Assembly: GCF_000337095.1 (NCBI RefSeq)
Contig: NZ_AOIV01000003.1
Coordinates: forward strand, 1 to 64,000
DNA from: Halogeometricum pallidum JCM 14848
Lineage (GTDB): Archaea; Halobacteriota; Halobacteria; Halobacteriales; Haloferacaceae
Direction: 5' to 3'
DNA: 64,000 nt
A model generated the notes under the pieces. The model was not told where the DNA came from. It saw only the letters and a list, made by a program, of their open reading frames with translations, and did not search any database. Numbering within the stretch: the first letter of the stretch is position 1; every line of letters begins with the position of its first letter. A program made the translations under genes and the position numbers. Shown piece by piece: positions 1 through 64,000 of this stretch.

Positions 1-1
1 G

Positions 2-640
2 CGCGGCGACGTCGACATCGACTTCCTCGCCGGCCCCTCCGAGGTGTTGGTCCTCGCCGACGACACCTGCGACCCCGAGTACGTCGCCGCGGACCTCCTC
101 GCGCAGGCCGAACACGACGAGAACGCCTCCGTCGTCGCCGTCACGGACGACGCCGACGTCGCCGAGGCCGTCGCGGCGGCGGTCGAACGGCGGGTCGAGG
201 GACGGGAGCGAGCCGAGACGATCCGCGGGGCGTTCGAGAACGACGCCTCGGGCGTCCTCCTCGCGCGGTCGATGCCCGAGGCGGTGCTGTTCGCCGAGGA
301 GTACGCCGCCGAACATCTCTCGATACAGGCCGAGGACGACGAGGCGCTCCTCGACAGGATATCCAACGCCGGGAGCGTCTTCCTCGGACCGTACACGCCC
401 GTCGCGGCCGGCGACTACGCCTCCGGGACGAACCACGTCCTCCCCACCTCGGGCGGGGCGAAGCGCTACGGCGGCCTCTCCGTCGAGACGTTCCTCCGCT
501 CTTCGACCGTCCAGCGACTCGACGAGGGGGCGCTGTCGGACCTCTCGTCGACCGTCGAGACGCTGGCCGACGCCGAGGGGTTGGAGGCCCACGCCGAGAG
601 CGTCCGCGCGCGGTTCGAGGGCGGGGACGGACGCGAGTGA
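2..640 (+). CDS. hisD: Histidinol dehydrogenase, C-terminal part (5' end outside window)
   Basis: HisD catalyses the last two steps of histidine synthesis, the NAD-dependent oxidation of histidinol to histidine, using a bound zinc. Only the last 212 codons are present because the window starts inside the gene. Family motifs seen in order are AGPSEVLV near the fragment start, QAEHD (zinc-site Gln/His region), AEHLSI (catalytic Glu-His), GDYASGTNHVLPT (metal-ligand Asp and substrate loop), and the late EAH histidine. The reading frame is open and stops with TGA. A methyltransferase gene starts 6 nt downstream, so the two are probably co-transcribed. Identity is secure; the N-terminal half cannot be judged. 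Confidence 0.95.
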   Translation, partial: RGDVDIDFLAGPSEVLVLADDTCDPEYVAADLLAQAEHDENASVVAVTDDADVAEAVAAAVERRVEGRERAETIRGAFENDASGVLLARSMPEAVLFAEEYAAEHLSIQAEDDEALLDRISNAGSVFLGPYTPVAAGDYASGTNHVLPTSGGAKRYGGLSVETFLRSSTVQRLDEGALSDLSSTVETLADAEGLEAHAESVRARFEGGDGRE

Positions 641-646
641 CCTGAG

Positions 647-1429
647 ATGACACCCCGCCCGCGCCCCCCGTCGTTCGCGGACGCCTGCGCCCGCGTGGTC
701 GAGGACCCCGGCGCCGACCACTCGCTGGCGACGACGCTCGCCCCCGTCCGCGCGCGGATGGACGTCTCCGAGGCGGCGTCCGCCCGGACGGACGCCCGCC
801 GGGAACTCCTCGCGGCGCGCCTCCCCGCGGACGTCGACCGGGTCGCCGAACTCGGGTGCGGCACGGGGACGCTGTTGGACCGCCTGCGCGAGGAGCACGA
901 CGCCGTCGGCGTCGACCCGGCCCCCGGACTCCTCGCGTTCGCCGCCGCGCGCGGTGCATCCGTCATCTGCGGCGACCCGGCGAACCCGCCCCTGCGCGCC
1001 GCGTTCGACGCCGTCTGCGCCTTCGACGCGGCCGGAACGCCCCCGTCCGCCCCGCTCTCGGCGCTCTTCGAGGGCGCGTACGCGACGCTCAGACCGGGAG
1101 GTATCCTCGTCGCGGGCGCACTCTCGGACGCGCGGGCGGTCGCGGACTCGGGCGTGGAGACGTACCGCGGCGCGCGCTACGTGCTCGAACGCGCCGTCGA
1201 CGTGGCGCCCGGGGAGTCGGCGGTCCACGCGGACTACCGCGTCACCGACCGCCGAACGGGCGCGGTGGGCGTCACCTCCGAGCGGACGCCGTTCCGCGTC
1301 GTCGACGCCGCGGACGTTCGCGAAGCCCTCGACGACTCCGGGTTCGAGGACGCGAGCGTCGTCGCGGACGCCGGCGTCGAGGGCGAACTCGTAGTCACGG
1401 CGGTGCGGCCCGTCGAGACGGGCGGGTGA
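647..1429 (+). CDS. Class I SAM-dependent methyltransferase, substrate unknown
   Basis: This 260-residue protein has the SAM-binding motif I VAELGCGTGTLL at about residues 66-77 and an acidic GVDPAP strand end about 20 residues later, as in class I methyltransferases. An N-terminal helical region of about 60 residues precedes the Rossmann core, and beta strands typical of the C-terminal half follow. No motif identifies the substrate. The ATG lies 6 nt after the hisD stop, which suggests an operon, but a role in histidine metabolism is not implied. The fold is clear; the function is unknown. Confidence 0.75.
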   Translation: MTPRPRPPSFADACARVVEDPGADHSLATTLAPVRARMDVSEAASARTDARRELLAARLPADVDRVAELGCGTGTLLDRLREEHDAVGVDPAPGLLAFAAARGASVICGDPANPPLRAAFDAVCAFDAAGTPPSAPLSALFEGAYATLRPGGILVAGALSDARAVADSGVETYRGARYVLERAVDVAPGESAVHADYRVTDRRTGAVGVTSERTPFRVVDAADVREALDDSGFEDASVVADAGVEGELVVTAVRPVETGG

Positions 1430-1520
1430 GCCGGCGTCGGTCCCGACGGGCTACGTCGGACCCTCGGGGAAGCCCGGGACCAGCGTCAACGTTAACAGGG
1501 TGTACCCGGTAGGTTCCCTC

Positions 1521-1886
1521 ATGAGTACCGAGACGGTCGACGGCGGGACCGACGCGGCCGTGACGGTGACGGAATCGGCGGCCTCGGAGGCCCTCCGCCT
1601 GATGGAGTCCGAGGGGATGGATACCGACGTGTCGGGTCTTCGACTGTTCGTCCAGCAGGGCGGTTGCGCGGGCCTCTCCTACGGGATGCGCTTCGACCAC
1701 GAACCCGAGGAGGACGACGCGGTCATCGAGCAGAACGGCCTGCGGGTGTTCGTCGACCCGGCGAGTCAGAACTACATCGGCGGGTCGACCCTCCAGTTCG
1801 AGGGCGGTCTGCAGGGCGCGGGTTTCCACGTCCAGAACCCGAACATCGTCAGCGAGTGCGGGTGCGGCGAATCGTTCCGGACGTAG
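1521..1886 (+). CDS. HesB/IscA-family A-type iron-sulfur carrier
   Basis: The product is a 121-residue A-type carrier, expected to accept or deliver Fe-S clusters to apoproteins in the cytoplasm. The three family cysteines are visible: Cys49 in GGCAGLSYG and Cys113/Cys115 in the C-terminal ECGCGESF. The start was placed at ATG 1521 (MSTETVDGG) rather than the in-frame codon at 1500, because the latter would add seven residues that do not match the family. A TATA-like run with TTAAC lies around 1490-1497, fitting a leaderless or nearly leaderless transcript. No other Fe-S assembly genes are adjacent. Confidence 0.88.
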   Translation: MSTETVDGGTDAAVTVTESAASEALRLMESEGMDTDVSGLRLFVQQGGCAGLSYGMRFDHEPEEDDAVIEQNGLRVFVDPASQNYIGGSTLQFEGGLQGAGFHVQNPNIVSECGCGESFRT

Positions 1887-1938
1887 GGACGGAGGCCGGA
1901 ACGACAGGATAAACCGCCCGGAGGCCGAACGACGGCCC

Positions 1939-2190
1939 ATGGCTGCCGAACTCGAAGGTCGAGAGACCGGGGACGGACGGACGGTGTACGTCGACCGCGG
2001 GGAGACCGAACGCGGCGCGCAGGGTCCGTTCTTCGTCGTCTTCGTCACCGAGGACCGCGAGACGCGATGGGGCTACTTCTGCGGCAACTGCGACTCGCTC
2101 GACACCGCGATGGACACGATGGGCCGCATCCAGTGCAACGTCTGCGGCAACATCCGAAAGCCCGACGAATGGGACGCCGCCCACGAGTAG
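1939..2190 (+). CDS. Small zinc-ribbon protein (DUF5816-like)
   Basis: This 83-residue protein has two CxxC pairs, Cys48/Cys51 (FCGNC) and Cys66/Cys69 (CNVCGN), spaced as in a zinc ribbon, after an N-terminal strand-rich region (VYVDRGETERG, FFVVFVTEDR). It resembles a conserved haloarchaeal family I recall as DUF5816, without a known function. The gene starts 52 nt after the Fe-S carrier on the same strand. The Trp-Gly-Tyr-Phe segment before the first CxxC and the KPDEWD segment after the second look well conserved. The molecular role is unknown. Confidence 0.7.
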   Translation: MAAELEGRETGDGRTVYVDRGETERGAQGPFFVVFVTEDRETRWGYFCGNCDSLDTAMDTMGRIQCNVCGNIRKPDEWDAAHE

Positions 2191-2310
2191 CCCCACCGGT
2201 TCCGTTTTCCCCGCCCGAAACGACCCCGTAGACACGTCGCTCGACAGACATTCTCGCGTGTGACAAACTGTGCCAAACTTTATCTGGTGAGCCGTGGTAT
2301 CGTTCGGTAC

Positions 2311-2655
2311 ATGCCCCCTGTCAGCATGCCTCCGTCGGAGGAAGCTCGGTCGATCTTCAGTCGACTCGGATACACCGTCTCGGGCGACGGCCCCGAGTTC
2401 GTCGCAGAGCGCAAGTGGCGGACCGTTCAGGTGACCGTACTCGACGCCGACTCGAACTTGCGGGGACGACGCGCCGTCGCGGACGGCGGCGAGACACGGG
2501 AGTATCCGCTCCGGTGCTTCGTCACCTGGAAGGAGGCCGCAGGGGACCTTCGCGGGCAGTTGACCGACGCCGACCCCGCCTACGAGTGGGCCGTCATCGG
2601 CGTCGACGGCCGGGACTCCGAGGAGTACGACGTGGTGCTCCCGGAGGCGCGCTGA
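2311..2655 (+). CDS. Conserved haloarchaeal protein of unknown function (DUF7116-like)
   Basis: A 114-residue soluble acidic protein with no recognisable catalytic motif. ATG 2311 was chosen over an in-frame ATG at 2260 because an AACTTTATC promoter-like element at about 2276-2284 sits about 30 nt before it, giving a leaderless start. Internal MPPSEEA at 2326 is another possible start. The sequence alternates strands and helices (VQVTVLDAD, LRCFVTWKEAA, YEWAVIGVDG), suggesting a compact alpha/beta fold. I recall similar proteins as DUF7116, but this is not certain. Confidence 0.6.
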   Translation: MPPVSMPPSEEARSIFSRLGYTVSGDGPEFVAERKWRTVQVTVLDADSNLRGRRAVADGGETREYPLRCFVTWKEAAGDLRGQLTDADPAYEWAVIGVDGRDSEEYDVVLPEAR

Positions 2656-2763
2656 GCGGCCCCGTTCCCGACCCGATTCGGAGGCCGACTCTCGAACCGG
2701 TCTCTCGAACTGACGCCGCGACTGTCGCGAACCGTTTTTGTTCCGGCCAACCTACGTATCCGT

Positions 2764-3465
2764 ATGTCGCAGACAGACCTGCGTAGCGTCGTCGAGAGCC
2801 GACGGGTTAACACGGTCCTCTCGTGGCTTCTCGTCGGGTTCCTGCTCGTCGCCGCCGCGGGTCAGTTTGCCGACGGCGAACTCCAGTGGGCCGGGTTCAC
2901 GCTCGCCGTCGCCGCCGTCGCCCTCGTCCCGGCCGCGGCGCTTCGGAACCCCACGTCGATGCTGCCGTGGGAGGTGCTGTTTCTCGCCGCCTTCCCCATC
3001 ATCACTCGCGCCCTCGTCACCGGCGAGACGGTGGGCGGGATGACGTTCACCGGGCGCGTCACTACTTACCTCGCCGTCGCCGCCGTGGCGCTCATCGTCG
3101 CCGTCGAACTGGACGTGTTCACCTCGATTCAGATGAACCACTCCTTCGCCGTGGCGTTCGTCGTCGTCACGACGATGGCCGCCGCGGGCGTCTGGGCCGT
3201 CTCCCGTTGGGCCTCCGACGTGCTGGTCGGCACCGCGTTCCTCTACGACGGCCGGACCGAGGCGGTCATCGAGGAGGCGTTGATGTGGGACTTCGTCGCC
3301 GCCACCGTCGCCGGCGTCTTCGCTGGCGTCCTCTTCGAGTACTACTTCCGCCGCCTCGCCCGCCTGCACAGTCGCCTGCCCGAGGGCGACGCGGGGGCGC
3401 GGCCGACTCCCCGCGACGACGGACGCGCGGCCGAGAGCGGGGACGGGGAGGTGTCCCGGCGGTGA
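2764..3465 (+). CDS. Polytopic membrane protein, first of an overlapping pair
   Basis: A 233-residue protein with about six hydrophobic segments (approximately residues 20-38, 45-62, 67-85, 100-118, 128-148 and 175-197). A charged, Gly/Asp/Arg-rich cytoplasmic-type tail of about 35 residues follows. A GTTTTTG promoter-like run lies about 25-30 nt before the ATG. Its stop overlaps the GTG start of the next membrane gene in GTGA, so translation of the two is probably coupled and the products may form one complex. No family motif is recognised. Confidence 0.7.
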   Translation: MSQTDLRSVVESRRVNTVLSWLLVGFLLVAAAGQFADGELQWAGFTLAVAAVALVPAAALRNPTSMLPWEVLFLAAFPIITRALVTGETVGGMTFTGRVTTYLAVAAVALIVAVELDVFTSIQMNHSFAVAFVVVTTMAAAGVWAVSRWASDVLVGTAFLYDGRTEAVIEEALMWDFVAATVAGVFAGVLFEYYFRRLARLHSRLPEGDAGARPTPRDDGRAAESGDGEVSRR

Positions 3466-4118
3466 AAATCAGAGACGCCCTCCACATCTCGACGGAACGG
3501 CAGCGACAGGCGAGCAAAGCCATGCGAGCGCTGTTGGGTCTCATGGTCGTCTTCGGCCTCCTGACCGGGAGCGCGGGCGTCGTCGTCAACGCCCTCGTCG
3601 CCTTCGCCGTCACCTTCCTCCCGGGCGTCTTAGAGCACGACTACGACATCCCGATGGACGCCGGGTTGACCCTGTGGCTGACGCTGGCCGTCTTCCTGCA
3701 CGGCCTCGGCACCGTCGCCCTCCCGTTCGTCGGCACTCCCTACTCGGACATCTGGTGGTACGACCACCTCACGCACGTCCTCTCGGCGAGCATCGTCGCC
3801 GCCGTCGGCTACGCCACGGCCCGCGCGTTCGACCTGCACAGCGAGGCGGTGTCGCTCCCCCCACGGTTCATGTTCGTGTTCATCCTCACGTTCACGCTCG
3901 CGTTCGGGGTGTTCTGGGAGGTCATCGAGTTCGTCATCTCGCTGACGGCGGCGTCGCTCGGCATCGGGAGCGTCCTCACCCAGTACGGCCTCGAAGACAC
4001 GATGTTGGACCTGCTGTTCGACACCGCGGGCGCCGTCGCCGTCGCGGTGTGGGGCAGCGGGCAGTTGACCGGCGTGGTGACGGCGCTGACGGCGCGGTTC
4101 GACCGTCCGGGGGCGTGA
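3462..4118 (+). CDS. Polytopic membrane protein (DUF2238/YjdF-like)
   Basis: The GTG at 3462 overlaps the preceding stop by 4 nt (GTGA) and opens a 218-residue protein with five to six hydrophobic segments. The conserved-looking IWWYDHLTH motif lies just before a membrane helix, with a later FGVFWEVIEF segment; both recall the DUF2238/YjdF family of bacterial and archaeal inner-membrane proteins of unknown function. The charged His/Asp cluster at the membrane edge could bind a metal, but that is inference. The longer in-frame extension upstream is a shadow of the preceding gene and was rejected. Confidence 0.68.
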   Translation: MKIRDALHISTERQRQASKAMRALLGLMVVFGLLTGSAGVVVNALVAFAVTFLPGVLEHDYDIPMDAGLTLWLTLAVFLHGLGTVALPFVGTPYSDIWWYDHLTHVLSASIVAAVGYATARAFDLHSEAVSLPPRFMFVFILTFTLAFGVFWEVIEFVISLTAASLGIGSVLTQYGLEDTMLDLLFDTAGAVAVAVWGSGQLTGVVTALTARFDRPGA

Positions 4119-4238
4119 GAATTGCAGTCGGTGCGCGCGCCCGCGACCTCACCGCCGCCAACTACATGATAATTCGGGCCCACGTCCACATACGGGCAAT
4201 CGGCGGACGGTGCCTGCCCGCAACAGCGGACTAACACA

Positions 4239-4445
4239 ATGGTATACAAGAAGATCACACTCATCGGGCACAGCGACGAGAGCTTCGACGCGGCCGTCGA
4301 CAACGCCGCCGACCGCGCCGAGGCGACACTCGACAACGTCCACTGGATCGAAGTCGAGAGCATGGGCATGGAGATAGCCAGCGTCGAGGGGCGCCAGTAC
4401 CAAGCGGAGGTCGAAGTGGCCTTCCAACTCGAAGGCGACGAGTAA
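4239..4445 (+). CDS. Dodecin, flavin-storage protein
   Basis: This 68-residue protein matches archaeal dodecins, which form hollow dodecamers that bind riboflavin or lumichrome between paired tryptophans. The start [12 protein letters not shown], the central [11 protein letters not shown] with the flavin-stacking Trp, and the [12 protein letters not shown] strand are typical, as is the length. The gene stands alone: the preceding membrane gene ends 120 nt upstream and the phosphoesterase begins 49 nt downstream. A TGATAATT element about 70 nt upstream does not give a convincing leaderless start. Confidence 0.92.
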
Positions 4446-4494
4446 GCGTTCCCCGACCGACGGGTTCATCTTCTCCGCGGCGTCACGACGGTGT

Positions 4495-5886
4495 ATGCCG
4501 CGTCTCCTCCACTACTCCGACATCGAAAACGTCTACGACGACCCCGTTCGCGCGGGGCGTCTCGCGGGTCTCGTTCGCGCCCTCGACGGCGACGACGCTC
4601 TCGTCTGCGGGACGGGCGACACCACCGCGCCGGGCGTCCTCTCTCTCATCGAACGGGGCCGGCAGTCGCTGGACTTCTTCGCGGCCGTCGGGGCCGACGT
4701 CGACACCTTCGGAAATCACGACTTCGATTACGGTCCCGCGGCGACGCGCGGAATCGTCGCCGACTCGCCGCAGACGTGGGTGTCCGCCAACGTCCGCGAC
4801 GAGGACGGGCGGCAGTTCCCGGGCACGGTGCCGCACGTGGTCCGCGAGGTGGACGGCACGCGCGTCGGCCTCGTCGGCGTCACGGACCCCGCGACGCCGT
4901 CGCTGAACCCGATGGCGGCCGACCTGACGTTCACCGACCCCTACGAAGCCGTAGAGACGGAGCTAGAGGCACTCCGCGCGGCGGGCGTCGACCACGTCGT
5001 CGTGCTCTCGCATCTCGGCGGCGGCGACGACGAACTCGCCCGGCGCGTCGACGTCGACGCGATTCTCGGCGGGCACGTCCACGCCGAACGACGCGAGTAC
5101 GTCGACGGAACGCTGCTCCTCCGCCCCGGCGCGAACGGGCACGTCGTCTTCGAGGTGGAACTCGGCGCCGACGACGGGGCGGACTCGCGGGCGCGAGCGA
5201 CGGCGACGCGCCACGAAACGGCCGACGCGCCCGTCCACGAGGCGCTGAGCGAGCGACTCCGCGGGCGCGTCGACGACGCCGGGTTGGACGAGGTGGTCGC
5301 CGTCGTCGAAGAGCCGATGGACCGCTCGGAGGAGACGGTGTTCGGCGGCGAGTGCGCCGTCGGAAACTTCGTCGCCGACGCCTATCGCTGGTCGATGGAC
5401 GCCGACGTGGGCTTGCAGAACAGCGGCGGCATCCGGAACGGTCCGCCCCTCGACGGCGAGGTGACCATCGCCGATCTCGTGAGTGTCATCCCGTTCGAAG
5501 AGCGCGTCGTCCTCGCGGAACTGACCGGCGAGGAACTCCGCGCGGTCCTGCGCGAGTGCGCCGCCGCGACGGTCGACTTCGGCGAACCGGACTGGTGGCA
5601 GGGACACCTCAGCGGCGTCGAACTCGTCTGGGACGACGACCGCGAGGCGGTCGTCTCCGCGCGGGTCGGCGGCAGTCCCATCGACCCCGGAGCGACGTAC
5701 TCGGTGGCGACGGCCGACTACTTGCTCCACAGCGACCACGAGTTCCCGACTATCGACGCGCGCCACCGGGCCGCCGAGGGGCGGATTCAACACGAGGTGC
5801 TCGCCGACTACGCCCGCGAGTTCGGTCTCGACGGCGGCGTCGACGGGCGAATCAGACGGGTCTCGGGGTGCGCCGCGGACGATTGA
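4495..5886 (+). CDS. 5'-nucleotidase/UshA-family metallophosphoesterase
   Basis: The 463-residue protein combines an N-terminal calcineurin-like phosphoesterase domain with a C-terminal 5'-nucleotidase domain. Visible metal-site motifs are HYSDIEN near the start, GNHDFDY, SHLGGG and GGHVHAE. The C-terminal substrate domain shows LQNSGGIRNG and SVATADYLLHSDHE. Such enzymes hydrolyse nucleotides or other phosphate esters. No signal peptide is visible, so a cytoplasmic location is likely, unlike the exported bacterial UshA. The first motif has Ile-Glu-Asn where relatives usually have a Leu/Ile-His-Gly, so metal coordination may differ slightly. Confidence 0.82.
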   Translation: MPRLLHYSDIENVYDDPVRAGRLAGLVRALDGDDALVCGTGDTTAPGVLSLIERGRQSLDFFAAVGADVDTFGNHDFDYGPAATRGIVADSPQTWVSANVRDEDGRQFPGTVPHVVREVDGTRVGLVGVTDPATPSLNPMAADLTFTDPYEAVETELEALRAAGVDHVVVLSHLGGGDDELARRVDVDAILGGHVHAERREYVDGTLLLRPGANGHVVFEVELGADDGADSRARATATRHETADAPVHEALSERLRGRVDDAGLDEVVAVVEEPMDRSEETVFGGECAVGNFVADAYRWSMDADVGLQNSGGIRNGPPLDGEVTIADLVSVIPFEERVVLAELTGEELRAVLRECAAATVDFGEPDWWQGHLSGVELVWDDDREAVVSARVGGSPIDPGATYSVATADYLLHSDHEFPTIDARHRAAEGRIQHEVLADYAREFGLDGGVDGRIRRVSGCAADD

Positions 5887-5973
5887 GAAGGAACCAGGGG
5901 GAGTCGCCTCCTGCGCCGGCGGACCGTGCCGAAGGGGAAACGTTCAGGCGGGCGGGTGCCGTCTCATCCGACG

Positions 5974-6393
5974 ATGACGCGAGTGGTGGTCCCCGTCAGG
6001 TACCCGCTGACAAAGCACTCGGAAGCAACGCTCTCGGAAGCCGTCCGCATCTCCGAGGAACGCGAGGCGGAACTCACGATTCTCCACGTCGACCTCTACC
6101 AGGAGAACCGCGGGGTGACGAGAGCCGAGTTGAAACGCGCGATAGAGGAGAAGTTCGGCCGACTCGACCGGACGCGGTACGTCATCCGACGCGGCTTCCT
6201 CGTCGAGGAAACCATCCTCGAAGAGGCGGCCGCCGAAGAGGCGGACATCGTCGTCATCGGGTCGAAGCAGGCGAGTCGCTGGCGGCGGATGCTGCGGCGC
6301 TTCCTCGACGACCCCGACATCGAGACGTACCTCAGACAGAAACTCGACTGCACGGTCATCACGGTCCGTCCGAACCAGAAGAGCGAGGCCTGA
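5974..6393 (+). CDS. Universal stress protein (UspA) family
   Basis: A 139-residue UspA-fold protein: first strand MTRVVVPVRYP, a long helix, strand LTILHVDLY, and the late IVVIGSKQAS followed by CTVITVRP. The usual ATP-binding glycine pattern after the IGS is not complete, so it may not bind ATP. The start was set at ATG 5974. The in-frame GTG at 5926 would add 16 basic residues with no resemblance to the family. The gene is convergent with the mechanosensitive channel gene that ends 42 nt downstream. Confidence 0.82.
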   Translation: MTRVVVPVRYPLTKHSEATLSEAVRISEEREAELTILHVDLYQENRGVTRAELKRAIEEKFGRLDRTRYVIRRGFLVEETILEEAAAEEADIVVIGSKQASRWRRMLRRFLDDPDIETYLRQKLDCTVITVRPNQKSEA

Positions 6394-6434
6394 CCGGTCG
6401 GAGAACCGTCGTGACGGCCGAGACCGGACGGTTC

Positions 6435-7430
6435 TCAGTTTCGCTCGCCGTCGCGGCCGCGTCGGTCTATCCGCCCGCCGGCGTCGGACCACGACTCGTC
6501 GGGTCGCTCTCCGACCTCCGCACGGAGCGACCCGCTGGTGTCGTCGAAGACGTGGTGCGTGTGGGGGTACGCCGCCTGCACGTCGGCTTCGTCTTCGAGT
6601 AATCGGTACAGTTTCGACTGCACGCGCGAGCGGACGGTGAGGAGTTTGTACGGTTTCTTCGCCCAGTAGCGCAGGGTTACGAGGATACCGTTGTCGGCGT
6701 ACTCGTCGATGTACGCCGTCGGCTTCGCGGGATAGCGAGCGCTCCCCACGCGGATGTCCGGCCCGCCTTCCACCACCATGTCGATGTCGCTCGCGGCCCG
6801 TTCGAGCAGGTTCCGCGTCTTCGAGATGTCCGACTCGTACGTCGCCAGAAACGCGAGTCGGAGGCGGACGCGTTCGTCCTCCGCCGAGTAGTTCGTCACC
6901 AGACTGTCGCGGATGGTGGCGTTGGGGATGACGAGAAACGTGTTGTCCAGCGTGAACATCTTCGTGTAGCGGATGGTTATCTCGTCGACGAACCCCTTCC
7001 GGCCGTCCTGGAGTTCGATCATGTCGCCCACCTCGTACGGCTGATCCGCGAGGATGAACAGGCCGTTGATGGCGCTCCCGACGATGGGGGCGAGGACGAT
7101 ACCGACCACGGCGGAGAACACCCCGACGGAGATGGCAATGTTGCCGAAGTGGAGGCCGGCGACGACGCCCGCCGCCACCAACGAGGCGAAGATGACCGTC
7201 GAGCGGATGAGTCGAAGAACGACCTGTGCGACGCTCTGACGGCGAAACCGCCGCGCGACGGTCCGTCCGAGAAAGCGGACGACGTAGCCCGAGAGCGCGT
7301 AGCCCCCCACGAGGATGAGCAACGCGGCGACGTAATTCGCGCCGGGGAAGAACAGGAAGTCGGGGAGCAGTTGTCGAACGAACTCCTCGCCCTCCGTCGG
7401 CGTCGGCGTCCCCTGCATACGCCGGACCAC
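6435..7430 (-). CDS. MscS-family mechanosensitive channel
   Basis: A 331-residue small-conductance channel of the MscS type. Three to four hydrophobic segments occupy roughly residues 30-125. The pore-lining helix is the Gly/Ala-rich ISVGVFSAVVGIVLAPIVG region, and the DQPYEVGDMIEL beta-domain entrance that follows is a strong family marker. The cytoplasmic vestibule domain (VDEITIRYTKM, VIPNATI) extends to about residue 280, then a charged tail. It would release solutes on hypo-osmotic shock. An alternative start is Met at 7418. A second paralogue lies at 59.5-60.7 kb. Confidence 0.88.
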   Translation of the reverse strand: MVRRMQGTPTPTEGEEFVRQLLPDFLFFPGANYVAALLILVGGYALSGYVVRFLGRTVARRFRRQSVAQVVLRLIRSTVIFASLVAAGVVAGLHFGNIAISVGVFSAVVGIVLAPIVGSAINGLFILADQPYEVGDMIELQDGRKGFVDEITIRYTKMFTLDNTFLVIPNATIRDSLVTNYSAEDERVRLRLAFLATYESDISKTRNLLERAASDIDMVVEGGPDIRVGSARYPAKPTAYIDEYADNGILVTLRYWAKKPYKLLTVRSRVQSKLYRLLEDEADVQAAYPHTHHVFDDTSGSLRAEVGERPDESWSDAGGRIDRRGRDGERN

Positions 7431-7520
7431 GACGGGGGGCGAGAAAAAGGGCCGCCACTCCGGGTCAGGTGCGGTCGACGCGGGTGAAGCGATAAGTCCC
7501 CGCCGCCCGTTCGGGTTGGC

Positions 7521-8261
7521 ATGTTAGGCCGATTTAGACAGACGCCGGATTTCACTATCTCCTCGGACCACTCGCCGGGAGAAACGCTGCTCGCCGGATT
7601 CTCGACGTTCGGCCTCGCCGGACTCACGGCCGCGGACTTCGTCGTCGACCAACTCGAACTCGAAGAGATCGGTCACCTCTCCGTCGAGGGTCTCCCCACG
7701 GTGACTCCGTTCGAGGACGGCCGGCCGCGACACCACACCCGGTTGTTCTCGCGACCGGACCTCGACGTGACCGTCCTCGTCGGCGAACTGTTCGTACCGG
7801 CCGTCGCGGGCGGGGCGTTCGCGGACGCCGTCCTCGAGTGGACCGAGCGCAACGACGTCGACGAGATAGCCGTCCTCTCGGGCGTTCCCATCCCGCACAG
7901 CCACGCCGAACACGAGACGTACTTCGTGGCCACCGACGACTACCGGGAGCGACGGCTGACGGACGTCGAAATCCCGCCGATGGGACGCGGATTCTTCGAC
8001 GGCACGAACGCCGCCCTCGTCGAACGCGGCGTCGACTCCTCGCTCGGTGTCTGCGTCTACATCACGCCCGTCCACGCGCAGGTGCCCGACGTGGACGCCG
8101 CCGTCCGCCTCGTCGAGGCCGCGGAGGCGGTGTACGGACTGGGACTCGACGCCGACCCCCTTGAGGCGTTCGCCGGCGAGGTGCGACAGCACTACGCCGA
8201 ACTCGCCGAACGACTCGAAGCGCGCGAGGAGGAGATGCCCGAGGACCGGATGTACATGTAA
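7521..8261 (+). CDS. PAC2-family protein (proteasome-assembly-chaperone-like)
   Basis: This 246-residue protein resembles archaeal PAC2-family proteins, related to eukaryotic proteasome assembly chaperone 2. Features include the glycine-rich TLLAGFSTFGLAGLTAADF near the N-terminus, the strand LDVTVLVGELFVP and the IAVLSGVPIPHS turn, with a helical C-terminus (residues 190-240) that could form a coiled coil. A GATAAGT promoter-like box at about 7489-7496 sits 28 nt before the ATG. No proteasome gene is adjacent, so a chaperone role is family inference only. Confidence 0.75.
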   Translation: MLGRFRQTPDFTISSDHSPGETLLAGFSTFGLAGLTAADFVVDQLELEEIGHLSVEGLPTVTPFEDGRPRHHTRLFSRPDLDVTVLVGELFVPAVAGGAFADAVLEWTERNDVDEIAVLSGVPIPHSHAEHETYFVATDDYRERRLTDVEIPPMGRGFFDGTNAALVERGVDSSLGVCVYITPVHAQVPDVDAAVRLVEAAEAVYGLGLDADPLEAFAGEVRQHYAELAERLEAREEEMPEDRMYM

Positions 8262-8282
8262 TCCCACCTTTTTCCCGACTCG

Positions 8283-8301
8283 GGTCGCGCTTCGCGCGAC
8301 C
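8283..8301 (+). terminator. Perfect hairpin after the PAC2 gene
   Basis: GGTCGCGC (8283-8290) and GCGCGACC (8294-8301) are perfectly complementary around a TTC loop. An outer, slightly imperfect arm pairs TTTTTCCCGAC before it with GTCGGAAAAA after it. The position, 21 nt after the stop codon, and the T-run suggest transcription termination or an RNA 3' stabiliser. Archaeal termination usually relies on U-tracts, so a hairpin role is inference. Confidence 0.5.
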
Positions 8302-8558
8302 GCTCGTCGGAAAAAGCTGGACCAAAAAGTGCCGCGACTCGCTCACTCGTTCGCTCGCCGCGATGCGACCGCTTGTAATAACCCTCTGATCTCGAACCGA
8401 CGACGGAAAACTGCCCCGCTGAGCCGAACGAATCGGACTCGTGTCTAGTCGATTCTCGACGTGATAGCTCGAACTACCGGGCGTTCTCGCCGCCTCGATA
8501 ACTCGACTCAGCGATTCGGAACGTTCGACTGTGAGATACCATCGACTTCCGAAGGAGC

Positions 8559-8579
8559 GTGCTACTCAATTAATAGTAA
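8559..8579. promoter_or_regulatory. Candidate TrmB-type operator at the trmB promoter
   Basis: CTAC-N7-ATAG (core 8562-8576) is a near copy of the perfect CTAC-N7-GTAG repeat upstream of the transporter gene. Read in another register it is TACT-N8-AGTA, similar to the TACT-N7/8-GAGTA motif I recall for Halobacterium TrmB. It covers the TATA-like box at 8569-8576, so binding should repress trmB itself. Confidence 0.5.
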
Positions 8580-8611
8580 ACATCAAGGGAGTCCGCCGAG
8601 AGGGGTGAGAT

Positions 8612-9673
8612 ATGGCAGACGAACTGCGGACGACGATGGAGAGCGTCGGGGAGCGGTTCAACCTCGGCGAGTACGAGATAGAGGCGTATCTCGCTGTCCT
8701 CGAACACGGCGAACTCACCGCCTCGGAGATAGCCGACCGGACGGACATCCCGCAACCCCGCGTGTACGACACGGTTCGGAGCCTCTCGGACCGCGGCCTC
8801 GTCGAACTCCGCGAGTCGCGCCCGATGAAGATAGTCGCCGTCGACCCCGACGACGCGTTCGCGAACGTGAAGACCTCCCTCGACGACCTCATCTCCGAAC
8901 TGGAGGCGCGCTACACGGCGCCCGCCCGCGACACCGAGGCCGTCTCGCTCGTGAAATCGCGTTCGACCATCCTCCGGTACATCGAAGAGATCATCGAGAA
9001 CGCCGAGTACGAACTCATCCTGTCGCTGACGCCGGACCTCCTGCGTCGCTTCCACGACGAACTCGCGTCGGCCATCGACGACGGCGTGAGCGTCGACCTC
9101 CTCATCACGCCGCTCTCTCGCGCCCCCGACCCGGCCGAGTTCGACTACCTCGAAGTCGCCACCATCGCGCGCGGCCGCCGGGGCATCACGACGCCCGTCC
9201 TCGCCGTCGCCGACGGCGAGTACTCGGTGTACGCGACGCAGGACGCCCTCCGCGACGACAAGGACCGCTACGGCGTCATCTTCAACCGCTCGGCGCTGGG
9301 CTTTCTCGTCAGCGGCTTTTTCGGCACCGTCCTCTGGACGACGGCCGAGACGCTGGCGACCGACGGCAAGCGCCGCCCGTTCCCCCGCCGCTACGCCTCC
9401 ATCCGCCGCGCCGTGAAGGACGTGCGCGAACTCGGCGGCGAGTTCTACGCCTCCGTCTCCGGTCGACACGTCGAATCCGGCGACTCCATCGTCGTCGAGG
9501 GGCGCGTCCACAAGACCACCTTCGAGGAGTCCGAGGAGGTCGCCTCCTTCGAGATGGAGACCGACGACGGCATTCTCGAAATCGGCGGTCTCGTCTCCGC
9601 GCTCGAAGACGTGGAGGCCCAAGAGATAATCCTGGGCCGCGACGAGGTCCCGGACCGAAAACAGTTCGTCTGA
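8612..9673 (+). CDS. TrmB-family sugar-responsive transcription regulator
   Basis: A 353-residue TrmB-type regulator. The N-terminal winged helix (about residues 8-75: [39 protein letters not shown]) binds DNA. A coiled linker follows. The middle domain (about 110-250) has the phospholipase-D-like sensor fold of the family, and the C-terminal beta-rich domain (270-353) is the sugar-sensing part in TrmB homologues. Halobacterium TrmB controls sugar and central metabolism genes. This copy is about 7 kb from the ABC sugar operon and shares operator-like repeats with it. A weak GAGGGGTGA ribosome-binding-like element precedes ATG 8612. Confidence 0.85.
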
Positions 9674-9678
9674 ATTCC

Positions 9679-10530
9679 CTATGCGGCGTCGGCGTCCGTG
9701 TCCGCATCGGCGCCCGCGCCCGCGTCGCTCTCCTCCTCCTCGAAGACGTACAGCGTCTCCCCGCAGTCCGCACAGACCAACACCTCGTCTTCGGGGTTGT
9801 CGTACACGCCCATCGTCCCGCCGCAACAGTCCAGCACCGTCGTCTCCTCCTCGGTCGGACCGCCGCAGAGCGGGCAGGATTCGAGGAACATCCGGAGCGG
9901 TGCCGTCGCCGCCGCGCGGGTCGACTCGGGCACGTCGAACGCCGCCATCGCCCGCACCGCGGCGGCGTCGGCGACGGCGTGCGCGCGGGAGAGCCAGATC
10001 GAGTTGCGCTCGCCGTCGACGGTGATGCCGTCGTACTCGACGCCGCCCTCGGCGTCGAACGGGGCGGCCTCGGCGACGGCCGCCGCCACCGTCTCGTCGT
10101 CGCGGTCGCGCAGCGACGCCATCTCCGCCTCCCACGCCGACCAGAAGTCCTCCGAGAGGTACAGCGCCCCGTCCTCGTCCTCGCGGAGGACGCCCGCCTC
10201 GAACAGCGCGAACAGCACCTGCTCGCCGTCGTCGTCGCCCAACTCGCCCGACTGGCGTACCTCCTCCTCGCCGGGGGCGTACTCGAAGAGGTGCGACAGG
10301 CCGAGTCGAGCGACGAGTCGGGGGGCGAACTCGGGCGTGCCGGGGACGACGTACCCCCGGAGGTAGACGAGCGTACCGCCGCCGACGACAGTGAGGAGGG
10401 CGACGGTCGTCGAGAGCGGCCAGAAGACGATGGCGGCGGCGAGAAGCAGCGCCGCGTTGACGACCGTGCAGGGCCAACAGCGCCGCTCGCCGGTGTAGTC
10501 GGGGCGGCGAATCGCGTCGAGAAGTGACAT
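9679..10530 (-). CDS. Membrane-anchored zinc-ribbon protein of unknown function
   Basis: The 283-residue protein begins with a short Cys-containing segment (RRCWPC). Two closely spaced membrane helices follow (about residues 22-40 and 42-60, then a VPGTPEFAPR turn). Next come a large acidic soluble region with a winged-helix-like stretch (VLFALFEAGVLREDEDG) and a C-terminal cluster with CPLCGG, CCGG and CADCGE that should bind zinc. The extreme C-terminus is an Asp/Ala low-complexity tail. It is convergent with trmB, with 5 nt between the genes. I do not recognise the family. Confidence 0.6.
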   Translation of the reverse strand: MSLLDAIRRPDYTGERRCWPCTVVNAALLLAAAIVFWPLSTTVALLTVVGGGTLVYLRGYVVPGTPEFAPRLVARLGLSHLFEYAPGEEEVRQSGELGDDDGEQVLFALFEAGVLREDEDGALYLSEDFWSAWEAEMASLRDRDDETVAAAVAEAAPFDAEGGVEYDGITVDGERNSIWLSRAHAVADAAAVRAMAAFDVPESTRAAATAPLRMFLESCPLCGGPTEEETTVLDCCGGTMGVYDNPEDEVLVCADCGETLYVFEEEESDAGAGADADTDADAA

Positions 10531-10599
10531 AGGATACCTTGGTGGCGAGGCGGACTTATGGCTTTCCCGACGGACCTCGAATCCGGGGGTCGGGACCGC

Positions 10600-11700
10600 T
10601 CAGTTCTCCGAGGAGTTCTCGACGGGCGAGTCGACGTCCGCCAACTGGACGGCCCGTCCCGTCTCCGAGGAACGGTAGATGGCGTCGATGACGCGTTGGA
10701 CCTGCAACCCCTCGGCGACGGTGTTCAGTCCGGGGTGCTCTTCGGTGCGCACGGCCTCCAAGAACAGCTTCTGTTCGGATTTGTGGGTGTCGTTGGCCTC
10801 CGTCTCCACGTCCGTGTCGGTGAGGTGGTTGCTGCCGCCGACGCCGGACTCGTAGAACGTCAGGTCGTGGCTCGCGCGGTCGTAGCGGGCGCCCGCCTCG
10901 GTGCCGAGGATGTAGAACTCGTCGTTCGTCGGGCGGTTCGACGCCCACGCGACTTCCAGCGAGACGGTTCGGCCGTCGGCACAGCGAATGAACGCCGTCG
11001 CGGAGTCGTCGACGTCGAAGCCCTCCGGGCCGATGTCCTCGCCCCACATCTCGACGAAGGCGTAGTCGTCGCGGTTGCCGAAGTCGGCGCGGGTGACGGC
11101 CGATACCTCCTCGACCTCCGGGTAGTCGAGGAAGTACAAAGAGAGGTCGATGGCGTGGACCCCGATGTCGATGACGGATCCGCCGCCGGCGACGTCCTTC
11201 GAGGTGAACCACGACCCGCGACCGGGGATGCCGCGGCGGCGGACGTAGTTCGCCTCGATGTGCTGAATCTCGCCGAACCGACCCTCGGCTTGGTAGCTCT
11301 TCAGAATGCGGACGGGGTTACCGAAGCGGTTGTTGAAGCCGACCATGCAGACGCCCTCGGCGTTCTCGGCCGCGGCGGCGATTCGCTCGGCCGACTCCAA
11401 GGAGTGCGCCAACGGCTTCTCCAGGAGGACGTGGAGGCCCGCATCGAGGGCGGCGACGGCGTACTCCTCGTGGAAGCGGTTCGGGGTCGTGATGATGACG
11501 GCGTCGACCTCCTCGAACATCTCCTCCTTCTCGTCGTAGGTGGGGACGCCGTACTTCTCGGTGAATCGGTTTCGGGCGTCCGGTTGGATGTCGAGACCGC
11601 CGCCGAGGTTCGCACCGATTTCGAGCAGGCGGTCCGCGTGGTAGTGTCCGATGTTGCCGAGGCCGACGATGCCGACGCGCGTTTGGGTCCCGGAGGTCAT
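10600..11700 (-). CDS. Gfo/Idh/MocA-family NAD(P)-dependent sugar dehydrogenase
   Basis: This 366-residue oxidoreductase has the N-terminal Rossmann motif GIVGLGNIGHYHAD (residues about 9-22), the family EKPLA at about 95-99 with the catalytic-region lysine, and GGGSVIDIGVHAIDL (about 172-186) with the Asp/His active-site pair. Such enzymes oxidise sugars or inositols, often at C1 or C3. It is the last gene of the ABC-transporter operon read from 16819, but it also has its own promoter: an ACTTAAC box at 11724-11730 about 26 nt before the ATG, overlapped by a candidate TrmB operator. The substrate is unknown. Confidence 0.87.
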   Translation of the reverse strand: MTSGTQTRVGIVGLGNIGHYHADRLLEIGANLGGGLDIQPDARNRFTEKYGVPTYDEKEEMFEEVDAVIITTPNRFHEEYAVAALDAGLHVLLEKPLAHSLESAERIAAAAENAEGVCMVGFNNRFGNPVRILKSYQAEGRFGEIQHIEANYVRRRGIPGRGSWFTSKDVAGGGSVIDIGVHAIDLSLYFLDYPEVEEVSAVTRADFGNRDDYAFVEMWGEDIGPEGFDVDDSATAFIRCADGRTVSLEVAWASNRPTNDEFYILGTEAGARYDRASHDLTFYESGVGGSNHLTDTDVETEANDTHKSEQKLFLEAVRTEEHPGLNTVAEGLQVQRVIDAIYRSSETGRAVQLADVDSPVENSSEN

Positions 11701-11706
11701 ATCCTT

Positions 11707-11727
11707 GAATTACTATCGGGGTTGTTA
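11707..11727. promoter_or_regulatory. Candidate TrmB-type operator at the dehydrogenase promoter
   Basis: GAATTAC-N7-GTTGTTA matches 11 of 14 arm positions of the perfect TAACTAC-N7-GTAGTTA repeat at 16868-16888, with the same 7-nt spacing. It lies between the TATA-like box and the start codon on the minus strand, a position usual for repression. Confidence 0.5.
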
Positions 11728-11771
11728 AGTTTCTCGTTGCGGCATCGTTCCCGGGGGCGAAACTGTCACAC

Positions 11772-11975
11772 CTAATACAGCTGACGTTCGCGCTCCTCGC
11801 GTTCGCTCTCCTCTTCCTCCTGTTGTTTCATCCGGCGACGCCCCCGGATGTACTGTCTGGTCTTCGGGACGATGATGTTCTTCAGGTCGAGGAGGAACGA
11901 GACGATACCGTACGCCCAGAAGAAAAAGAGGAACGTCACGCCGGCGATGTAGAACCACCCGAGTTCTGTGACCAT
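11772..11975 (-). CDS. Small single-span membrane protein in the sugar ABC operon
   Basis: A 67-residue protein with one hydrophobic helix (about residues 7-28, WFYIAGVTFLFFFWAYGIVS) and a highly charged, Arg/Glu-rich C-terminal tail predicted in the cytoplasm. It lies between the ATPase gene (68 nt upstream) and the dehydrogenase gene (71 nt downstream) on the same strand. The aromatic-rich helix and charged tail recall accessory subunits of membrane complexes, but no family is recognised. Its position within the operon suggests association with the importer; this is inference. Confidence 0.65.
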   Translation of the reverse strand: MVTELGWFYIAGVTFLFFFWAYGIVSFLLDLKNIIVPKTRQYIRGRRRMKQQEEEESEREERERQLY

Positions 11976-12043
11976 ATCGACTCAACGACGTGGCGGCACT
12001 TATGTCCGGTGCTGCGATAGAAAAACCGACCGCGTGCGGTCGG

Positions 12044-13234
12044 TTAGTCGTCGCTCTCGGCGGCCGTGCTGCCGTCCGCGCCGGAAGGCGCTGTCGCCGT
12101 GAGTCCGTGCGAGATAGCTTTCCCCGTCTCCGTGTCGAAGAGGTGTACCTTGGTCCGGTCCAAGACCACGTTGACATCCTGCTCCTCCGAGATATCCGAG
12201 TCGGGGTCGACGCTCATCAGCAGTTGGTCGGTCATCCCTCCGCGGGACTCCTCGTCGAGGTCCACCGTCGCGTCCTCGCTGAGCAACAGATAGACGAAGA
12301 TTTCGTCGCCCATCGGTTCGAGCACGTCCGTGACGGCCTCTATCTCCTTCGTCGGGTTAGCCAGCGACCCCGCGTCGTTGAGCGTGTAGACGTCCTCGGG
12401 GCGGATACCGAGCGTCACGTCGTCGCCCGCGGTGGCCCCCACGTCGGCGGGGTCGAAGTCAACTTCGACTTTCTCGTTTCTGAACCCGTTCTCCGTCAGT
12501 TCCCCGTCGACGAAGTTCATCGCCGGCGACCCGATGAAGCCCGCGACGAACAGGTTCGCCGGTTCGTTGTAACAGACCAGCGGCGGGTCTATCTGTTGGA
12601 GTTGGCCGGAGTCGATGACGGCGATTCTGTCGCTCATCGTCATCGCCTCCGCCTGGTCGTGCGTCACGTAGATGATGGTCGTGTCCAGTTCCTTGTGCAG
12701 GCGCTGGAGTTCCGTGCGCATGTGGACGCGGAGTTTCGCGTCGAGATTCGCCAGCGGTTCGTCCATCAGGAACACTTCCGGGTTCCGGACGATGGCGCGG
12801 GCGATGGCGACGCGCTGACGCTGTCCGCCGGACATCTCGTCGGGCATCCGGTCGAGCATGCCCTCCAACTGGACGATGTCGGAGGCGCGTTCGACGCGTC
12901 GGTCGATCTCCTCTTTATCGTACTTCCGGAGGCGGAGGCCGAACGAGATGTTGTCGTAGACGTCCATGTGGGGGAACAGCGCGATGTTTTGGAACACCAT
13001 CGCCACGCCCCGGTCCTTCGGCGGGAGGTTCGTTACCTCGTGGCCGCCGATGTAGATGGTCCCCTCCGTGGGGATGGTCAGACCGGCGATCATCTCCATC
13101 GTCGTCGACTTCCCGCAACCGGAGGGACCGACGAGGCAGACGAACTCGCCGTCCCTGATTTCGAGGTTCATCTTGTCGACGGCCGTTACGTCTTCGTACC
13201 GTTTCGTCACGTCTTCGAGGTTTACTTCTCCCAT
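12044..13234 (-). CDS. Sugar ABC transporter ATP-binding protein (MalK/UgpC type)
   Basis: A 396-residue ATPase of the CUT1 sugar-importer class. Walker A is GPSGCGKSTT (about residues 37-46), the signature is MSGGQRQRVA, Walker B is VFLMDEPLANLD and the switch histidine is in YVTHDQAEAM. After residue 240 comes the TOBE/MalK-like regulatory domain (VTLGIRPEDVYTL). The end is an acidic/Ser tail. It should energise the two permeases encoded immediately upstream (4-nt gap). The MalK type may serve several importers in one cell. Confidence 0.95.
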   Translation of the reverse strand: MGEVNLEDVTKRYEDVTAVDKMNLEIRDGEFVCLVGPSGCGKSTTMEMIAGLTIPTEGTIYIGGHEVTNLPPKDRGVAMVFQNIALFPHMDVYDNISFGLRLRKYDKEEIDRRVERASDIVQLEGMLDRMPDEMSGGQRQRVAIARAIVRNPEVFLMDEPLANLDAKLRVHMRTELQRLHKELDTTIIYVTHDQAEAMTMSDRIAVIDSGQLQQIDPPLVCYNEPANLFVAGFIGSPAMNFVDGELTENGFRNEKVEVDFDPADVGATAGDDVTLGIRPEDVYTLNDAGSLANPTKEIEAVTDVLEPMGDEIFVYLLLSEDATVDLDEESRGGMTDQLLMSVDPDSDISEEQDVNVVLDRTKVHLFDTETGKAISHGLTATAPSGADGSTAAESDD

Positions 13235-13238
13235 TGAA

Positions 13239-14201
13239 TTACTCCTTGAGTGCGCCCGCAGTCAGTCCGCTCACGATGCGTTCCTGTGCGACGATGACGA
13301 GAATCGCGACGGGGAGAACCCCGACGATGCTCGCCGCCGCCATCAGGTTGTAGGGGGTGTCGAACTGCCCCTGATACTTGAGGATGCCCGCGACGATGGG
13401 CGCCCACGAGGACGCCTCGCCGTTGTTCATCAGGAACGAGAAGAAGAACTCGTTGTAGACGCTGATGAACGTCAGGACGCCCGCCGTGGCGACGCCGGGT
13501 GCCGACAGCGGGATGATGACGCGGAACAGCGCCCCGAGTCGGGTCGTCCCTTCGACGCGCGCGGCGTCCTCCAGTCCGTCCGGAATCTGCCCGTAGAACG
13601 TCGTGAGGATGAAGATGGACAGCGGCATGAATAGCGCGCTGAACGGCAGCACCATCGGCGCCGGCGTGTTGAACAGGTCCGGCGACGAGACGGTGATGGG
13701 CCCGAGCACGAGGTTCGTCCCTCCCGTGAACAGTTGGAACAGCGGCAGGAAGAACGCCGCCGGCGGGAAGTACGAGATGGCCAGAATGGCCAACATCAGG
13801 AAGGTCCGGCCGGGGAACCGCAGACGGCCGAAGACGTAGCCCGCCAGACTCGCCAACAGGAGCACGATGACGGTCGTCGTGAGACCGAGGACGAAGCTGT
13901 TGAACATGTACAGGTGGAACGGCACCCGTTCGAACATGGTGACGAACACGCCGGGGTTGAACCCCTTCGGCAGCAGCCCCATGTTCGAGATGAGGTTGTT
14001 CGGCGTCAGCGCGAGCACTAACAGCCAGTAGAACGGGAACAGCGTGGTGACGAGGAAGAACACCGTCGCCACGTAGAACATCGATCTGTACGCGCGCTTG
14101 GGGTTCTTGATGACCTTGCCGACCCACGTCTCGAGCGGTCCCCGCTTGATCTCTGCGTCTCGGTTCGTCTCGAACGCGCCTTGTTGGTTGTCGGTCGCCA
14201 T
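13239..14201 (-). CDS. Sugar ABC transporter permease (MalG type)
   Basis: A 320-residue membrane protein with six predicted helices. The ATPase-coupling EAA loop is visible as DGLEDAARVEGTTRLG with IIPLSAPG, as in MalG/UgpE proteins. ATG 14201 (MATDNQQ) is preferred over 14222, since the longer form adds MRRRDSK and would overlap the upstream permease more. The upstream permease stop is 1 nt away, so translation is tightly linked. With the other permease it forms the transmembrane channel. Confidence 0.93.
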   Translation of the reverse strand: MATDNQQGAFETNRDAEIKRGPLETWVGKVIKNPKRAYRSMFYVATVFFLVTTLFPFYWLLVLALTPNNLISNMGLLPKGFNPGVFVTMFERVPFHLYMFNSFVLGLTTTVIVLLLASLAGYVFGRLRFPGRTFLMLAILAISYFPPAAFFLPLFQLFTGGTNLVLGPITVSSPDLFNTPAPMVLPFSALFMPLSIFILTTFYGQIPDGLEDAARVEGTTRLGALFRVIIPLSAPGVATAGVLTFISVYNEFFFSFLMNNGEASSWAPIVAGILKYQGQFDTPYNLMAAASIVGVLPVAILVIVAQERIVSGLTAGALKE

Positions 14202-14202
14202 C

Positions 14203-15231
14203 TTAGAATCCCTCCTCCGCATCGGCGAACTTCACGAGGTACACCGAGACGACGATGCCGATGAGCGCCGCCGTCACGAACGCCACCGTCGCTGACGTGG
14301 CGTACATCGAGTTGTTGAACGTCGTCACGACCAGACACGACAGCGACGGAACGGTCGTACACCCGCCCATCGTCTCGATGATGCCGTACACGCGCATCGC
14401 GCCGATGGTGCGGAACAGCATCGCGACCAGCACCGTCGGGAGGATGAGCGGGAAGGTGATCATCTTGAACTGCTGCCAGTTGGTCGCGCCGGAGACGCGC
14501 GCCACGTCGTACAGCGACCGGTCGATACTCTGCAGGCCGGCGAGGATGAGAAGCGCCATGAACGCCGTCGTCTTCCAGACGTCGGCCACGATGATGAGGA
14601 ACAGCGAGTCCGCCGTGTTACGGAGCGGCGTGAAGCTGAGCCCCAGCGTGTTCAGGAAGGTGGGATTCTGCTGCGTCCCGATGAGAAAGCCGATGTTCGG
14701 CTGGAACATCAGGTACCAGATCATCCCCTGGATGACGATGGGCACGGCCCACGGGATGATGATGGCCACGCGGACCCAGCGCCGACCGCGGAAGTCCTGG
14801 TCGAGAACGAGCGCCTGCACGAAGCCGAGAATCGTCTCGAACAGGACGCTCACGACGGTGAAGATGAGCGTCACCATCAGCGCGCTGGAGTAGATGCCCG
14901 TCACGAACGGGAACGACGAGGAGAACCCCGGCAGGAACGCCGATGGGAGCGCGAAGTCGCGTGCACCCGTGAACAACGCCACGTAGTTCTGAAGGCCCAC
15001 GAACTCGCCCAACCGCGACGACCCCGTCAACTGGTCGGCGAACAGCGAGTAGCCGAACGTCTGTATGAGGGGGTACAGCGCGATGAGCAGCAGTATCAGC
15101 AGCGCTGGTGAGAGTAGGAAGTAGGCGAACTGTGTCTCCGATAACGACTCCATCCACCGGACGGCGGAGACGTACGGACCACTCCTGGAGCTATCCCGAA
15201 GCGTGTCCCCTGAGTCTTGTTCTGTTGCCAT
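14203..15231 (-). CDS. Sugar ABC transporter permease (MalF type)
   Basis: A 342-residue permease with six to seven hydrophobic segments, the first at about residues 38-58 (YFLLSPALLILLLIALYPL). The EAA loop reads DRSLYDVARVSGATNWQQF followed by ITFPLILP, which contacts the ATPase. It follows the binding-protein gene by 46 nt and precedes the MalG-type permease. The large periplasm-side loop between the first two helices is typical of MalF/UgpA proteins, though shorter than in enteric MalF. Confidence 0.93.
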   Translation of the reverse strand: MATEQDSGDTLRDSSRSGPYVSAVRWMESLSETQFAYFLLSPALLILLLIALYPLIQTFGYSLFADQLTGSSRLGEFVGLQNYVALFTGARDFALPSAFLPGFSSSFPFVTGIYSSALMVTLIFTVVSVLFETILGFVQALVLDQDFRGRRWVRVAIIIPWAVPIVIQGMIWYLMFQPNIGFLIGTQQNPTFLNTLGLSFTPLRNTADSLFLIIVADVWKTTAFMALLILAGLQSIDRSLYDVARVSGATNWQQFKMITFPLILPTVLVAMLFRTIGAMRVYGIIETMGGCTTVPSLSCLVVTTFNNSMYATSATVAFVTAALIGIVVSVYLVKFADAEEGF

Positions 15232-15277
15232 GATAAATGATAACGTTTCGCGGGTGACTTATTCTTATCCGATAGCC

Positions 15278-16819
15278 TTACTGGCTGTTCTCGATCTGCT
15301 GAAGCGTCGATTTCAGATCGGACATCGCCTTCTGGGGCGTCTTCTCCTGTGCGTACGCCGCGTTGACCTCGGTCGCTATCTGGCTGGACTGCTGCGGCCA
15401 GACGACCGTGACCGGCCGCGGGATGGCGTTCTCGCCGGCCACCTTCAGCTGCTGCGTGTAGCGACCGATGACGTCGACGTTGGACGCCTCCTTCGAGTCG
15501 AGCAGCGACGGACGCGGCGGAATCCAACCCTGCAGACCGAAGTTCGCGAGCGCCGCATCCGGCTGCATCAGCGCGCGGAGCACCTGAACGCCGGCCTGCT
15601 TTTTCTTCGAGGGGGCGTTCGGGTTCATCGCCATGTGCCAGCCGCCGAGGGCGGCGACGGGGCCGCCCGTCATCGGGTACTGAGCCTCGTCCGCGGAGAC
15701 GCCGTACGGGATGGGCATGACGCCGAGGTCCTCGCCGAAGACGTCCTCCGCTCCGTTGATGGTGATGGAGTACGGCCAGTTGCGGTGCATGATGGCGTCG
15801 CCGCCCGTGAACGGCTTGCGCGACGGCTCTTCGGTCCACTGGAGCACCGCCTCGGGGGCGATGCCGCCGGTGATACCGTCGAGAGCCTGCTTGTCGTCTT
15901 CGCCGTTGATGAACGTGCGGACCATCTTGATGGAGTCGATGACCGGTTGCTCGTCGACGGTGATGGGACGGTCGCCGATGGGTCCGAACAGGTTCTCCTC
16001 GGGGTTGCCGAAGTACGCGCCGCCGTAGGAGGTCATGAACTCGTTGAAGTCACAGCAGGAGAGTCCCTCGTACACCGACGCCTGGAAGGTGTACCCGTAC
16101 TGGGTGTCGGAGTTGGCGTTCATCGCCTCCTTCGTGACCTTGGAGAACTGCTTCCACGACATCGACTCTGTCGCCCACTTCTCGAAGTCGGAGTCGCCGT
16201 AGCCCGCGTTCCGGAGGAGGTCCTTCCGGTACTGCATCGTCGGGAAGTCCGGGAACATCGGGATGCCGTACAGGTCCCCGTTCTCGCCCTGCGCCGTGTT
16301 GACGCTGGCCTGGAAGTACTCGTTCTCGACCGTGGAGACCATGTCGTCCGGCAGCGCCTCAGAGAGGTTCTGTATCTGGTTTCGGGCGATGAACGGAATC
16401 GTCCACCCCGAGTCCATGAGCAGGAGCGTCGGCTCCTCGCGGCCCGAACCCAGCCACTGCTGGTACTGGTTCTGCCGGTTGTTCGTCACCTGCGACCCGG
16501 CGATAACCTCGACCGTGATGTTGTCAGCCAGACCGCCCTGATTGTGTAGGATCTCACGGATGCCCTGGATGTTGTCGGACATGCGCGAGTCGCCCGCAAT
16601 CTGGACGGTGATGTCTTCGGTCACCTCGCCGGTGTCGATAGCAGTCTCGGTTCCGGAGTCGGTGGAACCGCCGCCGTTGCCCTCGCCGCCTCCGTTCGTG
16701 CTGCTGATACAGCCAGCCAGACCGACAGCAACACCGGAGGCACCAGCCGCCTTCACGAAGCGACGTCGCGAGACGCCGCTGAGCTTCCGCCTACCCTCGC
16801 GTAAATCAGTATCAACCAT
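15278..16819 (-). CDS. Sugar ABC transporter solute-binding lipoprotein
   Basis: A 513-residue extracellular binding protein of the family 1 (CUT1) type. The N-terminus has a twin-arginine export signal, SRRRFVKAAG, followed by a hydrophobic stretch and the lipobox GLAGC, so it is exported folded and lipid-anchored. A Gly/Ser/Glu-rich linker follows, then the two-lobed binding domain. It is the first gene of the operon. A TTATTTATA box (16846-16854) lies about 31 nt before the ATG and an inverted repeat just upstream of it. The ligand is probably a sugar or oligosaccharide; it cannot be named. Confidence 0.93.
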   Translation of the reverse strand: MVDTDLREGRRKLSGVSRRRFVKAAGASGVAVGLAGCISSTNGGGEGNGGGSTDSGTETAIDTGEVTEDITVQIAGDSRMSDNIQGIREILHNQGGLADNITVEVIAGSQVTNNRQNQYQQWLGSGREEPTLLLMDSGWTIPFIARNQIQNLSEALPDDMVSTVENEYFQASVNTAQGENGDLYGIPMFPDFPTMQYRKDLLRNAGYGDSDFEKWATESMSWKQFSKVTKEAMNANSDTQYGYTFQASVYEGLSCCDFNEFMTSYGGAYFGNPEENLFGPIGDRPITVDEQPVIDSIKMVRTFINGEDDKQALDGITGGIAPEAVLQWTEEPSRKPFTGGDAIMHRNWPYSITINGAEDVFGEDLGVMPIPYGVSADEAQYPMTGGPVAALGGWHMAMNPNAPSKKKQAGVQVLRALMQPDAALANFGLQGWIPPRPSLLDSKEASNVDVIGRYTQQLKVAGENAIPRPVTVVWPQQSSQIATEVNAAYAQEKTPQKAMSDLKSTLQQIENSQ

Positions 16820-16845
16820 TACAGATGGTACTGTTAGAATCAGGA

Positions 16846-16854
16846 TTATTTATA
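16846..16854 (-). promoter_or_regulatory. TATA box of the sugar ABC operon
   Basis: On the minus strand this reads TATAAATAA, a strong archaeal TATA element centred about 31 nt before the start codon, so the leader is only a few nucleotides. It is the most AT-rich promoter in the neighbourhood. Confidence 0.65.
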
Positions 16855-16867
16855 GTTTTGGTAGCAG

Positions 16868-16888
16868 TAACTACGGCAGTTGTAGTTA
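16868..16888. promoter_or_regulatory. Perfect inverted repeat, candidate TrmB operator of the ABC operon
   Basis: TAACTAC (16868-16874) and GTAGTTA (16882-16888) are perfect inverted 7-mers separated by 7 nt. The site lies about 14 bp upstream of the TATA/BRE region on the minus strand, where an activator would usually bind. Related repeats occur at the trmB and dehydrogenase promoters. Confidence 0.6.
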
Positions 16889-17143
16889 TTCGGATGACAC
16901 TAGAGCCGGGCGACAACACGCGGCGAAGACGGTCCGGAGCGGTCGATATCGGACTCGTCCGTCGATACAGAATAGCATAAGGAGTTCTCGGCCATAACCC
17001 TTGCTAATTATTGGTTATCTAGTTCTTCGTTCGTTCGAGGCGGCCGATTCGCTCGGGGCGTTGCCGGCATCTGACGGTGGCGGCGCCCCCGCCCGGCCGA
17101 GACACAACGGCTTTACTCCCGCCTCCGTTATCACCGCAGAGCT

Positions 17144-18298
17144 ATGGAGGCACGAACCCGGGAGTACCTGGAGGGGCGGTTCGGCGACTACTACCGCCGC
17201 GCGGACGTCTCCCTCCCGCCCGCCGCGGAGCGGCGCGAGTGGGGGTACATCCCGTGGAGCGCCGGCGGGACGACGATGGTCCGCCACCAGTCCGTCCTCG
17301 ACCTCGGGGACGTGAGCGACTTCCTCGCGCGGACGGCCCCGCGGCACGTCTACTTCTCCTCGGCGCGGTTCGACGACCCCGGCGCGGGGACGATGGAGGA
17401 GAAGGACTGGCGGTCGGCCGACCTCGTGTTCGACCTGGACGCGGACCACCTCCCCGGGGTCGACCCCGAGACGACGTCGTACGCGGACATGCTCGCCGCC
17501 TGCAAGGAGGACCTGCTGAAACTCCTCGAGTTTCTGGACGAGGACTTCGACTTCCGCGAGACGCAGGTCGTCTTCTCCGGCGGCCGCGGGTACCACGTTC
17601 ACGTGCGCGACGAGTCGGTGCGCGGCCTCGACAGCGAGGCGCGCCGCGAGATAGTCGACTACGTCCGCGCCATCGACCTCGACGTGGAGGGACTGGTGGG
17701 CACGGAGTCGAACCGGGGGACGACCCGACGCGTCCTCCGCCGCCGGGGCGGGTGGGGTGCGCGGGTGCACGAGAGGCTTCTGACGCTGGCATCCGACCTC
17801 CGCGAGATGGACGAGGCGTCGGCGCTGGAGCGACTCCAGGAACTGCAGGGCATCGGCGAGGGGCGCGCGAAGACCATCCTCGGGCAGGTGCACAGTAACT
17901 TCGACGCCATCCGCGAGGGCAACGTCGAGGCCGGCGGCCCGGGGACGCGCATCCTCGTGGACGCCCTGGCGCGCGAGGCCGTCGAGGCGGAGACGGCGCC
18001 CATCGACGAACCGGTGACGACGGACACGAAGCGGCTCATCCGCCTGCCGGGGAGCCTCCACGGCGGGTCGTCGCTGCGGGTGAAGCCGCTCGACCGCGAC
18101 GACATCGCGGACTTCGACCCGCTCGAAGACGCCGTCGCCGACCGGTTCCGGGGGAACGAGACCGAGATTCGCGTGACGGACCCGGGCCCGGTCGAGTTCG
18201 ACGGCGATAGTTTTACACTCAGCGAAGGTGACCAATCCGTAGAAGAGTGCCTCGGGGTCTTTCTCATGGCCCGGGGTCGCGCCGAGAAGGTGAAATAA
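17144..18298 (+). CDS. priS: DNA primase small (catalytic) subunit
   Basis: The 384-residue archaeal/eukaryotic-type primase catalytic subunit makes RNA/DNA primers for replication together with the large subunit PriL (not in this window). The acidic metal-binding motif is [10 protein letters not shown] (about residues 93-102), preceded by the [11 protein letters not shown] segment. The [12 protein letters not shown] motif (about 145-156) with its His is typical, and a later [16 protein letters not shown] supplies the third conserved stretch. The stop overlaps the GINS start by one base (TAATG), so the two replication genes are coupled. Confidence 0.95.
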
Positions 18299-19344
18299 TG
18301 GATTTAGACGAGTTACGGAGCGTCCGACGGACGGAGCGACAGAAGGACAGCCTCCAGCACCTCCGAGACTCGTTCTACGGGGACGTGGCCGACTACATCG
18401 CCCAGCAGAAGGCCGAACGAAAGCGCGCGGCCGACCGGGCCGACGACCCGTTCTCCGACCCCGACGTGGGCCGCCTCACGGACGAGATAGAGACCGCCGA
18501 GGACGTGGTCGAGGCCGTCTACGAACGCCGCGTCGGCAAAGTGGTCAAACTCGCCTCCTTCGCCGCGGCGGATATGAGCGCCGACACGAACGGTCTCACC
18601 GCCGAGGAACGAGACCTGTTCGAGGACCTAGTCGACCGCATCAAGGAGAACCGCGGAACCGTGCTCGACGTCCTCGCGGGCAAGCGCTCCGGGGCGGCGC
18701 AGTCCTCGGATTCCGCCCCCTCCGAACCCGTCGGACCCGCCGACGAGGGACCGAGTCCGGACGCCGGCGTGGCGGACCCGGCCGACGATTCGTCCGCGAC
18801 CCGCGGGACGGACGAGGAGGCGGCCGCGGACCCGACCGGCGACGCGCCGCCGGCCCCGCCGGACCTGGATCCGGACGCGCCCGCGGGCGGGTCGGGCGAC
18901 GTGCTCGCGGACGCGATGGGTGGCGGTGAGGACGGCGAGAGCGAGGCCGGGACGGGAACCGCCGCGGACGCCGCCCCGACGGCCGGGGACGCCGCGGACG
19001 AGACACCGCGTGACGCCTCGAAAGCCCGAGACGAGTCCCAATCGACGGCGGCCGACCGTCCCGCGACGGAGGCGTCGGCCGTCGTGGAGGACGGCGCGGA
19101 AACCGAACCCACGACCGAAACCGCCGGGGCAGAACCCGGGACCGGGGGCGAAGCGGGGTCGGAGACCGAAACCGACGACGCGGACGACACCGACCGCGTC
19201 ACCCTCCGTATCACCCGCGACGTGGGACAGATCCTCGGCGTCGACGAACGCGAGTACGACCTCGCCACCGAGGACGTGGTCACCCTGCCGGCGACGAACG
19301 CCGGCCCCCTCGTCGAACGCGGGGCGGCCGAACGCCTCGACTGA
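18298..19344 (+). CDS. GINS complex subunit (Gins51/Sld5-like)
   Basis: GINS bridges the MCM helicase and primase/polymerase at the replication fork. The start at 18298 overlaps the priS stop by one base. The 348-residue protein has a helical A-domain (about residues 1-128, [20 protein letters not shown] onward) and a small C-terminal B-domain (about 297-348, VTLRITRDVGQILGVDE). Between them is a long acidic Ala/Asp/Glu/Gly/Pro/Thr-rich linker of about 165 residues. Archaeal GINS proteins are usually under 200 residues, so the linker is an unusual expansion. The adjacency with priS is the classic archaeal arrangement. Confidence 0.88.
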   Translation: MDLDELRSVRRTERQKDSLQHLRDSFYGDVADYIAQQKAERKRAADRADDPFSDPDVGRLTDEIETAEDVVEAVYERRVGKVVKLASFAAADMSADTNGLTAEERDLFEDLVDRIKENRGTVLDVLAGKRSGAAQSSDSAPSEPVGPADEGPSPDAGVADPADDSSATRGTDEEAAADPTGDAPPAPPDLDPDAPAGGSGDVLADAMGGGEDGESEAGTGTAADAAPTAGDAADETPRDASKARDESQSTAADRPATEASAVVEDGAETEPTTETAGAEPGTGGEAGSETETDDADDTDRVTLRITRDVGQILGVDEREYDLATEDVVTLPATNAGPLVERGAAERLD

Positions 19345-19406
19345 CCGACCCCGACCCGTCTCGCCGCGACCGGCGCCGTTTTGACGCTCCCGCCCGACGG
19401 AAAAAT

Positions 19407-19874
19407 ATGCTCAGCGTCGGCGACGAAGCGCCGGATTTCGAGTTGGAGAATCAGGACGGCGAGACGGTGTCGCTCTCGCGGTTCGAGGGCGAGTACGTCG
19501 TCGTCTACTTCTACCCCCGCGCGAACACGCCGGGGTGCACCACCGAGGCGTGCGAGTTCCGCGACGCCTACGACGAGTTCGAAGACCGGGGGGTGACCGT
19601 CCTCGGCGTCAGCGACGACCCCGTTTCGGACCTCAAGGAGTTCGAGGACGACCACGACCTGCCCTTCCCCCTCCTCTCCGACGAGGACGGGTCCGTCGCT
19701 TCGGCGTACGACTCCTACGGCGAGAAGAACATGTTCGGCGACACCTTCGACGGCGTGTTCCGCAACACCTACGTCGTCGCGCCGGACGGGACGATAGCGT
19801 TCGCCTACGAGGGCGTCTCCCCCGAGGGGCACGCCGAACAGATTCTCACCGACCTCGACGAGTCGGGCGCGTAG
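19407..19874 (+). CDS. bcp: Thiol peroxidase of the BCP/PrxQ peroxiredoxin family
   Basis: A 155-residue thioredoxin-fold peroxidase that reduces hydrogen and organic peroxides. The catalytic motif is PRANTPGCTTEACEFRD (about residues 39-55), with the peroxidatic Cys in TPGC and the resolving Cys five residues later in the same helix, which is the PrxQ/BCP type. The NTYVVAPDG strand near residue 115 is typical. A GAAAAATA TATA-like run ends just before the ATG, too close for a classical promoter; a TTTTGACG element lies about 27 nt upstream. Confidence 0.93.
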   Translation: MLSVGDEAPDFELENQDGETVSLSRFEGEYVVVYFYPRANTPGCTTEACEFRDAYDEFEDRGVTVLGVSDDPVSDLKEFEDDHDLPFPLLSDEDGSVASAYDSYGEKNMFGDTFDGVFRNTYVVAPDGTIAFAYEGVSPEGHAEQILTDLDESGA

Positions 19875-20126
19875 GCACGAACGCGGATTTCCGCCCGCGC
19901 GCGAATCCGACGAGTCGGTCGGTGACGCGGATCGGTTTCCCCTCTTTCTCGGCGAGCACACCTCGTTTCCGGTAAAATAAACTCTCAACTAGTGGATTTC
20001 GTCTCTTCCGAGCAGAACGTATCTCTACGTAGCGGTGGGGTGCGCTAAAAGGCCGTCGGTCGGCGGGTCGAATCGCCGCAAAAAGACGTCCCGTTCGGAG
20101 TCGAGTCGAGGCGGCGCGAGCGTCCC

Positions 20127-22391
20127 TTACTGGAACGTCCGGCCGACCTCGGCCTCGGGTTCGCGTTCCACGTCGCTCTTCTGGAACCGCTCTTCGATCT
20201 CCTCGTAGCGGCGGCGCGTCTCCTCGGTGACGCTCGGACCGACCTCGTCGAGGGCCGCCTCGAAGTGGTCCATCGTGACGCGGACGTTGCCGATGGAGTC
20301 TTCGACCTCCTCGCGACTCACGCTGCGGATGAACTCGCGGCTTGCGGCCATCGACGCCTCGCGGCAGACCGCTTCGATGTCGGCGCCGACGTAGCCGTCC
20401 GTCTTCCGCGCGAGTTTGTCGAGGTCCACGTCGTCCGCGAGCGGTTTGTGCTCGCTGTGCACGCCGAAGATGGCGCGGCGCGCCTCCTCGTCGGGCACCG
20501 GCACGTGGACGTGCCTGTCGAGTCGGCCGGGGCGGAGCAGGGCCGAGTCGATGAGGTCCGGGCGGTTCGTGGTCGCGACGACGACCACGTCCTCGAGCGA
20601 TTCGAGGCCGTCCAGCTCGGTCAGGAGCTGCGAGACGACGCGCTCGGAGACGCCCGAGTCGCCGGAGTTACGACCGCGCTCGGTGGCGATGGAGTCGATC
20701 TCGTCGAAGAACACCACCGTCGGGGCGTTCTCGCGCGCCTTCTTGAACACCTCGCGGACGCCCTTCTCGGACTCGCCGACGTACTTGTTGAGCAGTTCCG
20801 GCCCCTTCACCGAGATGAAGTTGGACTCGGACTCGTTTGCGACGGCCTTCGCCAGCAGGGTCTTCCCCGTGCCCGGCGGGCCGTACAGCATCACGCCCTT
20901 GGCGGACTGCATGTCCATCTGCTCGAACACCTCGGGGTACTCGAGCGGCCACTGGATGGTCTCGCGGAGGCGCTCTTTGGTGGCCTCGAGGCCGCCCACG
21001 TCCTCCCAGGTCACGTCCGGGACTTCGACGAACACCTCGCGGAGCGCGGAGGGTTCGATGCCCTTCATCGCGTCCTTGAAGTCGTCGTCGCGGACCTCCA
21101 GCGATTCGAGCACCTCGGTGTCTATCTCCTCCGATTCGAGGTCCAACTGCGGGCGGATGCGCCGCACGGCGTTCATCGCGGCCTCCTTGGCGAGGCTCTC
21201 GACGTCGGCGCCGACGAAGCCGTGCGTGATGTCGGCGTACTCGTCGAGGTCGACGTCTTCGGCGGTCGGCATGCTGCGGGTGTGGACCTGCAGGATCTCC
21301 TTGCGGCCCTCGCGGTCCGGCACGCCGATTTCGATTTCGCGGTCGAACCGGCCGCCGCGGCGCAGGGCGGGGTCGATGGCGTCGACGCGGTTGGTCGCGC
21401 CGATGACGACCACCTCGCCGCGTTCGTCCAGCCCGTCCATCAGGCTGAGCAACTGCGCGACGACGCGTCGCTCCACGTCGCCGCCCGCTTCGCCGCGCTT
21501 GGGGGCGATGGAGTCTATCTCGTCGATGAAGACGATGGCCGGGGCGCTCTCTTCGGCCTCCTCGAATATCTCGCGGAGTTGCTCCTCGCTCTCGCCGTAG
21601 TACTTCGACATGATCTCCGGCCCGGAGATGGTGTGGAAGCTGGCGTCTATCTCGTTGGCGACGGCCTTGGCGATGAGCGTCTTCCCGGTGCCCGGCGGGC
21701 CGTGCAGGAGCACGCCCTTCGGCGGTTCGATGCCGAGGCGCTTGAACAGTTCCGGATGGCGCATCGGGAGTTCGATCATCTCCCGGACCTGCTCTAGCTC
21801 GCGGTCGAGACCGCCGATGTCCTCGTAGGCGACCGAGGGACCCTCGCCGGTTCCGTCCTCGCCGGAGCCGTGAATCTCCTCGGCGGGCTTCTGGCTGATC
21901 TGGACCTCCGTGGAGTCGGTGATGACGACCGTCCCCTGCGGTTGCGTGGAGGCGACCCTCACCGGGACCGACTGGTTCGAGGAGGTCATGAAGCCGAACC
22001 CGAGCGGAAGCTGGATGCTCTGGCCCTTCGTGACGGGCTGACCCGAGAGCTTATCGCGGATGTACGTCCCGACGTTCCCGCCGATACGGAGGTTCTGCGG
22101 GAGCGCGATGGAGACGGTCTTGGCGGGCTTCACGTCCGCTTGTTCGACCTGCACGCGGTCGTCGATGCCCACGTTCGCCTGCTGGCGAAGTCGGCCGTCG
22201 ATGCGGATGACGCCCGTGCCGCGGTCCTCGGGGTAGCCCGGCCACACGCGCGCGATAGTGGTGCCGCCGTCGCCGTCGATACGGATGTAGTCGCCGCCCT
22301 CGAGGCCGAGTTCTTCGGCGGCCTGGCGGTCGATGGCCGCGAGTCCGCGACCGGCATCCTTCTGCTTCAGTGGTTTGACGATGAGTTTCAT
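20127..22391 (-). CDS. CDC48/VAT-type AAA+ ATPase
   Basis: A 754-residue double-ring ATPase that unfolds proteins for the proteasome or for complex disassembly. The N-domain (about 1-190) has the double-psi barrel ([20 protein letters not shown]). D1 has Walker [15 protein letters not shown] (about 229-242) and Walker [14 protein letters not shown]2 has [14 protein letters not shown] (about 502-515), [15 protein letters not shown] and the arginine-finger/sensor stretches. The end, EVGRTFQ, lacks a clear HbYX proteasome-docking motif. The ATG overlaps the stop of the upstream Hsp20-like gene (ATGA). Confidence 0.95.
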
Positions 22392-22636
22392 TTTTGAACG
22401 GTGATGGTGAGTACGCCGTTGTTCGTAGCGACCGCTACGTCCTCACCGGGGAGTTCGAATTCCGTCTCGGTAACTTTATCGCCCGATTCGGCGACGACGA
22501 TGGCGGTCGTTCCGACCACGTCGACGCTGATATCGTCGCCGAACGTGCCCGTGTCGGCGGCGATGACCCACTCGTTTTCGTACTCGTAGCGGCGGAGGAA
22601 TTGCTCGTCTCCACCGGTGAACTGTTGCGTACTCAT
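22388..22636 (-). CDS. Small Hsp20-like beta-sandwich protein (DUF7127-like), coupled to cdc48
   Basis: Met at 22636 ([13 protein letters not shown]) gives an 82-residue acidic protein. The strand pattern [35 protein letters not shown] and GVLTITVQ looks like a trimmed alpha-crystallin/CS-type beta sandwich, with the final GVLTITV strand the most characteristic. Its stop overlaps the cdc48 start by 4 nt, so the two are translationally coupled. I recall such proteins as DUF7127. A role as Cdc48 adaptor or chaperone partner is inference. The longer in-frame extension upstream is not protein-like. Confidence 0.72.
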
Positions 22637-22801
22637 GTTGGGACCTAACCATAGGTAATCCGTCCTAGAATATAAACCTTTCCCCGACTGACCAGGGGAC
22701 GGGAGGCGTGTACCGGTCGAGCGGTTGTATTGCGGTTCACAGGCGTCCGGTGCCGTCGGCCCTCGTGTGGGCTTTATCAACGGCGGGCGTCAACGGTGGC
22801 T

Positions 22802-23581
22802 ATGGACACCGTCACGCACCACGGCCGGGAGACGGCGTACCGGTTCTCCGACCGCGGCGGGGCCGGACCGACGCACCTGTTCGTCCACGGCAGCGGCGGC
22901 ACGCACGCCGTCTGGAAGTCCCAGTTCCGCCTCGCCGACGAGACGCCCGTCGCCGCTCTCGACCTGAGCGGGCACGGCGAGAGCGAGGACGTGAACGCCG
23001 ACCCAGGGTACGAGGCGCTCTCGGTCTACGTCGACGACGTGGCGGCCGTCGTCGAGGAGACGGGCGCGTCGGTGCTGGTCGGCAACTCGCTCGGCGGCGC
23101 CGTGGCGCTCACGGCCGCCCTCGAACGCGACGTCCCCCTCGACGGCCTCGTCCTCGCGGGCACGGGCGCGAGACTCCGAGTCCTCGACGACCTGCTGCGG
23201 TGGCTCTCCGAGGACTTCGAGCGCGCCGTGGAGTTCCTCCACCAGCCCGAACTGCTGTTCGCCGACCCGGACAGCGAGTACACGGATTTCTCCCGGGACG
23301 CGATGCGGTCGGTCGGTCGCGCCGTCACCGAACGCGACTTCCGCACCTGTCACGCGTTCGACGTGCGCGAGGACCTCGAGCGGATTTCGACGCCGGCGCT
23401 GGCGCTGGTCGGCGAACACGACCGACTCACGCCGCGGCGGTACCACGAGTATCTCGCCGAGGAGATGCCGGACTGCGAACTCGGGGTCGTCGAGGACGCC
23501 GCCCATCTGTCGATGCTGGAACGACCCGAGGCGTTCAACGTCGCCGTTCGGGACTTCGTGGAGCGACGCCTCGGCGAGTAG
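22802..23581 (+). CDS. Alpha/beta-fold hydrolase
   Basis: A 259-residue hydrolase with the oxyanion-hole motif VHGSGG (about residues 27-32), nucleophile elbow VGNSLGG (Ser about 94), Asp in VGEHDRLTP (about 215) and catalytic His in AAHLSML (about 240). This is a complete triad. ATG 22802 (MDTVTHHGRE) fits the family; the in-frame ATG at 22730 would add 24 residues of poor quality. A GCTTTATCAAC TATA-like run at 22771-22781 lies about 26 nt before it, giving a leaderless start. The substrate (ester, lactone or other) is unknown. Confidence 0.85.
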   Translation: MDTVTHHGRETAYRFSDRGGAGPTHLFVHGSGGTHAVWKSQFRLADETPVAALDLSGHGESEDVNADPGYEALSVYVDDVAAVVEETGASVLVGNSLGGAVALTAALERDVPLDGLVLAGTGARLRVLDDLLRWLSEDFERAVEFLHQPELLFADPDSEYTDFSRDAMRSVGRAVTERDFRTCHAFDVREDLERISTPALALVGEHDRLTPRRYHEYLAEEMPDCELGVVEDAAHLSMLERPEAFNVAVRDFVERRLGE

Positions 23582-23920
23582 GGTGCGAACGTTTTCGATG
23601 ATAGATGTTCTCCACTCGTATCTCTCGCGTACCGGAGATTTTCGTCCCCAGTCTGTCACTCAAATCCTCACTGCTGATTAAGTGGGTGAACGTACGATTT
23701 CATGCGCGTCCGAGATGATACTCAAACAGGAGGCGGAACCCACCCGTGCCTCGGTGGAACGTTAGTCAGACTCTCGTCTCCTACCGTTTGATAGACGACC
23801 TGACCGTCCCGTTTCTTCCGAACCTTCTCTCATGCGTACCTCCCCGAGTGAACGGTCCGTCGGGACCCCGCTCGGACCGCTGTCGCTTCCGGTGCGAGTC
23901 GCGACGCCGGCGCGAACCGG
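23582..23920. other. 339-nt intergenic region without a supported gene
   Basis: The region between the hydrolase and panB (tail to tail) is less GC-rich than its surroundings. A GATTAAGT box near 23677-23684 precedes an ATG at 23702 that opens a 29-codon ORF, but its composition is not convincing. No RNA gene or repeat was recognised. It may be decayed sequence. Confidence 0.5.
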
Positions 23921-24730
23921 TCAGTACAACTCGTCCAGTTCGTCGGCGGTGTGGCCGTGCTCCTCGGCCGGGAACTCGCCCGACTCGACCGCCTCGCGGT
24001 ACCCGGAGACGGCGTCGAGCATCTCGCCTCTGAGGTCCCCGAACTGCTTCGAGAACGGCGGCGACCGCTCGGAGAGTCCGAGCACGTCGTCGACGACGAG
24101 CACCTGCCCGTCGCAGTCGCCGCCCGCGCCGATACCGATGGTGGGAATCGAGAGCGCGTCGGTCACCTGCGCGGCCAGGTTGGCGGGGACGTGTTCGAGG
24201 ACGAGGGCGAAGGCGCCGGCGTCCTCGTGTCTGCGGGCCAAATCGAGAATTTCGTGGGCGTCGTCTCGCGTCGTCCCCTGCCGGCCGTAGCCGGTCTCCT
24301 TCATCCGTTGGGGAGTCAGACCGAGGTGGGCCATCACGGGGACGCCGAGTTCCACGAGTCGCTCCGTGAGTTCGACCGTGTGGGGACCGGACTCCAACTT
24401 CACCGCGTCCGCGCCCGCCTCCTTCACCATCCGCCCGCAGTTCCGGACGCTCTCGGCGTCGTCGACGCCGAACGAGAGGAATGGCATGTCGGCGACGACG
24501 AGGGCGTCCGCCGCGCCGCGCGCGACGGCCCCCGTCCGCGACGCTATCTCGTCGACGGTGACCGGGAGCGTCGAGTCGTAGCCGAGGTCGGTGTTGCCGA
24601 CGCTGTCGCCGACGAGGAGCACGTCGATACCCGCGTCGTTCGCCACTCGGGCGGTCGTCGCGTCGTAGGCGGTCAGCATCGTGATCGGCGTCGAACCCGC
24701 CATCTCGCGCACGTCGCGTACCGTCGTCAT
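23921..24730 (-). CDS. panB: 3-methyl-2-oxobutanoate hydroxymethyltransferase (PanB)
   Basis: PanB transfers a hydroxymethyl group from methylene-tetrahydrofolate or an archaeal equivalent to 2-oxoisovalerate, forming ketopantoate for coenzyme A synthesis. The 269-residue TIM-barrel protein has the expected MLTAYDATTARVA start region, the metal-ligand LLVGDSVGNT motif, MVKEAGADAVKLE with the substrate lysine, VPVMAHLGLTPQ, and IGIGAGGDCDGQVLV near residue 200. The length fits the family. No other CoA gene is adjacent. Confidence 0.95.
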   Translation of the reverse strand: MTTVRDVREMAGSTPITMLTAYDATTARVANDAGIDVLLVGDSVGNTDLGYDSTLPVTVDEIASRTGAVARGAADALVVADMPFLSFGVDDAESVRNCGRMVKEAGADAVKLESGPHTVELTERLVELGVPVMAHLGLTPQRMKETGYGRQGTTRDDAHEILDLARRHEDAGAFALVLEHVPANLAAQVTDALSIPTIGIGAGGDCDGQVLVVDDVLGLSERSPPFSKQFGDLRGEMLDAVSGYREAVESGEFPAEEHGHTADELDELY

Positions 24731-24820
24731 GCTCTATGGGACTCCGCTTCGCGTGTTAAGCGTCCCGCTGTCGGTTCCTTCTGCAGGACGGTTATGTATC
24801 CTTAGAGTGACAGAAACGTC

Positions 24821-25015
24821 ATGTCCCCGCTCGCGCGGACGACGGACCGCGGCGTCTCCCCCGTCCTCGGCGGGACGCTGATGGTCGTCGTCTCCCACGA
24901 GGCGGGGAGCGTCGCCGACGGTTCCGAGGTGTTCGTCCGCGACGACGCCGGCAACGAAATCGTCTGGGAGGCAGTCCGGACGGGCGAGTCGAGTATCTCG
25001 CCCGGCGGCTATAGT
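24821..25015 (+). pseudogene. Remnant of an archaeal type IV pilin gene
   Basis: The start MSPLARTTDRGVSPVLGGTL has the RGVSP cleavage-site motif of archaeal type IV pilins (DUF1628-like). The usual long hydrophobic helix is cut after about five residues (MVVV), and the frame runs straight into SHEAGSVADGSEVFVRDDAG, which resembles the C-terminal pilin beta domain. An internal deletion therefore seems to have removed the helix and middle. After SISPGGY the frame loses coding character where the hairpin element begins. It could not act as a normal pilin. Confidence 0.55.
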
Positions 25016-25091
25016 AAGCGTCTGCAACTGTCTACTCAGCCGACCGCGCGCTGTCGTGCGGTCGAACGAGTGATGACGTGCAGACGCTACT
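25013..25091. repeat. Long imperfect palindrome, MITE-like element
   Basis: Nested inverted repeats form an approximately 79-nt hairpin. AGTA (25013-25016) plus GCGTCTGCA (25018-25026) pair with TGCAGACGC (25079-25087) plus TACT (25088-25091). Inside, ACTC pairs with GAGT (25034-25037/25068-25071) and CGACCGC with GCGGTCG (25041-25047/25058-25064). It separates the pilin remnant from a coding-like fragment in another frame. This looks like a non-autonomous element or an IS end. Confidence 0.5.
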
Positions 25092-25248
25092 GTACGTTCA
25101 CGTCGACGGCGGGGGCAGCGACGCGGCCCTGCGACCAATCTGCGAGGCGGGTCAGCGCTACTTCGTCGTCGTCACGCGCGCCGACGGGTCGACGCTCCGG
25201 ATGATAGAGATTCTGCGCGAACCGACCTCGAAGTCCGACGACTGCTGA
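25078..25248 (+). pseudogene. Coding-like fragment after the hairpin element
   Basis: From the GTG at 25078 a 56-codon frame with typical GC-rich third positions continues to a TGA: it starts with VQTLLYVHVDGGGSD and continues with RYFVVVTRADGSTLRM. It has no promoter or credible start of its own. It may be the displaced 3' end of the interrupted gene or of a former neighbour. I do not recognise the sequence. Confidence 0.35.
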
Positions 25249-25296
25249 GGCGCGGAAACCGGCACGCATTACTCGCTCGCCCCGCACGGATACACC

Positions 25297-25572
25297 GTGT
25301 CACGCGTCGAACGGACGAACCCCGAAGGAGTCGACTACGGGTGGGTGATGCAGACGACGTTCGTCGTCACTATCCTCACGGGGTCGCCCACCGTCGCCGC
25401 CCTCTCCGTCGCCTACGACCTCCCGACGTGGGCCGCGCGCGTCTCCTTCGCCGTCCGGGTCGGCGCGGTCATCTGGATTATCACCGCCGTCGCCGTCTTC
25501 CTCTACGCGAAGCGGACGGACGCCGGGGACGGCGGCACCCCACCCGAGGCGGCGGTCGATACGGACGACTGA
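25297..25572 (+). CDS. Small two-span membrane protein (DUF5822-like)
   Basis: A 91-residue protein opened by GTG. Two hydrophobic segments are predicted, about residues 17-40 (VMQTTFVVTILTGSPTVAAL onward) and 50-70 (VRVGAVIWIITAVAVFLYA), followed by a short charged tail. The N-terminus (RTNPEGVDYGWVMQ) looks like the conserved part of a small haloarchaeal family I recall as DUF5822. The function is unknown. The neighbours give no clue: a pseudogene upstream and an eIF2B-like gene downstream. Confidence 0.6.
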   Translation: MSRVERTNPEGVDYGWVMQTTFVVTILTGSPTVAALSVAYDLPTWAARVSFAVRVGAVIWIITAVAVFLYAKRTDAGDGGTPPEAAVDTDD

Positions 25573-25654
25573 GTCGACCCGCGCGACGCCACTAATCGCC
25601 GGCGGGCGACGACGCGCCCGGAAGGTCTTTGGTCCGACTCCGTGACCTGCGGGT

Positions 25655-26509
25655 ATGATAGACGACACGATAGAGGAAATCAGGGAGATGCAGACGCACA
25701 GTTCCTCGGTCGTCGCCATCAAGGCCGCGCGCGCGCTGATGGACCTCCTCGACCGCGACCACGCGACGGTCGAGGAGTACGAACGCGACCTCGAACGCAA
25801 CGTCGGCGCGCTAAAGCGTGCGAATCCCTCACACGCGTCGCTGTACAACGCGATGCAGGAGATACTCGACCAGGTGAAGGGGGAGGGGTCGTCGGTCGAG
25901 GAGGCGAAGACGCTGACCGAGGAGAGCATCGAACGCGTCGTCGACGACGTGGAACAGGGGAAATCGCGCGCCGCCGCCCACGCCGCCGACACGTTCGCTG
26001 ACGGCGAGACGTTCCTCACGCACGACTACTCCTCGACGGTGCTTGACGCCGTCAAGGGCGCCGCGTCGGCCGGGACGCACCTCACCGCCTACGTGACGGA
26101 GGCCCGCCCGCGCTACCTCGGTCGGAAGTCGGCGCGGACGCTCGCGGACATCGACCGGGTGGAACCGCACCTGTTGGTCGACGGCGCGGCGGGCATCTTC
26201 CTCGAAGAGTGCGACCGGGTCGTCGTCGGGATGGACTGCATCGTCGGCGACACCCTGTACAACCGCGTCGGCACGTTTCCCATCGCCGCCACCGCCAACG
26301 AACTCGACGTTCCCGTCACCGTCGTCGGGTCGGGCGCGAAGGTGGTCGAGAGCGGCTTCGTCTTCGAGAACGAGATTCGCTCCCCGGCGGAGGTGTCGCT
26401 GGAACCCGTCGAGAACGTGTACGTCGAGAATCCCGCCTACGACGCCACGCCGATGACGCTCGTCGACCAGGTCATCACCGACGACGGCGTCCTTCACTTC
26501 GAGGTCTGA
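25655..26509 (+). CDS. eIF2B/ribose-1,5-bisphosphate isomerase family protein
   Basis: A 284-residue member of the family that includes eIF2B-alpha, methylthioribose-1-phosphate isomerase and archaeal ribose-1,5-bisphosphate isomerase. The helical N-terminus (about 1-110) precedes a Rossmann-like domain with FLTHDYSSTV (about 122-131), YVTEARPRYLGRK (about 148-160), VVVGMDCIVGD and FVFENEIRSP near the end. In archaea, the isomerase serves AMP and nucleoside salvage with type III RuBisCO. Which member this is cannot be decided by eye. A TCTTTGG promoter-like element lies about 28 nt upstream. Confidence 0.8.
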   Translation: MIDDTIEEIREMQTHSSSVVAIKAARALMDLLDRDHATVEEYERDLERNVGALKRANPSHASLYNAMQEILDQVKGEGSSVEEAKTLTEESIERVVDDVEQGKSRAAAHAADTFADGETFLTHDYSSTVLDAVKGAASAGTHLTAYVTEARPRYLGRKSARTLADIDRVEPHLLVDGAAGIFLEECDRVVVGMDCIVGDTLYNRVGTFPIAATANELDVPVTVVGSGAKVVESGFVFENEIRSPAEVSLEPVENVYVENPAYDATPMTLVDQVITDDGVLHFEV

Positions 26510-26572
26510 TCGCGTTCTCGGGAGTGATAGGCGGGACCGAGGGTTATTTCTCCGGGGCGGCGTCGAGAGCGT

Positions 26573-26959
26573 ATGTCTATCGCAGCGTTGGTCGAGCGCC
26601 TCCGAGCGGAACTCCGCGGGGACCTGCGGTGCTGCGTGGAGTACGCGGACGCGGAGGTGCACCCGCATTATCTCCGGTCGGACGTGGACCCCGCGACGGC
26701 GCGCGAGCACGCGCACCTCCTCCGGCGGTTCTACATCGGACAGGAGTCCATCCGGCGGCACGAGACGCTTCCCAGCGCACCGGGCGGGCACCGGGGGTCG
26801 GTGCACTACTTCGAGGAACTCGTCGCGTTCATGATTCCGGTGTCGGCCGGGGTCACCGTCGGCGTCTTCCTGGACGGCGACTCGACGGCGCTGCCGGAAC
26901 CGCAACTCTCGCGGTGGGCGAAGGAGTGGTCCGCGGCGGCGGCCGACGAGGCCCGCTGA
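26573..26959 (+). CDS. Haloarchaeal conserved protein of unknown function (DUF7522-like)
   Basis: A 128-residue soluble protein: an N-terminal helix (SIAALVERLRAELRGDL), strand CCVEYADAEVHPHYL, a Tyr/Arg-rich middle (LRRFYIGQESIRRHE), strand FMIPVSAGVTVGVFLDGD and a terminal helix. The arrangement recalls small sensor or roadblock-like folds but no motif proves it. The gene begins 63 nt after the eIF2B-like gene. A TTATTTC box at about 26543-26549 lies about 27 nt upstream, giving it its own leaderless start. The function is unknown. Confidence 0.58.
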   Translation: MSIAALVERLRAELRGDLRCCVEYADAEVHPHYLRSDVDPATAREHAHLLRRFYIGQESIRRHETLPSAPGGHRGSVHYFEELVAFMIPVSAGVTVGVFLDGDSTALPEPQLSRWAKEWSAAAADEAR

Positions 26960-26987
26960 GCGGTCGCCGACGCTCGCTACCCCCGGT

Positions 26988-28097
26988 TCAGGGTTCGACC
27001 CACTGACCGCTCTCGTCGGAGCGTTCGACGGCGTTGAGGATTCGCTGGACCTCGTAGCCGTCCTCGAAGGAGGGGCGGAACTCCTCGCCGTCGCGCACGG
27101 CCGAGAGGAACTCGTAGTTCTCGTGGACGAACGTGTGCTCCCAGCCGAGGACGTGCCCCGGCGGCCACCAGTGTTCGACGTAGGGGTCCGACCCGTCCGT
27201 CACCAGAATCGTCTCGTAGCCCCGCCCGTCAGCGCGCTTGTACTCCAACTCGTTCAGCCGTTCCAAGGAGAACTTCAGGCTGCCGTCCGTGCCGTGGATC
27301 TGAATCGTGTGGTCGTTCTTGTGCCCGTCGGCGACGCGGGACGCCTCGAAGGTGCCCGTCGCGCCGTTCTCGTACTCCGCCTGCGCCGTGTAGGCGTCGT
27401 CGACGGTGACCTCCCGCGTCTCCTCTTCGCCCTCGACGGGTCGTTCGTCGACGAACGTCTTCAGGTGCCCGGAGACGCGCGCTATCTCGCCCGCGGCGTC
27501 GCCGGCGAGGAACCGCGCGAGGTCGACCGTGTGCGCGCCCAAATCGCCCAGCGCGCCGCTTCCGGCCAGTTCCTTCGAGTTGCGCCACGACCACGGCGCC
27601 TCGGGGTCGACGAGCCAATCCTGCAGGTAGCTCCCGCGAACCTGTCGAATATCGCCGAGTTCGCCGTCGTCGATGAGCCCCTTCGCGTACTGGATGGCGG
27701 GGACGAAGCGGTAGTTGAACGCGTTGCCCGCGGGAACGTCCGCGTCCGCGGCGGCGTCGCGCATCTCCTCGGCGGTGTCGAGGGTGGGCGCGAGCGGTTT
27801 CTCGCAGAAGACGGGCGTGCCGGCTTCGAGGGCGGCGATGGAGGGTTCGGCGTGGACGTGGTTGGGACCGAGGTTGTAGAAGGCGTCCACCTCGTCTATC
27901 ACGTCCGCCCACTCGGTCGAGGTGTGCTCGAAGCCGAGTTCGTCGGCCGCCTCGGCGAGGGCCTCCTCGTCGCGGCCGACGAGGGTGTGCCGATTTATCT
28001 CCGGGGCGTCCGGGAAGAACATCGGCAGTCGCGCCAATGCGTTCGAGTGGGCTTTGCCCATGAAACGGTAGCCGAGGATTCCGATGTCGAGCGCCAT
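26988..28097 (-). CDS. Gfo/Idh/MocA-family oxidoreductase (second paralogue)
   Basis: A 369-residue sugar-dehydrogenase-type enzyme. The Rossmann motif is GILGYRFMGKAHSNAL (residues 6-21), the lysine motif CEKPLAPTL (about 98-106), and the active-site motif GALGDLGAHTVDLARF (about 179-194) with Asp and His. It differs clearly from the copy at 10.6-11.7 kb, so it is not a recent duplicate. It lies 74 nt downstream of a sugar isomerase/epimerase-type gene on the same strand. Such pairs often act on 3-keto-sugars or inositols. The substrate is unknown. Confidence 0.86.
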   Translation of the reverse strand: MALDIGILGYRFMGKAHSNALARLPMFFPDAPEINRHTLVGRDEEALAEAADELGFEHTSTEWADVIDEVDAFYNLGPNHVHAEPSIAALEAGTPVFCEKPLAPTLDTAEEMRDAAADADVPAGNAFNYRFVPAIQYAKGLIDDGELGDIRQVRGSYLQDWLVDPEAPWSWRNSKELAGSGALGDLGAHTVDLARFLAGDAAGEIARVSGHLKTFVDERPVEGEEETREVTVDDAYTAQAEYENGATGTFEASRVADGHKNDHTIQIHGTDGSLKFSLERLNELEYKRADGRGYETILVTDGSDPYVEHWWPPGHVLGWEHTFVHENYEFLSAVRDGEEFRPSFEDGYEVQRILNAVERSDESGQWVEP

Positions 28098-28171
28098 GCC
28101 CCCGCTTCACGCGGTGGCGGCTTAGCGTTTCATATCTGTCGAGTTCCCCGGGAGCGTCTCCCGCGGGAACC

Positions 28172-29140
28172 TCACTCCGCCCAGTACGCCTCGCCCGGTT
28201 GCGTGTCGAACACGGCACGGTCGAGGATGTCGACGGCCTTCTCCAGTCCCTCGTTCGAGGAGGTCAGCGAGTCCTCGTGTTCGATGGACAACGCGCCCTC
28301 GTAACCGACCATGCGGAGCGTCGACACCACGTCCTTCCAGTGGCTCTCGCCGTGGCCGTAGCCGATGGAGCGGAACAGCCACGAGCGGTTCGACTCGTCG
28401 GTGTAGTCGGTGGTGTCGAGGACGCCCTTCAGCCGCGAGTTCCACGAGTACACCTTCGTGTCCTTCGCGTGGAAGTGGTGGATGGCGTCCTTCTCGCCGA
28501 GGAAGCGGATGGCGTGGCAGATATCGATATCCTGCCAGTAGAGGTGCGAGGGGTCGAAGTTCGCGCCGATGCGCTCGTTCGTCGCCTCGCGCAGTTGCAT
28601 CATGCCCGACGGCTCGTAGACGAGCATGTTCGGGTGCATCTCGATGGCGACGTCGACGCCGTGGTCGTCGGCGAACTCCGCGAGGTCCGACCAGTAGTCG
28701 ACGGCGACCTCCCACTGGTAGTCGCGGGCGTCGGCGTGCTCGGTCGGCCACGGCGCCGTAATCCAGTTCGGCACCTCGTCGTTCGGGCCGCCGGCGGGGA
28801 GGCCGGAGAAGCAGGTGACGGTGTTCACATCCAAGGCGTCCGCGAGTTCGATGGCCTCGCGCAGTTCCGTGTCGGCCTCGTCGGCCTCCTCCTCGTCGGG
28901 GTGCAGCGGGTTGTTGTGCGTCGCCAGCGCGCTTATCTGCATGTCGTGTTCGTCCGCGAGGTCGAGGAGTTCCTCTCGCTTCCCCTCGTCGTCGAGGGCC
29001 GCGCGCCGGTCGAGGTGGTCGTCGCCGGGGAAGCCCCCGACTCCGAGTTCGACGCCGTCGACGCCGATGTCGTCGAGGTACGAGAGCGCGTCCGGGAGCG
29101 ATTCGCCGCCGAGCGGAACCGTGAGTACGCCGATGTACAT
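28172..29140 (-). CDS. Sugar phosphate isomerase/epimerase-family TIM barrel (AP-endonuclease 2 fold)
   Basis: The start MYIGVLTVPLGGESL at 29140 gives a 322-residue xylose-isomerase-like barrel. Probable metal ligands lie in VAIEMHPNMLVYEP (Glu, about residue 175), GANFDPSHLYWQ (Asp and His), HFHAKDTKVYSW (His) and LSIEHEDSLTSS (Glu). This set is usual for inosose isomerases/dehydratases and hydroxypyruvate-isomerase-like enzymes. The longer in-frame extension upstream lacks similarity. Co-transcription with the downstream Gfo/Idh enzyme suggests one pathway, perhaps of keto-sugars or inositol; the exact reaction is unknown. Confidence 0.85.
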   Translation of the reverse strand: MYIGVLTVPLGGESLPDALSYLDDIGVDGVELGVGGFPGDDHLDRRAALDDEGKREELLDLADEHDMQISALATHNNPLHPDEEEADEADTELREAIELADALDVNTVTCFSGLPAGGPNDEVPNWITAPWPTEHADARDYQWEVAVDYWSDLAEFADDHGVDVAIEMHPNMLVYEPSGMMQLREATNERIGANFDPSHLYWQDIDICHAIRFLGEKDAIHHFHAKDTKVYSWNSRLKGVLDTTDYTDESNRSWLFRSIGYGHGESHWKDVVSTLRMVGYEGALSIEHEDSLTSSNEGLEKAVDILDRAVFDTQPGEAYWAE

Positions 29141-29242
29141 ACGCTGACCAACATGGGGCGTTCGATTAAAGGTTGAGGATGGGGAGAGTGAGGCGCCGGC
29201 GGCACGCACAGCCTTTTGTTCCCTGGGCCCGGAGTGGGAATT

Positions 29243-29530
29243 ATGCCGACGTATATTGCGCACGTCGACGTCGACGGGATGGAGTACCAGAACCCGCAGG
29301 AGTTCGTGTCCATCTGGGGCTCGATCCGCGAAGACGTCCAGCAGGCCGGCGGCGAGATTCTCGACACGCACGCCGTCCTCGGCCCCTACGACTTCGACGT
29401 TCGCTTCCGCGTCGACGACGACGACGAGGCGTTCCGTGTGACGCAACTCATCGAACGCCACGGCCTCGACACCGAGACGTATCAGGCGCTGCCGGTCGAC
29501 CGTCTCGGCGAAATCGTCGACGACGTGTAG
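29243..29530 (+). CDS. GYD-domain protein
   Basis: A 95-residue alpha/beta-ferredoxin-like protein starting MPTYIAHVDVDG. The family name comes from a Gly-Tyr-Asp motif, here varied to GPYDFDVRFRVDD (about residues 47-59). Such small proteins have no established role; related folds form dimers with a shared pocket. A CCTTTTGTT promoter-like element lies about 28 nt before the ATG, in the region divergent from the isomerase gene, so the start is likely leaderless. Confidence 0.72.
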   Translation: MPTYIAHVDVDGMEYQNPQEFVSIWGSIREDVQQAGGEILDTHAVLGPYDFDVRFRVDDDDEAFRVTQLIERHGLDTETYQALPVDRLGEIVDDV

Positions 29531-29531
29531 A

Positions 29532-30008
29532 CTACCGTCGGAACAGGTCGGAGAACTTCTCGCGGATGCTCGCCTTCTCGCCGAGACGGAGGTAGTAGGC
29601 GTCGCCGCCGTCCTCGTAGTAGCTCGTTATCTCCCGTTTGACCTCGAACCCGATGTTCTCGTAGAACGCCAACGCGCCCTCGTTCGTCGTCCGGGCGTGA
29701 CAGGAGACCGACCGGTGGTCGTGGGCGACTTCGGCGACCAGTCGCTCGCCGTAGCCCTGCCCGCGCGCCTCGGGCGCGATGGCGAGAAAGAGGATGTAGC
29801 CGTCGCGGCGCGTCGAGGCGAAACCGATGAGCGTCTCGTCCTCGAAGTACAGATGCGTCGTCGCCCGGCGATAGGCGTCGATGAAGAAGCCGCGTCGCTG
29901 CTTCAGCACGCCCTCGGACCGCCGGATGCGCTCTTTCAGCTCCCACGCCTGTTCGGCGTGTTCCGCGGACCCCGGTTGATCCACCCGTTTCTCCACGTTG
30001 ACGCTCAC
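29532..30008 (-). CDS. GNAT-family N-acetyltransferase
   Basis: The GTG at 30008 (reading MSVNVEKRVDQ) gives a 158-residue acetyltransferase. The acetyl-CoA-binding motif A is ILFLAIAPEARGQGYGERLV, with the Arg/Gln-x-x-Gly-x-Gly/Ala pattern in RGQGYG (about residues 84-89). The following motif ARTTNEGALAFYENIGFEV is typical of the C-terminal half. A substrate cannot be named; RimI-like protein acetylation is one option. The stop is 1 nt from the stop of the GYD gene (convergent). The very long upstream in-frame extension is a shadow. Confidence 0.85.
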   Translation of the reverse strand: MSVNVEKRVDQPGSAEHAEQAWELKERIRRSEGVLKQRRGFFIDAYRRATTHLYFEDETLIGFASTRRDGYILFLAIAPEARGQGYGERLVAEVAHDHRSVSCHARTTNEGALAFYENIGFEVKREITSYYEDGGDAYYLRLGEKASIREKFSDLFRR

Positions 30009-30151
30009 GCCACCCGATAGAATGGTCTCGAATATAACTCCTCCGTCGAACCAAACGCTGTCGGTGCCGTGACGCCCGACGACCCCGCGGTCCGGACGAC
30101 GCCCGCCCGCCGACCGAAAGCGAGAGGGTGACGGGGACGAGGAACGGGAGC

Positions 30152-30565
30152 ATGAGCTTCGAACTCCGCGACCACACCGCCGACGTGGCCGTCGCCGCGT
30201 CCGCACCGTCGCTGTCGGGCCTGTTCGCCGCCGTCGCCGACGGCCTCGCCGCGGCCGGATGCGAGGAGATTCCGGACGCGGGCGGGGAGCGGTTTCCCGT
30301 CGAGGTGCGCGCCGAGGGCGTCGAGGCCCTCCTGTTCGATTACCTCGACCAACTGGTCTACGAACGCGACGTGCGGGCCGTCCTCCCTGTCGACAACGAG
30401 GCCGAGGTGAGAGACGAAGGGACGGAGTGGGCGCTCTCGGGGTCCGCGCGCGGCGTCCCCCTCGGGGACGTGGACGCGCGCGAGGTGAAGGCGGTGACGT
30501 ACTCGGAGATGCGCGTCGCGGAGACGGCCGACGGCTGGGAGGCGTACGTCGTCTTCGACGTGTAG
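30152..30565 (+). CDS. Archease, RtcB activator
   Basis: Archease promotes guanylylation of the RNA ligase RtcB, enabling turnover. The 137-residue protein has the conserved start MSFELRDHTADVAVAA, with the Asp residues of the metal site in DHTADV. It also has FDYLDQLVYERD (about residues 63-74) and ends EAYVVFDV, as in archaeal archeases. ATG 30152 is preferred to 30128, since an extension of eight residues precedes the conserved start. The rtcB gene lies 1.3 kb downstream on the same strand, separated by one membrane-protein gene. Confidence 0.93.
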   Translation: MSFELRDHTADVAVAASAPSLSGLFAAVADGLAAAGCEEIPDAGGERFPVEVRAEGVEALLFDYLDQLVYERDVRAVLPVDNEAEVRDEGTEWALSGSARGVPLGDVDAREVKAVTYSEMRVAETADGWEAYVVFDV

Positions 30566-30677
30566 TTCGCCCGTCGAACTCCGAGTCCGAACGGTATCGA
30601 CCGTGACGAACCGGTCGTATTCTCCCCTTCGGGGAATCATCCGATGGGGATATACTCGTCGAGGCGAACGTTCGGAC

Positions 30678-31784
30678 ATGAATCAGGGACGGGTCGGGGC
30701 CAGAATCGGTTCGCTCGCGTCGGTCGTTCTGGTGCTTCTCGCCACCGCGGGACGAGCGAGCGCGCACGTGAAGTACGTCACGACGGAGAGCGGCGCGGGC
30801 GACGCCGTCGAGTTCCTCGTCTCGGCGCTGTCGGACCCGTTCGCGCTCGCCGTCCTCGGCGCCGGCGGCGTCGCCGTCCTCGCCGCTGTCGTCCTCTATC
30901 TGCGGGTCCGACCCGCCCGCCGCGACGTGACGGTGTTCCGGGAGACGATGGCCGGCTACGACGACCTGTTGCCGTGGCTGCTCCGCCTGAGCGTCGGCCT
31001 CCCGCTGGTCGGTGCGGGCTTCGCGGGCTACTTCTTCAGCCCCGTCGTCCACACCGCCGCGCCGACGTTCACCCGCCTGTTCGGCATCGGCGTCGGCTTC
31101 CTCCTCCTGTTCGGGTTCGGGACGCGACTCGTCGCCGCCGCCGGCCTCCTCGCCTACCTCGTCGGGTTGGCCTTCGAACCCGCGCTGTTTCTCGCCGTCG
31201 AGTACGTCCCCGGCTTCCTCGCCATCGTCCTCCTCGGCGGCGGGCGGCCGAGCGCCGACCACCTCGTCTCGCGCCTCGCCGCCGCGGACACGGCGTACTC
31301 GCGCGTCGACCCCTTCTATCGCGCCGTCGCGGTGCCGTTCGTCCGCCGCACCCGAGGGTACGGCTCGCTCGTCCCCGTCGTCCTCCGCGTCGGCCTCGGA
31401 ATCTCGTTCGTCTACCTCGGCGTCGTCCAGAAGCTCCTGAACCCCGGCGAGGCGCTGGCCGTCGTCGCCAAGTACCACCTCACCGCCGTCGTCCCCGTCG
31501 CGCCCGAACTCTGGGTCGTCGGCGCTGGTCTCACGGAGGCGCTCGTCGGCCTCGCCCTCCTCGCGGGCGCGTTCACCCGCGCGGCCGCCGCCGTGTCGTT
31601 CCTCCTGTTCACGACGACGCTGTTCGGCCTGCCGGACGACCCGGTGTTGGCGCACATCTCGCTGTTCGGCCTCGTCTCGGCGCTCCTCGTCACCGGCGCC
31701 GGTCCGCTTTCGGTCGACGCGTCCCTCCGCGACGGGGAGGACGCCGAACGCGACGGCCGCGACGCCGCGGCGACGGCCGACTGA
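30678..31784 (+). CDS. DoxX-like polytopic membrane protein between archease and rtcB
   Basis: A 368-residue membrane protein. The N-terminus has a signal-like helix ending in AGRASAHVKYV, so a cleaved signal peptide is possible. About eight further hydrophobic segments follow. The C-terminal half (LRVGLGISFVYLGVVQKLLN onward, about residues 240-350) resembles DoxX/DoxD-type four-helix membrane proteins, with LNPGEALAVVAKYHLTA a characteristic loop. The last 25 residues are charged. It lies between two RNA-ligase genes, but nothing visible links it to RNA. Function unknown; a redox role is possible for DoxX relatives. Confidence 0.72.
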   Translation: MNQGRVGARIGSLASVVLVLLATAGRASAHVKYVTTESGAGDAVEFLVSALSDPFALAVLGAGGVAVLAAVVLYLRVRPARRDVTVFRETMAGYDDLLPWLLRLSVGLPLVGAGFAGYFFSPVVHTAAPTFTRLFGIGVGFLLLFGFGTRLVAAAGLLAYLVGLAFEPALFLAVEYVPGFLAIVLLGGGRPSADHLVSRLAAADTAYSRVDPFYRAVAVPFVRRTRGYGSLVPVVLRVGLGISFVYLGVVQKLLNPGEALAVVAKYHLTAVVPVAPELWVVGAGLTEALVGLALLAGAFTRAAAAVSFLLFTTTLFGLPDDPVLAHISLFGLVSALLVTGAGPLSVDASLRDGEDAERDGRDAAATAD

Positions 31785-31868
31785 CGGACGCGAACGTCGG
31801 GAGGCGGAGAGCCGACGGCGCCGCCCGCGGACGGAATCCTATTCACCCGCCCCGTCGAATCCACGGGT

Positions 31869-33338
31869 ATGACCGACGACGACGTGAAGCAGTTCGGCGA
31901 TATCCGCCTCGAACGCGTCCGCGAGCACGTCTGGGAGATGCCGCGCGAGGGGGAGATGCGGGTCCCCGCGCGCGTCCTCGCCAGCGAGCAACTGCTCGAG
32001 CAGATTCGACAGGACAAGACGCTCGAACAGCTCCGGAACGCCACGCACCTGCCGGGGATGACGAAGCACGCCATCTGCATGCCCGACGGACACCAGGGGT
32101 ACGGCTTCCCCGTCGGCGGCGTCGGCGCGACGGACGCCGAGGAGGGGTGTATCTCCCCCGGAAGTGTCGGATATGATATAAATTGTGGCGTGAGAATGAT
32201 GAAGACGAACCTCACGTACGAGGAGTTGGAGGGCAAAGAGGAGGAACTCGTCGACGCCCTGTTCGCCAACGTCCCCTCGGGCCTCGGCGGCGGCGGCATC
32301 GTGCAGGGCGACGTGGACGCCGTCGAAGGGGTGTTGTCCCGGGGGGTGGACTGGGCGCTGGAACACGGCCACGCCGTCGAAGCGGACTTGGCGCACTGCG
32401 AGGACGAGGGCCGCCGACCCGACGCCGACCCGGACGCCGTCTCGCAGAAGGCCAAGGACAGGGGGAAGAACCAACTCGGCAGTCTCGGGTCGGGCAACCA
32501 CTTCCTCGAAGTCCAGCGCGTGACGGACGTCTACCGCGACGACGTGGCGGCCGAGTTCGGCCTCGAGGCGGACCAGATAGTCGTGCTCATCCACTGCGGG
32601 TCGCGGGGGTTGGGTCACCAGGTCTGTTCGGACTATCTCAGGCGAATCGAAAAGGAGCACGGCGACCTGCTGGATTCGCTCCCGGACAAGGAACTGGCCG
32701 CCGCGCCCGCCGGGTCGCGGTTGGCCGAGGAGTACTACGGCGCGATGTGCGCCGCCATCAACTTCGCGTGGGTGAATCGCCAACTCATCATGCACCGGAC
32801 GCGCCGGGTGTTCGAGCGGGTGTTCGGCCGCGACTGGGAGGCGATGGAGATGGACCTGCTGTACGACGTGGCGCACAACATCGCCAAGAAGGAGGTCCAC
32901 GACGTTGACGGCGAGGAACGGGAACTGTACGTTCACCGGAAGGGGGCGACGCGGGCGTTTCCCGCCGGGCGACCGGAACTCCCGTCGACGTACCGCGACG
33001 TGGGACAACCGGTCATCATCCCGGGCAGCATGGGCGCCGGGAGCTACGTCCTCCGCGGCGGCGAGCGTTCCTTGGACCTCACGTTCGGGTCGACGGCGCA
33101 CGGTGCGGGCCGGACGATGAGTCGGACGCAGGCGAAACAGGAGTACTGGGGCGAGACGGTGCGGGACGAACTCCGCGACCAGCAGAAGATATACGTGAAG
33201 GCGCAGTCGGGCGCCACCGTCGCCGAGGAGGCGCCGGGCGTCTACAAAGACGTGGACGAGGTGGTCCGCGTCTCCGACGAACTCGGCATCGGCGACAAGG
33301 TGGCCCGGACGTTCCCGGTGTGTAACATCAAAGGCTGA
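31869..33338 (+). CDS. rtcB: tRNA-splicing RNA ligase RtcB
   Basis: RtcB joins 2',3'-cyclic-phosphate and 5'-OH RNA ends using GTP and Mn2+, completing tRNA splicing and RNA repair. The 489-residue protein shows the Mn-binding DINCGVR (Cys106), GSGNHFLEVQ, IHCGSRGLGHQV and STAHGAGRTMSR, whose His is guanylylated. The family length is normal and no intein is present. Codons 98-106, around DINC, almost all end in A or T, unlike the rest of the gene. TCCTATTCAC at about 31836-31845 is a TATA-like box about 29 nt before the ATG. Confidence 0.97.
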   Translation: MTDDDVKQFGDIRLERVREHVWEMPREGEMRVPARVLASEQLLEQIRQDKTLEQLRNATHLPGMTKHAICMPDGHQGYGFPVGGVGATDAEEGCISPGSVGYDINCGVRMMKTNLTYEELEGKEEELVDALFANVPSGLGGGGIVQGDVDAVEGVLSRGVDWALEHGHAVEADLAHCEDEGRRPDADPDAVSQKAKDRGKNQLGSLGSGNHFLEVQRVTDVYRDDVAAEFGLEADQIVVLIHCGSRGLGHQVCSDYLRRIEKEHGDLLDSLPDKELAAAPAGSRLAEEYYGAMCAAINFAWVNRQLIMHRTRRVFERVFGRDWEAMEMDLLYDVAHNIAKKEVHDVDGEERELYVHRKGATRAFPAGRPELPSTYRDVGQPVIIPGSMGAGSYVLRGGERSLDLTFGSTAHGAGRTMSRTQAKQEYWGETVRDELRDQQKIYVKAQSGATVAEEAPGVYKDVDEVVRVSDELGIGDKVARTFPVCNIKG

Positions 33339-33359
33339 GGTCGGTCGCGGGAACACGAC

Positions 33360-33725
33360 TTACGCGCGAGTCGCGCTCTCCGGGGCGTCGACGCGGTCCT
33401 CGCGGCGCTTGTAGAAGTAGTACGCGAGGGCCGCGAGACCGACGAACGCGGCGGCGACGCCCTCCTGCGGGACGCCGCCCGCGAGGAGCGTCGTCGTCAC
33501 GTCGGCGAGGCCGAGGGCGCCGACGAGGAGGCCGCCGCCGAGAATCCACGCGCGGCTATCGTTTCTGAGCTGTTGGTACTCGCCCGCTTCGATGAGCGCC
33601 ATCTCCTTTTCGTGTTCGAGGCGGGAGAGGTAGAAGACGAGTCCGAGGGCGCCGAGGGCGAACACGGCGAACGGGAGGAAGAACGCCGCGTCACCGAGCA
33701 GGAATTGGATGGGTGTAATCGTCAT
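33360..33725 (-). CDS. Small membrane protein with three hydrophobic segments
   Basis: A 121-residue protein. Hydrophobic segments lie at about residues 14-33 (FFLPFAVFALGALGLVFYLS), 60-80 (WILGGGLLVGALGLADVTTT) and 86-105 (VPQEGVAAAFVGLAALAYYF). An acidic amphipathic stretch between the first two (RLEHEKEMALIEAGEYQQL) could lie in the cytoplasm. It is convergent with rtcB, 21 nt apart. No family is recognised, and the function is unknown. Confidence 0.62.
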   Translation of the reverse strand: MTITPIQFLLGDAAFFLPFAVFALGALGLVFYLSRLEHEKEMALIEAGEYQQLRNDSRAWILGGGLLVGALGLADVTTTLLAGGVPQEGVAAAFVGLAALAYYFYKRREDRVDAPESATRA

Positions 33726-33858
33726 CGCCGCTCTCAGACGCGCGCCGAGAAAATATACTCCCCGTGAGCGGTGTTCGCTCCTCGCGCCCGCGAGACCGGT
33801 CTAAAATCGGAGCGGACGCGAGGAACCGAGACGCCGTCGCTCCGCAGTCCGGACTCGG

Positions 33859-34086
33859 TCAGGCGTCCGATTCTTTGACCGACTGACCGCAGGAGAGGCA
33901 CTTGAGAACCTTGTAGGAACCGCGGTCGAACGCGTCGTTTCCGTCCCAACCTCGAACGTCCCCTCGACTCTCCGTTCTCCGTATCGACACCGTCACCTTG
34001 TGTTCGCGCTCTCCGCCGCAGCGAGAACACGCCCTCACCACCGTCTCCGCGACTTCGGGGACCCCCCGGTCCTGTTGTCCTATCAT
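33859..34086 (-). CDS. Small zinc beta-ribbon protein (DUF7835-like)
   Basis: A 75-residue protein with two CxxC pairs, CSRCG (about residues 20-24) and CLSCGQ (about 63-68), separated by 39 residues. The strands EHKVTVSIRRTE and SYKVLKCLSC are typical of a zinc ribbon. I recall a haloarchaeal family of this form as DUF7835, not verified. The 154-nt region before it is AT-rich (34087-34170) and holds its promoter. Its role may be nucleic-acid or protein binding; this is inference. Confidence 0.58.
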   Translation of the reverse strand: MIGQQDRGVPEVAETVVRACSRCGGEREHKVTVSIRRTESRGDVRGWDGNDAFDRGSYKVLKCLSCGQSVKESDA

Positions 34087-34240
34087 GGGTTACTCAGATT
34101 TTTTGCTTTCGACTACATATCACTTCCCGAGGATTCGGGCGAATGTAATTTATCCAAGAAAACTCACTCGTGAGGAGGTCGGTCACTCCGATTCGGGCCC
34201 GCGACCGTTCGGTCCGTCGAAACGAGGCGCGGCGGCGGCG

Positions 34241-34633
34241 TTACGGGCCGATGTCGACGTACTCGGACTCGGGAACTGGCTCGACCTCCCGGCCGTCCTC
34301 GAAGCGGACGAACGAGAGGTAGAACTCGCGGCCGCAGGGCGACGACAGCGCCGGTTCGTCGACGTCGTTCGCCTCGCTCACCTCTCCCGTCCAGCGCAGG
34401 CCGTCGGGCCCGCTCTCGCCGCAGACGAAGTGGACGCCGTCCGCGTCGTCGGACAGCGTCCGACTGCCCGCCGAGGCTTCCTCGACGGTGTTCTCGAACG
34501 CCTCCGCCGGGTCGACGTACTCCCACCCGACGAGCGGATACGGCGTGACCGACTTATCGGCGAGGTAGCCGTCGCGTTCGAGTTCGACGACGGCGCCGCA
34601 GTGCGGGCAGTAGTAGCTGACCGGATAGCTCAT
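34241..34633 (-). CDS. Haloarchaeal zinc-containing protein of unknown function
   Basis: Met at 34633 (MSYPVSYYCPHC) opens a 130-residue protein. The N-terminal YCPHCGAVVELERDGYLADK is a CxxC zinc half-site; further cysteines are in FVCGESG and SSPCGREF. The second half has strands ending in FYLSFVRFEDGREV. It belongs to a haloarchaeal family I recall only vaguely (DUF7969-like). The longer in-frame upstream extension overlaps the HAD gene and lacks coding quality. Function unknown. Confidence 0.58.
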   Translation of the reverse strand: MSYPVSYYCPHCGAVVELERDGYLADKSVTPYPLVGWEYVDPAEAFENTVEEASAGSRTLSDDADGVHFVCGESGPDGLRWTGEVSEANDVDEPALSSPCGREFYLSFVRFEDGREVEPVPESEYVDIGP

Positions 34634-34731
34634 CGTCGGGAGTTGGTGCGTGACCGACTTAACGCCCGCGTCGGCGGCGGTCGGCGGTCGTCCGTCTCCC
34701 GGCACCGTCCTCATCGGGCGGCGTTCGGCGG

Positions 34732-35298
34732 TCAGACGTCCGACGGTCCGCCGTCGGCGTAGCGGAACGCGACGTTCGCCCGCTCGGCGGTCACCTCGTC
34801 GCGCCGCGAGTCGCCGACGAACACGGCGTCCGCGGGGTCCACCTCCATCCGGCGGAGCGTCTCCAGGAGGGGTTCGGGGTCGGGTTTCCGCGTCGCCACG
34901 GTGTCGCGGCCGACGACGGCGTCGACGCCCGCCGTGAGGTCGTGGGTGTCGAGGGCGAGACGACAGGCGTCCTCGCAGTTGAGCGAACAGACGCCCTCCG
35001 ACGCGAACGAGCCCACCTCGTCGGCGGACGCGAGTCGTGTCGAACGCCGCGCCCCCTCGCGTTCGTGACTGGCGACGACAGCCTCCACGTCGTCCCGCAT
35101 CCCGTGTTCGTCCGCCAGGTCGAGCATCGCCCACAGGTCCATCCCGCCGGCGTCGATGCCCGCCGCGCGGAACGTCTCATCGGCCTCCGCGGCGACGGCG
35201 TTCCAGTCCACGTCGAGGTGGACGAGCGTTCCGTCGAGGTCCCACACGACCGCGTCGTACTCCGTCGAGAGCCCGCGCGGTCCGTCTTCGTTCGGCAC
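34732..35298 (-). CDS. HAD-family phosphatase
   Basis: The GTG at 35298 (reading MPNEDGPRGLSTEYD) gives a 188-residue hydrolase with motif I VVWDLDGTLVH (nucleophile and acid Asp, about residues 19-23), motif III lysine in TRKPDPEPLL, and motif IV FVGDSRRDEVTA. A helical cap lies between motifs I and II (residues 35-100). The family includes phosphoglycolate phosphatase and other small-molecule phosphatases; the substrate is unknown. A much longer in-frame extension runs through the divergent promoter region and was rejected. Confidence 0.85.
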   Translation of the reverse strand: MPNEDGPRGLSTEYDAVVWDLDGTLVHLDVDWNAVAAEADETFRAAGIDAGGMDLWAMLDLADEHGMRDDVEAVVASHEREGARRSTRLASADEVGSFASEGVCSLNCEDACRLALDTHDLTAGVDAVVGRDTVATRKPDPEPLLETLRRMEVDPADAVFVGDSRRDEVTAERANVAFRYADGGPSDV

Positions 35299-35369
35299 GC
35301 CCGGAGTGTCGGCCCCCGCGCGAAAGACCGCTTCGGTCGGACTTTTCAGTGTGGGACCCCGATATGGGG

Positions 35370-35564
35370 TATGACCGAACTCGCCGGTCACCACGAACGG
35401 ACCGCGTCCGACCGTCTCGACGCTCAGCGGCCGCGTTGTTGCCGAGGCGGACGCCGCCCGGCGAGTTCGACTTCCCGGACCCGACCGACGAACTGGGCGG
35501 CGCCGACCGACGCGGGACGCCGTCCCGCGGCCGACCGACGAGCGGGGAACCATGTCTCGGCGTA
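35370..35564 (+). CDS. Possible leader ORF overlapping cysE
   Basis: An ATG at 35370 opens a 64-codon ORF (MTELAGHHERTASDRLDAQ, then a stretch with the tandem cysteines PRCCRGG). It runs 14 nt past the cysE start at 35552. A CTTTTC TATA-like element at about 35342-35347 sits about 25 nt before the ATG, as for leaderless starts. The first 20 codons look protein-like; the rest is Arg/Pro-rich and poor. It may be a cysteine-codon-containing upstream ORF controlling cysE, or chance. The last base of its stop codon is at 35564 or 35565 depending on counting. Confidence 0.3.
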
Positions 35565-36385
35565 GCGAACGCGGGAGCGAGCGACCGCGCGGACGCGAAG
35601 ATGAACGCGGACGTGGGCGTCGACTGCTCGGCCGCCTCCGCGACGCCGTCGGCCGCGTCCGGGAGGACGTGGCGGCGATTCAGGAACGCGACCCCGCCGC
35701 GGGCGGGACGCTCGACGTGCTCCTCTTTTACCCCGGCATGACGGCGGTGTGGACCCACCGGGTCGCACACGCCCTCTGGCGGCGGGACCGTCGCTTCGCC
35801 GCCCGCCTCCTGTCGCACTCGGCCCGCCTGCTCACGGCCGTCGAGATACACCCCGGCGCGGAACTCGGTCGCCGCGTCACCATCGACCACGGCGCGGGCG
35901 TCGTCGTCGGCGAGACGGCTGACGTCGGCGACGACGTGCACTTCTACCACGGCGTGACGCTCGGCGCGAACCAACCGCACGCGGGGAAGCGACATCCGAC
36001 CGTCGAGTCGGACGTCGTCCTCGGCGCGGGCGCGACGCTCGTCGGCGCCATCACCGTCGGCGCGGGGGCGTCCATCGGCGCCAGCGCAGTCGTCAGCAAG
36101 GACGTGCCGCCGGGGGCGACGATGGTCGGCAACCCCGCGCGGCGCGTCGACGAGGCGGACGAACCCAACGAGGCGGACGGAGCGAGCTCGGACGCCGCGG
36201 ACGAGCGAGGCTCATCGACCGACGGACCGCTGGAGAACGGCGAATGCGCCGACGAGGCGGTGAGCGAGGGACACGCGGACGGTGGCACGGAACCGAATCC
36301 GGACGACGACGCGGCTCGCGAGGCCGACTGCGGCGAGGGGGAGGGGTCCGGCGCGGACGCCACCCACTCCCGACGTCCCTGCTGA
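35552..36385 (+). CDS. cysE: Serine O-acetyltransferase with an acidic C-terminal tail
   Basis: CysE makes O-acetylserine for cysteine synthesis. The left-handed beta-helix core (about residues 98-195) shows hexapeptide repeats, the catalytic His113 in IDHGAGVVVGET, and DVHFYHGVTLGAN with KRHPTVESDVVLGAGA. The short form resembles bacterial EpsC/CysE. About 77 residues beyond residue 200 form an Asp/Glu/Gly/Ser-rich tail, ending in Cys, with no fold expected. Family proteins usually end near the GNPAR motif, so this tail is an oddity. A basic segment precedes the helical N-domain. Confidence 0.88.
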   Translation: MSRRSERGSERPRGREDERGRGRRLLGRLRDAVGRVREDVAAIQERDPAAGGTLDVLLFYPGMTAVWTHRVAHALWRRDRRFAARLLSHSARLLTAVEIHPGAELGRRVTIDHGAGVVVGETADVGDDVHFYHGVTLGANQPHAGKRHPTVESDVVLGAGATLVGAITVGAGASIGASAVVSKDVPPGATMVGNPARRVDEADEPNEADGASSDAADERGSSTDGPLENGECADEAVSEGHADGGTEPNPDDDAAREADCGEGEGSGADATHSRRPC

Positions 36386-36450
36386 GTGGCTGAGCGGCGT
36401 CGTCCACGACGCGCCCCGCGACGACCGGCCGCGGTCGGAAAGCGAGGCCT

Positions 36451-37596
36451 TCAGTCGAGGACGCCGCGCGCGATGATGTTCTTCTGTATCTCGCTGGTGC
36501 CCTCGTAGATGGTCGTTATCTTCGAGTCGCGGTACATCCGCTCGACGTCGAAATCCGTCGTGTAGCCGTAGCCGCCGTGAATCTGGACCGCCTCGTTCGT
36601 CACGTCGACGGCCGCCTCGCTGGCGAAGTACTTCGCCATCGCGGCCGCGGTGCGCGGGTCCTCGCCCGCGTCGTCCTGTCTGGCCGCCTCGCGGACCATC
36701 AGGCGCGCGGCGTGCACCTGCGTCGCCATCTCGGAGAACTTGTGGCGGACGGTCTGGATGTCCGAGATGGGGCCACCGAACTGCTCGCGGTCGCCCGCGT
36801 ACTCCTTCGCCTCGTCGAACGCCGACTGCGCGAGGCCGACGGCCTGCGCGGCGATGCCGACGCGCCCGCCGGTGAGGATGTGGAACGCCGCCGAGAGCCC
36901 CTGTCCCTCCTCGGTAAGTCGGTTCTCCGCGGGGATTCGCACGTCGTCGAACAGCAGCGCCGTCGTGTCCGACGCGCGGAGGCCGAGTTTGTGCTCTTTT
37001 TTGCCCACCTCGATACCCGCGTCTTTGGGCACGAGAAACTGCGTGACGGACCCGGAGTCGTCGCGGTCGGTCTTGGCGAAGAGGACGCACACCTCCCCCC
37101 GTTCGCCGTTCGTTATCCACTGCTTCTTCCCGTTTATCACGTACTCGTCGCCCTCTCGTCGCGCGACGGTGGACATCTCCGCGGGGTTCGACCCGGCGTC
37201 GGGTTCCGACAGCGCGAACATCCCGACGGGACGGCCGTCGACCATCTCCGGCAGCCACGTCTCTCGCTGTTCCTCGCTCCCGAACTCGGCGATGCAGGAG
37301 GTTGCGAGACAGTGGACCGACAGCGCCGTCGCCACCGCGAGTTGACCGTAGGCCACCTCCTCGTTGACGAGGGCGTACGTCGCCCGGTCGGCGTCGAACC
37401 CGCCGTACTCCTCGGGGACGGTCAGTCCGGTCAGATCGAGGTCCGCGAGGCCGTCCCACACTTCCTCGGGGAACTCCTCCGTCTCGTCGGCCTCCCGCGC
37501 CGTCGGCCGAATCTCCTCGACCGCGAATTCCCGAACCACGTCTCGAATCGCTCGCTGCTCGTCGGTGAGCGCCGAGTCGACGTCTGCGATAGTCAT
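36451..37596 (-). CDS. Acyl-CoA dehydrogenase
   Basis: A 381-residue FAD enzyme that introduces a 2,3-double bond in acyl-CoA thioesters. N-terminal helices lead to FALSEPDAGSNPA and the flavin-binding YVINGKKQWITNG (about residues 152-164), then GLRASDTTALLFDDVRIP. The C-terminal helices carry QIHGGYGYTTDFDVERMYRD and the catalytic-region TTIYEGTSEIQ, with the active-site Glu. The chain-length class (butyryl, isovaleryl or longer) cannot be read by eye. No electron-transfer flavoprotein or other beta-oxidation gene is adjacent. Confidence 0.95.
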   Translation of the reverse strand: MTIADVDSALTDEQRAIRDVVREFAVEEIRPTAREADETEEFPEEVWDGLADLDLTGLTVPEEYGGFDADRATYALVNEEVAYGQLAVATALSVHCLATSCIAEFGSEEQRETWLPEMVDGRPVGMFALSEPDAGSNPAEMSTVARREGDEYVINGKKQWITNGERGEVCVLFAKTDRDDSGSVTQFLVPKDAGIEVGKKEHKLGLRASDTTALLFDDVRIPAENRLTEEGQGLSAAFHILTGGRVGIAAQAVGLAQSAFDEAKEYAGDREQFGGPISDIQTVRHKFSEMATQVHAARLMVREAARQDDAGEDPRTAAAMAKYFASEAAVDVTNEAVQIHGGYGYTTDFDVERMYRDSKITTIYEGTSEIQKNIIARGVLD

Positions 37597-37708
37597 ATCT
37601 CCCGCTTCGGTCTATGATGGAAAAAGGTGAGCGAATCGCTGCGGCGGGACGGAGGTGCCCACCGTAAGCGCCGAAACAAATTAGACGTCTGACATCAAAT
37701 CCCGGACC

Positions 37709-37786
37709 GTGCTCGCAACCGTCCTCCTCCGGACCGCCGCTTACGCCTCCGAACTCTGGTGTCTCCTCTGTCCGCTCTGGACGTGA
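37709..37786 (+). CDS. Candidate Trp/Cys-rich micropeptide with its own promoter
   Basis: The GTG at 37709 opens 25 codons ending ELWCLLCPLWT before a TGA. A BRE/TATA-like CCGAAACAAATTAG (37671-37684), centred about 29 nt upstream, fits a leaderless transcript that starts at the GTG. Both neighbours (acyl-CoA dehydrogenase, AlaX) are on the other strand, so this would be an independent transcript. The composition (two Trp, two Cys, hydrophobic) is rare in haloarchaea. It could be a membrane-active peptide, a Trp/Cys-sensing leader, or a small RNA. Confidence 0.4.
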   Translation: MLATVLLRTAAYASELWCLLCPLWT

Positions 37787-37818
37787 CCGCCCGCTGAGTC
37801 GTCTGTCCGCGGCGTCGG

Positions 37819-39021
37819 TCAGACCTCTCTCAGGAACGTCGTCACGTCCACCGGGTCGGCGTCGAGGCCGCCGCCCTGCGCGAACGGCGGGCCACCGCCC
37901 CCGCCGCCGCCGAACTCGTCGGTCACCTCGTCGACCACGTCGCCGGCGTGGACGCCGCTCTCATCGCCGGCGGCGACGACGACGTACGGACTCTCGCCGG
38001 CGCCGACGACGGCGACCACGTCCGCGCCGTCGCCCTCGCCCGCGGCCGACTTCGCCGCCTCGCCCGCGCGGTTGGCGTCGAAGCCGTCGAGGACCCCGAC
38101 GCGCCACGTCGCCTCCTCCTTCGTGACCGTCTCGAACCCCGCGATTCGGCCCCCGAGCAGTTCCGATTCGAGGTCGCGGACCTTCCCCTCCAACTCGTCT
38201 CTGTCCGCGCGGAGCGACTTCGCCGCCTCGCCGACGTCCTCGACGCCGGTTTCGAGTTCGCGGGCGGCGTCGAGGGCCGCGCGGTGGATCGCCGCGCGCC
38301 GGTCGATGCCCGCCGCGCCGACGGCGAACTCCACTCGGGTGAGTCCCTCCCCGGGATTCGAGCGTCCGAGGACGGTGACCTGCCCTATATCGGCGGTGTT
38401 CGCGACGTGCGTGCCGCCGCAGGCGGCCACGTCCCAGCCGTCGACGGTGACGATGCGAATCGTGTCGGCGTCGTCCATCACGCCCTCTTCGGTCTTCGTG
38501 TTGAACGCCACGTCCTCCCTGTCGAGGGCCTCCTCGGTCGGCACCTCCTCCCACGAGACGCCGCGGGAGTCCCACACCGCGCGGTTGACGAGGCGTTCGA
38601 GTTCGACTAACGTCTCGTCGTCGATGTCGGTGGCGGTGGCGAAGTCGACGCGCACCTTCTCGGGGGAGATGTCGAACCCGCCGTAGCCGAGGTCCGAGAG
38701 CACCTGCCGGCCGGCGCCGTAGAGGACGTGACTCGCGGTGTGGGCGCGCATGCAGTACGTCCGGAAGTCGTCGTCGACGACGCCGGTCACCCGGTCGCCC
38801 TCGGTGAACTCGGGGGTCGATTCGAGCGTGTGGACCACGGCGTCAGCGCCCGTCTGCACGTCGTCGACGGTGACCCCGCCGAGCGTCCCTCTGTCGGCCG
38901 GTTGGCCGCCGCTCTCGGCGTAGAAGTACGTCCGATCGAGCGTCACCTCGCGGCCGTCGACGCCCGTCACCTCGGCTTCGAACTCGCGAATCGTCGGCTC
39001 TGCGGGAGCACGCGTCAGCAT
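37819..39021 (-). CDS. Alanyl-tRNA editing protein (AlaX, long form)
   Basis: AlaX proteins hydrolyse Ser- or Gly-mischarged tRNA-Ala. The 400-residue protein begins with the AlaRS-like beta-barrel (TYFYAESGGQPADRGT), then the zinc motif HTASH (His94/His98) and the distal CGGTHVANT (about residues 205-213) supplying Cys and His. A coiled region (about 255-295) leads to a DHHA1-like C-terminal domain with Gly-rich loops (DEFGGGGGGGPPFAQGGG), as in the AlaX-L class. No aminoacylation domain is present. It is a stand-alone trans-editing enzyme. Confidence 0.92.
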   Translation of the reverse strand: MLTRAPAEPTIREFEAEVTGVDGREVTLDRTYFYAESGGQPADRGTLGGVTVDDVQTGADAVVHTLESTPEFTEGDRVTGVVDDDFRTYCMRAHTASHVLYGAGRQVLSDLGYGGFDISPEKVRVDFATATDIDDETLVELERLVNRAVWDSRGVSWEEVPTEEALDREDVAFNTKTEEGVMDDADTIRIVTVDGWDVAACGGTHVANTADIGQVTVLGRSNPGEGLTRVEFAVGAAGIDRRAAIHRAALDAARELETGVEDVGEAAKSLRADRDELEGKVRDLESELLGGRIAGFETVTKEEATWRVGVLDGFDANRAGEAAKSAAGEGDGADVVAVVGAGESPYVVVAAGDESGVHAGDVVDEVTDEFGGGGGGGPPFAQGGGLDADPVDVTTFLREV

Positions 39022-39077
39022 TGGTTACGGATGCGCCGCCGGCCGACAAAAGTGGTGTCGTCGCGTCAATCGAGGGA

Positions 39078-39602
39078 CTACTCGTCGACGAGCGTCACGC
39101 CCAGTCGCTCTTCGAGGGCGCGGATCAGCGACCCGCCGACGTCCGCGCGGGTGGCCCGCCCCTGTTCGACGGCGTCGATGTCGGACTCCTCGGCGTCGAG
39201 TTCCGCCGCGAGTTCCTCGACGCTCAGGCCGGCCTCCTGCCGGGCGTCCGCCACCACGTCGCCGTAGTCCGAGACGAGGTAGGGGAGTCGGTCTTTCTCG
39301 TAGTTCGTCCCCTTCTCCCAGTGCTTCGAGTCGCCCTGCGCCTGGTCGTACATCTTCGCCTGTCGCTGGGCGGCGCGTTTCTTCCGGTTCGGCTTCCCGT
39401 CCGAGGACGAAGAGGAGGAGGACCCGCCGGACGACCCGCCGCCCCGGTGCTGAGAGTCGTCGTGCGGCGCGCAGTCCGAACAGACCAGCAGGTCGGCACC
39501 GGCGACGTTGGCGCGGCGGAGTTTCGACGTCGAACGACCGCAGAGTTCGCAGCTATCGCCGTCGTTCCCGCCTCCCCCGCCTCCGGTGGAGTACTTCGGC
39601 AT
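39078..39602 (-). CDS. Archaeal multiprotein bridging factor aMBF1
   Basis: A 174-residue protein with an N-terminal zinc ribbon, CELCG (about residues 18-22) and CSDCAPH (about 41-47). A flexible Gly/Ser linker (about 50-67) and a basic stretch (KPNRKKRAAQRQAKM) follow. The C-terminal helix-turn-helix of the Cro/C1 type runs from VVADARQEAGLSVEELAAEL to the end. This is the architecture of archaeal MBF1, thought to connect translation and transcription. The Ser linker is longer than usual. It is read toward the AlaX gene, 56 nt away. Confidence 0.88.
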   Translation of the reverse strand: MPKYSTGGGGGGNDGDSCELCGRSTSKLRRANVAGADLLVCSDCAPHDDSQHRGGGSSGGSSSSSSSDGKPNRKKRAAQRQAKMYDQAQGDSKHWEKGTNYEKDRLPYLVSDYGDVVADARQEAGLSVEELAAELDAEESDIDAVEQGRATRADVGGSLIRALEERLGVTLVDE

Positions 39603-39776
39603 ACACCCACGTACCCGCTCTACCCTTTTAAAATGGCGGACGGCTGGGTCGGATGCTATCGCGGCGGACCGAGAGACGTTTCTGGAGAGTTAGCGTCGGA
39701 AGGATTGTGCGTGGGTGATGTCCCGGAAGGGAATCACCTGCATCGTTGTGGAGGCTCGTTAGAACCTCCCGTGCGA

Positions 39777-39861
39777 TGCGTGGGACCGGATTTGAACCGG
39801 CGGACTCCTACGAGACAGCGCCCTCAACGCTGCGCCGTTGGCCTGGCTTGGCTACCCACGC
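39777..39861 (-). tRNA. tRNA-Leu(GAG)
   Basis: The minus strand folds into an 85-nt class II tRNA. The acceptor stem pairs GCGTGGG (5') with CCCACGC (3') plus an A discriminator. The anticodon stem CAGCG/CGCTG encloses the loop TTGAGGG, so the anticodon is GAG and reads CUC/CUU leucine codons. A long variable arm and the T loop GTTCAAATC are present. No intron is seen, and CCA is not encoded. CUC is the major Leu codon in this genome, so this is probably the main Leu tRNA. Confidence 0.92.
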
Positions 39862-39994
39862 TCGCTGTGTCGTGTTGCACTCCTTCGTTGTTCGGGGTAA
39901 TTTAAATGAGTTTCCTTTCGGCGTCCACGTGTCGGGCGTTCGCAGTCGTCACGCGGTCGGTACGGTTTTGCCCGCCGAGGCTCCCCGTTCGGGT

Positions 39995-40555
39995 ATGGAA
40001 CTCCGCGCTCGAAATCACGTCCCCGCGGCGACGGCGGCGTTGAGCGCCGTCTCGTTAGCGCTCGTATTCGGGACCGTGCTCGGCTACGTCCCCGAGTCGT
40101 CGCTCCCCCCGGCCTCCGAACGCACGCTGGCCGCCATCCCCCACCTGAACGCGGTGCTCAGCACGACGGCCATCGGGACCATCCTCCTCGGCGTGCGAGC
40201 CATCCGCCGCGGCGACGTGAGCCGGCACCGGACGCTGATGCTCACGACGCTGGCGCTGTTCGCCGCCTTCCTCGTCTGCTATCTCTACCGCATCGCCCTC
40301 GCGGGGACCGCCGAGTTCCCCGGTCCGGCCGCGGTGTACCGGTTCGTCTACCTCCCGACGCTGGCCGTCCACATCCTCCTGGCCATCGTCTGCATCCCCT
40401 TGGTCAACTACGCCGTCCTCCTCGCCGTCACGCGGCCCGTCAGCGAGATATACCAGACGCGCCACCGGACGGTGGGCCGAATCGCGGCGTCGCTGTGGCT
40501 CGTCTCGTTCGCCCTCGGAGACGTGGTGTACGCGATGCTGTACGTGGTTTACTGA
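39995..40555 (+). CDS. DUF420 family membrane protein
   Basis: ATG 39995 (MELRARNHV) gives a 186-residue protein with five hydrophobic segments (about residues 10-32, 50-70, 84-105, 118-140 and 155-180). The loop histidines fit the DUF420 family, including HLNAVLSTTA, RGDVSRHRTLMLTT and YQTRHRTVGRI. Such proteins sometimes accompany cytochrome oxidase assembly genes, but none is adjacent here. The upstream in-frame extension crosses the tRNA locus and is not real. Heme or copper association is inference from conserved His. Confidence 0.8.
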   Translation: MELRARNHVPAATAALSAVSLALVFGTVLGYVPESSLPPASERTLAAIPHLNAVLSTTAIGTILLGVRAIRRGDVSRHRTLMLTTLALFAAFLVCYLYRIALAGTAEFPGPAAVYRFVYLPTLAVHILLAIVCIPLVNYAVLLAVTRPVSEIYQTRHRTVGRIAASLWLVSFALGDVVYAMLYVVY

Positions 40556-40644
40556 TCGACGAACCGACACGACCGGCGACTGGCGGGGCGGCGCGTCGGG
40601 TCGGAAGAATGGACTGCAGACGGAAGCGACCGGAGGTCGGACGC

Positions 40645-41148
40645 CTACAGCAGGTTCTGGATGACGTTCTTGATGCTCGAACCCTTCTGTATCTTCTCGA
40701 GCGACCGCAGCGTGTCCTTCTCCTCGTCGAGGTTCGCTTCGAGCGGGTCCTTCACGTCACCCTCGAAGTCTATCTCGTTGGCGAGCGTGATGAGCGATTG
40801 GTATGCCGTTATCTCCACACGCTCGGTCTTGATGCCCGCCGTGAGGTTGAACGGCGTCTTGAGGTCGTCCGAGCCGACCTCCCGCTTGAACTCCTCGTGG
40901 TCGCGAAGCAGGCCGTCGAGGGCGCCGCTCTCGGCCTCCTCCGGCGTCTCGCCGATCTCCCGGAACACTCGTTCGAGGCGTTCCACCTGCTGTCGCGTCT
41001 CGTCGCGGTGGGACGAGAAGCCCTTCGCGAGTTTCTCGTCCGGCGTCTCGGCAGCGAGTTCCTCCAGCACGTCGACGAGTCGGTTCTCCACGTAGTACAT
41101 CTGCTTCAGTTCGTGCACGAACAGGTCGCGGGGCGTCTTGAGGACCAT
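40645..41148 (-). CDS. DUF892 (YciE/YciF-like) ferritin-fold protein
   Basis: The start MVLKTPRDLFVHELKQMYYVE at 41148 gives a 167-residue all-helical protein. Regular Glu/His positions (HELKQMYYVENRLVDVLEEL; SSHRDETRQQVERLERVF; ITAYQSLITLANEI; LEANLDEEKDTLRSLEKI) match the DUF892 four-helix ferritin-like fold, in which paired E..H motifs may bind iron. Bacterial YciE/YciF proteins are stress-induced. Met at 41187 would add 13 residues unlike the family. It stands alone; expression control is not visible. Confidence 0.88.
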   Translation of the reverse strand: MVLKTPRDLFVHELKQMYYVENRLVDVLEELAAETPDEKLAKGFSSHRDETRQQVERLERVFREIGETPEEAESGALDGLLRDHEEFKREVGSDDLKTPFNLTAGIKTERVEITAYQSLITLANEIDFEGDVKDPLEANLDEEKDTLRSLEKIQKGSSIKNVIQNLL

Positions 41149-41308
41149 TGCAGTACGAGCGTGTCGCGCGACGTGGATAAACGGCACCGGCCGCGAAGGT
41201 GACTGTCGGTCCCAGTCTAGTATAGAGACGAAACCGTCGCCGCACCACGACCTCTCCTCGAGCGGAGACGAAGGCGGGTTCGAGCGGGCGAGAACCGGCT
41301 CTATCGAG

Positions 41309-42865
41309 TCAGTCGTCCGCGGGCGTGGGTTCGCCCTCGGAGATGGCGGGCCGGGAGACGTCGCGGTCCGTCGCCTCGCTGTCGACGTCGTAGGGGTACT
41401 CGCCGGTGACGCAGCCGAGACAGAGGTCCATCCGCGATTCGCCGAGCACCTCGCTGATGGCGTCGATGGAGAGATACGAGAGGCTGTCCGCGCCGATATC
41501 GGCGCGTATTTCCTCCGTCGTCTTCTCGGAGGCGATGAGTTCCTCGCGCGTCGCCATGTCGATGCCCATGTAGCAGGGGGCGACGATGGGCGGCGCGCCG
41601 ATGCGGACGTGCACCTCCTCGGCGCCGGCGTCGCGGACGAGTTGGACGAGTTGTCGGGAGGTGGTGCCGCGGACGATGCTGTCGTCGATGACGGTCACGG
41701 ATTTCCCCTCGATGGTGCTCTTTATCGGGTTGAGCTTCAGGCGGACGGCGCGTTCGCGTTCGTCCTGCGTCGGCATGATGAACGTCCGTCCGACGTAGCG
41801 GTTCTTCATCAGGCCCTCGGCGAACTCGACGCTGTCTTCCCCTTCGCGCGGGTCGCCCTCGGGCGTCGTCTCGTTGGCCGCCTCGGCGTACCCCGAGGCG
41901 AACGCGCGGCCGGAGTCGGGCACGGGCATCACCACGTCGGACTCGACGCCGGACTCCTCCCAGAGCTTCCGGCCCAGCCCCCGGCGGGCCTCGTAGACGA
42001 GGGTGTCGTCGATGACGGAGTCGGGACGGGCGAAGTAGACGTGCTCGAAGAAGCAGTGGGCGGTGTTCTCCCGCTCGACGAGTTGGTAGGTGTCGTAGCC
42101 GGAGCCGTCGGCTTCGAGGACGACGAGTTCGCCCGGTCGCACGTCGCGGACGAGTTCCCCGTCGAGGGTGTCGATGGCCGCGGACTCGCTGGCGAGGACG
42201 TAGCCGTCCTCGAGTTCGCCGATGCAGAGCGGGCGGTTGCCCTCCGGGTCCCGGACGCCCAACACCGTCTCGTCGTGCATGATGGTGAGCGAGTAGGACC
42301 CGTGGATACGCGTCATCGTGTGCTTGACGGCGCGGACGAGGTCCTCCTCCAGAAGATTCCGGGCGAGTTCGTGAGCGATGACCTCCGTGTCGCCCGTCGA
42401 GGTGAACGCGTGGCCGAGGTCCTCCAGTTCCTCGCGTATCTCCCCGGCGTTCACGAGGTTGCCGTTGTGCGCGAGGCCGAGCGACCCCGACTTGAACGAC
42501 ACCGAGAACGGCTGGGCGCAACAGGAGTTGACGCCGCCCGAGGTGGGGTAGCGGACGTGCCCGATGCCCGCGTTCCCCGCCAGCGAGTCGAGGTCACCCT
42601 CGCCGAACGCGTCCCCGACCAGGCCCATCTCGACGTGGCTGTGCTGTTGGAACCCGTCGTGGGTGACGATGCCCGCGGACTCCTGGCCGCGGTGCTGGAG
42701 CGCGTACAGGGAGTAGTACAGGGGCCGCGCCGCCGCGCGGTCCGAGAGTGCGACGCCGACGACGCCGCATTTCTCGGTGGGGCCCGAGTAGTCGGCGGCG
42801 GTCGGTTGCTGTCGGTCCGCGTCGCGTCCGGGTGTGGGGATCTGAGCGTCCCGCCCGTCTGACAT
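41309..42865 (-). CDS. purF: Amidophosphoribosyltransferase (PurF)
   Basis: PurF makes phosphoribosylamine from PRPP and glutamine, the first step of purine synthesis. The 518-residue protein has the nucleophile Cys33 in EKCGVVGVAL, so a 32-residue propeptide must be removed. The glutaminase domain (ALQHRGQESAG, GLAHNGNLVN) and the PRTase domain with the PRPP loop VTVIDDSIVRGTTS follow. Cysteines in HCFFEHVYFARPDS and CLGCVTGEYPYD match the Fe-S ligand positions of the B. subtilis type. A TTTTTTA box about 27 nt before the ATG and a palindrome further upstream mark the promoter. Confidence 0.95.
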   Translation of the reverse strand: MSDGRDAQIPTPGRDADRQQPTAADYSGPTEKCGVVGVALSDRAAARPLYYSLYALQHRGQESAGIVTHDGFQQHSHVEMGLVGDAFGEGDLDSLAGNAGIGHVRYPTSGGVNSCCAQPFSVSFKSGSLGLAHNGNLVNAGEIREELEDLGHAFTSTGDTEVIAHELARNLLEEDLVRAVKHTMTRIHGSYSLTIMHDETVLGVRDPEGNRPLCIGELEDGYVLASESAAIDTLDGELVRDVRPGELVVLEADGSGYDTYQLVERENTAHCFFEHVYFARPDSVIDDTLVYEARRGLGRKLWEESGVESDVVMPVPDSGRAFASGYAEAANETTPEGDPREGEDSVEFAEGLMKNRYVGRTFIMPTQDERERAVRLKLNPIKSTIEGKSVTVIDDSIVRGTTSRQLVQLVRDAGAEEVHVRIGAPPIVAPCYMGIDMATREELIASEKTTEEIRADIGADSLSYLSIDAISEVLGESRMDLCLGCVTGEYPYDVDSEATDRDVSRPAISEGEPTPADD

Positions 42866-42929
42866 ACACGAGAGTCCGGAGCCGAAGCGTAAAAAACCCG
42901 TCCTTGTGCCCTCTTTCCCGTTTCTAAGT

Positions 42930-42960
42930 CCGGATATATCCACAATCGTGCATTATCCGG
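42930..42960. promoter_or_regulatory. Inverted repeat upstream of purF
   Basis: CCGGATA (42930-42936) and TATCCGG (42954-42960) are perfect inverted repeats with 17 nt between. GGATATATCC (42932-42941) is itself a palindrome. The site lies 65-95 nt before purF on the minus strand, upstream of its TATA-like box (about 42886-42895), where a regulator could bind. Confidence 0.4.
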
Positions 42961-43123
42961 CGCGGGCGGGCGAATCGAGGGGTCGCTCTACGGGTCGGGG
43001 GAGAGCGCGAACGCGGGAGACGGACGCGCCGCTTGGTGACCGGTTCGACGAGTCGGGATAGTGCGGTCGCTCGGAAGAAGAAAGCGCGAAGAGACGAGAG
43101 AAGAGGTCCGAGAGGAGAGCGCC

Positions 43124-43306
43124 TCAGTTTCCGTTGTCGCCCGACTTCGACTGCCAGTCGTAGCCGCGGCGTTTGGCGGACTTACCGAACCCGCACGAGG
43201 AGCACTGCTTTTTCTTCACGTGGTAGGACTTCTCTCCGCAGCGACGGCACTTCACGTGCGTCGTCTTGTTCTTCTTTCCTTGGCTCGGGGTTCCTGCTCC
43301 CGTCAT
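43124..43306 (-). CDS. rpl37e: 50S ribosomal protein L37e
   Basis: A 60-residue zinc-ribbon ribosomal protein. The start [20 protein letters not shown] and the four-cysteine pattern CRRCG (20-24) and CSSCGFG (about 36-42) are diagnostic. The ATG overlaps the stop of the upstream Lsm gene (ATGA), the standard archaeal Lsm-L37e pair. The protein is basic, as expected for a 23S rRNA-binding component. Confidence 0.95.
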
Positions 43307-43536
43307 GCTTTGATCGTGACGACGTTATCGCCGCGTATAATGGTTGTGTCTTCCACCGGCGTCACCTCTATCTCGCCGAGGATGGCCTCCTCCTCGTCGG
43401 CCGGCGCCTCGAGGACAACGTTCATGTGCTGGTCGTAGCCCGCCAGAGTTCCGTGGTAAGAGCTACCATCTTTCAGGTTGACGGTTACGGTCTCTTCCAG
43501 CGAAGCCTCGAGTACGTCGAGGGGTCGTCCGCTCAT
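43303..43536 (-). CDS. Sm-like archaeal RNA-binding protein (Lsm)
   Basis: A 77-residue Lsm protein; such proteins form heptameric rings that bind U-rich RNA and take part in RNA processing and small-RNA regulation. Sm motif 1 appears as [26 protein letters not shown] without a break (residues about 14-39), and Sm motif 2 as [12 protein letters not shown] (about 63-74). A TTTAATACC TATA-like element (about 43559-43566) lies about 26 nt before the ATG. Translation is coupled to L37e downstream. Confidence 0.95.
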
Positions 43537-43590
43537 GGCAACAACGCATCGGGTTTCGGTATTAAAGGTGCCGAACGCACGTTCGGTTTC

Positions 43591-44643
43591 TCATTCCTCG
43601 CTGACAGCTCCGCCCGAGGCGATGGGTACCGTCGCGGTCACGACGCTTCCCGACCCGTCCGCGGTGTCGCCGACGTCGAGGTCACCTCCAAGACGCCGGA
43701 TGACCGTGCGGACCAGCCAGAACCCCAGCCCGCTCCCGTGAACGAGCGACGTCTCCTCGCCGTCCCGCAGGACCGCGCGCTCGTGGTCGGGGATGCCGGG
43801 GCCGCGGTCGTTCACGGTCAACTCGACCCACTCGCCTCGGCGCGTCGCGGTGACGGTGACCGTCGGACGCTCCCGTTCGGCGTGTTTGACGCCGTTCTCG
43901 CACAGTTCTTCGAGAGCGACGCCGAGGCGCGCCGAGACGGGGACGTCGCCGTCGGGCGGACGTTCCACCTGCACCGTCGCGGACGGCCACGCCAGTTCGA
44001 CCGCCGTCTGCGTCTCCCGGAGCAGCGCCGACAGCGGCGTCGACCGGTCCGGGAACTCCTCGAAGACGCGTTCTATCTCCGCGGCTTTCTCCGCCAGCGA
44101 CAACCAGTGTTCGACGGTGCGTCCGATCACCTGCGCCGCCGCCGCCACCGTTTCGTCCTCGTGTCGGGCGAGGGTCCTCGCGTGCCCGTGCAGGAGGTTC
44201 AGGTCGTTGCGGATGTTGTGGCGCAGCACGCGGTTGAGAACCTTCACCTGCTGTTCGCGCCACTTTCGTCTCGTCACGTCGACGTACACCGCGGCCACGC
44301 CGACCACCTCGCCGTCGACGCGGCGCGGCGTCGCGCGAACGACGGTTGAGACGACGTTGCCGTCAGCGGTGAGGAAGTCGCGCTCCTCGCGGCCGTACGT
44401 TCCCTCCCGGGCGCGTTCGTACCCGCCGCTTCGGTGTCGCTCCGCGGAGTCGGCAGTATAGAACTCCGCGACGCGGCGACCGACCACCTCCTCGCGGACG
44501 TAGCCGAGTCGGTCGAGAAATCGCTCGTTGCAGTCCTCCACGACGGGGTGGTCCGCCTCGTCGGGACGCGTCGCGAGCAGCATCACCGGCAGGTGTTCGA
44601 AAGGGTCGGACTCCACCTCCTCCGTGAGCCTGCTCGGATCCAT
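43591..44643 (-). CDS. PAS-domain sensor histidine kinase
   Basis: Met at 44643 (MDPSRLTEEVE) gives a 350-residue kinase. The N-terminal PAS domain (about residues 20-130) includes DCNERFLDRLGYVREEVVGR. The phosphoacceptor helix has LNRVLRHNIRNDLNLL, with His in RHN. The ATPase domain shows the N box LEELCENGVKHAE, G1 NDRGPGIPD and a later GSGLGFWLV. There are no membrane helices, so it senses a cytoplasmic signal. No receiver protein is adjacent; the partner may be elsewhere. The style is typical of haloarchaeal kinases. Confidence 0.9.
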   Translation of the reverse strand: MDPSRLTEEVESDPFEHLPVMLLATRPDEADHPVVEDCNERFLDRLGYVREEVVGRRVAEFYTADSAERHRSGGYERAREGTYGREERDFLTADGNVVSTVVRATPRRVDGEVVGVAAVYVDVTRRKWREQQVKVLNRVLRHNIRNDLNLLHGHARTLARHEDETVAAAAQVIGRTVEHWLSLAEKAAEIERVFEEFPDRSTPLSALLRETQTAVELAWPSATVQVERPPDGDVPVSARLGVALEELCENGVKHAERERPTVTVTATRRGEWVELTVNDRGPGIPDHERAVLRDGEETSLVHGSGLGFWLVRTVIRRLGGDLDVGDTADGSGSVVTATVPIASGGAVSEE

Positions 44644-44989
44644 CACTTGTCCGGAACAAGACACCTTCGGTATTCAGTCTTTCCTATCGTCTGACGTTAG
44701 CGCCGAGCAGTGGGGCGAAACCCGCCGAACGCGGCGAACGGACCGACGGAAGAAACAACCCACGTAGTTTTTAATACCCCAGTGTGTAGCCCCACTCACT
44801 GCTACACCCGCGGGTAAGTGTGACGGCGCCGGGCCGTCGCACGCGGGGCCGACGACCGACGTGCTGTAAGATGCCGGGGCCGTTCAGTCCCGTGACGCGG
44901 ACGCGCCGATTCGCGGCGCGCCCGGGAACCGGCGGGGCGTTTGAGTGAGCACTCTCGCCACAGTTGTGGCTTTCAATGCTCGGAAAACC
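44644..44989. other. 346-nt region with the RNase J promoter and long leader
   Basis: Between the kinase and RNase J. A GTTTTTAATA TATA element at 44767-44776 predicts transcription from near 44800, leaving a leader of about 190 nt, long for a haloarchaeon. It contains an inverted repeat at the start and a 25-codon upstream ORF (44871-44948) ending near the RNase J start. The left 120 nt hold the kinase promoter. No RNA gene is recognised. Confidence 0.55.
44784..44807. promoter_or_regulatory. Inverted repeat at the RNase J transcription start region
   Basis: GTGTAGC (44784-44790) and GCTACAC (44801-44807) are perfect inverted repeats with a 10-nt spacer, lying just downstream of the TATA box. 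The site may be an operator or a 5'-terminal RNA hairpin protecting or regulating the leader. Confidence 0.42.
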
Positions 44990-46342
44990 ATGGAAATCGA
45001 AATTGCAACCATAGGCGGATACGAAGAAGTCGGTCGCCAGATGACGGCGGTACGCGCGGGCGACGACGTCGTCATCTTCGACATGGGCCTGAACCTGAGT
45101 CAGGTCCTCATCCACGACAACGTGGAGACCGAAAAGATGCACAGCCTCGACCTGATAGACATGGGCGCCATCCCGGACGACCGGGTCATGTCCGACCTCG
45201 AAGGGGACGTGAAGGCCATCGTGCCGACGCACGGCCACCTCGACCACATCGGCGCCATCTCGAAACTCGCCCACCGCTACGACGCGCCCGTCGTGGCGTC
45301 CCCGTTCACCATCGAACTGGTGAAACAGCAGGTCGAAGGCGAGAACAAGTTCAACGTCGACAACGACCTGGTGAAGATGAGCGCCGGGGAGACGATGTCC
45401 ATCGGGGACTCGGGCAACGTCGAGATGGAGTTCGTCCACGTCACACACTCCATCATCGACGCCATCAACCCCGTCATCCACACGCCGGAGGGCGCCATCG
45501 TCTACGGCCTCGACAAACGCATGGACCACTCGCCGGTCCTCGAAGACCCCATCGACATGGAGCGCTTCCGAGAGATCGGTCGTGAGGGCAACGGCGTCCT
45601 CTGTTACATCGAGGACTGCACGAACGCCGGCCGGAAGGGACGCACCCCCTCCGAGTCCGTCGCGCGCCGCCACCTGAAAGACGTGATGACGTCCGTCGAA
45701 GACTACGACGGCGGCATCGTGGCGACGACGTTCTCCTCGCACATCTCCCGTGTCTCCTCGCTCGTCGAGTTCGCCAAGGACATCGGCCGACAACCCGTCC
45801 TCCTCGGGCGGTCGATGGAGAAGTACTCCGGTACCGCAGAGCGACTCGGCTTCGTCGACATCCCCGACGACGTGGGGATGTACGGCCACCGCAAGTCCGT
45901 CGACCGGACGTTCAAGCGCATCATGAAGGAGGGCAAGGAGAACTACCTCCCCATCGTCACCGGCCACCAGGGCGAACCGCGCGCGATGCTTACCCGGATG
46001 GGCCGCGGCGAGACGCCGTACGAACTCGACAACGGTGACAAGGTCATCTTCTCGGCACGGGTCATCCCGGAGCCGACGAACGAGGGCCAGCGCTACCAGT
46101 CCGAACGCCTCCTGAAGATGCAGGGCGCGCGCATCTACGACGACATTCACGTGTCGGGCCACCTCCGCGAGGAGGGCCACTACCAGATGCTCGACGCCCT
46201 CCAACCGCAGCACGTCATCCCGGCCCACCAGGACCTCAAAGGCTTCGCGCCGTACGTGGACCTCTGTGAGTCTCAGGGGTACGCGCTGGGGCGCGACCTC
46301 CACGTGACGCGGAACGGCAACATGATCCAACTGGTGGAGTGA
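44990..46342 (+). CDS. RNase J, metallo-beta-lactamase ribonuclease
   Basis: Archaeal RNase J is a 5'-3' exoribonuclease in mRNA and rRNA decay. The 450-residue protein starts [20 protein letters not shown] and has the zinc motif THGHLDH at about residues 80-86. It also has VTHSIIDA, the beta-CASP part with [10 protein letters not shown] (about 243-252), [11 protein letters not shown] and the final [11 protein letters not shown] / IPAHQDL. ATG 44990 is preferred to 44945; the latter adds residues before the conserved start. idsA follows after 1 nt, so the two form an operon, a common haloarchaeal arrangement. Confidence 0.95.
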
Positions 46343-46343
46343 G

Positions 46344-47390
46344 ATGAACTCGGAAGCGACGGAGGAGCGGGTGCTCGACGCCGTCCAGCAGCGTCGGCAG
46401 CTCGTCAACGACGCGCTCGACGAGGACGTGCCGATGGCGGAGCCCGAACGGCTGTACGAGGCCACGCGGTACCTCCTGCAGGCGGGCGGCAAGCGGCTCC
46501 GCCCGACGGTGACGCTTCTCACCGCCGAGGCGCTCGCGGACGTCGAACCGCTCTCGGAGGAGTACCGGTCGTTCCCGGGCGTCGACGGTACGACGGTCGA
46601 CGTGATGGCCGCCGCCGTGAGCATCGAGGTCATCCAGTCGTTCACGCTCATCCACGACGACATCATGGACGACGACGACCTCCGTCGCGGCGTCCCCGCG
46701 GTGCACAAAGAGTACGACACCGAGACGGCCATCCTCGCCGGCGACACGCTGTACGCGAAGGCGTTCGAGCTGATGACCGACACCGGCGCGGACCCCGCCA
46801 ACGGCCTCGAAGCCGTCCGACTGCTCGCCACCACCTGCACCAAAATCTGCGAGGGGCAGGCGCTGGACGTGGAGTTCGAGCGCCGGACGGAGGTCGTCCC
46901 CGAGGAGTACCTCGACATGGTCGAACTGAAGACCGCGGTGCTGTACGGCGCCGCGACGGCGACGGCCGCGGTGCTGATGGGCGCCGACGACGAGACGGTC
47001 GATGCGCTCTACCGCTACGGCATCGACTCGGGCTGCGCCTTCCAGATTCAGGACGACGTGCTCGATTTGACCGTTCCCTCCGAAAAGCTCGGCAAACAGC
47101 GCGGGTCGGACCTCATCGAGGACAAGGAGACGCTCATCACCCTCCACGCGCGCCAGCAGGGCGTCGACGTGGACGGACTCGTCGGAGCCGACACCGTCGA
47201 CGGCGTCACCGAAGCGGAGATAGACGCCGCCGTCGCGGAACTGGACGAGGTCGGTTCCATCGACTACGCCCGCGAGACCGCACAGGAACTCACCGACCGG
47301 GCGAAGCGCCACCTCGAAGTCCTCCCGGACAACGAGGCGCACTCGCTTCTCGAAGACATCGCCGACTACCTCATCACCCGCGGCTACTGA
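46344..47390 (+). CDS. idsA: Isoprenyl diphosphate synthase (GGPP/FGPP type)
   Basis: A 348-residue trans-prenyltransferase that makes geranylgeranyl or farnesylgeranyl diphosphate for archaeal ether lipids. The first Asp-rich motif is HDDIMDDDDLRRG (about residues 103-115) and the second QDDVLDLT (about 235-242), with GGKRLRPTVTLL near residue 50 and GEKLGKQRGSDL-type residues after the second motif. Product length depends on residues before the first motif and cannot be settled by eye. The ATG is 1 nt after the RNase J stop. Confidence 0.93.
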   Translation: MNSEATEERVLDAVQQRRQLVNDALDEDVPMAEPERLYEATRYLLQAGGKRLRPTVTLLTAEALADVEPLSEEYRSFPGVDGTTVDVMAAAVSIEVIQSFTLIHDDIMDDDDLRRGVPAVHKEYDTETAILAGDTLYAKAFELMTDTGADPANGLEAVRLLATTCTKICEGQALDVEFERRTEVVPEEYLDMVELKTAVLYGAATATAAVLMGADDETVDALYRYGIDSGCAFQIQDDVLDLTVPSEKLGKQRGSDLIEDKETLITLHARQQGVDVDGLVGADTVDGVTEAEIDAAVAELDEVGSIDYARETAQELTDRAKRHLEVLPDNEAHSLLEDIADYLITRGY

Positions 47391-47644
47391 CGCCCGGACG
47401 TGGCGCGGACGCCGCGCCGACTTCTTCGAGGCGTTTTTAGAGTCGCTCTCGGGACGCGCAGTCTCGAAAGCGATATATGCTCCCCGTGCCAACAGTTAAC
47501 GTACCCCTACCCGTGTGCCCGCGGGGCGGGTGCGGGTCGCGTCGTCACCGGTCGAACGAGGCCGTCCGACCGGAGCGAATGCGGGCGGCGCGCGCGTACC
47601 CTAATCCGGGCTTGTTTTTAGGCGGCGGGCGGAAGCGAACGGTA

Positions 47645-49360
47645 ATGGACGACGAGTTACGAGAGCGCGTGGAGCGAGCGGCCGAGAAGCACGCCCTCCT
47701 CAACGCGGTCAAGTACGACAGCGACGCCGACGTGGGGGCGGTCATGGGGCCGCTGATGGGCGAGAATCCCGAGTTTCGACCCCACGGCGACGAGATTCCG
47801 GGCGTCGTCGGCGGCGTCGTCGGCCGCGTGAACGACCTCCCGCCCGAGGAGAAGCGCGCCCGATTGGAGGAGTTGGCCCCCGAGGAACTCGCGGCGATAG
47901 AGGCCGAGGACGAAGGGGACGACCGGACGCTCCCGGACCTGCCGAACGCCGACGACTACGAGGAGGTGCGGATGCGCGCCGCGCCGAACCCGAACGGCCC
48001 GTGGCACATCGGCCACGCGCGAATGCCCGCCGTCATCGGCACCTACAAGGAGATATACGACGGGTCGTTCGTCGTCCGCTTCGACGACACCGACCCCGAG
48101 ACGAAGCGGCCCGATTTGGACGCCTACGACGCCATCTTGGAGGACATCGACTACCTCGGCTTCGAACCGGACGAGGTCATCCGCGCCTCCGACCGCGTGG
48201 AGACGTACTACGACCACGCCCGGGAGGTCATCGAGATGGGCGGGGCGTACACCTGCTCCTGTTCGGGCGAGGCGTTCTCCGAGTTGAAGAACGACGGCGA
48301 ACCCTGCCCGCACCGCGACAAGGACGCCGAGACGACCCGCGAGGAGTTCGAGGCGATGGTCGACGGCGAGTACGCCTCCGGCGAGATGGTCCTGCGGGTG
48401 AAGACGGACATCGAACACAAGAACCCCGCCCTGCGCGACTGGGTGGCGTTCCGCATGATAGACACGCCGCACCCGCGCGAGGAGGCGTCCGATTACCGGT
48501 GCTGGCCGATGCTGGATTTCCAGTCCGGCGTCGACGACCACCTCACGGGCGTCACGCACATCATCCGCGGCATCGACCTGCAGGATTCGGCCAAACGGCA
48601 GCGGTTCCTCTACGACTACTTCGGCTGGGAGTACCCCGAAGTCGTCCACTGGGGGCACGTGCAGGTGGACGCCTACGACGTGAAGATGTCCACCTCTACC
48701 ATCAAGGCGAAAATCGACGCGGGCGAACTCGACGGCTGGGACGACCCGCGCGCACCGACCATCAAGAGCCTCCGACGCCGGGGAATTCGGGGGTCGGCCA
48801 TCGTGGACGCGATGCTCGAACTCGGCACCTCCACCTCCGACGTGGACCTGTCGATGACGGCCATCTACTCGAACAACCGCGACATCGTCGACGACGAGGC
48901 GGCCCGCTACTTCCTCGTCCGCGAGGGAGAGCGATTCGCCGTCGAGGGCGGCCCCGAGGCGGGCCACCCGGCGATTCACCCCGACCACGAGGACCGGGGA
49001 GACCGGACCGTCCCGGCAGCAGACGGCGTCGTCGTCGAACCCGACGACGTCCCCGCAGAGGGCGAACGCGTCTGGCTGAAGGGGTTCGGTTGCGTCCGCC
49101 GCGAGGGCGACTCCCTCGTCCACACCGACGACTCCATCGAAGCGGTCCGCTCGGGCGACGTGGACGTGATCCACTGGGCGCCCGCCGAGGACAACGTTTC
49201 GGTCAGAATGCGGACGATGGAGGGCGACGTGACGGGCGTCGCCGAACCCGACTTCGCCGACGCCGACGCCGACGAGGTGGTGCAGTTCGAGCGACTGGGG
49301 TTCGTCCGAGTTGACGGTCAGAACGGGGACGAGTCGGTCGTCTACTGGGCGCACAAGTAG
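47645..49360 (+). CDS. gltX: Glutamyl-tRNA synthetase
   Basis: The 571-residue archaeal GluRS charges tRNA-Glu and, in organisms with the amidotransferase GatDE, only Glu. The class I signatures are PWHIGHARMP (HIGH, about residue 120) and DVKMSTSTI (KMSKS-type, about 345). A helical archaeal N-terminal region precedes the catalytic core and a beta-barrel anticodon domain follows. The start ATG 47645 has a GTTTTTA box at 47614-47620, 28 nt upstream, giving a leaderless promoter separate from idsA, 254 nt upstream. A longer frame extends upstream but is not coding-like. Confidence 0.95.
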   Translation: MDDELRERVERAAEKHALLNAVKYDSDADVGAVMGPLMGENPEFRPHGDEIPGVVGGVVGRVNDLPPEEKRARLEELAPEELAAIEAEDEGDDRTLPDLPNADDYEEVRMRAAPNPNGPWHIGHARMPAVIGTYKEIYDGSFVVRFDDTDPETKRPDLDAYDAILEDIDYLGFEPDEVIRASDRVETYYDHAREVIEMGGAYTCSCSGEAFSELKNDGEPCPHRDKDAETTREEFEAMVDGEYASGEMVLRVKTDIEHKNPALRDWVAFRMIDTPHPREEASDYRCWPMLDFQSGVDDHLTGVTHIIRGIDLQDSAKRQRFLYDYFGWEYPEVVHWGHVQVDAYDVKMSTSTIKAKIDAGELDGWDDPRAPTIKSLRRRGIRGSAIVDAMLELGTSTSDVDLSMTAIYSNNRDIVDDEAARYFLVREGERFAVEGGPEAGHPAIHPDHEDRGDRTVPAADGVVVEPDDVPAEGERVWLKGFGCVRREGDSLVHTDDSIEAVRSGDVDVIHWAPAEDNVSVRMRTMEGDVTGVAEPDFADADADEVVQFERLGFVRVDGQNGDESVVYWAHK

Positions 49361-49372
49361 CGAGGCGAACCG

Positions 49373-50032
49373 ATGGGAACCCGCCTCGTCGACCTCACGC
49401 GGCGCGTCGAGTCGGGGATGCCGACGTACCCCGGCGACCCGGACGTCGAGATAGCGCCGCACGCGACGCACGACGCGGACGGCTACCGCGTCTCCCGACT
49501 CGAACTCGGTACCCACGCGGGAACGCACGTCGACGCCCCGGCGCACACCGAACCAGACGGGGAGACGCTCGGGTCGTTCGACGTCGACCGGTTCCGCTTC
49601 GACGCGCGCCTCGTCGACTGTCGCGGCGTCGGCGCGAACGGAGCCGTCGGCCCCGACGCGGTGCCCGAAACGGACGCCGACGCGGGGCGCGAGATGCTCG
49701 TCTTTCGCACCGGGTGGGCCGACGAGTGGGGCACCGACCGGATGACCGACCACCCGTATCTCGCCCCCGAGACGGCCGCGCGGTGCGCCGAACGGGGTTA
49801 CCACGTCGGTACCGACGCGCTGAGCCCCGACCCGACGGGCGGCGGTGGCGGCGAGGGCGAGAGCGGAGACGACGGCGGCGTGCCGGCCCACCGCGCGCTC
49901 CTCGGGTCGGGACTGCTGATCGTCGAGAACCTTCGGAACCTCGGGTCGGTCCCCGAGCGCTTCGAGTTGCTGGCGCTTCCCCTGAACGTCGACGCCGACG
50001 GCGCGCCGGTCCGGGCCGTAGCCCGAGCATGA
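49373..50032 (+). CDS. Cyclase/kynurenine-formamidase-family hydrolase
   Basis: A 219-residue protein of the cyclase family, a swivelling beta/alpha fold with a metal-binding HxGTHxD motif, here GTHAGTHVDAPAH (about residues 43-55). The start LVDLTRRVESGMPTYPGDP is typical. Members hydrolyse formylkynurenine, isatin and other amides. The specific substrate is unknown. It starts 12 nt after gltX and probably shares its transcript. A Gly/Glu-rich insert (about 160-172) is unusual. Confidence 0.83.
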   Translation: MGTRLVDLTRRVESGMPTYPGDPDVEIAPHATHDADGYRVSRLELGTHAGTHVDAPAHTEPDGETLGSFDVDRFRFDARLVDCRGVGANGAVGPDAVPETDADAGREMLVFRTGWADEWGTDRMTDHPYLAPETAARCAERGYHVGTDALSPDPTGGGGGEGESGDDGGVPAHRALLGSGLLIVENLRNLGSVPERFELLALPLNVDADGAPVRAVARA

Positions 50033-50033
50033 T

Positions 50034-50195
50034 CTATCCGAGGTCCGAGACGACGGCGGCCGAGACGAACACGGGGAGCATCGCGACGACGCCGAACGCC
50101 GTCGAGACGCCCGCGAACCGGTAGGCCGTCGTCACCCACTCCGCGAGGAGGAACAGCAGTATGGCTGATAGGATCGAGTCGGTTCGATGCGACAC
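50034..50195 (-). CDS. Short two-span membrane protein, 53 codons
   Basis: GTG at 50195 opens a 53-residue ORF (MSHRTDSILSAILLFLLAEW when translated from the start codon), with two hydrophobic segments. One covers about residues 9-20 and the other 32-50 (TAFGVVAMLPVFVSAAVVS). Codons are GC-ending and the coding pattern is good. It lies 51 nt after the DUF456 membrane gene on the same strand and converges with the cyclase gene (1 nt apart). It is too short for routine gene calling. The function is unknown. Confidence 0.5.
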   Translation of the reverse strand: MSHRTDSILSAILLFLLAEWVTTAYRFAGVSTAFGVVAMLPVFVSAAVVSDLG

Positions 50196-50246
50196 GGAGG
50201 TGCGTATCTGATCTGTCCCGTAAGCTCTGTCGGACTCGTCCCGAGT

Positions 50247-50726
50247 TCAGAACAGCACCGCGAGGACGAGGACGACGAGCATGGCGCCCGTGAGGAGCAC
50301 CTGCATCACCGTCGAGGCGAGGACGGCGGCGGTGGCGTAGAGGGCCGCGCGGGCGCTCTGTTCGGGGTCGTGGTTGCGGACGAACTCCACGATGAACACC
50401 GTCGCCGCGATGCCGAGGAGGAAGCCCACCGGCCCCGTGACGAGGAGGAGGACGAGGCCGACGACGACGGCGGCGGTGGTGGTGACCGACGACGCGCCGC
50501 CGGCGCGCGCGCCGATTGCGCCGCCGAAGTAGTCGATTATCACCGTGAAGAGACCGATGACGGTGAGCGTCACCAACACCGGGAGCGACGGGTCGGCGTA
50601 CCCCGTCGACCACCAGTAGAGGTAGACGCCGGCCAGCGAGAGCAACGCGCCCGGAACGAGGGGGAGGACGACGCCGGCGACGCCGACGGCGGCGAGTGCG
50701 ATGGCGAGGAGCGCGATAACGTCCAT
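50247..50726 (-). CDS. DUF456 family membrane protein
   Basis: A 159-residue protein with four to five hydrophobic segments. The PLVPGALLSLAGVYLYWW motif and the DYFGGAIGARAGGAS loop (about residues 65-79) are typical of DUF456, a widespread family of unknown function. The LGIAATVFIVEFVRNHDPEQSARA amphipathic segment follows. The first helix is very hydrophobic. It is divergent from the ferredoxin gene and may be co-transcribed with the short membrane protein downstream. Confidence 0.82.
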   Translation of the reverse strand: MDVIALLAIALAAVGVAGVVLPLVPGALLSLAGVYLYWWSTGYADPSLPVLVTLTVIGLFTVIIDYFGGAIGARAGGASSVTTTAAVVVGLVLLLVTGPVGFLLGIAATVFIVEFVRNHDPEQSARAALYATAAVLASTVMQVLLTGAMLVVLVLAVLF

Positions 50727-50820
50727 ACCGGGCGTTCGACCGGCGGTCGGAAATAGGCGCTGGCGCCGCCCGTTCGACGGCGGTCGGTCGACGTAGGTTT
50801 ATGCGCGCCGCCCCTCTTGA

Positions 50821-51156
<336 letters not shown>

Positions 51157-51187
51157 GTTCTCCGCTTCGCTCGCCTCTCCGCTCCGC

Positions 51188-53512
51188 TCACTTCTCCTCG
51201 AACCGCAGCCGCTCCGACGCCGCCGCGTCGACGTCCGCGCCGTACCGTTCGACGACCGAGCCGTAGGCGTCGCCGAGCGCCTTCATCGCGTTCCGCGGCG
51301 AGTGGTAGCCGAGTTCGTCGGCCACGTCGGGCCACGGACGACCCTGCAACACCTTCCGCACGAGCAGTCGCTCTTCACCGGGGGTACACGGCGGGTCGTC
51401 GTCGTTCAGGGCGCGGAGCGCCAGTCTCCGGAAGGCGTCGGGCGCGGTGACGTACATCCCCGGACCGAACGACGCGCCGACGACGATGCGCCACTCGCGG
51501 TCCGAGAGGTCGACGGGCGGGACGGCGCCGCAGGCGCGCACCGCCGCCCGCACCACGTCCGGGTCGGCGTCTCGCAGGGGGTCCGCGAGGACGCCCGAGA
51601 GGCGGCCGAGGAACCACTCGGCGTGCCTGTCGCGGAGTTCGCGACCCGCGTCGGTCAGCGGGTCGAGCATCAGCGCGGAGTACTCCCCGCTGGTGTCGTT
51701 GCGGGTCGTCGAGAGGTGGACCGTTCCGTACCCATTGTCGGCCCAGAAGTCGAGCAGTTCGGGCGTCGCGCCGTAGCCGACGCCGAGGTAGTCCACGCCC
51801 TCCGCGGCCGCCGCCTTCTCCGCGCGAATCGCGGCGAGCAGTTTCGAGCCGAGACCCGACGACCGGGCGGCGTGGTGCGTGGCGATGCGGACGACGCGGT
51901 AGCCGACGGGGACGGCGGCATCCTCGTCCCGGAGTTGGCTCGTGAACACGTCCGGCAGCATGTTGCCCCGCACCCGCGCGCCCTCGTACATCGACCGGCG
52001 CGTCTCGGCGTCGAGGCCGCCCTCGCGCGCGAGGAGGGCGACGCTGACGACGTGGCCCTCGTGCGTCAACGCCCGCACGGAGAGGTTCGGCGCGTCCAGG
52101 AGGCGGGCCAAATCGTCGGGTTCCGTCCGGTAGTGTGCGAGCACGAGGAGGCCGAACGCCTCGTGCAGGAGGTGGTCGTCGCCCGCGAGTTCGTCCTTCG
52201 AGAGCGCGCGGTACTCCGTCGAGGCGGGCGTCGCGTCGGCGACGAGGGGGTCGACGGCGGGCCGGGCGTCCAACAGGAGCGCCCGAAACGACCACGACTC
52301 TACCGGGTCGCCGCGGGCGTAGCGGATGGGGTCGTCCATCCGGACGTCCGTCGCCGAGAGGTCGCTTTCGGCCAGTCGGTCGCGGAACCGCACGGAGAAG
52401 CCCCGGCCGGCGCCCTCGTAGCCGTGAACGGTCGTGAAGAATCCGACCGACGGCGCGTCGAGAAAGGACGAAAGGAGGCGGACCGGGAGCGCCGCCGCCT
52501 CGTCGACGAGGACGACGTCCGGGTCCTCGGGGAGCGTCGCCGCCGTCGGCGCGCCCGCGAAGCGCACCCGGCCGCTGTCGACGGCGCGGACGACGTGCGC
52601 CTCCTCGTCGTGCGACTCGAGCGACCCCGTCTCGGCCAGGAGCGCGGAAGACCGGACGAACGCCTCGCGCGCGTTGCCGTAGCCGGGGGCGGTCACCAGC
52701 ACGTCCTTCCCCGCGGCGGCGAGGCTTCCGGCGGCGAGGCCGGCGGCGCTGGATTTCCCCCGCCCCCTGTCCGCCTCGACGACCACCGCTTCGCCGTCGC
52801 CGCGGAGGCGTTCGAGCGTCGAGAGCGCGCGCGACTGGTCGGCCGTGAGACAGGCCTCGTAGGCGGCACGAGGGAACGAGTGCGTCCGCGGCGGCGTCGG
52901 AGGGCGGCGGCCGTGCCCGCGACCATCGGCGTCAGCGGTGTCGTCAGCGTCGTCGGTGTCGCCGATGGCGACGTCCTCGTCGCCGGCCGCCGCCCCGCCG
53001 TCTGCCCCGTCGCGTTCGACCGTTCCGGATTCGAGGTCCGCGACGGCGACGCCGGGGTGGGTCCGGAGCGTCTCGGCGAGTCGCGCGCGGAAGCGCCCGC
53101 CCACGTCGGCCCGGGAGAACGGCGGGACGGCCAGCGACTCCTCGAAGGAGCCGTCGGTCTCGGACCACGAATCGAGCGGCGGCGTCAGGAGGACGAACAG
53201 GCCGCCGCCGTCGACGACGCCCGCGAGGCGGCCGACGACGTTCGGCGAGAACTCCTCGTGGGCGTCGCAGACGACGACCGTTCGGGTGGTGCCGAGGAGG
53301 TTCCCGGCGTGCTTCGGGCGGACGCGCTCGAATCGGAAGCCCTCGCGGGCGGTGACGAACGCCACCTCGTCGTCGGGCGCGTCCGCGCCCGCCACTGCGT
53401 CGAAGGCGGCGTCGAGGTCGGCGTCGCGGGGGCCGGCGAGGACGAGGAGTCGGCGCTGGTTCGTCCGCCGCGCCGCCGTCCGGAGGGTACGGGCGAGAGC
53501 CGCGATATCCAT
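51188..53512 (-). CDS. tmcA: tRNA(Met) cytidine acetyltransferase
   Basis: TmcA acetylates cytidine (ac4C), in tRNA and, in some archaea, many RNAs. The 774-residue protein has an N-terminal DUF1726-type domain and an ATPase core: Walker A EADRGRGKSSA (about 247-257), Walker B VLVDEAAALPV. A GNAT acetyltransferase domain (VVRIATHHAARSSGLGSKLL) and a C-terminal tRNA-binding part follow. An acidic insert (about 163-200) is seen. Met at 53512 matches the family start; the 238-codon upstream extension runs antisense into the L7Ae region and was rejected. Confidence 0.94.
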   Translation of the reverse strand: MDIAALARTLRTAARRTNQRRLLVLAGPRDADLDAAFDAVAGADAPDDEVAFVTAREGFRFERVRPKHAGNLLGTTRTVVVCDAHEEFSPNVVGRLAGVVDGGGLFVLLTPPLDSWSETDGSFEESLAVPPFSRADVGGRFRARLAETLRTHPGVAVADLESGTVERDGADGGAAAGDEDVAIGDTDDADDTADADGRGHGRRPPTPPRTHSFPRAAYEACLTADQSRALSTLERLRGDGEAVVVEADRGRGKSSAAGLAAGSLAAAGKDVLVTAPGYGNAREAFVRSSALLAETGSLESHDEEAHVVRAVDSGRVRFAGAPTAATLPEDPDVVLVDEAAALPVRLLSSFLDAPSVGFFTTVHGYEGAGRGFSVRFRDRLAESDLSATDVRMDDPIRYARGDPVESWSFRALLLDARPAVDPLVADATPASTEYRALSKDELAGDDHLLHEAFGLLVLAHYRTEPDDLARLLDAPNLSVRALTHEGHVVSVALLAREGGLDAETRRSMYEGARVRGNMLPDVFTSQLRDEDAAVPVGYRVVRIATHHAARSSGLGSKLLAAIRAEKAAAAEGVDYLGVGYGATPELLDFWADNGYGTVHLSTTRNDTSGEYSALMLDPLTDAGRELRDRHAEWFLGRLSGVLADPLRDADPDVVRAAVRACGAVPPVDLSDREWRIVVGASFGPGMYVTAPDAFRRLALRALNDDDPPCTPGEERLLVRKVLQGRPWPDVADELGYHSPRNAMKALGDAYGSVVERYGADVDAAASERLRFEEK

Positions 53513-53640
53513 GCCCGCCGTTTCCGGAGGCGTCGTAAGGAATGTTCCGCTCGCGACCGGCGACCGGAGAACGTTCGAACGCCGTGAATGTGCCGATAAC
53601 GGCCGTGCGGACGGGTGACACGCCAGGGGAGCATTGAAAG

Positions 53641-53782
53641 CGTTTTTATGGGGTCCTGAGCTAACTGACTGTACAGCCTGCCCGGGGTTGATGAACGCTC
53701 CTCGCCGAGAGGGAACGACCGCGACCAGCAGTGGTCCGCCGGCGAGGATGTCGAGCCCGCGAGCAGGAACCAGGTGAACAAC
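53641..53782 (+). promoter_or_regulatory. Structured leader of the L7Ae operon
   Basis: A GCGTTTTTATG TATA element at about 53639-53649 predicts a start near 53672 and a leader of about 110 nt. The leader can fold: CCTCGCCG (53700-53707) pairs with CGGCGAGG (53740-53747), enclosing GACCA-GCAG-TGGTC (53723-53736) and a purine-rich bulge. TTGATGA (53688-53694) resembles box C, and CTGA occurs at about 53655 and 53665. It may be a kink-turn target for L7Ae autoregulation; no perfect k-turn was confirmed. Confidence 0.45.
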
Positions 53783-54145
53783 ATGGCAGTATACGTAGAA
53801 TTCGACGTCCCAGCCGACCTCGCAGAGGACGCCCTCGAGGCGCTCGAGGTCGCACGAGACACAGGCACGGTAAAGAAAGGTACGAACGAGACGACCAAGT
53901 CCGTCGAGCGCGGCAACGCCGAACTCGTCCTCGTCGCCGAGGACGTCTCGCCCGAAGAGATCGTGATGCACCTCCCCGAACTCGCCGAGGAGAAGGGCAT
54001 CCCGTACATCTTCATCGAGACGCAGGACGAAGTCGGCCACGCGGCCGGTCTCGAAGTCGGCTCCGCCGCCGCCGCCATCATCGACGCCGGCGAGGCGCAG
54101 GAGCAGGTCGAAGACATCGCCGCGAAGGTCGAGGAACTTCAGTAA
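53783..54145 (+). CDS. rpl7ae: 50S ribosomal protein L7Ae, k-turn binding
   Basis: L7Ae binds kink-turns in 23S rRNA and in box C/D and H/ACA guide RNAs, and RNase P. The 120-residue protein starts [20 protein letters not shown] and has [20 protein letters not shown] (about residues 27-46), [18 protein letters not shown] and an [19 protein letters not shown] region. The three-codon longer MNN start is less likely. It leads an operon with S28e (7 nt gap), L24e and ndk, typical of Euryarchaeota. Confidence 0.97.
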
Positions 54146-54151
54146 TCGACC

Positions 54152-54376
54152 ATGAGCGCAGAAGAGACCGCCAGCGACTCGACGTCCGCGGAAGTCATCG
54201 AGATCGTTGGCAAGACCGGGATGCACGGCGAGGCCATGCAGGTCAAGTGCCGCATCCGCGAGGGCTCCAACCAGGGCCGCATCATCACGCGGAACGTGCT
54301 GGGCCCCGTCCGCGAGGGCGACATCCTCCAGTTACGTGAAACCCAGCGTGACGCGGACTCCATCGGAGGTCAGTAA
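54152..54376 (+). CDS. rps28e: 30S ribosomal protein S28e
   Basis: A 74-residue protein with an N-terminal acidic extension ([20 protein letters not shown]) and an OB-fold core. The core has [19 protein letters not shown], then [20 protein letters not shown] and the C-terminal [11 protein letters not shown], all diagnostic of S28e. It is 3 nt upstream of L24e. Location is the small ribosomal subunit near the mRNA exit. Confidence 0.97.
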
Positions 54377-54379
54377 CCA

Positions 54380-54586
54380 ATGGTAGAGACGCGAACCTGC
54401 GATTACACGGGTGAACAGATCGAGCCCGGAACGGGCACGATGTACGTCCGAAACGACGGCACCATCCTCCACTTCAAGGACTCGAAGGCCGAGAAGAACT
54501 ACTTCCTCGGCCGCGAAGCGCGTGACCTCGAGTGGACCGCCGAAGGACAGGCCGCCAGCGGTCCCACGGAGGGGAGCGACGAGTGA
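54380..54586 (+). CDS. rpl24e: 50S ribosomal protein L24e
   Basis: A 68-residue zinc-ribbon-derived ribosomal protein. [20 protein letters not shown] retains one of the usual Cys residues and the G-x-x-I-x-P-G turn, followed by [20 protein letters not shown], as in archaeal L24e. The usual later cysteines are replaced, as in many haloarchaea, so zinc may not be bound. Its stop overlaps the ndk start (GTGA). Confidence 0.95.
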
Positions 54587-55062
54587 GCCACCACGACGAG
54601 CGCACGTTCGTGATGGTCAAGCCCGACGGCGTCCAGCGCGGACTCGTGGGCGACATCGTCTCCCGCTTCGAGGAGCGCGGGTTGAAACTGGTCGCCGGCA
54701 AGTTCATGCAGATCGACCGCGACCTCGCCGAGGAGCACTACGGCGAGCACGAGGACAAGCCGTTCTTCGACGGCCTCGTCGAGTTCATCACGTCCGGCCC
54801 CGTCTTCGCGATGGTCTGGCAGGGCGCCGACGCGACTCGACAGGTCCGCGCGATGGTCGGCGAGACCGACCCCGCCGAGTCCGCGCCCGGCACCATCCGC
54901 GGCGACTACGGACTCGACCTCGGCCGCAACGTCATCCACGCCTCGGACCACGAGGACGAAGGCTCCAACGAACGCGAGATAGACCTCTTCTTCGACGACG
55001 ACGAACTCGTCGACTACGACCGCGTCGACGAGACGTGGCTGTACGAAGAAGAAGACCACTGA
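54583..55062 (+). CDS. ndk: Nucleoside diphosphate kinase
   Basis: Ndk equilibrates nucleoside di- and triphosphates. GTG 54583 overlaps the L24e stop by 4 nt and gives a 159-residue protein starting [20 protein letters not shown]. Conserved elements are [33 protein letters not shown] and the catalytic His in [16 protein letters not shown]. The C-terminal extension ([21 protein letters not shown]) is a haloarchaeal feature, acidic. Two further in-frame starts upstream overlap L24e and are not likely. Confidence 0.97.
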
Positions 55063-55211
55063 ACCGCTGAACGGGCCCGACGAGCGCCGACGGCGCTCGA
55101 ACGGACGATCGGCCGCACGCCGTCTTTTCGTTTTTCTCGCATTCGCCAGCGGCGCTGACAGTCCGTCCCACCGCGAGCAACCGCTATATCGACCGTGAGC
55201 CAACGACACGC

Positions 55212-55727
55212 ATGGATCTCGAACTCCTCCTGTGGCTCCTCGGGGCGTTCTTCCTCGCGGCGGCGGTGTTCGGCGTCGGCCTCCTCGCCGTGACGGCGTG
55301 GACCGCGACGCGCGTCGTCGACCGCCTATTCGTCGCCGTCGCCCCCGTCCGCACCGGGACCCCGGCGTCGGTACGCGACGTGGAGACGCGAGTGGGTGCG
55401 CTCGCGGCCTCGCCGCACGTCGACTCGGGCGTCGTCCGCGCCGTCGTTCCCGAGTCCCGCCGCGGGCGCGGCCGACTGCACCGCCGCCTCCGACGGACGC
55501 CGGGCGTCCGCTTCGACGTGGCGCTCCCCTTGGAGGGCCGCGCGGCGACGTTGCCCGTCTGGACGCCGGTGCCGACGCGGCTGACCGGACGAACGGAGTT
55601 CGAGCGGGTCGCCGCCGCCTGCGGCGTCGCTCCGGAGCGAATCTCCGACGCGGTGGGCGAGGAGGTGGCGGTGCGCCGCGTCGGCGACGAATGGGCGGTC
55701 GGCCCCGCGCCGGCGACGGCGCAGTAA
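55212..55727 (+). CDS. Membrane-anchored protein of unknown function
   Basis: A 171-residue protein with one or two N-terminal hydrophobic helices (about residues 3-30, LELLLWLLGAFFLAAAVFGV). The soluble part is rich in Arg and Val (VVRAVVPESRRGRGRLHRRL), with short repeats of RTP-type turns, then an alpha/beta C-terminus (FERVAAACGVAPERISDAVGE). No motif is recognised. It is divergent in function from its neighbours ndk and the YkvA gene. Translation begins close to a CTATATCG box at about 55182-55189, about 27 nt upstream, a likely leaderless start. Confidence 0.55.
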   Translation: MDLELLLWLLGAFFLAAAVFGVGLLAVTAWTATRVVDRLFVAVAPVRTGTPASVRDVETRVGALAASPHVDSGVVRAVVPESRRGRGRLHRRLRRTPGVRFDVALPLEGRAATLPVWTPVPTRLTGRTEFERVAAACGVAPERISDAVGEEVAVRRVGDEWAVGPAPATAQ

Positions 55728-55843
55728 CGGGCGTCGGAGCCGACCGTTCGCGCGTCCTCGACGCGGACCGGTTCTGACGCCGTCGCTTCCGGTCGACGTC
55801 GCCGCCGAAGCGCTCTCGTCCCCGGACGGACTATCCGGCGACG

Positions 55844-56221
55844 ATGTTCGACGCGTGGCGCGAACGCGCAGAGGAACTGGAGCGGGAGGTGTACGCTCTC
55901 GCCCTCGCCGCGCGGGACGACCGGACGCCAGCGCGCGCGAAGGCAATCGTCGTCCTCGTCGTCGCCTACGCCCTGAGTCCGGTCGACCCGATTCCCGACT
56001 TCCTGCCCGTGGTCGGCTACCTCGACGAGTTGCTCGTCCTGCCGCTGGGCGTCGCGGCGGCGCTTCGATTGACGCCGAACGAGGTGGTGCGCGAGTGCCG
56101 GGCGCGCGCCGACGAGGACGTCGACGCCGGCCGGGCGAGGTGGGTGGTCGCCGCCGTCGTCCTCCTGACGTGGCTGGTCGGCGGCGCTCTCTTCCTGCGG
56201 GCGTTCGTCGGGTGGCCGTGA
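55844..56221 (+). CDS. DUF1232 (YkvA-like) membrane protein
   Basis: A 125-residue protein with the DUF1232 signature ALSPVDPIPDFLPVVGYLDE (about residues 44-63), preceded by a helical stretch (ARAKAIVVLVVAYALSP) and followed by another (LLVLPLGVAAALRLTPNEVV). A third hydrophobic helix near the C-terminus (VAAVVLLTWLVGGALFLRAF) spans residues about 100-119. Family function is unknown, though it is widespread in bacteria and archaea. It converges with the deaminase gene 26 nt downstream. Confidence 0.85.
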   Translation: MFDAWRERAEELEREVYALALAARDDRTPARAKAIVVLVVAYALSPVDPIPDFLPVVGYLDELLVLPLGVAAALRLTPNEVVRECRARADEDVDAGRARWVVAAVVLLTWLVGGALFLRAFVGWP

Positions 56222-56246
56222 CGCACCCCGGAACGCGGTGCGGCGG

Positions 56247-56669
56247 CTACGGCGGTTCGAGCAGCGTCGACACGCGCGCGTTCTCCTTCAGTCGGAGGCC
56301 GCCGGTCGGCACCGACAGCGGCACGGTCCCTACCGAGTCGGTGAACAGCGTCGGGTGCGAGCCGCCGCGTTCGCGCAGTTCGGTCCGCGGTTGGAGGACG
56401 AGGGGGTCGCCCTCGGTCAGCGTCTCGTTGTACGAGAGGAGGTACGTCCCTTCCTCTAAGTTCCACCAGCCGTAGTCGTCCTCGGAGTTCCGTTTCTCCG
56501 TCTCTACGGGCGAGGAGGCGGCGTCGGTCAGTTCGCCGCCGCCGAAGTCGATGCGGCCGGGTTCGTCGACGGAGCGAATCTCCGCGACGGTGAGGTCGAC
56601 GCCGCGCTCTGCGACCTGCGTGTCCGCGTGGACGATGCCGTCGAGTCGGTCGGCGAGCGAATCGCTCAT
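56247..56669 (-). CDS. dCTP deaminase/dUTPase-family protein
   Basis: A 140-residue protein resembling the dCTP deaminase/dUTP diphosphatase family, which makes dUMP and controls uracil in DNA. The N-terminal GVDLTVAEIRSVDEPGRIDFGG and the LEEGTYLLSYNETLTEGDPL strands match the jelly-roll fold; TELRERGGSHPTLFTDS carries the conserved Arg. The usual Gly-Gly loop appears as PTGGLRLKENARVS. It is shorter than bacterial Dcd (about 190), as in archaeal versions. Whether it deaminates or only hydrolyses dUTP is open. Confidence 0.68.
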   Translation of the reverse strand: MSDSLADRLDGIVHADTQVAERGVDLTVAEIRSVDEPGRIDFGGGELTDAASSPVETEKRNSEDDYGWWNLEEGTYLLSYNETLTEGDPLVLQPRTELRERGGSHPTLFTDSVGTVPLSVPTGGLRLKENARVSTLLEPP

Positions 56670-56736
56670 GGCGGGTGTTGAGTCGCAATCGCCGAAAAAG
56701 GTCCGGGCGGTCCTCGCGACTCCGCGGTTCCGCGAT

Positions 56737-57810
56737 TCAGTCCGCCTTCGGCGTCGGCGCGGTGACGTCTATCTCGCCGGCGTCGAGTTCGGCCTCGATT
56801 TCGCGGGCGGCCGTCACCATGTTCTCCATCTTCTGGTAGGCGACCTCTCGGGGCAGGAGTTTCACGCCGCAGTCCGGGGAGACGGTGAGTCGCTCCGGCG
56901 GAACGACCTTGAGTCCCTCCAGGATGTTCTCCTTTATCTCCTCGACGGACTCGACTTCGGCGGTGTGGACGTCGACGACGCCGAGCGCGAGGTCCGGTTC
57001 GAACTCGGGGTCGGTGAACACGTCTATCTGCTCGTAGCCGCCGTTGCAGAGTTCCACGTCGAACTCGTCGATGGGGAACTCGTTTATCTCGGGGTAGATG
57101 CGCGAGTAGTCGCCGTAGCAGACGTGCAGACCGATGCGCACGTCCTCGGGGATGCCGTCGACGATGCGTTCGAGACACTCGCCGACGATGGCGTGGTCGT
57201 CCGGCGTCGTGGCGAGGGCGGGTTCGTCTATCTGGACGTACTTCGCGCCCGCCTCGACCAACTTCTCGACCTCCTGATTGACGAGGTCCGCGAGGTCGTA
57301 CGCGAGGTCCGCCTCCGTGTCGTAGGCCTCGTTGAACGACCAGCGGGCGAGCGTGTACGGTCCCGTGATGGGAACCTTCACGGGCCGTTCGGCGACGTCG
57401 GAGGTGAACTCGAACTCATCAACCAACCAGGGTTCGTCGTACTCGACTTCGCTGGCGACGGAGGGCTTGTTGAAGTAGTTGTGCCCCCACACCTTGACCG
57501 GACCGTTGAACTCGTAGCCGGGGATGCGGTGGGCGAAGTACTCGACCATCTCCTCGCGGCGCATCTCGCCGTCGACGATGGTGTCGAGGCCGGCGTTCTC
57601 GTGTTCGTGCGTGATGACGCGGGCGGCGTCGTCGTACGCCTCCTCCAGGTCGTCGCCGTCGAACTTCGACTCGTCGTCCTCGGCGAGTTCCTTCGAGCGG
57701 TTGAGCCACTTCGGCTTCGGGTAACTCCCGACGACGGTGGTCAGGAGGAAGTGGTCGGTCTCCAGTCCGTTCGGGCGGAACTGCTCGCGGTTCTCGGCGT
57801 TCCGGGACAT
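56737..57810 (-). CDS. metE: Methionine synthase, catalytic (zinc) half of MetE
   Basis: The cobalamin-independent methionine synthase methylates homocysteine. The 357-residue protein is one TIM barrel and has the complete zinc site: His and Cys in LHVCYGD (about residues 229-235), Glu in FDVELCNGG and Cys in VSPDCGVKL. It also has TTVVGSYPKPKWL near the start and QIDEPALATTPDD for substrate binding. It matches the C-terminal half of bacterial MetE. Its start overlaps the stop of the upstream paralogue by one base, so the two are co-translated. Confidence 0.93.
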   Translation of the reverse strand: MSRNAENREQFRPNGLETDHFLLTTVVGSYPKPKWLNRSKELAEDDESKFDGDDLEEAYDDAARVITHEHENAGLDTIVDGEMRREEMVEYFAHRIPGYEFNGPVKVWGHNYFNKPSVASEVEYDEPWLVDEFEFTSDVAERPVKVPITGPYTLARWSFNEAYDTEADLAYDLADLVNQEVEKLVEAGAKYVQIDEPALATTPDDHAIVGECLERIVDGIPEDVRIGLHVCYGDYSRIYPEINEFPIDEFDVELCNGGYEQIDVFTDPEFEPDLALGVVDVHTAEVESVEEIKENILEGLKVVPPERLTVSPDCGVKLLPREVAYQKMENMVTAAREIEAELDAGEIDVTAPTPKAD

Positions 57811-58820
57811 TACGCCTCCACCTCCGATTCGAGGTCGGCGGCCGCAGCCAACGCCTCGAGTTTCTCCTTGTGCTTGTTCACGGGCAGGTAGAACGGTTCG
57901 GTGTTGGTCGTCACGTAGGCGGTGTCGAACTCCGAGGCCTGAATCTGGCCGTTCACCCAGTCGACGCGTTCGCGGACGGTCTCTGGCTCTTCGACCAAGG
58001 TGTTCTGGCCGTCGGCGAGGCCGAGGGCCACGTCGTCTTTCGCGCCGTACTCGTTGAGGTTGTACAGCGTCTCCTCCCGGCCGCCGGCGACGAAGTCGAA
58101 GCCGATGGCCTCCACGTCGGCGTCCATCAGGTGCGCGTACGTCTTCTCGTCGATGGCGCCCCAGTAGGTGTGGACGACCACGTCGGCGTCCGTCGCGCCC
58201 GCGACGGCGTCGATGGTCTCGGGGACGAGTTCCGCGAGGTCCTCGTCCGGCGCGTCGGTCACGAGCGAGGGGTCGAGGAGGAACAGCGTCTCGTGTTCGG
58301 GGAACGCCTCCACCTCGCCGGCGAGGAAGTCGCCGACGGCCGAGAGGAACTCCGCCTCGTCGCCGTAGTGCTCGTCGCTCGCGAGTTCGGCCAGCGAGTA
58401 CGGGCCGGGGAGGACGGCCTGTAGGGGCGTCTCGCCCGCGAGGTCGGCCGCCGCCTCCAGTTCCGCGGCCACGTCGCCGGAGAAGTCGAGTTCGCCGACG
58501 ACGCGGGGGTCGCGGTAGAAGTTGTTGTTGTCGTAGTAGCGGACGATGCCGCCCGTCTCGACGTTGTCGTGGACGGTCAGCGGGTGCGCGAGCATGTCGT
58601 CCCAGCGGAGTTGCCCCTCGACCACCCGGTCGAGGCCCGCGTCGAGTTGGTCCGAGACGACTTCCTCGCGCGCCTCCTCGTAGACGCTACCGATAGCGCC
58701 CGACTCGTCGCCGGAGATGAGGTCGTCCTTCTGGTGCCCTTTGAGGTCTGAGAGGTCCGACTTCGCCCAGTCCGGGAGAGGAAACAGCCCGGGCGAGGTC
58801 GCTACCAGTTCGGTCATCAC
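57810..58820 (-). CDS. MetE-like barrel without zinc ligands, partner of metE
   Basis: A 336-residue TIM-barrel paralogue of the adjacent metE (FPLPDWAKSDLSDLKGHQ start, VHTYWGAIDEK where the zinc His-Cys would be). Cys is replaced by Tyr, and the later Cys is absent, so it cannot bind the catalytic zinc. It probably corresponds to the N-terminal half of MetE, which binds the methyl-folate. Coupled translation supports a two-subunit enzyme. A TTAATATTTG promoter box (58844-58853) lies about 29 nt before the ATG. Confidence 0.85.
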   Translation of the reverse strand: MMTELVATSPGLFPLPDWAKSDLSDLKGHQKDDLISGDESGAIGSVYEEAREEVVSDQLDAGLDRVVEGQLRWDDMLAHPLTVHDNVETGGIVRYYDNNNFYRDPRVVGELDFSGDVAAELEAAADLAGETPLQAVLPGPYSLAELASDEHYGDEAEFLSAVGDFLAGEVEAFPEHETLFLLDPSLVTDAPDEDLAELVPETIDAVAGATDADVVVHTYWGAIDEKTYAHLMDADVEAIGFDFVAGGREETLYNLNEYGAKDDVALGLADGQNTLVEEPETVRERVDWVNGQIQASEFDTAYVTTNTEPFYLPVNKHKEKLEALAAAADLESEVEA

Positions 58821-58866
58821 GCACGGCTACGAAATGCCGACGCTTAATATTTGCTGATGCGTTCTA

Positions 58867-59484
58867 TTACTGCTGATTATGGGCCAGTTCGAGGATGGAG
58901 AGCACCTCGAACGGGTAGGACTCCTGGACCACCGTCTCGTGGTCGAACCCGCGCAACTCGACGCGCGCGACGACTTCGTCGTAGCCGGTGAGCGAACTGA
59001 CGAGGAGGAGGACGCGCCCGCCGCCGGCGAGGACGCGCCCCACGTCGTCGATGAACGGATTCAGGAGTTTCCGGCCGGTTTCGCCGCCCGAGAGCGCCTG
59101 TTCCATCCAGTCGTCCCACTCGTTGTCGGGGTCGGTCGGCAGATAGGGCGGGTTGAACGCCACCGTGTCGAAGGCGTCCGTGCGGAAGGGGTCGACGAGG
59201 CTTCCCCGCACCGCCTCGATGCCGAGGTTGCCCTCCGCTTCCGACCGCTCGCCGCGTTCGCGGGCACTCTCGCAGGCGTGCGGGTTCACGTCGCTGGCGA
59301 CGACCCTCTCGACGTCCGCCTCGCGGGCCGCCCGTTCGGCGACCCACCCCGAACCGGTGCCGACTTCGAGAAACCGACCACTCGCCCGGTCGACGACGGC
59401 CTCCGCGAGGAGCGCGGAGTCCTCCGCCGGTTGGTAGACGTCCGTCTCCATCCCCCGACGCTCGGCGAGGTCCCGGCCCGTCAC
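58867..59484 (-). CDS. HemK2/PrmC-like release-factor glutamine methyltransferase
   Basis: A 205-residue class I methyltransferase with EVGTGSGWVAERAA (SAM motif I, about residues 39-52) and the NPPYLPTD motif (about 109-116), typical of N5-glutamine methyltransferases acting on the GGQ loop of release factors. The YQPAEDS start (about 16-22) is specific to the archaeal/eukaryotic HemK2/MTQ2 type. It is the last gene of the L21e-rpoF-DUF655-ksgA-mscS line, overlapping the MscS gene by 4 nt. Confidence 0.9.
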   Translation of the reverse strand: MTGRDLAERRGMETDVYQPAEDSALLAEAVVDRASGRFLEVGTGSGWVAERAAREADVERVVASDVNPHACESARERGERSEAEGNLGIEAVRGSLVDPFRTDAFDTVAFNPPYLPTDPDNEWDDWMEQALSGGETGRKLLNPFIDDVGRVLAGGGRVLLLVSSLTGYDEVVARVELRGFDHETVVQESYPFEVLSILELAHNQQ

Positions 59485-60713
59485 GAGCCCTCACCGTCCG
59501 AAGAGTCGCCGTCGGCCGCGTCGTTCTCCTCGCGTCCGTCCCCGCCGTCGGTCGACGCCGTCGAGGGGTTCGGTTCTCGCGGGGCGGCCCCCCGGCCGTC
59601 GCCCGAGAGGACGAACCCGTTCTCCTCCGGTCTGGACATGAGTTCGCGTTGCGGGTACGGTATCTTGATACCCTCCGATTCGAACTCCTCCTTTATCGCG
59701 GAGATGACCGCCGTCTGCGTCCGCCACTTGCGGCGCGCGCTGGGGCGGTCGATCCAGACGCGGACGCCGAGCACGACGGCCGAGTCGGCGAACCGCTTGA
59801 GCACCACCTGCGGCGTCGGAACGCCCAGCGGTTCGTCCAACCGCTCGACGGCTTCGAGCGCCACGTCGGCCGCCCGTTTCGGGTCCGCGTCGTAGTCGGC
59901 GCCCACGTCGACCTCGATTCGGAGGCGTCCCTTCCGACTGCGGTTGACGAGGCTCTCGGAGGAGACCACGTCGTTCGGCACCATCACGTACTCGCCGTCG
60001 AACGTCTGGATGCGCGTGTTGACGATAGTGATGTCCGTGACGATGCCCTCGTGGTCGCCGACCTCCACCCAGTCTCCTATCTCGAACGGGCGGGAGAACA
60101 TCAGGACGAACCCGGCCAACAGCGCCCCGAGCGTCTGTCTGGCGGCCATCCCGACGACGATGCCGAGGAAGCCCGCGCCGACGAGGATGCCGCCGAGGTC
60201 GACGTTCCAGAGGGCCAGCACCATCGAGACGCCGACGACGTAGAGGAACACCTGCGCGATGCGGTAGGCTATCTCGCGTTGGTGCTGGCTCACCGCGGGC
60301 CGGGCCTCCGTCACCTCGTCGACGAGGCGGCGGACGAGGCTCGTCATCGTGTACGCGCCGACGAGGATGAGAATCGAGAGACCGAGGTTGACGAACGACC
60401 GATAGCCGAAGTCGTACCCTTCGAACACCTCGGCGACCTGCGTCGCCTGCCCCCAGATGCCGACGATGGCGGCGGCGGCCCCGATGGTCACCGACATCGT
60501 CGTCAGCGTCACGAGCAGGCTCCACAGCGCCGCCGGGACGTGTTCGGGGTCGGAGTCGTGGACCCGGTCCCCGCGCGCCAGCAGCGCCGTCACGAGGAAG
60601 ATGATGACTCCGGTGACCGCCACCCGGCCCGCGAACGACGGCACGAGCGAGGCGAGTTCGTCCAGCGGGGAGACGCCGTTCTGCAACGGGGCGAGGAGGG
60701 GCACCGCGCTCAT
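59481..60713 (-). CDS. MscS-family mechanosensitive channel, second paralogue
   Basis: A 410-residue channel with four or five hydrophobic segments (about residues 28-46, 68-90, 105-125, 150-170, 172-200). The pore motif ILVGAGFLGIVVGMAARQTLGALLAG and the FEIGDWVEVGDHEG entrance of the beta domain are typical. The C-terminal 60 residues are Pro/Glu/Asp/Ser-rich. It lies between ksgA (adjacent, 0 nt gap) and the PrmC gene (4-nt overlap), so it is expressed with translation-related genes. It differs from the 6.4-kb copy in length and helices. Confidence 0.88.
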   Translation of the reverse strand: MSAVPLLAPLQNGVSPLDELASLVPSFAGRVAVTGVIIFLVTALLARGDRVHDSDPEHVPAALWSLLVTLTTMSVTIGAAAAIVGIWGQATQVAEVFEGYDFGYRSFVNLGLSILILVGAYTMTSLVRRLVDEVTEARPAVSQHQREIAYRIAQVFLYVVGVSMVLALWNVDLGGILVGAGFLGIVVGMAARQTLGALLAGFVLMFSRPFEIGDWVEVGDHEGIVTDITIVNTRIQTFDGEYVMVPNDVVSSESLVNRSRKGRLRIEVDVGADYDADPKRAADVALEAVERLDEPLGVPTPQVVLKRFADSAVVLGVRVWIDRPSARRKWRTQTAVISAIKEEFESEGIKIPYPQRELMSRPEENGFVLSGDGRGAAPREPNPSTASTDGGDGREENDAADGDSSDGEGS

Positions 60714-61583
60714 CTATCGGCCGTGTTCGTCGGCGAGCGTCGCCAGCGCGGCGAACTCGCTCGGAGACATCTTCCCCGCGCGCTTCCGGAGCGTCGCCTC
60801 GTCGGCGGCGTCGACGACGGCCTCCGGGTCCGACAGCCCGGAGATGTGCGCCGTGTTGCGGATGCCGTTGCGGATAGTCTTCCGCCGCTGGGTGAAAAGC
60901 GCCTTCACGAAGTCGAGGAAGAACGACTCGTCGTCGACCTCGTAGTCGGGGTCGCGCGGCGTCACGCGGACGACGACGCTCTCGACGGCCGGCGCGGGCG
61001 AGAACGCCCCCTTGGGCACCGTCTCGACCACCTCCACGTCGCCGTAGTGCTGGGCGCTCACCGACAGGCGGCCGTACTCGCTCGTCCCCGACTCGGCGGC
61101 CATCCGCTCGCCGAACTCCTTTTGGAACATCAAGACGAGGGGGACGCCCCGCGGGAGCAATCGGAAGGTTATCTCCGAGGAGATGCCGTAGGGGAGATTC
61201 GAGACGCAGGCGGTGAACTCGGGGAGGTCGAGTTCCAGTGCGTCGCCCTCGAGGACGGTCAGCCGCCCGTTTTCGACCTCCGCAGCGAACTCCTCGCGGA
61301 GGAAGGCGGCGAGGCGGGAGTCGCGTTCGACCACGGTGACGCGGTCGGCGATACGAAGCAGGCGGTCGGTCAGCGCGCCCGTCCCGCCGCCGACTTCGAG
61401 CACGTGCGAGGTGTCGGCGTCCTCGGGTAGGTACTCGGGGATGCGCGCTAAGACGCGGTCGTCGACGAGAAAGTGCTGGTCCTGGTTGGGGTCGCCGCGC
61501 AGGCCCGCGCGTTCGATGAGTCGGTCCGGGTCGCGCGGCGCGCGCGCCGCGGCCTCGGGCGTGTCCGGCTGCGGCTCGGTCAT
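60714..61583 (-). CDS. ksgA: 16S rRNA dimethyladenosine transferase (KsgA/Dim1)
   Basis: KsgA methylates two adenosines near the 3' end of 16S rRNA. The 289-residue protein has DPNQDQHFLVDDRVL, the SAM motif EVGGGTGALTDRLL (about residues 53-66), VERDSRLAAFL, GDALELDLPEF and the catalytic NLPYGISSEITFRLL (about 128-142). The helical C-terminal domain ends SPSEFAALATLADEHGR. The gene follows DUF655 by 46 nt. An N-terminal extension rich in Ala/Arg is haloarchaeal. Confidence 0.95.
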   Translation of the reverse strand: MTEPQPDTPEAAARAPRDPDRLIERAGLRGDPNQDQHFLVDDRVLARIPEYLPEDADTSHVLEVGGGTGALTDRLLRIADRVTVVERDSRLAAFLREEFAAEVENGRLTVLEGDALELDLPEFTACVSNLPYGISSEITFRLLPRGVPLVLMFQKEFGERMAAESGTSEYGRLSVSAQHYGDVEVVETVPKGAFSPAPAVESVVVRVTPRDPDYEVDDESFFLDFVKALFTQRRKTIRNGIRNTAHISGLSDPEAVVDAADEATLRKRAGKMSPSEFAALATLADEHGR

Positions 61584-61629
61584 CGGCCGAGGTTTCGTCC
61601 GCGCGGGTGTAAACGTCTCGGCTCGGATT

Positions 61630-62265
61630 TCAGTCGTCGCGGCCGACGAACGCCTTGTACTTCAGGTCGTCGTCGCGCAGTTCCTCCATGACGCGTTCGA
61701 CTAACACGTCGTCGGCGTGGTGGAGTCCGGAGACCCGCTCTTCGACGTCCTCGAAGCTCTCGAACGGGCCGCGCTTCCGTTCGTCGAGGATGTTGTTCCG
61801 CAGTTTCTTGCCGATACCCGGCAGGAGGTTCAACTGGTGGAGGCGGAGCGTGATGGGCTGGGCGTCGTTGTAGAAGTCGACGAAGCGACGCTCGTTCTCG
61901 GTGACCAGGTCCTCGACGACGTACTCCAACTCCGAGTAGGCCGTGTTCGAGAGGTCGTCGTACTCTACCTCGCGGAGTTCTTCGACCGCCTCGCGCTTCT
62001 CTGCGGGGAACAACACCACCCTGTCGCCGATGGACGTATCGGAGTCGTCGGTCAGTCGAAGCTCGAAGAGGCGGAAGTTCCGCTCTCCGAGGGCGTACGC
62101 CAGCGGCGATTTCTTGTACCGGGGGCGGTCGTCGTCCGGCCGCCCGTGGGGGAGGTGGTCGAGGACGACGGCGTACTGGACCTCCTCCTCGGTCGCGTCG
62201 GCGCCGCTCTCGGTCTCGTCGACCGGCGAATCGGGGTCGGCGTCTCCGCTCTCAGCGCTCGTCAT
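61630..62265 (-). CDS. DUF655 RNA/nucleic-acid-binding protein (HhH motif)
   Basis: A 211-residue protein of the archaeal DUF655 family. The acidic N-terminus (about residues 1-30) leads to a YAVVLDHLPHGRPDDDRPRYK strand region, and the helix-hairpin-helix LHQLNLLPGIGKKLRNNIL (about 143-161) follows. It is always near rpoF, ksgA and L21e in archaea. A role in ribosome maturation or transcription is inferred from this conserved neighbourhood. The intergenic space before it (62266-62385, 120 nt) is ordinary. Confidence 0.9.
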   Translation of the reverse strand: MTSAESGDADPDSPVDETESGADATEEEVQYAVVLDHLPHGRPDDDRPRYKKSPLAYALGERNFRLFELRLTDDSDTSIGDRVVLFPAEKREAVEELREVEYDDLSNTAYSELEYVVEDLVTENERRFVDFYNDAQPITLRLHQLNLLPGIGKKLRNNILDERKRGPFESFEDVEERVSGLHHADDVLVERVMEELRDDDLKYKAFVGRDD

Positions 62266-62385
62266 GTCATCCGATACGCCGAGGGCGTATTTAAACGGTT
62301 GGCCGTTTCGGCGGACGGGCGACGAACGGCGTCGCCCGCCCCCGGAAGCCGTCGTCCGAAAAGGAACCGATCGGTCGCCTCGAAG

Positions 62386-62742
62386 TCAGACGTACTTCGC
62401 GACGACGTTCAACACGTCGTCGAGTTCGTCGCCGCTCAGGGCGTACCGCTCTTGGGCGTAGACGGCGCGGAGTTCGTCCCGGCTCTGGGGCAGGAGGTCC
62501 GCGATTTTGAACGCGGTCTTCTCGTCCACCTTCTCCAGTTCGAGGAGTCCCTCGACGAGTTCGCGCGACTCCTCTGCGTCGAGGACGGCGAAGCGGTTGA
62601 CGTGTTCGATGGCGCGGGCGAGTTCGTAGCGGAGTTCGCGCTCCTCGTCCGCGGCGCGTTCGGCCTCGACCTCTTCGAGGAGGTCTTTGACCTCGCTCGT
62701 GGTCTGGTACTCCTCGTGTACCTTCTCTTTGAAGATGGTCAT
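62386..62742 (-). CDS. rpoF: DNA-directed RNA polymerase subunit F (Rpb4)
   Basis: A 118-residue helical subunit that forms the polymerase stalk with RpoE. The start MTIFKEKVHEEYQTTSEVKD and the HRDC-like C-terminal helices (FAVLDAEESRELVEGLLELE, IADLLPQSRDELRAVYAQE) are typical. The gene overlaps nothing but follows L21e by 10 nt in the same orientation, the usual order in Euryarchaeota. Confidence 0.94.
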   Translation of the reverse strand: MTIFKEKVHEEYQTTSEVKDLLEEVEAERAADEERELRYELARAIEHVNRFAVLDAEESRELVEGLLELEKVDEKTAFKIADLLPQSRDELRAVYAQERYALSGDELDDVLNVVAKYV

Positions 62743-62752
62743 CGCGAGTGGA

Positions 62753-63043
62753 TTACTGCTGGGCGCGCAGGTGGGCGGGGCGGACGACGAGTATCTTGTC
62801 CTTGCCGCCGTCGTTGATCTCGACTTTGAACGCGCGGCCCTGCTTGCCGACCACTTCGCCCGTGTGGCCGTTGAAGCGCGGGTGGAAGCGACCCTTGCGC
62901 ACGCTGGGGTCTATCTTCAGGTGGACCTTCTGGCCGTCGTCGTACTCCTGAATCGCGCGCTGCGGCGGGGAGGTTCCTCGCTCGCGGGGGTTGTTCGAGA
63001 GCTTTCCTCGCGTCCCGTGAAGCGGACCGTTTGAACTCGGCAT
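62753..63043 (-). CDS. rpl21e: 50S ribosomal protein L21e
   Basis: A 96-residue protein. [20 protein letters not shown] and the beta-strand segments [20 protein letters not shown] and [18 protein letters not shown] are diagnostic of L21e. A CGTTTTATAAC TATA element (63071-63081) lies about 34 nt before the ATG, the promoter of the whole leftward operon (L21e-rpoF-DUF655-ksgA-mscS-prmC). The longer in-frame extension is antisense to the cystathionine gene and was rejected. Confidence 0.95.
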
Positions 63044-63229
63044 AGTCGTGCAGCAGTCTACTGGTGACGAAGTTATAAAACGCACGTTCCTGTCCGGGCC
63101 GTGCGGAGGGCTCACGGGGCGACGTGCGGGCGGCACGGGGACCGAGTGACCGCACCGGGCAGCCGGACGCACAGAAAGCACGGGGGGCGAAGGGGAAGAG
63201 TCACGCCCGTCGCCCGAGAGGGACTCGAC

Positions 63230-64000
63230 ATGGACGACAGCGACGACCAACGCATCGAGACGCGCGCGATTCACGCCGGGCAGGACCCCGACGAGGAGAC
63301 GGGCGCGCTGATGACGCCCATCTACGCCAACTCGACGTACGAACAGGACGGACCGGGCGACCACCGCGGTTACGAGTACTCGCGGACGGGCAACCCCACC
63401 AGGACGGACCTCGAATCGAACCTCGCCTCCCTGGAGGGCGGGGCGCACGGCCGCGCGTTCTCCTCGGGGATGGGCTCTATCAACACCGTCTTGAACCTCC
63501 TCGAAGCGGGCGACCACGTCGTCACCGGCGACGACGTGTACGGCGGCACCCACCGAATCTTCACGCAGGTGTACGAGAAGTTCGACCTCTCGTTCGACTT
63601 CGTCGACACCACCGACCACGACGCCGTCGCCGACGCGATGCGCGAGGAGACGGCCCTGCTGTGGGTCGAGACGCCGACGAACCCGCTGATGCGCGTCAAC
63701 GACATCGGCGCCCTCGCGGACCTCGCCCACGAGTACGACGCGCTCTGCGCCGTCGACAACACGTTCGCCACGCCCTACCTCCAGCGACCGCTCGACTTCG
63801 GCGCCGATATCGTGAGCCACTCGCTGACGAAGTACCTCGGCGGCCACTCGGACGTGGTCGGCGGCGCCCTCGTCACCGACGACGCGGACCTCGACGAGGA
63901 ACTCGGCTTCTACCAGAACTCCGTCGGCGCGACGCCGTCGCCGTTCGACTGCTTTCTCGTCCTCAGGGGGACGAAGACGCTCTCGGTCCGTATGGACCGC
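63230..64000 (+). CDS. Cystathionine gamma-synthase/lyase family enzyme (3' end outside window)
   Basis: The 257 codons present start [20 protein letters not shown] and match the PLP-dependent Cys/Met metabolism family. [13 protein letters not shown] (about residues 47-59), the [11 protein letters not shown] loop, [14 protein letters not shown] and the PLP lysine in [17 protein letters not shown] (about 201-217) are visible. Members include cystathionine gamma-synthase, gamma-lyase and O-acetylhomoserine sulfhydrylase; the exact one cannot be set. It is divergent from L21e and about 5.4 kb from metE. The frame is open to the window end. Confidence 0.92.

Follow-up and report, generated by a model that had tools for sequence, protein, structure and literature searches.

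Two types of putative TrmB-family operators at a sugar transporter locus of Halogeometricum pallidum and a probable role for an unlinked TrmB paralog

Gene content and promoter elements of the locus

The window (i.e., the whole stretch of 64,000 nt analyzed, from Halogeometricum pallidum JCM 14848) contains a sugar locus of the genus Halogeometricum in the order trmB, a conserved gene of unknown function, a Gfo/Idh/MocA-family dehydrogenase gene, and a four-gene ABC transporter of the CUT1 type (Table 1). These components stay linked in Haloferax, Halogeometricum, Halogranum, Haloprofundus, and others. The product of trmB passed the NCBIfam equivalog model for haloarchaeal TrmB (NF047392, TransRegTrmBHalo) with 590.8 bits (cutoff, 500 bits). 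TrmB was found in 133 of 148 genomes of the family, and in 43 of the 57 that lack the transporter. The dehydrogenase scored below every NCBIfam cutoff, and no substrate was given by the NCBIfam models. The solute-binding protein (SBP) matched a TAT-signal model weakly.

Table 1. Genes and candidate regulatory elements of the sugar locus (window coordinates)
Feature	Position	Strand	Basis or context
Type I site, TACTCA-ATTA-ATAGTA	8563..8578	+	trmB promoter, 33 nt upstream of start codon
trmB, haloarchaeal TrmB (HTH and sugar-binding domain)	8612..9673	+	PF01978, PF11495, NF047392
Gfo/Idh/MocA-family dehydrogenase	10600..11700	-	PF01408, PF22725, PF02894
Type II-like site, ACAAC-CCCG-ATAGT (one mismatch); left half overlaps TATA-like CTTAAC	11712..11725	-	
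Probable BRE/TATA of dehydrogenase gene, ACGAGAAA-CTTAACAA	11722..11737	-	conserved CG(T/A)GAAACTTAAC
MalK-type ATPase, sugar ABC transporter	12044..13234	-	PF00005, PF17912
ABC permease	13239..14222	-	PF00528
ABC permease	14203..15231	-	PF00528
SBP, first gene of transporter operon	15278..16819	-	PF13416, PF01547
BRE/TATA of transporter operon, ACCAAAA-CTATAAATA	16847..16862	-	sequence and conservation
Type II operator, ACAAC-TGCC-GTAGT, core of palindrome 16868-16888	16870..16883	-	conserved, transporter promoter

Three conserved elements and their registers

A sequence-only reading of this DNA had proposed that three inverted repeats with a shared 7-nt spacing define one probable TrmB regulon. 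The perfect repeat that it described, TAACTAC-GGCAGTT-GTAGTTA, lies at positions 16868 to 16888 (14 of 14 letters), and the two weaker copies at 11707 to 11727 and 8559 to 8579 retain 11 and 9 of the 14 letters, respectively, in agreement with its account. An exact match to TAACTAC-N7-GTAGTTA is unique to 16868-16888 in the 4.38-Mb genome. The one other place with a single mismatch, on contig C36 upstream of a phenylacetate-CoA-ligase-like gene, has an unrelated context and was judged a coincidence. Two matches with up to three mismatches were found within the window versus 0.17 expected by chance. Across the genome, the same tolerance gave 24 places versus 37 for the reversed pattern (i.e., chance level), so the two weaker places could not be called as sites by similarity alone, and the 21-mer at three mismatches was dropped as a genome-wide motif. 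Random frequency in the genome is the outcome that the sequence-only reading had itself named as refuting its proposal, and it applies to the motif in the form given there.

Comparison with ortholog upstream sequences from up to 40 further genomes showed that all three places lie in blocks conserved across haloarchaeal genera. On this comparative evidence, all three are real, conserved regulatory elements, but in a register other than that of the inverted repeat. The 7-nt spacing can be read in all three, but it is not a real common feature because the AAC that opens the "spacer" of the transporter repeat ranks with the best-conserved letters there; the palindrome arises at this place from an extra AC plus GTAGT. 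What the sites have in common is a frame of 14 bp, AC-N10-GT, whose core spacer measures 4 nt. Constraint falls on TACTC-N7-AGTA upstream of trmB (8563-8578), on ACAAC-N4-GTAGT before the transporter (16870-16883, minus strand), and on TTAAC(A)...(G/A)TAGTNAA before the dehydrogenase gene (11712-11725, minus strand), the last 3 nt off the register of the repeat. The locus thus holds two types of equally spaced sites: type I, TACTC(G/A)-N4-(NN)AGTA, and type II, ACAAC-N4-GTAGT. The proposal of a single motif was not supported, with type I before trmB and type II (more broadly ACAAC-N4-GTNGT) at the transporter.

Type I sites, the transporter operator, and the dehydrogenase promoter

The pattern (T/A)ACTC-N7-AGT(A/G) was conserved in 37 trmB promoters. 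The site at 8563-8578 (TACTCAATTAATAGTA) fits the haloarchaeal TrmB operator form TACT(C)-N7-8-(G)AGTA, with the G not retained. Most of the genomes examined have the same 16-bp frame, with TACTC(G/A)-N4-(C)GAGT, ahead of gapII and ppsA. The form in this genome, TACTCG-N4-CGAGT, stands before these two genes and also before gapI and a class II fructose-bisphosphate aldolase gene. At one mismatch, 51 type I matches were found in the genome, a count that does not give the size of a regulon because many lie within coding sequence (Tyr-Ser codons). Promoters of fbp were considered as a further target but mostly had no clear site within 600 nt, as fbp appears to sit inside an operon. These patterns indicate that TrmB very probably regulates its own gene through 8563-8578. 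The suggestion that the weakest repeat covers the trmB TATA box is uncertain; the AT-rich spacer seen in the window is not conserved.

The transporter promoters carried a different element. ACAAC-N4-GTAGT was present in 30 of 30 promoters of the family at a near-fixed distance from the BRE/TATA. In the window, the operator ends 14 bp upstream of the TATA element (16847-16855), which bears out the placement upstream of BRE/TATA in the sequence-only reading. The repeat at 16868-16888 does not have the TACT(C)-N7-8-(G)AGTA form, its left half being ACAAC in all 30 promoters. No perfect type I site was found in any transporter promoter examined; the best type I matches had one to four mismatches, mostly at least two, and lay at scattered places. 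The site at 16870-16883 is the sole exact type II match in any promoter of this genome; a match to ACAAC on contig C11 was rejected as a type II site because it is part of a coding frame. Across five scanned genomes of the genus, the exact type II match occurred exactly once per genome and always in the SBP promoter.

The dehydrogenase site was conserved in Haloferacaceae orthologs, and its left half falls on the TATA-like CTTAAC, consistent with the overlap reported earlier. It is type II-like in most Haloferacaceae, among them Halogeometricum, Haloferax, Halegenticoccus, and Halalkalirubrum, and reads as perfect ACAAC-N4-GTAGT at four loci (L330, L348, L369, and L376). Halogranum has TGAGTAAA, which is near type I; the site is a perfect type I in Halobaculum (L340 and L345) and type I in a MAG (L342).

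We scored the promoters with a type I matrix trained on trmB, gapII, and ppsA sites. The trmB site topped nearly all trmB promoters, although these belong to the training set, so that its scores (mostly 12 to 18 bits) are partly self-training. The dehydrogenase site ranked first in most genomes, at about 7 to 15 bits, and the transporter sites mostly scored about 4 to 7 bits. The dehydrogenase ranking, the type I-like Halogranum site, the outer AC...GT frame and identical spacing common to the sites, and the dual operator specificity of thermococcal TrmB (PMC4158304) would all fit a relaxed sequence preference by which the neighboring TrmB alone binds all three sites. We consider this improbable, as ACTC, invariant across the collected trmB, gapII, and ppsA sites, is missing from the transporter operators. 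In addition, ChIP-seq of Haloarcula hispanica TrmB recovered 15 sites, none of them at the ABC operon that adjoins trmB (PMC10817205, Table 2), and the transporter operator persists where another regulator, the paralog TrmB3, is the adjacent one.

The TrmB3 paralog and assignment of the transporter operator

TrmB3 of the window genome (353 amino acids) is encoded on another contig (G000:C45:119874-120932). It carries both TrmB domains (PF01978 and PF11495) but fails the TransRegTrmBHalo equivalog model (156.7 bits versus a cutoff of 500). TrmB3 and TrmB are about 30% identical and form two separate clades. The TrmB3 tree is itself divided into one clade with nearly all transporter-linked copies and another with unlinked copies from genomes of the window's group. 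The gene adjoining trmB3 is guaB/IMPDH-like, not gfcR. Haloferax has the locus and both paralogs.

TrmB3 was found close upstream of a homologous SBP gene in 30 loci from Haloarcula, Natrinema, Natrialba, Halobaculum, Halobellus, Halomarina, and others. The SBP promoters of 27 of these loci had, at the position of the operator, ACAAC-N4-GT(T/G)GT or a form differing from it by one letter (no more than one mismatch to ACAAC-N4-GTNGT, for which chance is about 0.03 per promoter). ACAAC-N4-GTNGT was likewise present in 20 of 23 named transporter loci with a TrmB neighbor. Among the 148 family genomes, 85 had both SBP and TrmB3, 6 had SBP only, 11 had TrmB3 only, and 46 had neither; TrmB3 thus accompanies the transporter in 85 of 91 genomes and occurs in 11 of the 57 without it (P = 4e-21, which overstates the evidence because the genomes are related). 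Among the one-mismatch type II matches in the five genomes of the genus, the trmB3 promoter was the other one to recur (G047 and G075); in the window genome and G063, the corresponding site is decayed. Outside the genus, no type II site was seen in unlinked trmB3 promoters.

The ACAAC-N4-GTNGT promoters, the adjacency of TrmB3 elsewhere, and the co-occurrence together point to TrmB3, and not the neighboring TrmB, as the probable regulator of the transporter. Our preferred reading, to which we give a probability of about 0.62, is that the locus has two kinds of TrmB-family operator, with TrmB acting at type I and TrmB3 at the transporter and probably also at the type II-like site of the dehydrogenase. 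Of the single TrmB regulon proposed earlier, binding by TrmB-family proteins is retained as likely and self-control by TrmB as very probable, but one motif and one regulon for the three sites are not supported.

The right half of the operator varied with the neighboring gene: it was GTAGT (once ATAGT) in every site-bearing promoter with a TrmB neighbor, and site-bearing promoters with a TrmB3 neighbor all had GTTGT, GTGGT, or a similar half. The window's group has GTAGT, not GTTGT or GTGGT, which counts against assignment to TrmB3, as does the lack of type II sites at unlinked trmB3 genes outside the genus. Moreover, targets that certainly belong to TrmB can have GTAGT as a variant half-site (gapII in L127, L128, and L132; trmB in L093 and L094), so TrmB itself might read this half. 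The operator could accordingly be composite, with ACAAC read by TrmB3 and GTAGT by TrmB, jointly or in competition; an additional AC 3 nt upstream (AC-N-ACAAC), which precedes most of the ACAAC-N4-GTAGT sites and is characteristic of that set, would agree with this. The right half would then have changed when TrmB replaced TrmB3 as the neighbor, and one promoter would serve two sugar sensors. We regard a composite operator as unlikely, since GTAGT is retained without an adjacent TrmB at L244, L255, L335, and L379, and tracks the TrmB3 clade equally well, and since the type I matrix scores the transporter site weakly. Another haloarchaeal sugar regulator, such as GfcR or an IclR-type protein, might instead bind type II sites, given that GfcR activates sugar catabolism in Haloferax and Haloarcula (PMC11519228). 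This seems very improbable: the regulator consistently adjacent in other families is TrmB3, and the type II frame equals that of TrmB sites.

The position of a site relative to BRE/TATA sets the direction of regulation according to Thermococcus/Pyrococcus and haloarchaeal work (PMC10817205 and PMC4158304). The activation and repression assigned by position in the sequence-only reading fit the transporter (site upstream of BRE/TATA) and the dehydrogenase (site over TATA). The comparison shows the sites, their conservation and two classes, and the adjacency elsewhere and co-occurrence of TrmB3; which protein binds, whether it activates or represses, and the response to sugar are inferred in the following scheme. 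TrmB would bind 8563-8578 and control its own gene, as well as gluconeogenic and glycolytic genes elsewhere through type I sites. TrmB3 would bind 16870-16883, just upstream of the BRE/TATA, in dependence on a sugar signal and help to recruit TBP/TFB, switching the transporter on; at 11712-11725, it would cover the TATA element and repress the dehydrogenase gene. The transporter is thus probably controlled by TrmB3, by position as an activator, and not by the neighboring TrmB.

Comparison with known TrmB systems

Haloarchaea have many uncharacterized TrmB paralogs, and the comparison now pairs one of them, in several families, with an operator and a target of its own. The pairing predicts a testable outcome in Haloferax and Haloarcula. 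It also suggests that a regulator adjoining a transporter need not control that transporter and is a warning not to name a regulon on the strength of an adjacent gene and a palindrome.

One of the closest known systems is TrmB of Halobacterium salinarum (VNG1451C), with the consensus TACT-N7-8-GAGTA (PMC3794607). The window TrmB passes the haloarchaeal equivalog model, and the sites at trmB, gapII, gapI, ppsA, and the aldolase gene agree with this consensus and with the targets known there. In the window, ACAAC-N4-RTAGT at the transporter and the dehydrogenase departs from it, although the dehydrogenase site comes near to or matches type I in some other genera. Haloarcula hispanica TrmB (HAH_1548) has a similar neighborhood of trmB and ABC transporter, and a further paralog, HAH_1557, flanks that transporter (PMC10817205). 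Judged from its position, HAH_1557 would correspond to the TrmB3 described here; the paralog beside SBP in other Haloarcula species (L362, L385, L386, and L388) is of the TrmB3 type. We know of no function for HAH_1557. TrmB3 adjoins the transporter in several haloarchaeal families and, unlike in Haloarcula, is encoded elsewhere in this Haloferacaceae group.

In Thermococcales, TrmB recognizes TACT-N3-AGTA at malE and a half site at mdxE, and TrmBL1/Tgr recognizes TATCAC-N5-GTGATA. The spacing and sequence differ from those of the window, whose transporter operator is asymmetric and whose presumed regulator is unlinked to its target. As read here, the window shares with them TrmB-family control of sugar ABC operons, paralogs that differ in site specificity, and a direction of regulation set by the position of the site relative to BRE/TATA.

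Type I-like sites near start codons

In several Haloferax genomes, the promoter of the gene encoding the solute-binding protein (SBP) of the sugar transporter contains an additional site resembling type I (TCACTAAACTTAGAGTAC or a similar sequence), located downstream of TATA and upstream of the SBP start. It scored 11 to 12.6 bits with the type I matrix and could be an added TrmB repressor site. In H. pallidum, the NAD-type GAPDH gene has a predicted type I site that overlaps its probable start codon, a repressor-like position; gapII, 4 kb away, has its type I site upstream instead.

TACT-N8-AGTAAA has just one further exact match in this genome, directly 5' of a small hydrophobic ORF. The ORF product looks like a PQ-loop/SemiSWEET protein; a Pfam search with it returned no match.

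Positions of the sites and of the trmB-adjoining gene
Feature	Position	Strand	Sequence	Extracted loci	Basis
Second SBP-promoter site, Haloferax group	start codon -29 to -12		TCACTAAACTTAGAGTAC and similar	L079-L082	
Site at NAD-type GAPDH gene	G000:C27:63528-63544		TACTCGGATATGAGTGA	L191	
Match on contig C24	G000:C24:91714-91731		TACTACACGTTGAGTAAA	L112, L210	
Protein-coding gene beside trmB	window 9679-10530	minus			conserved synteny

Gene neighborhoods of trmB3 and trmB

Two related genomes (G019, locus L250; G040, locus L254) encode an SBP homolog and lack TrmB3, the paralog proposed to bind type II sites; their SBP promoters contain no type II site. Unlinked trmB3 is often preceded by a guaB/IMP-dehydrogenase-like gene (L262-L282 and others). 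The protein encoded beside trmB had no match in a Pfam search; its gene directly adjoins trmB in all syntenic Haloferacaceae loci, with 40 to 87% identity.
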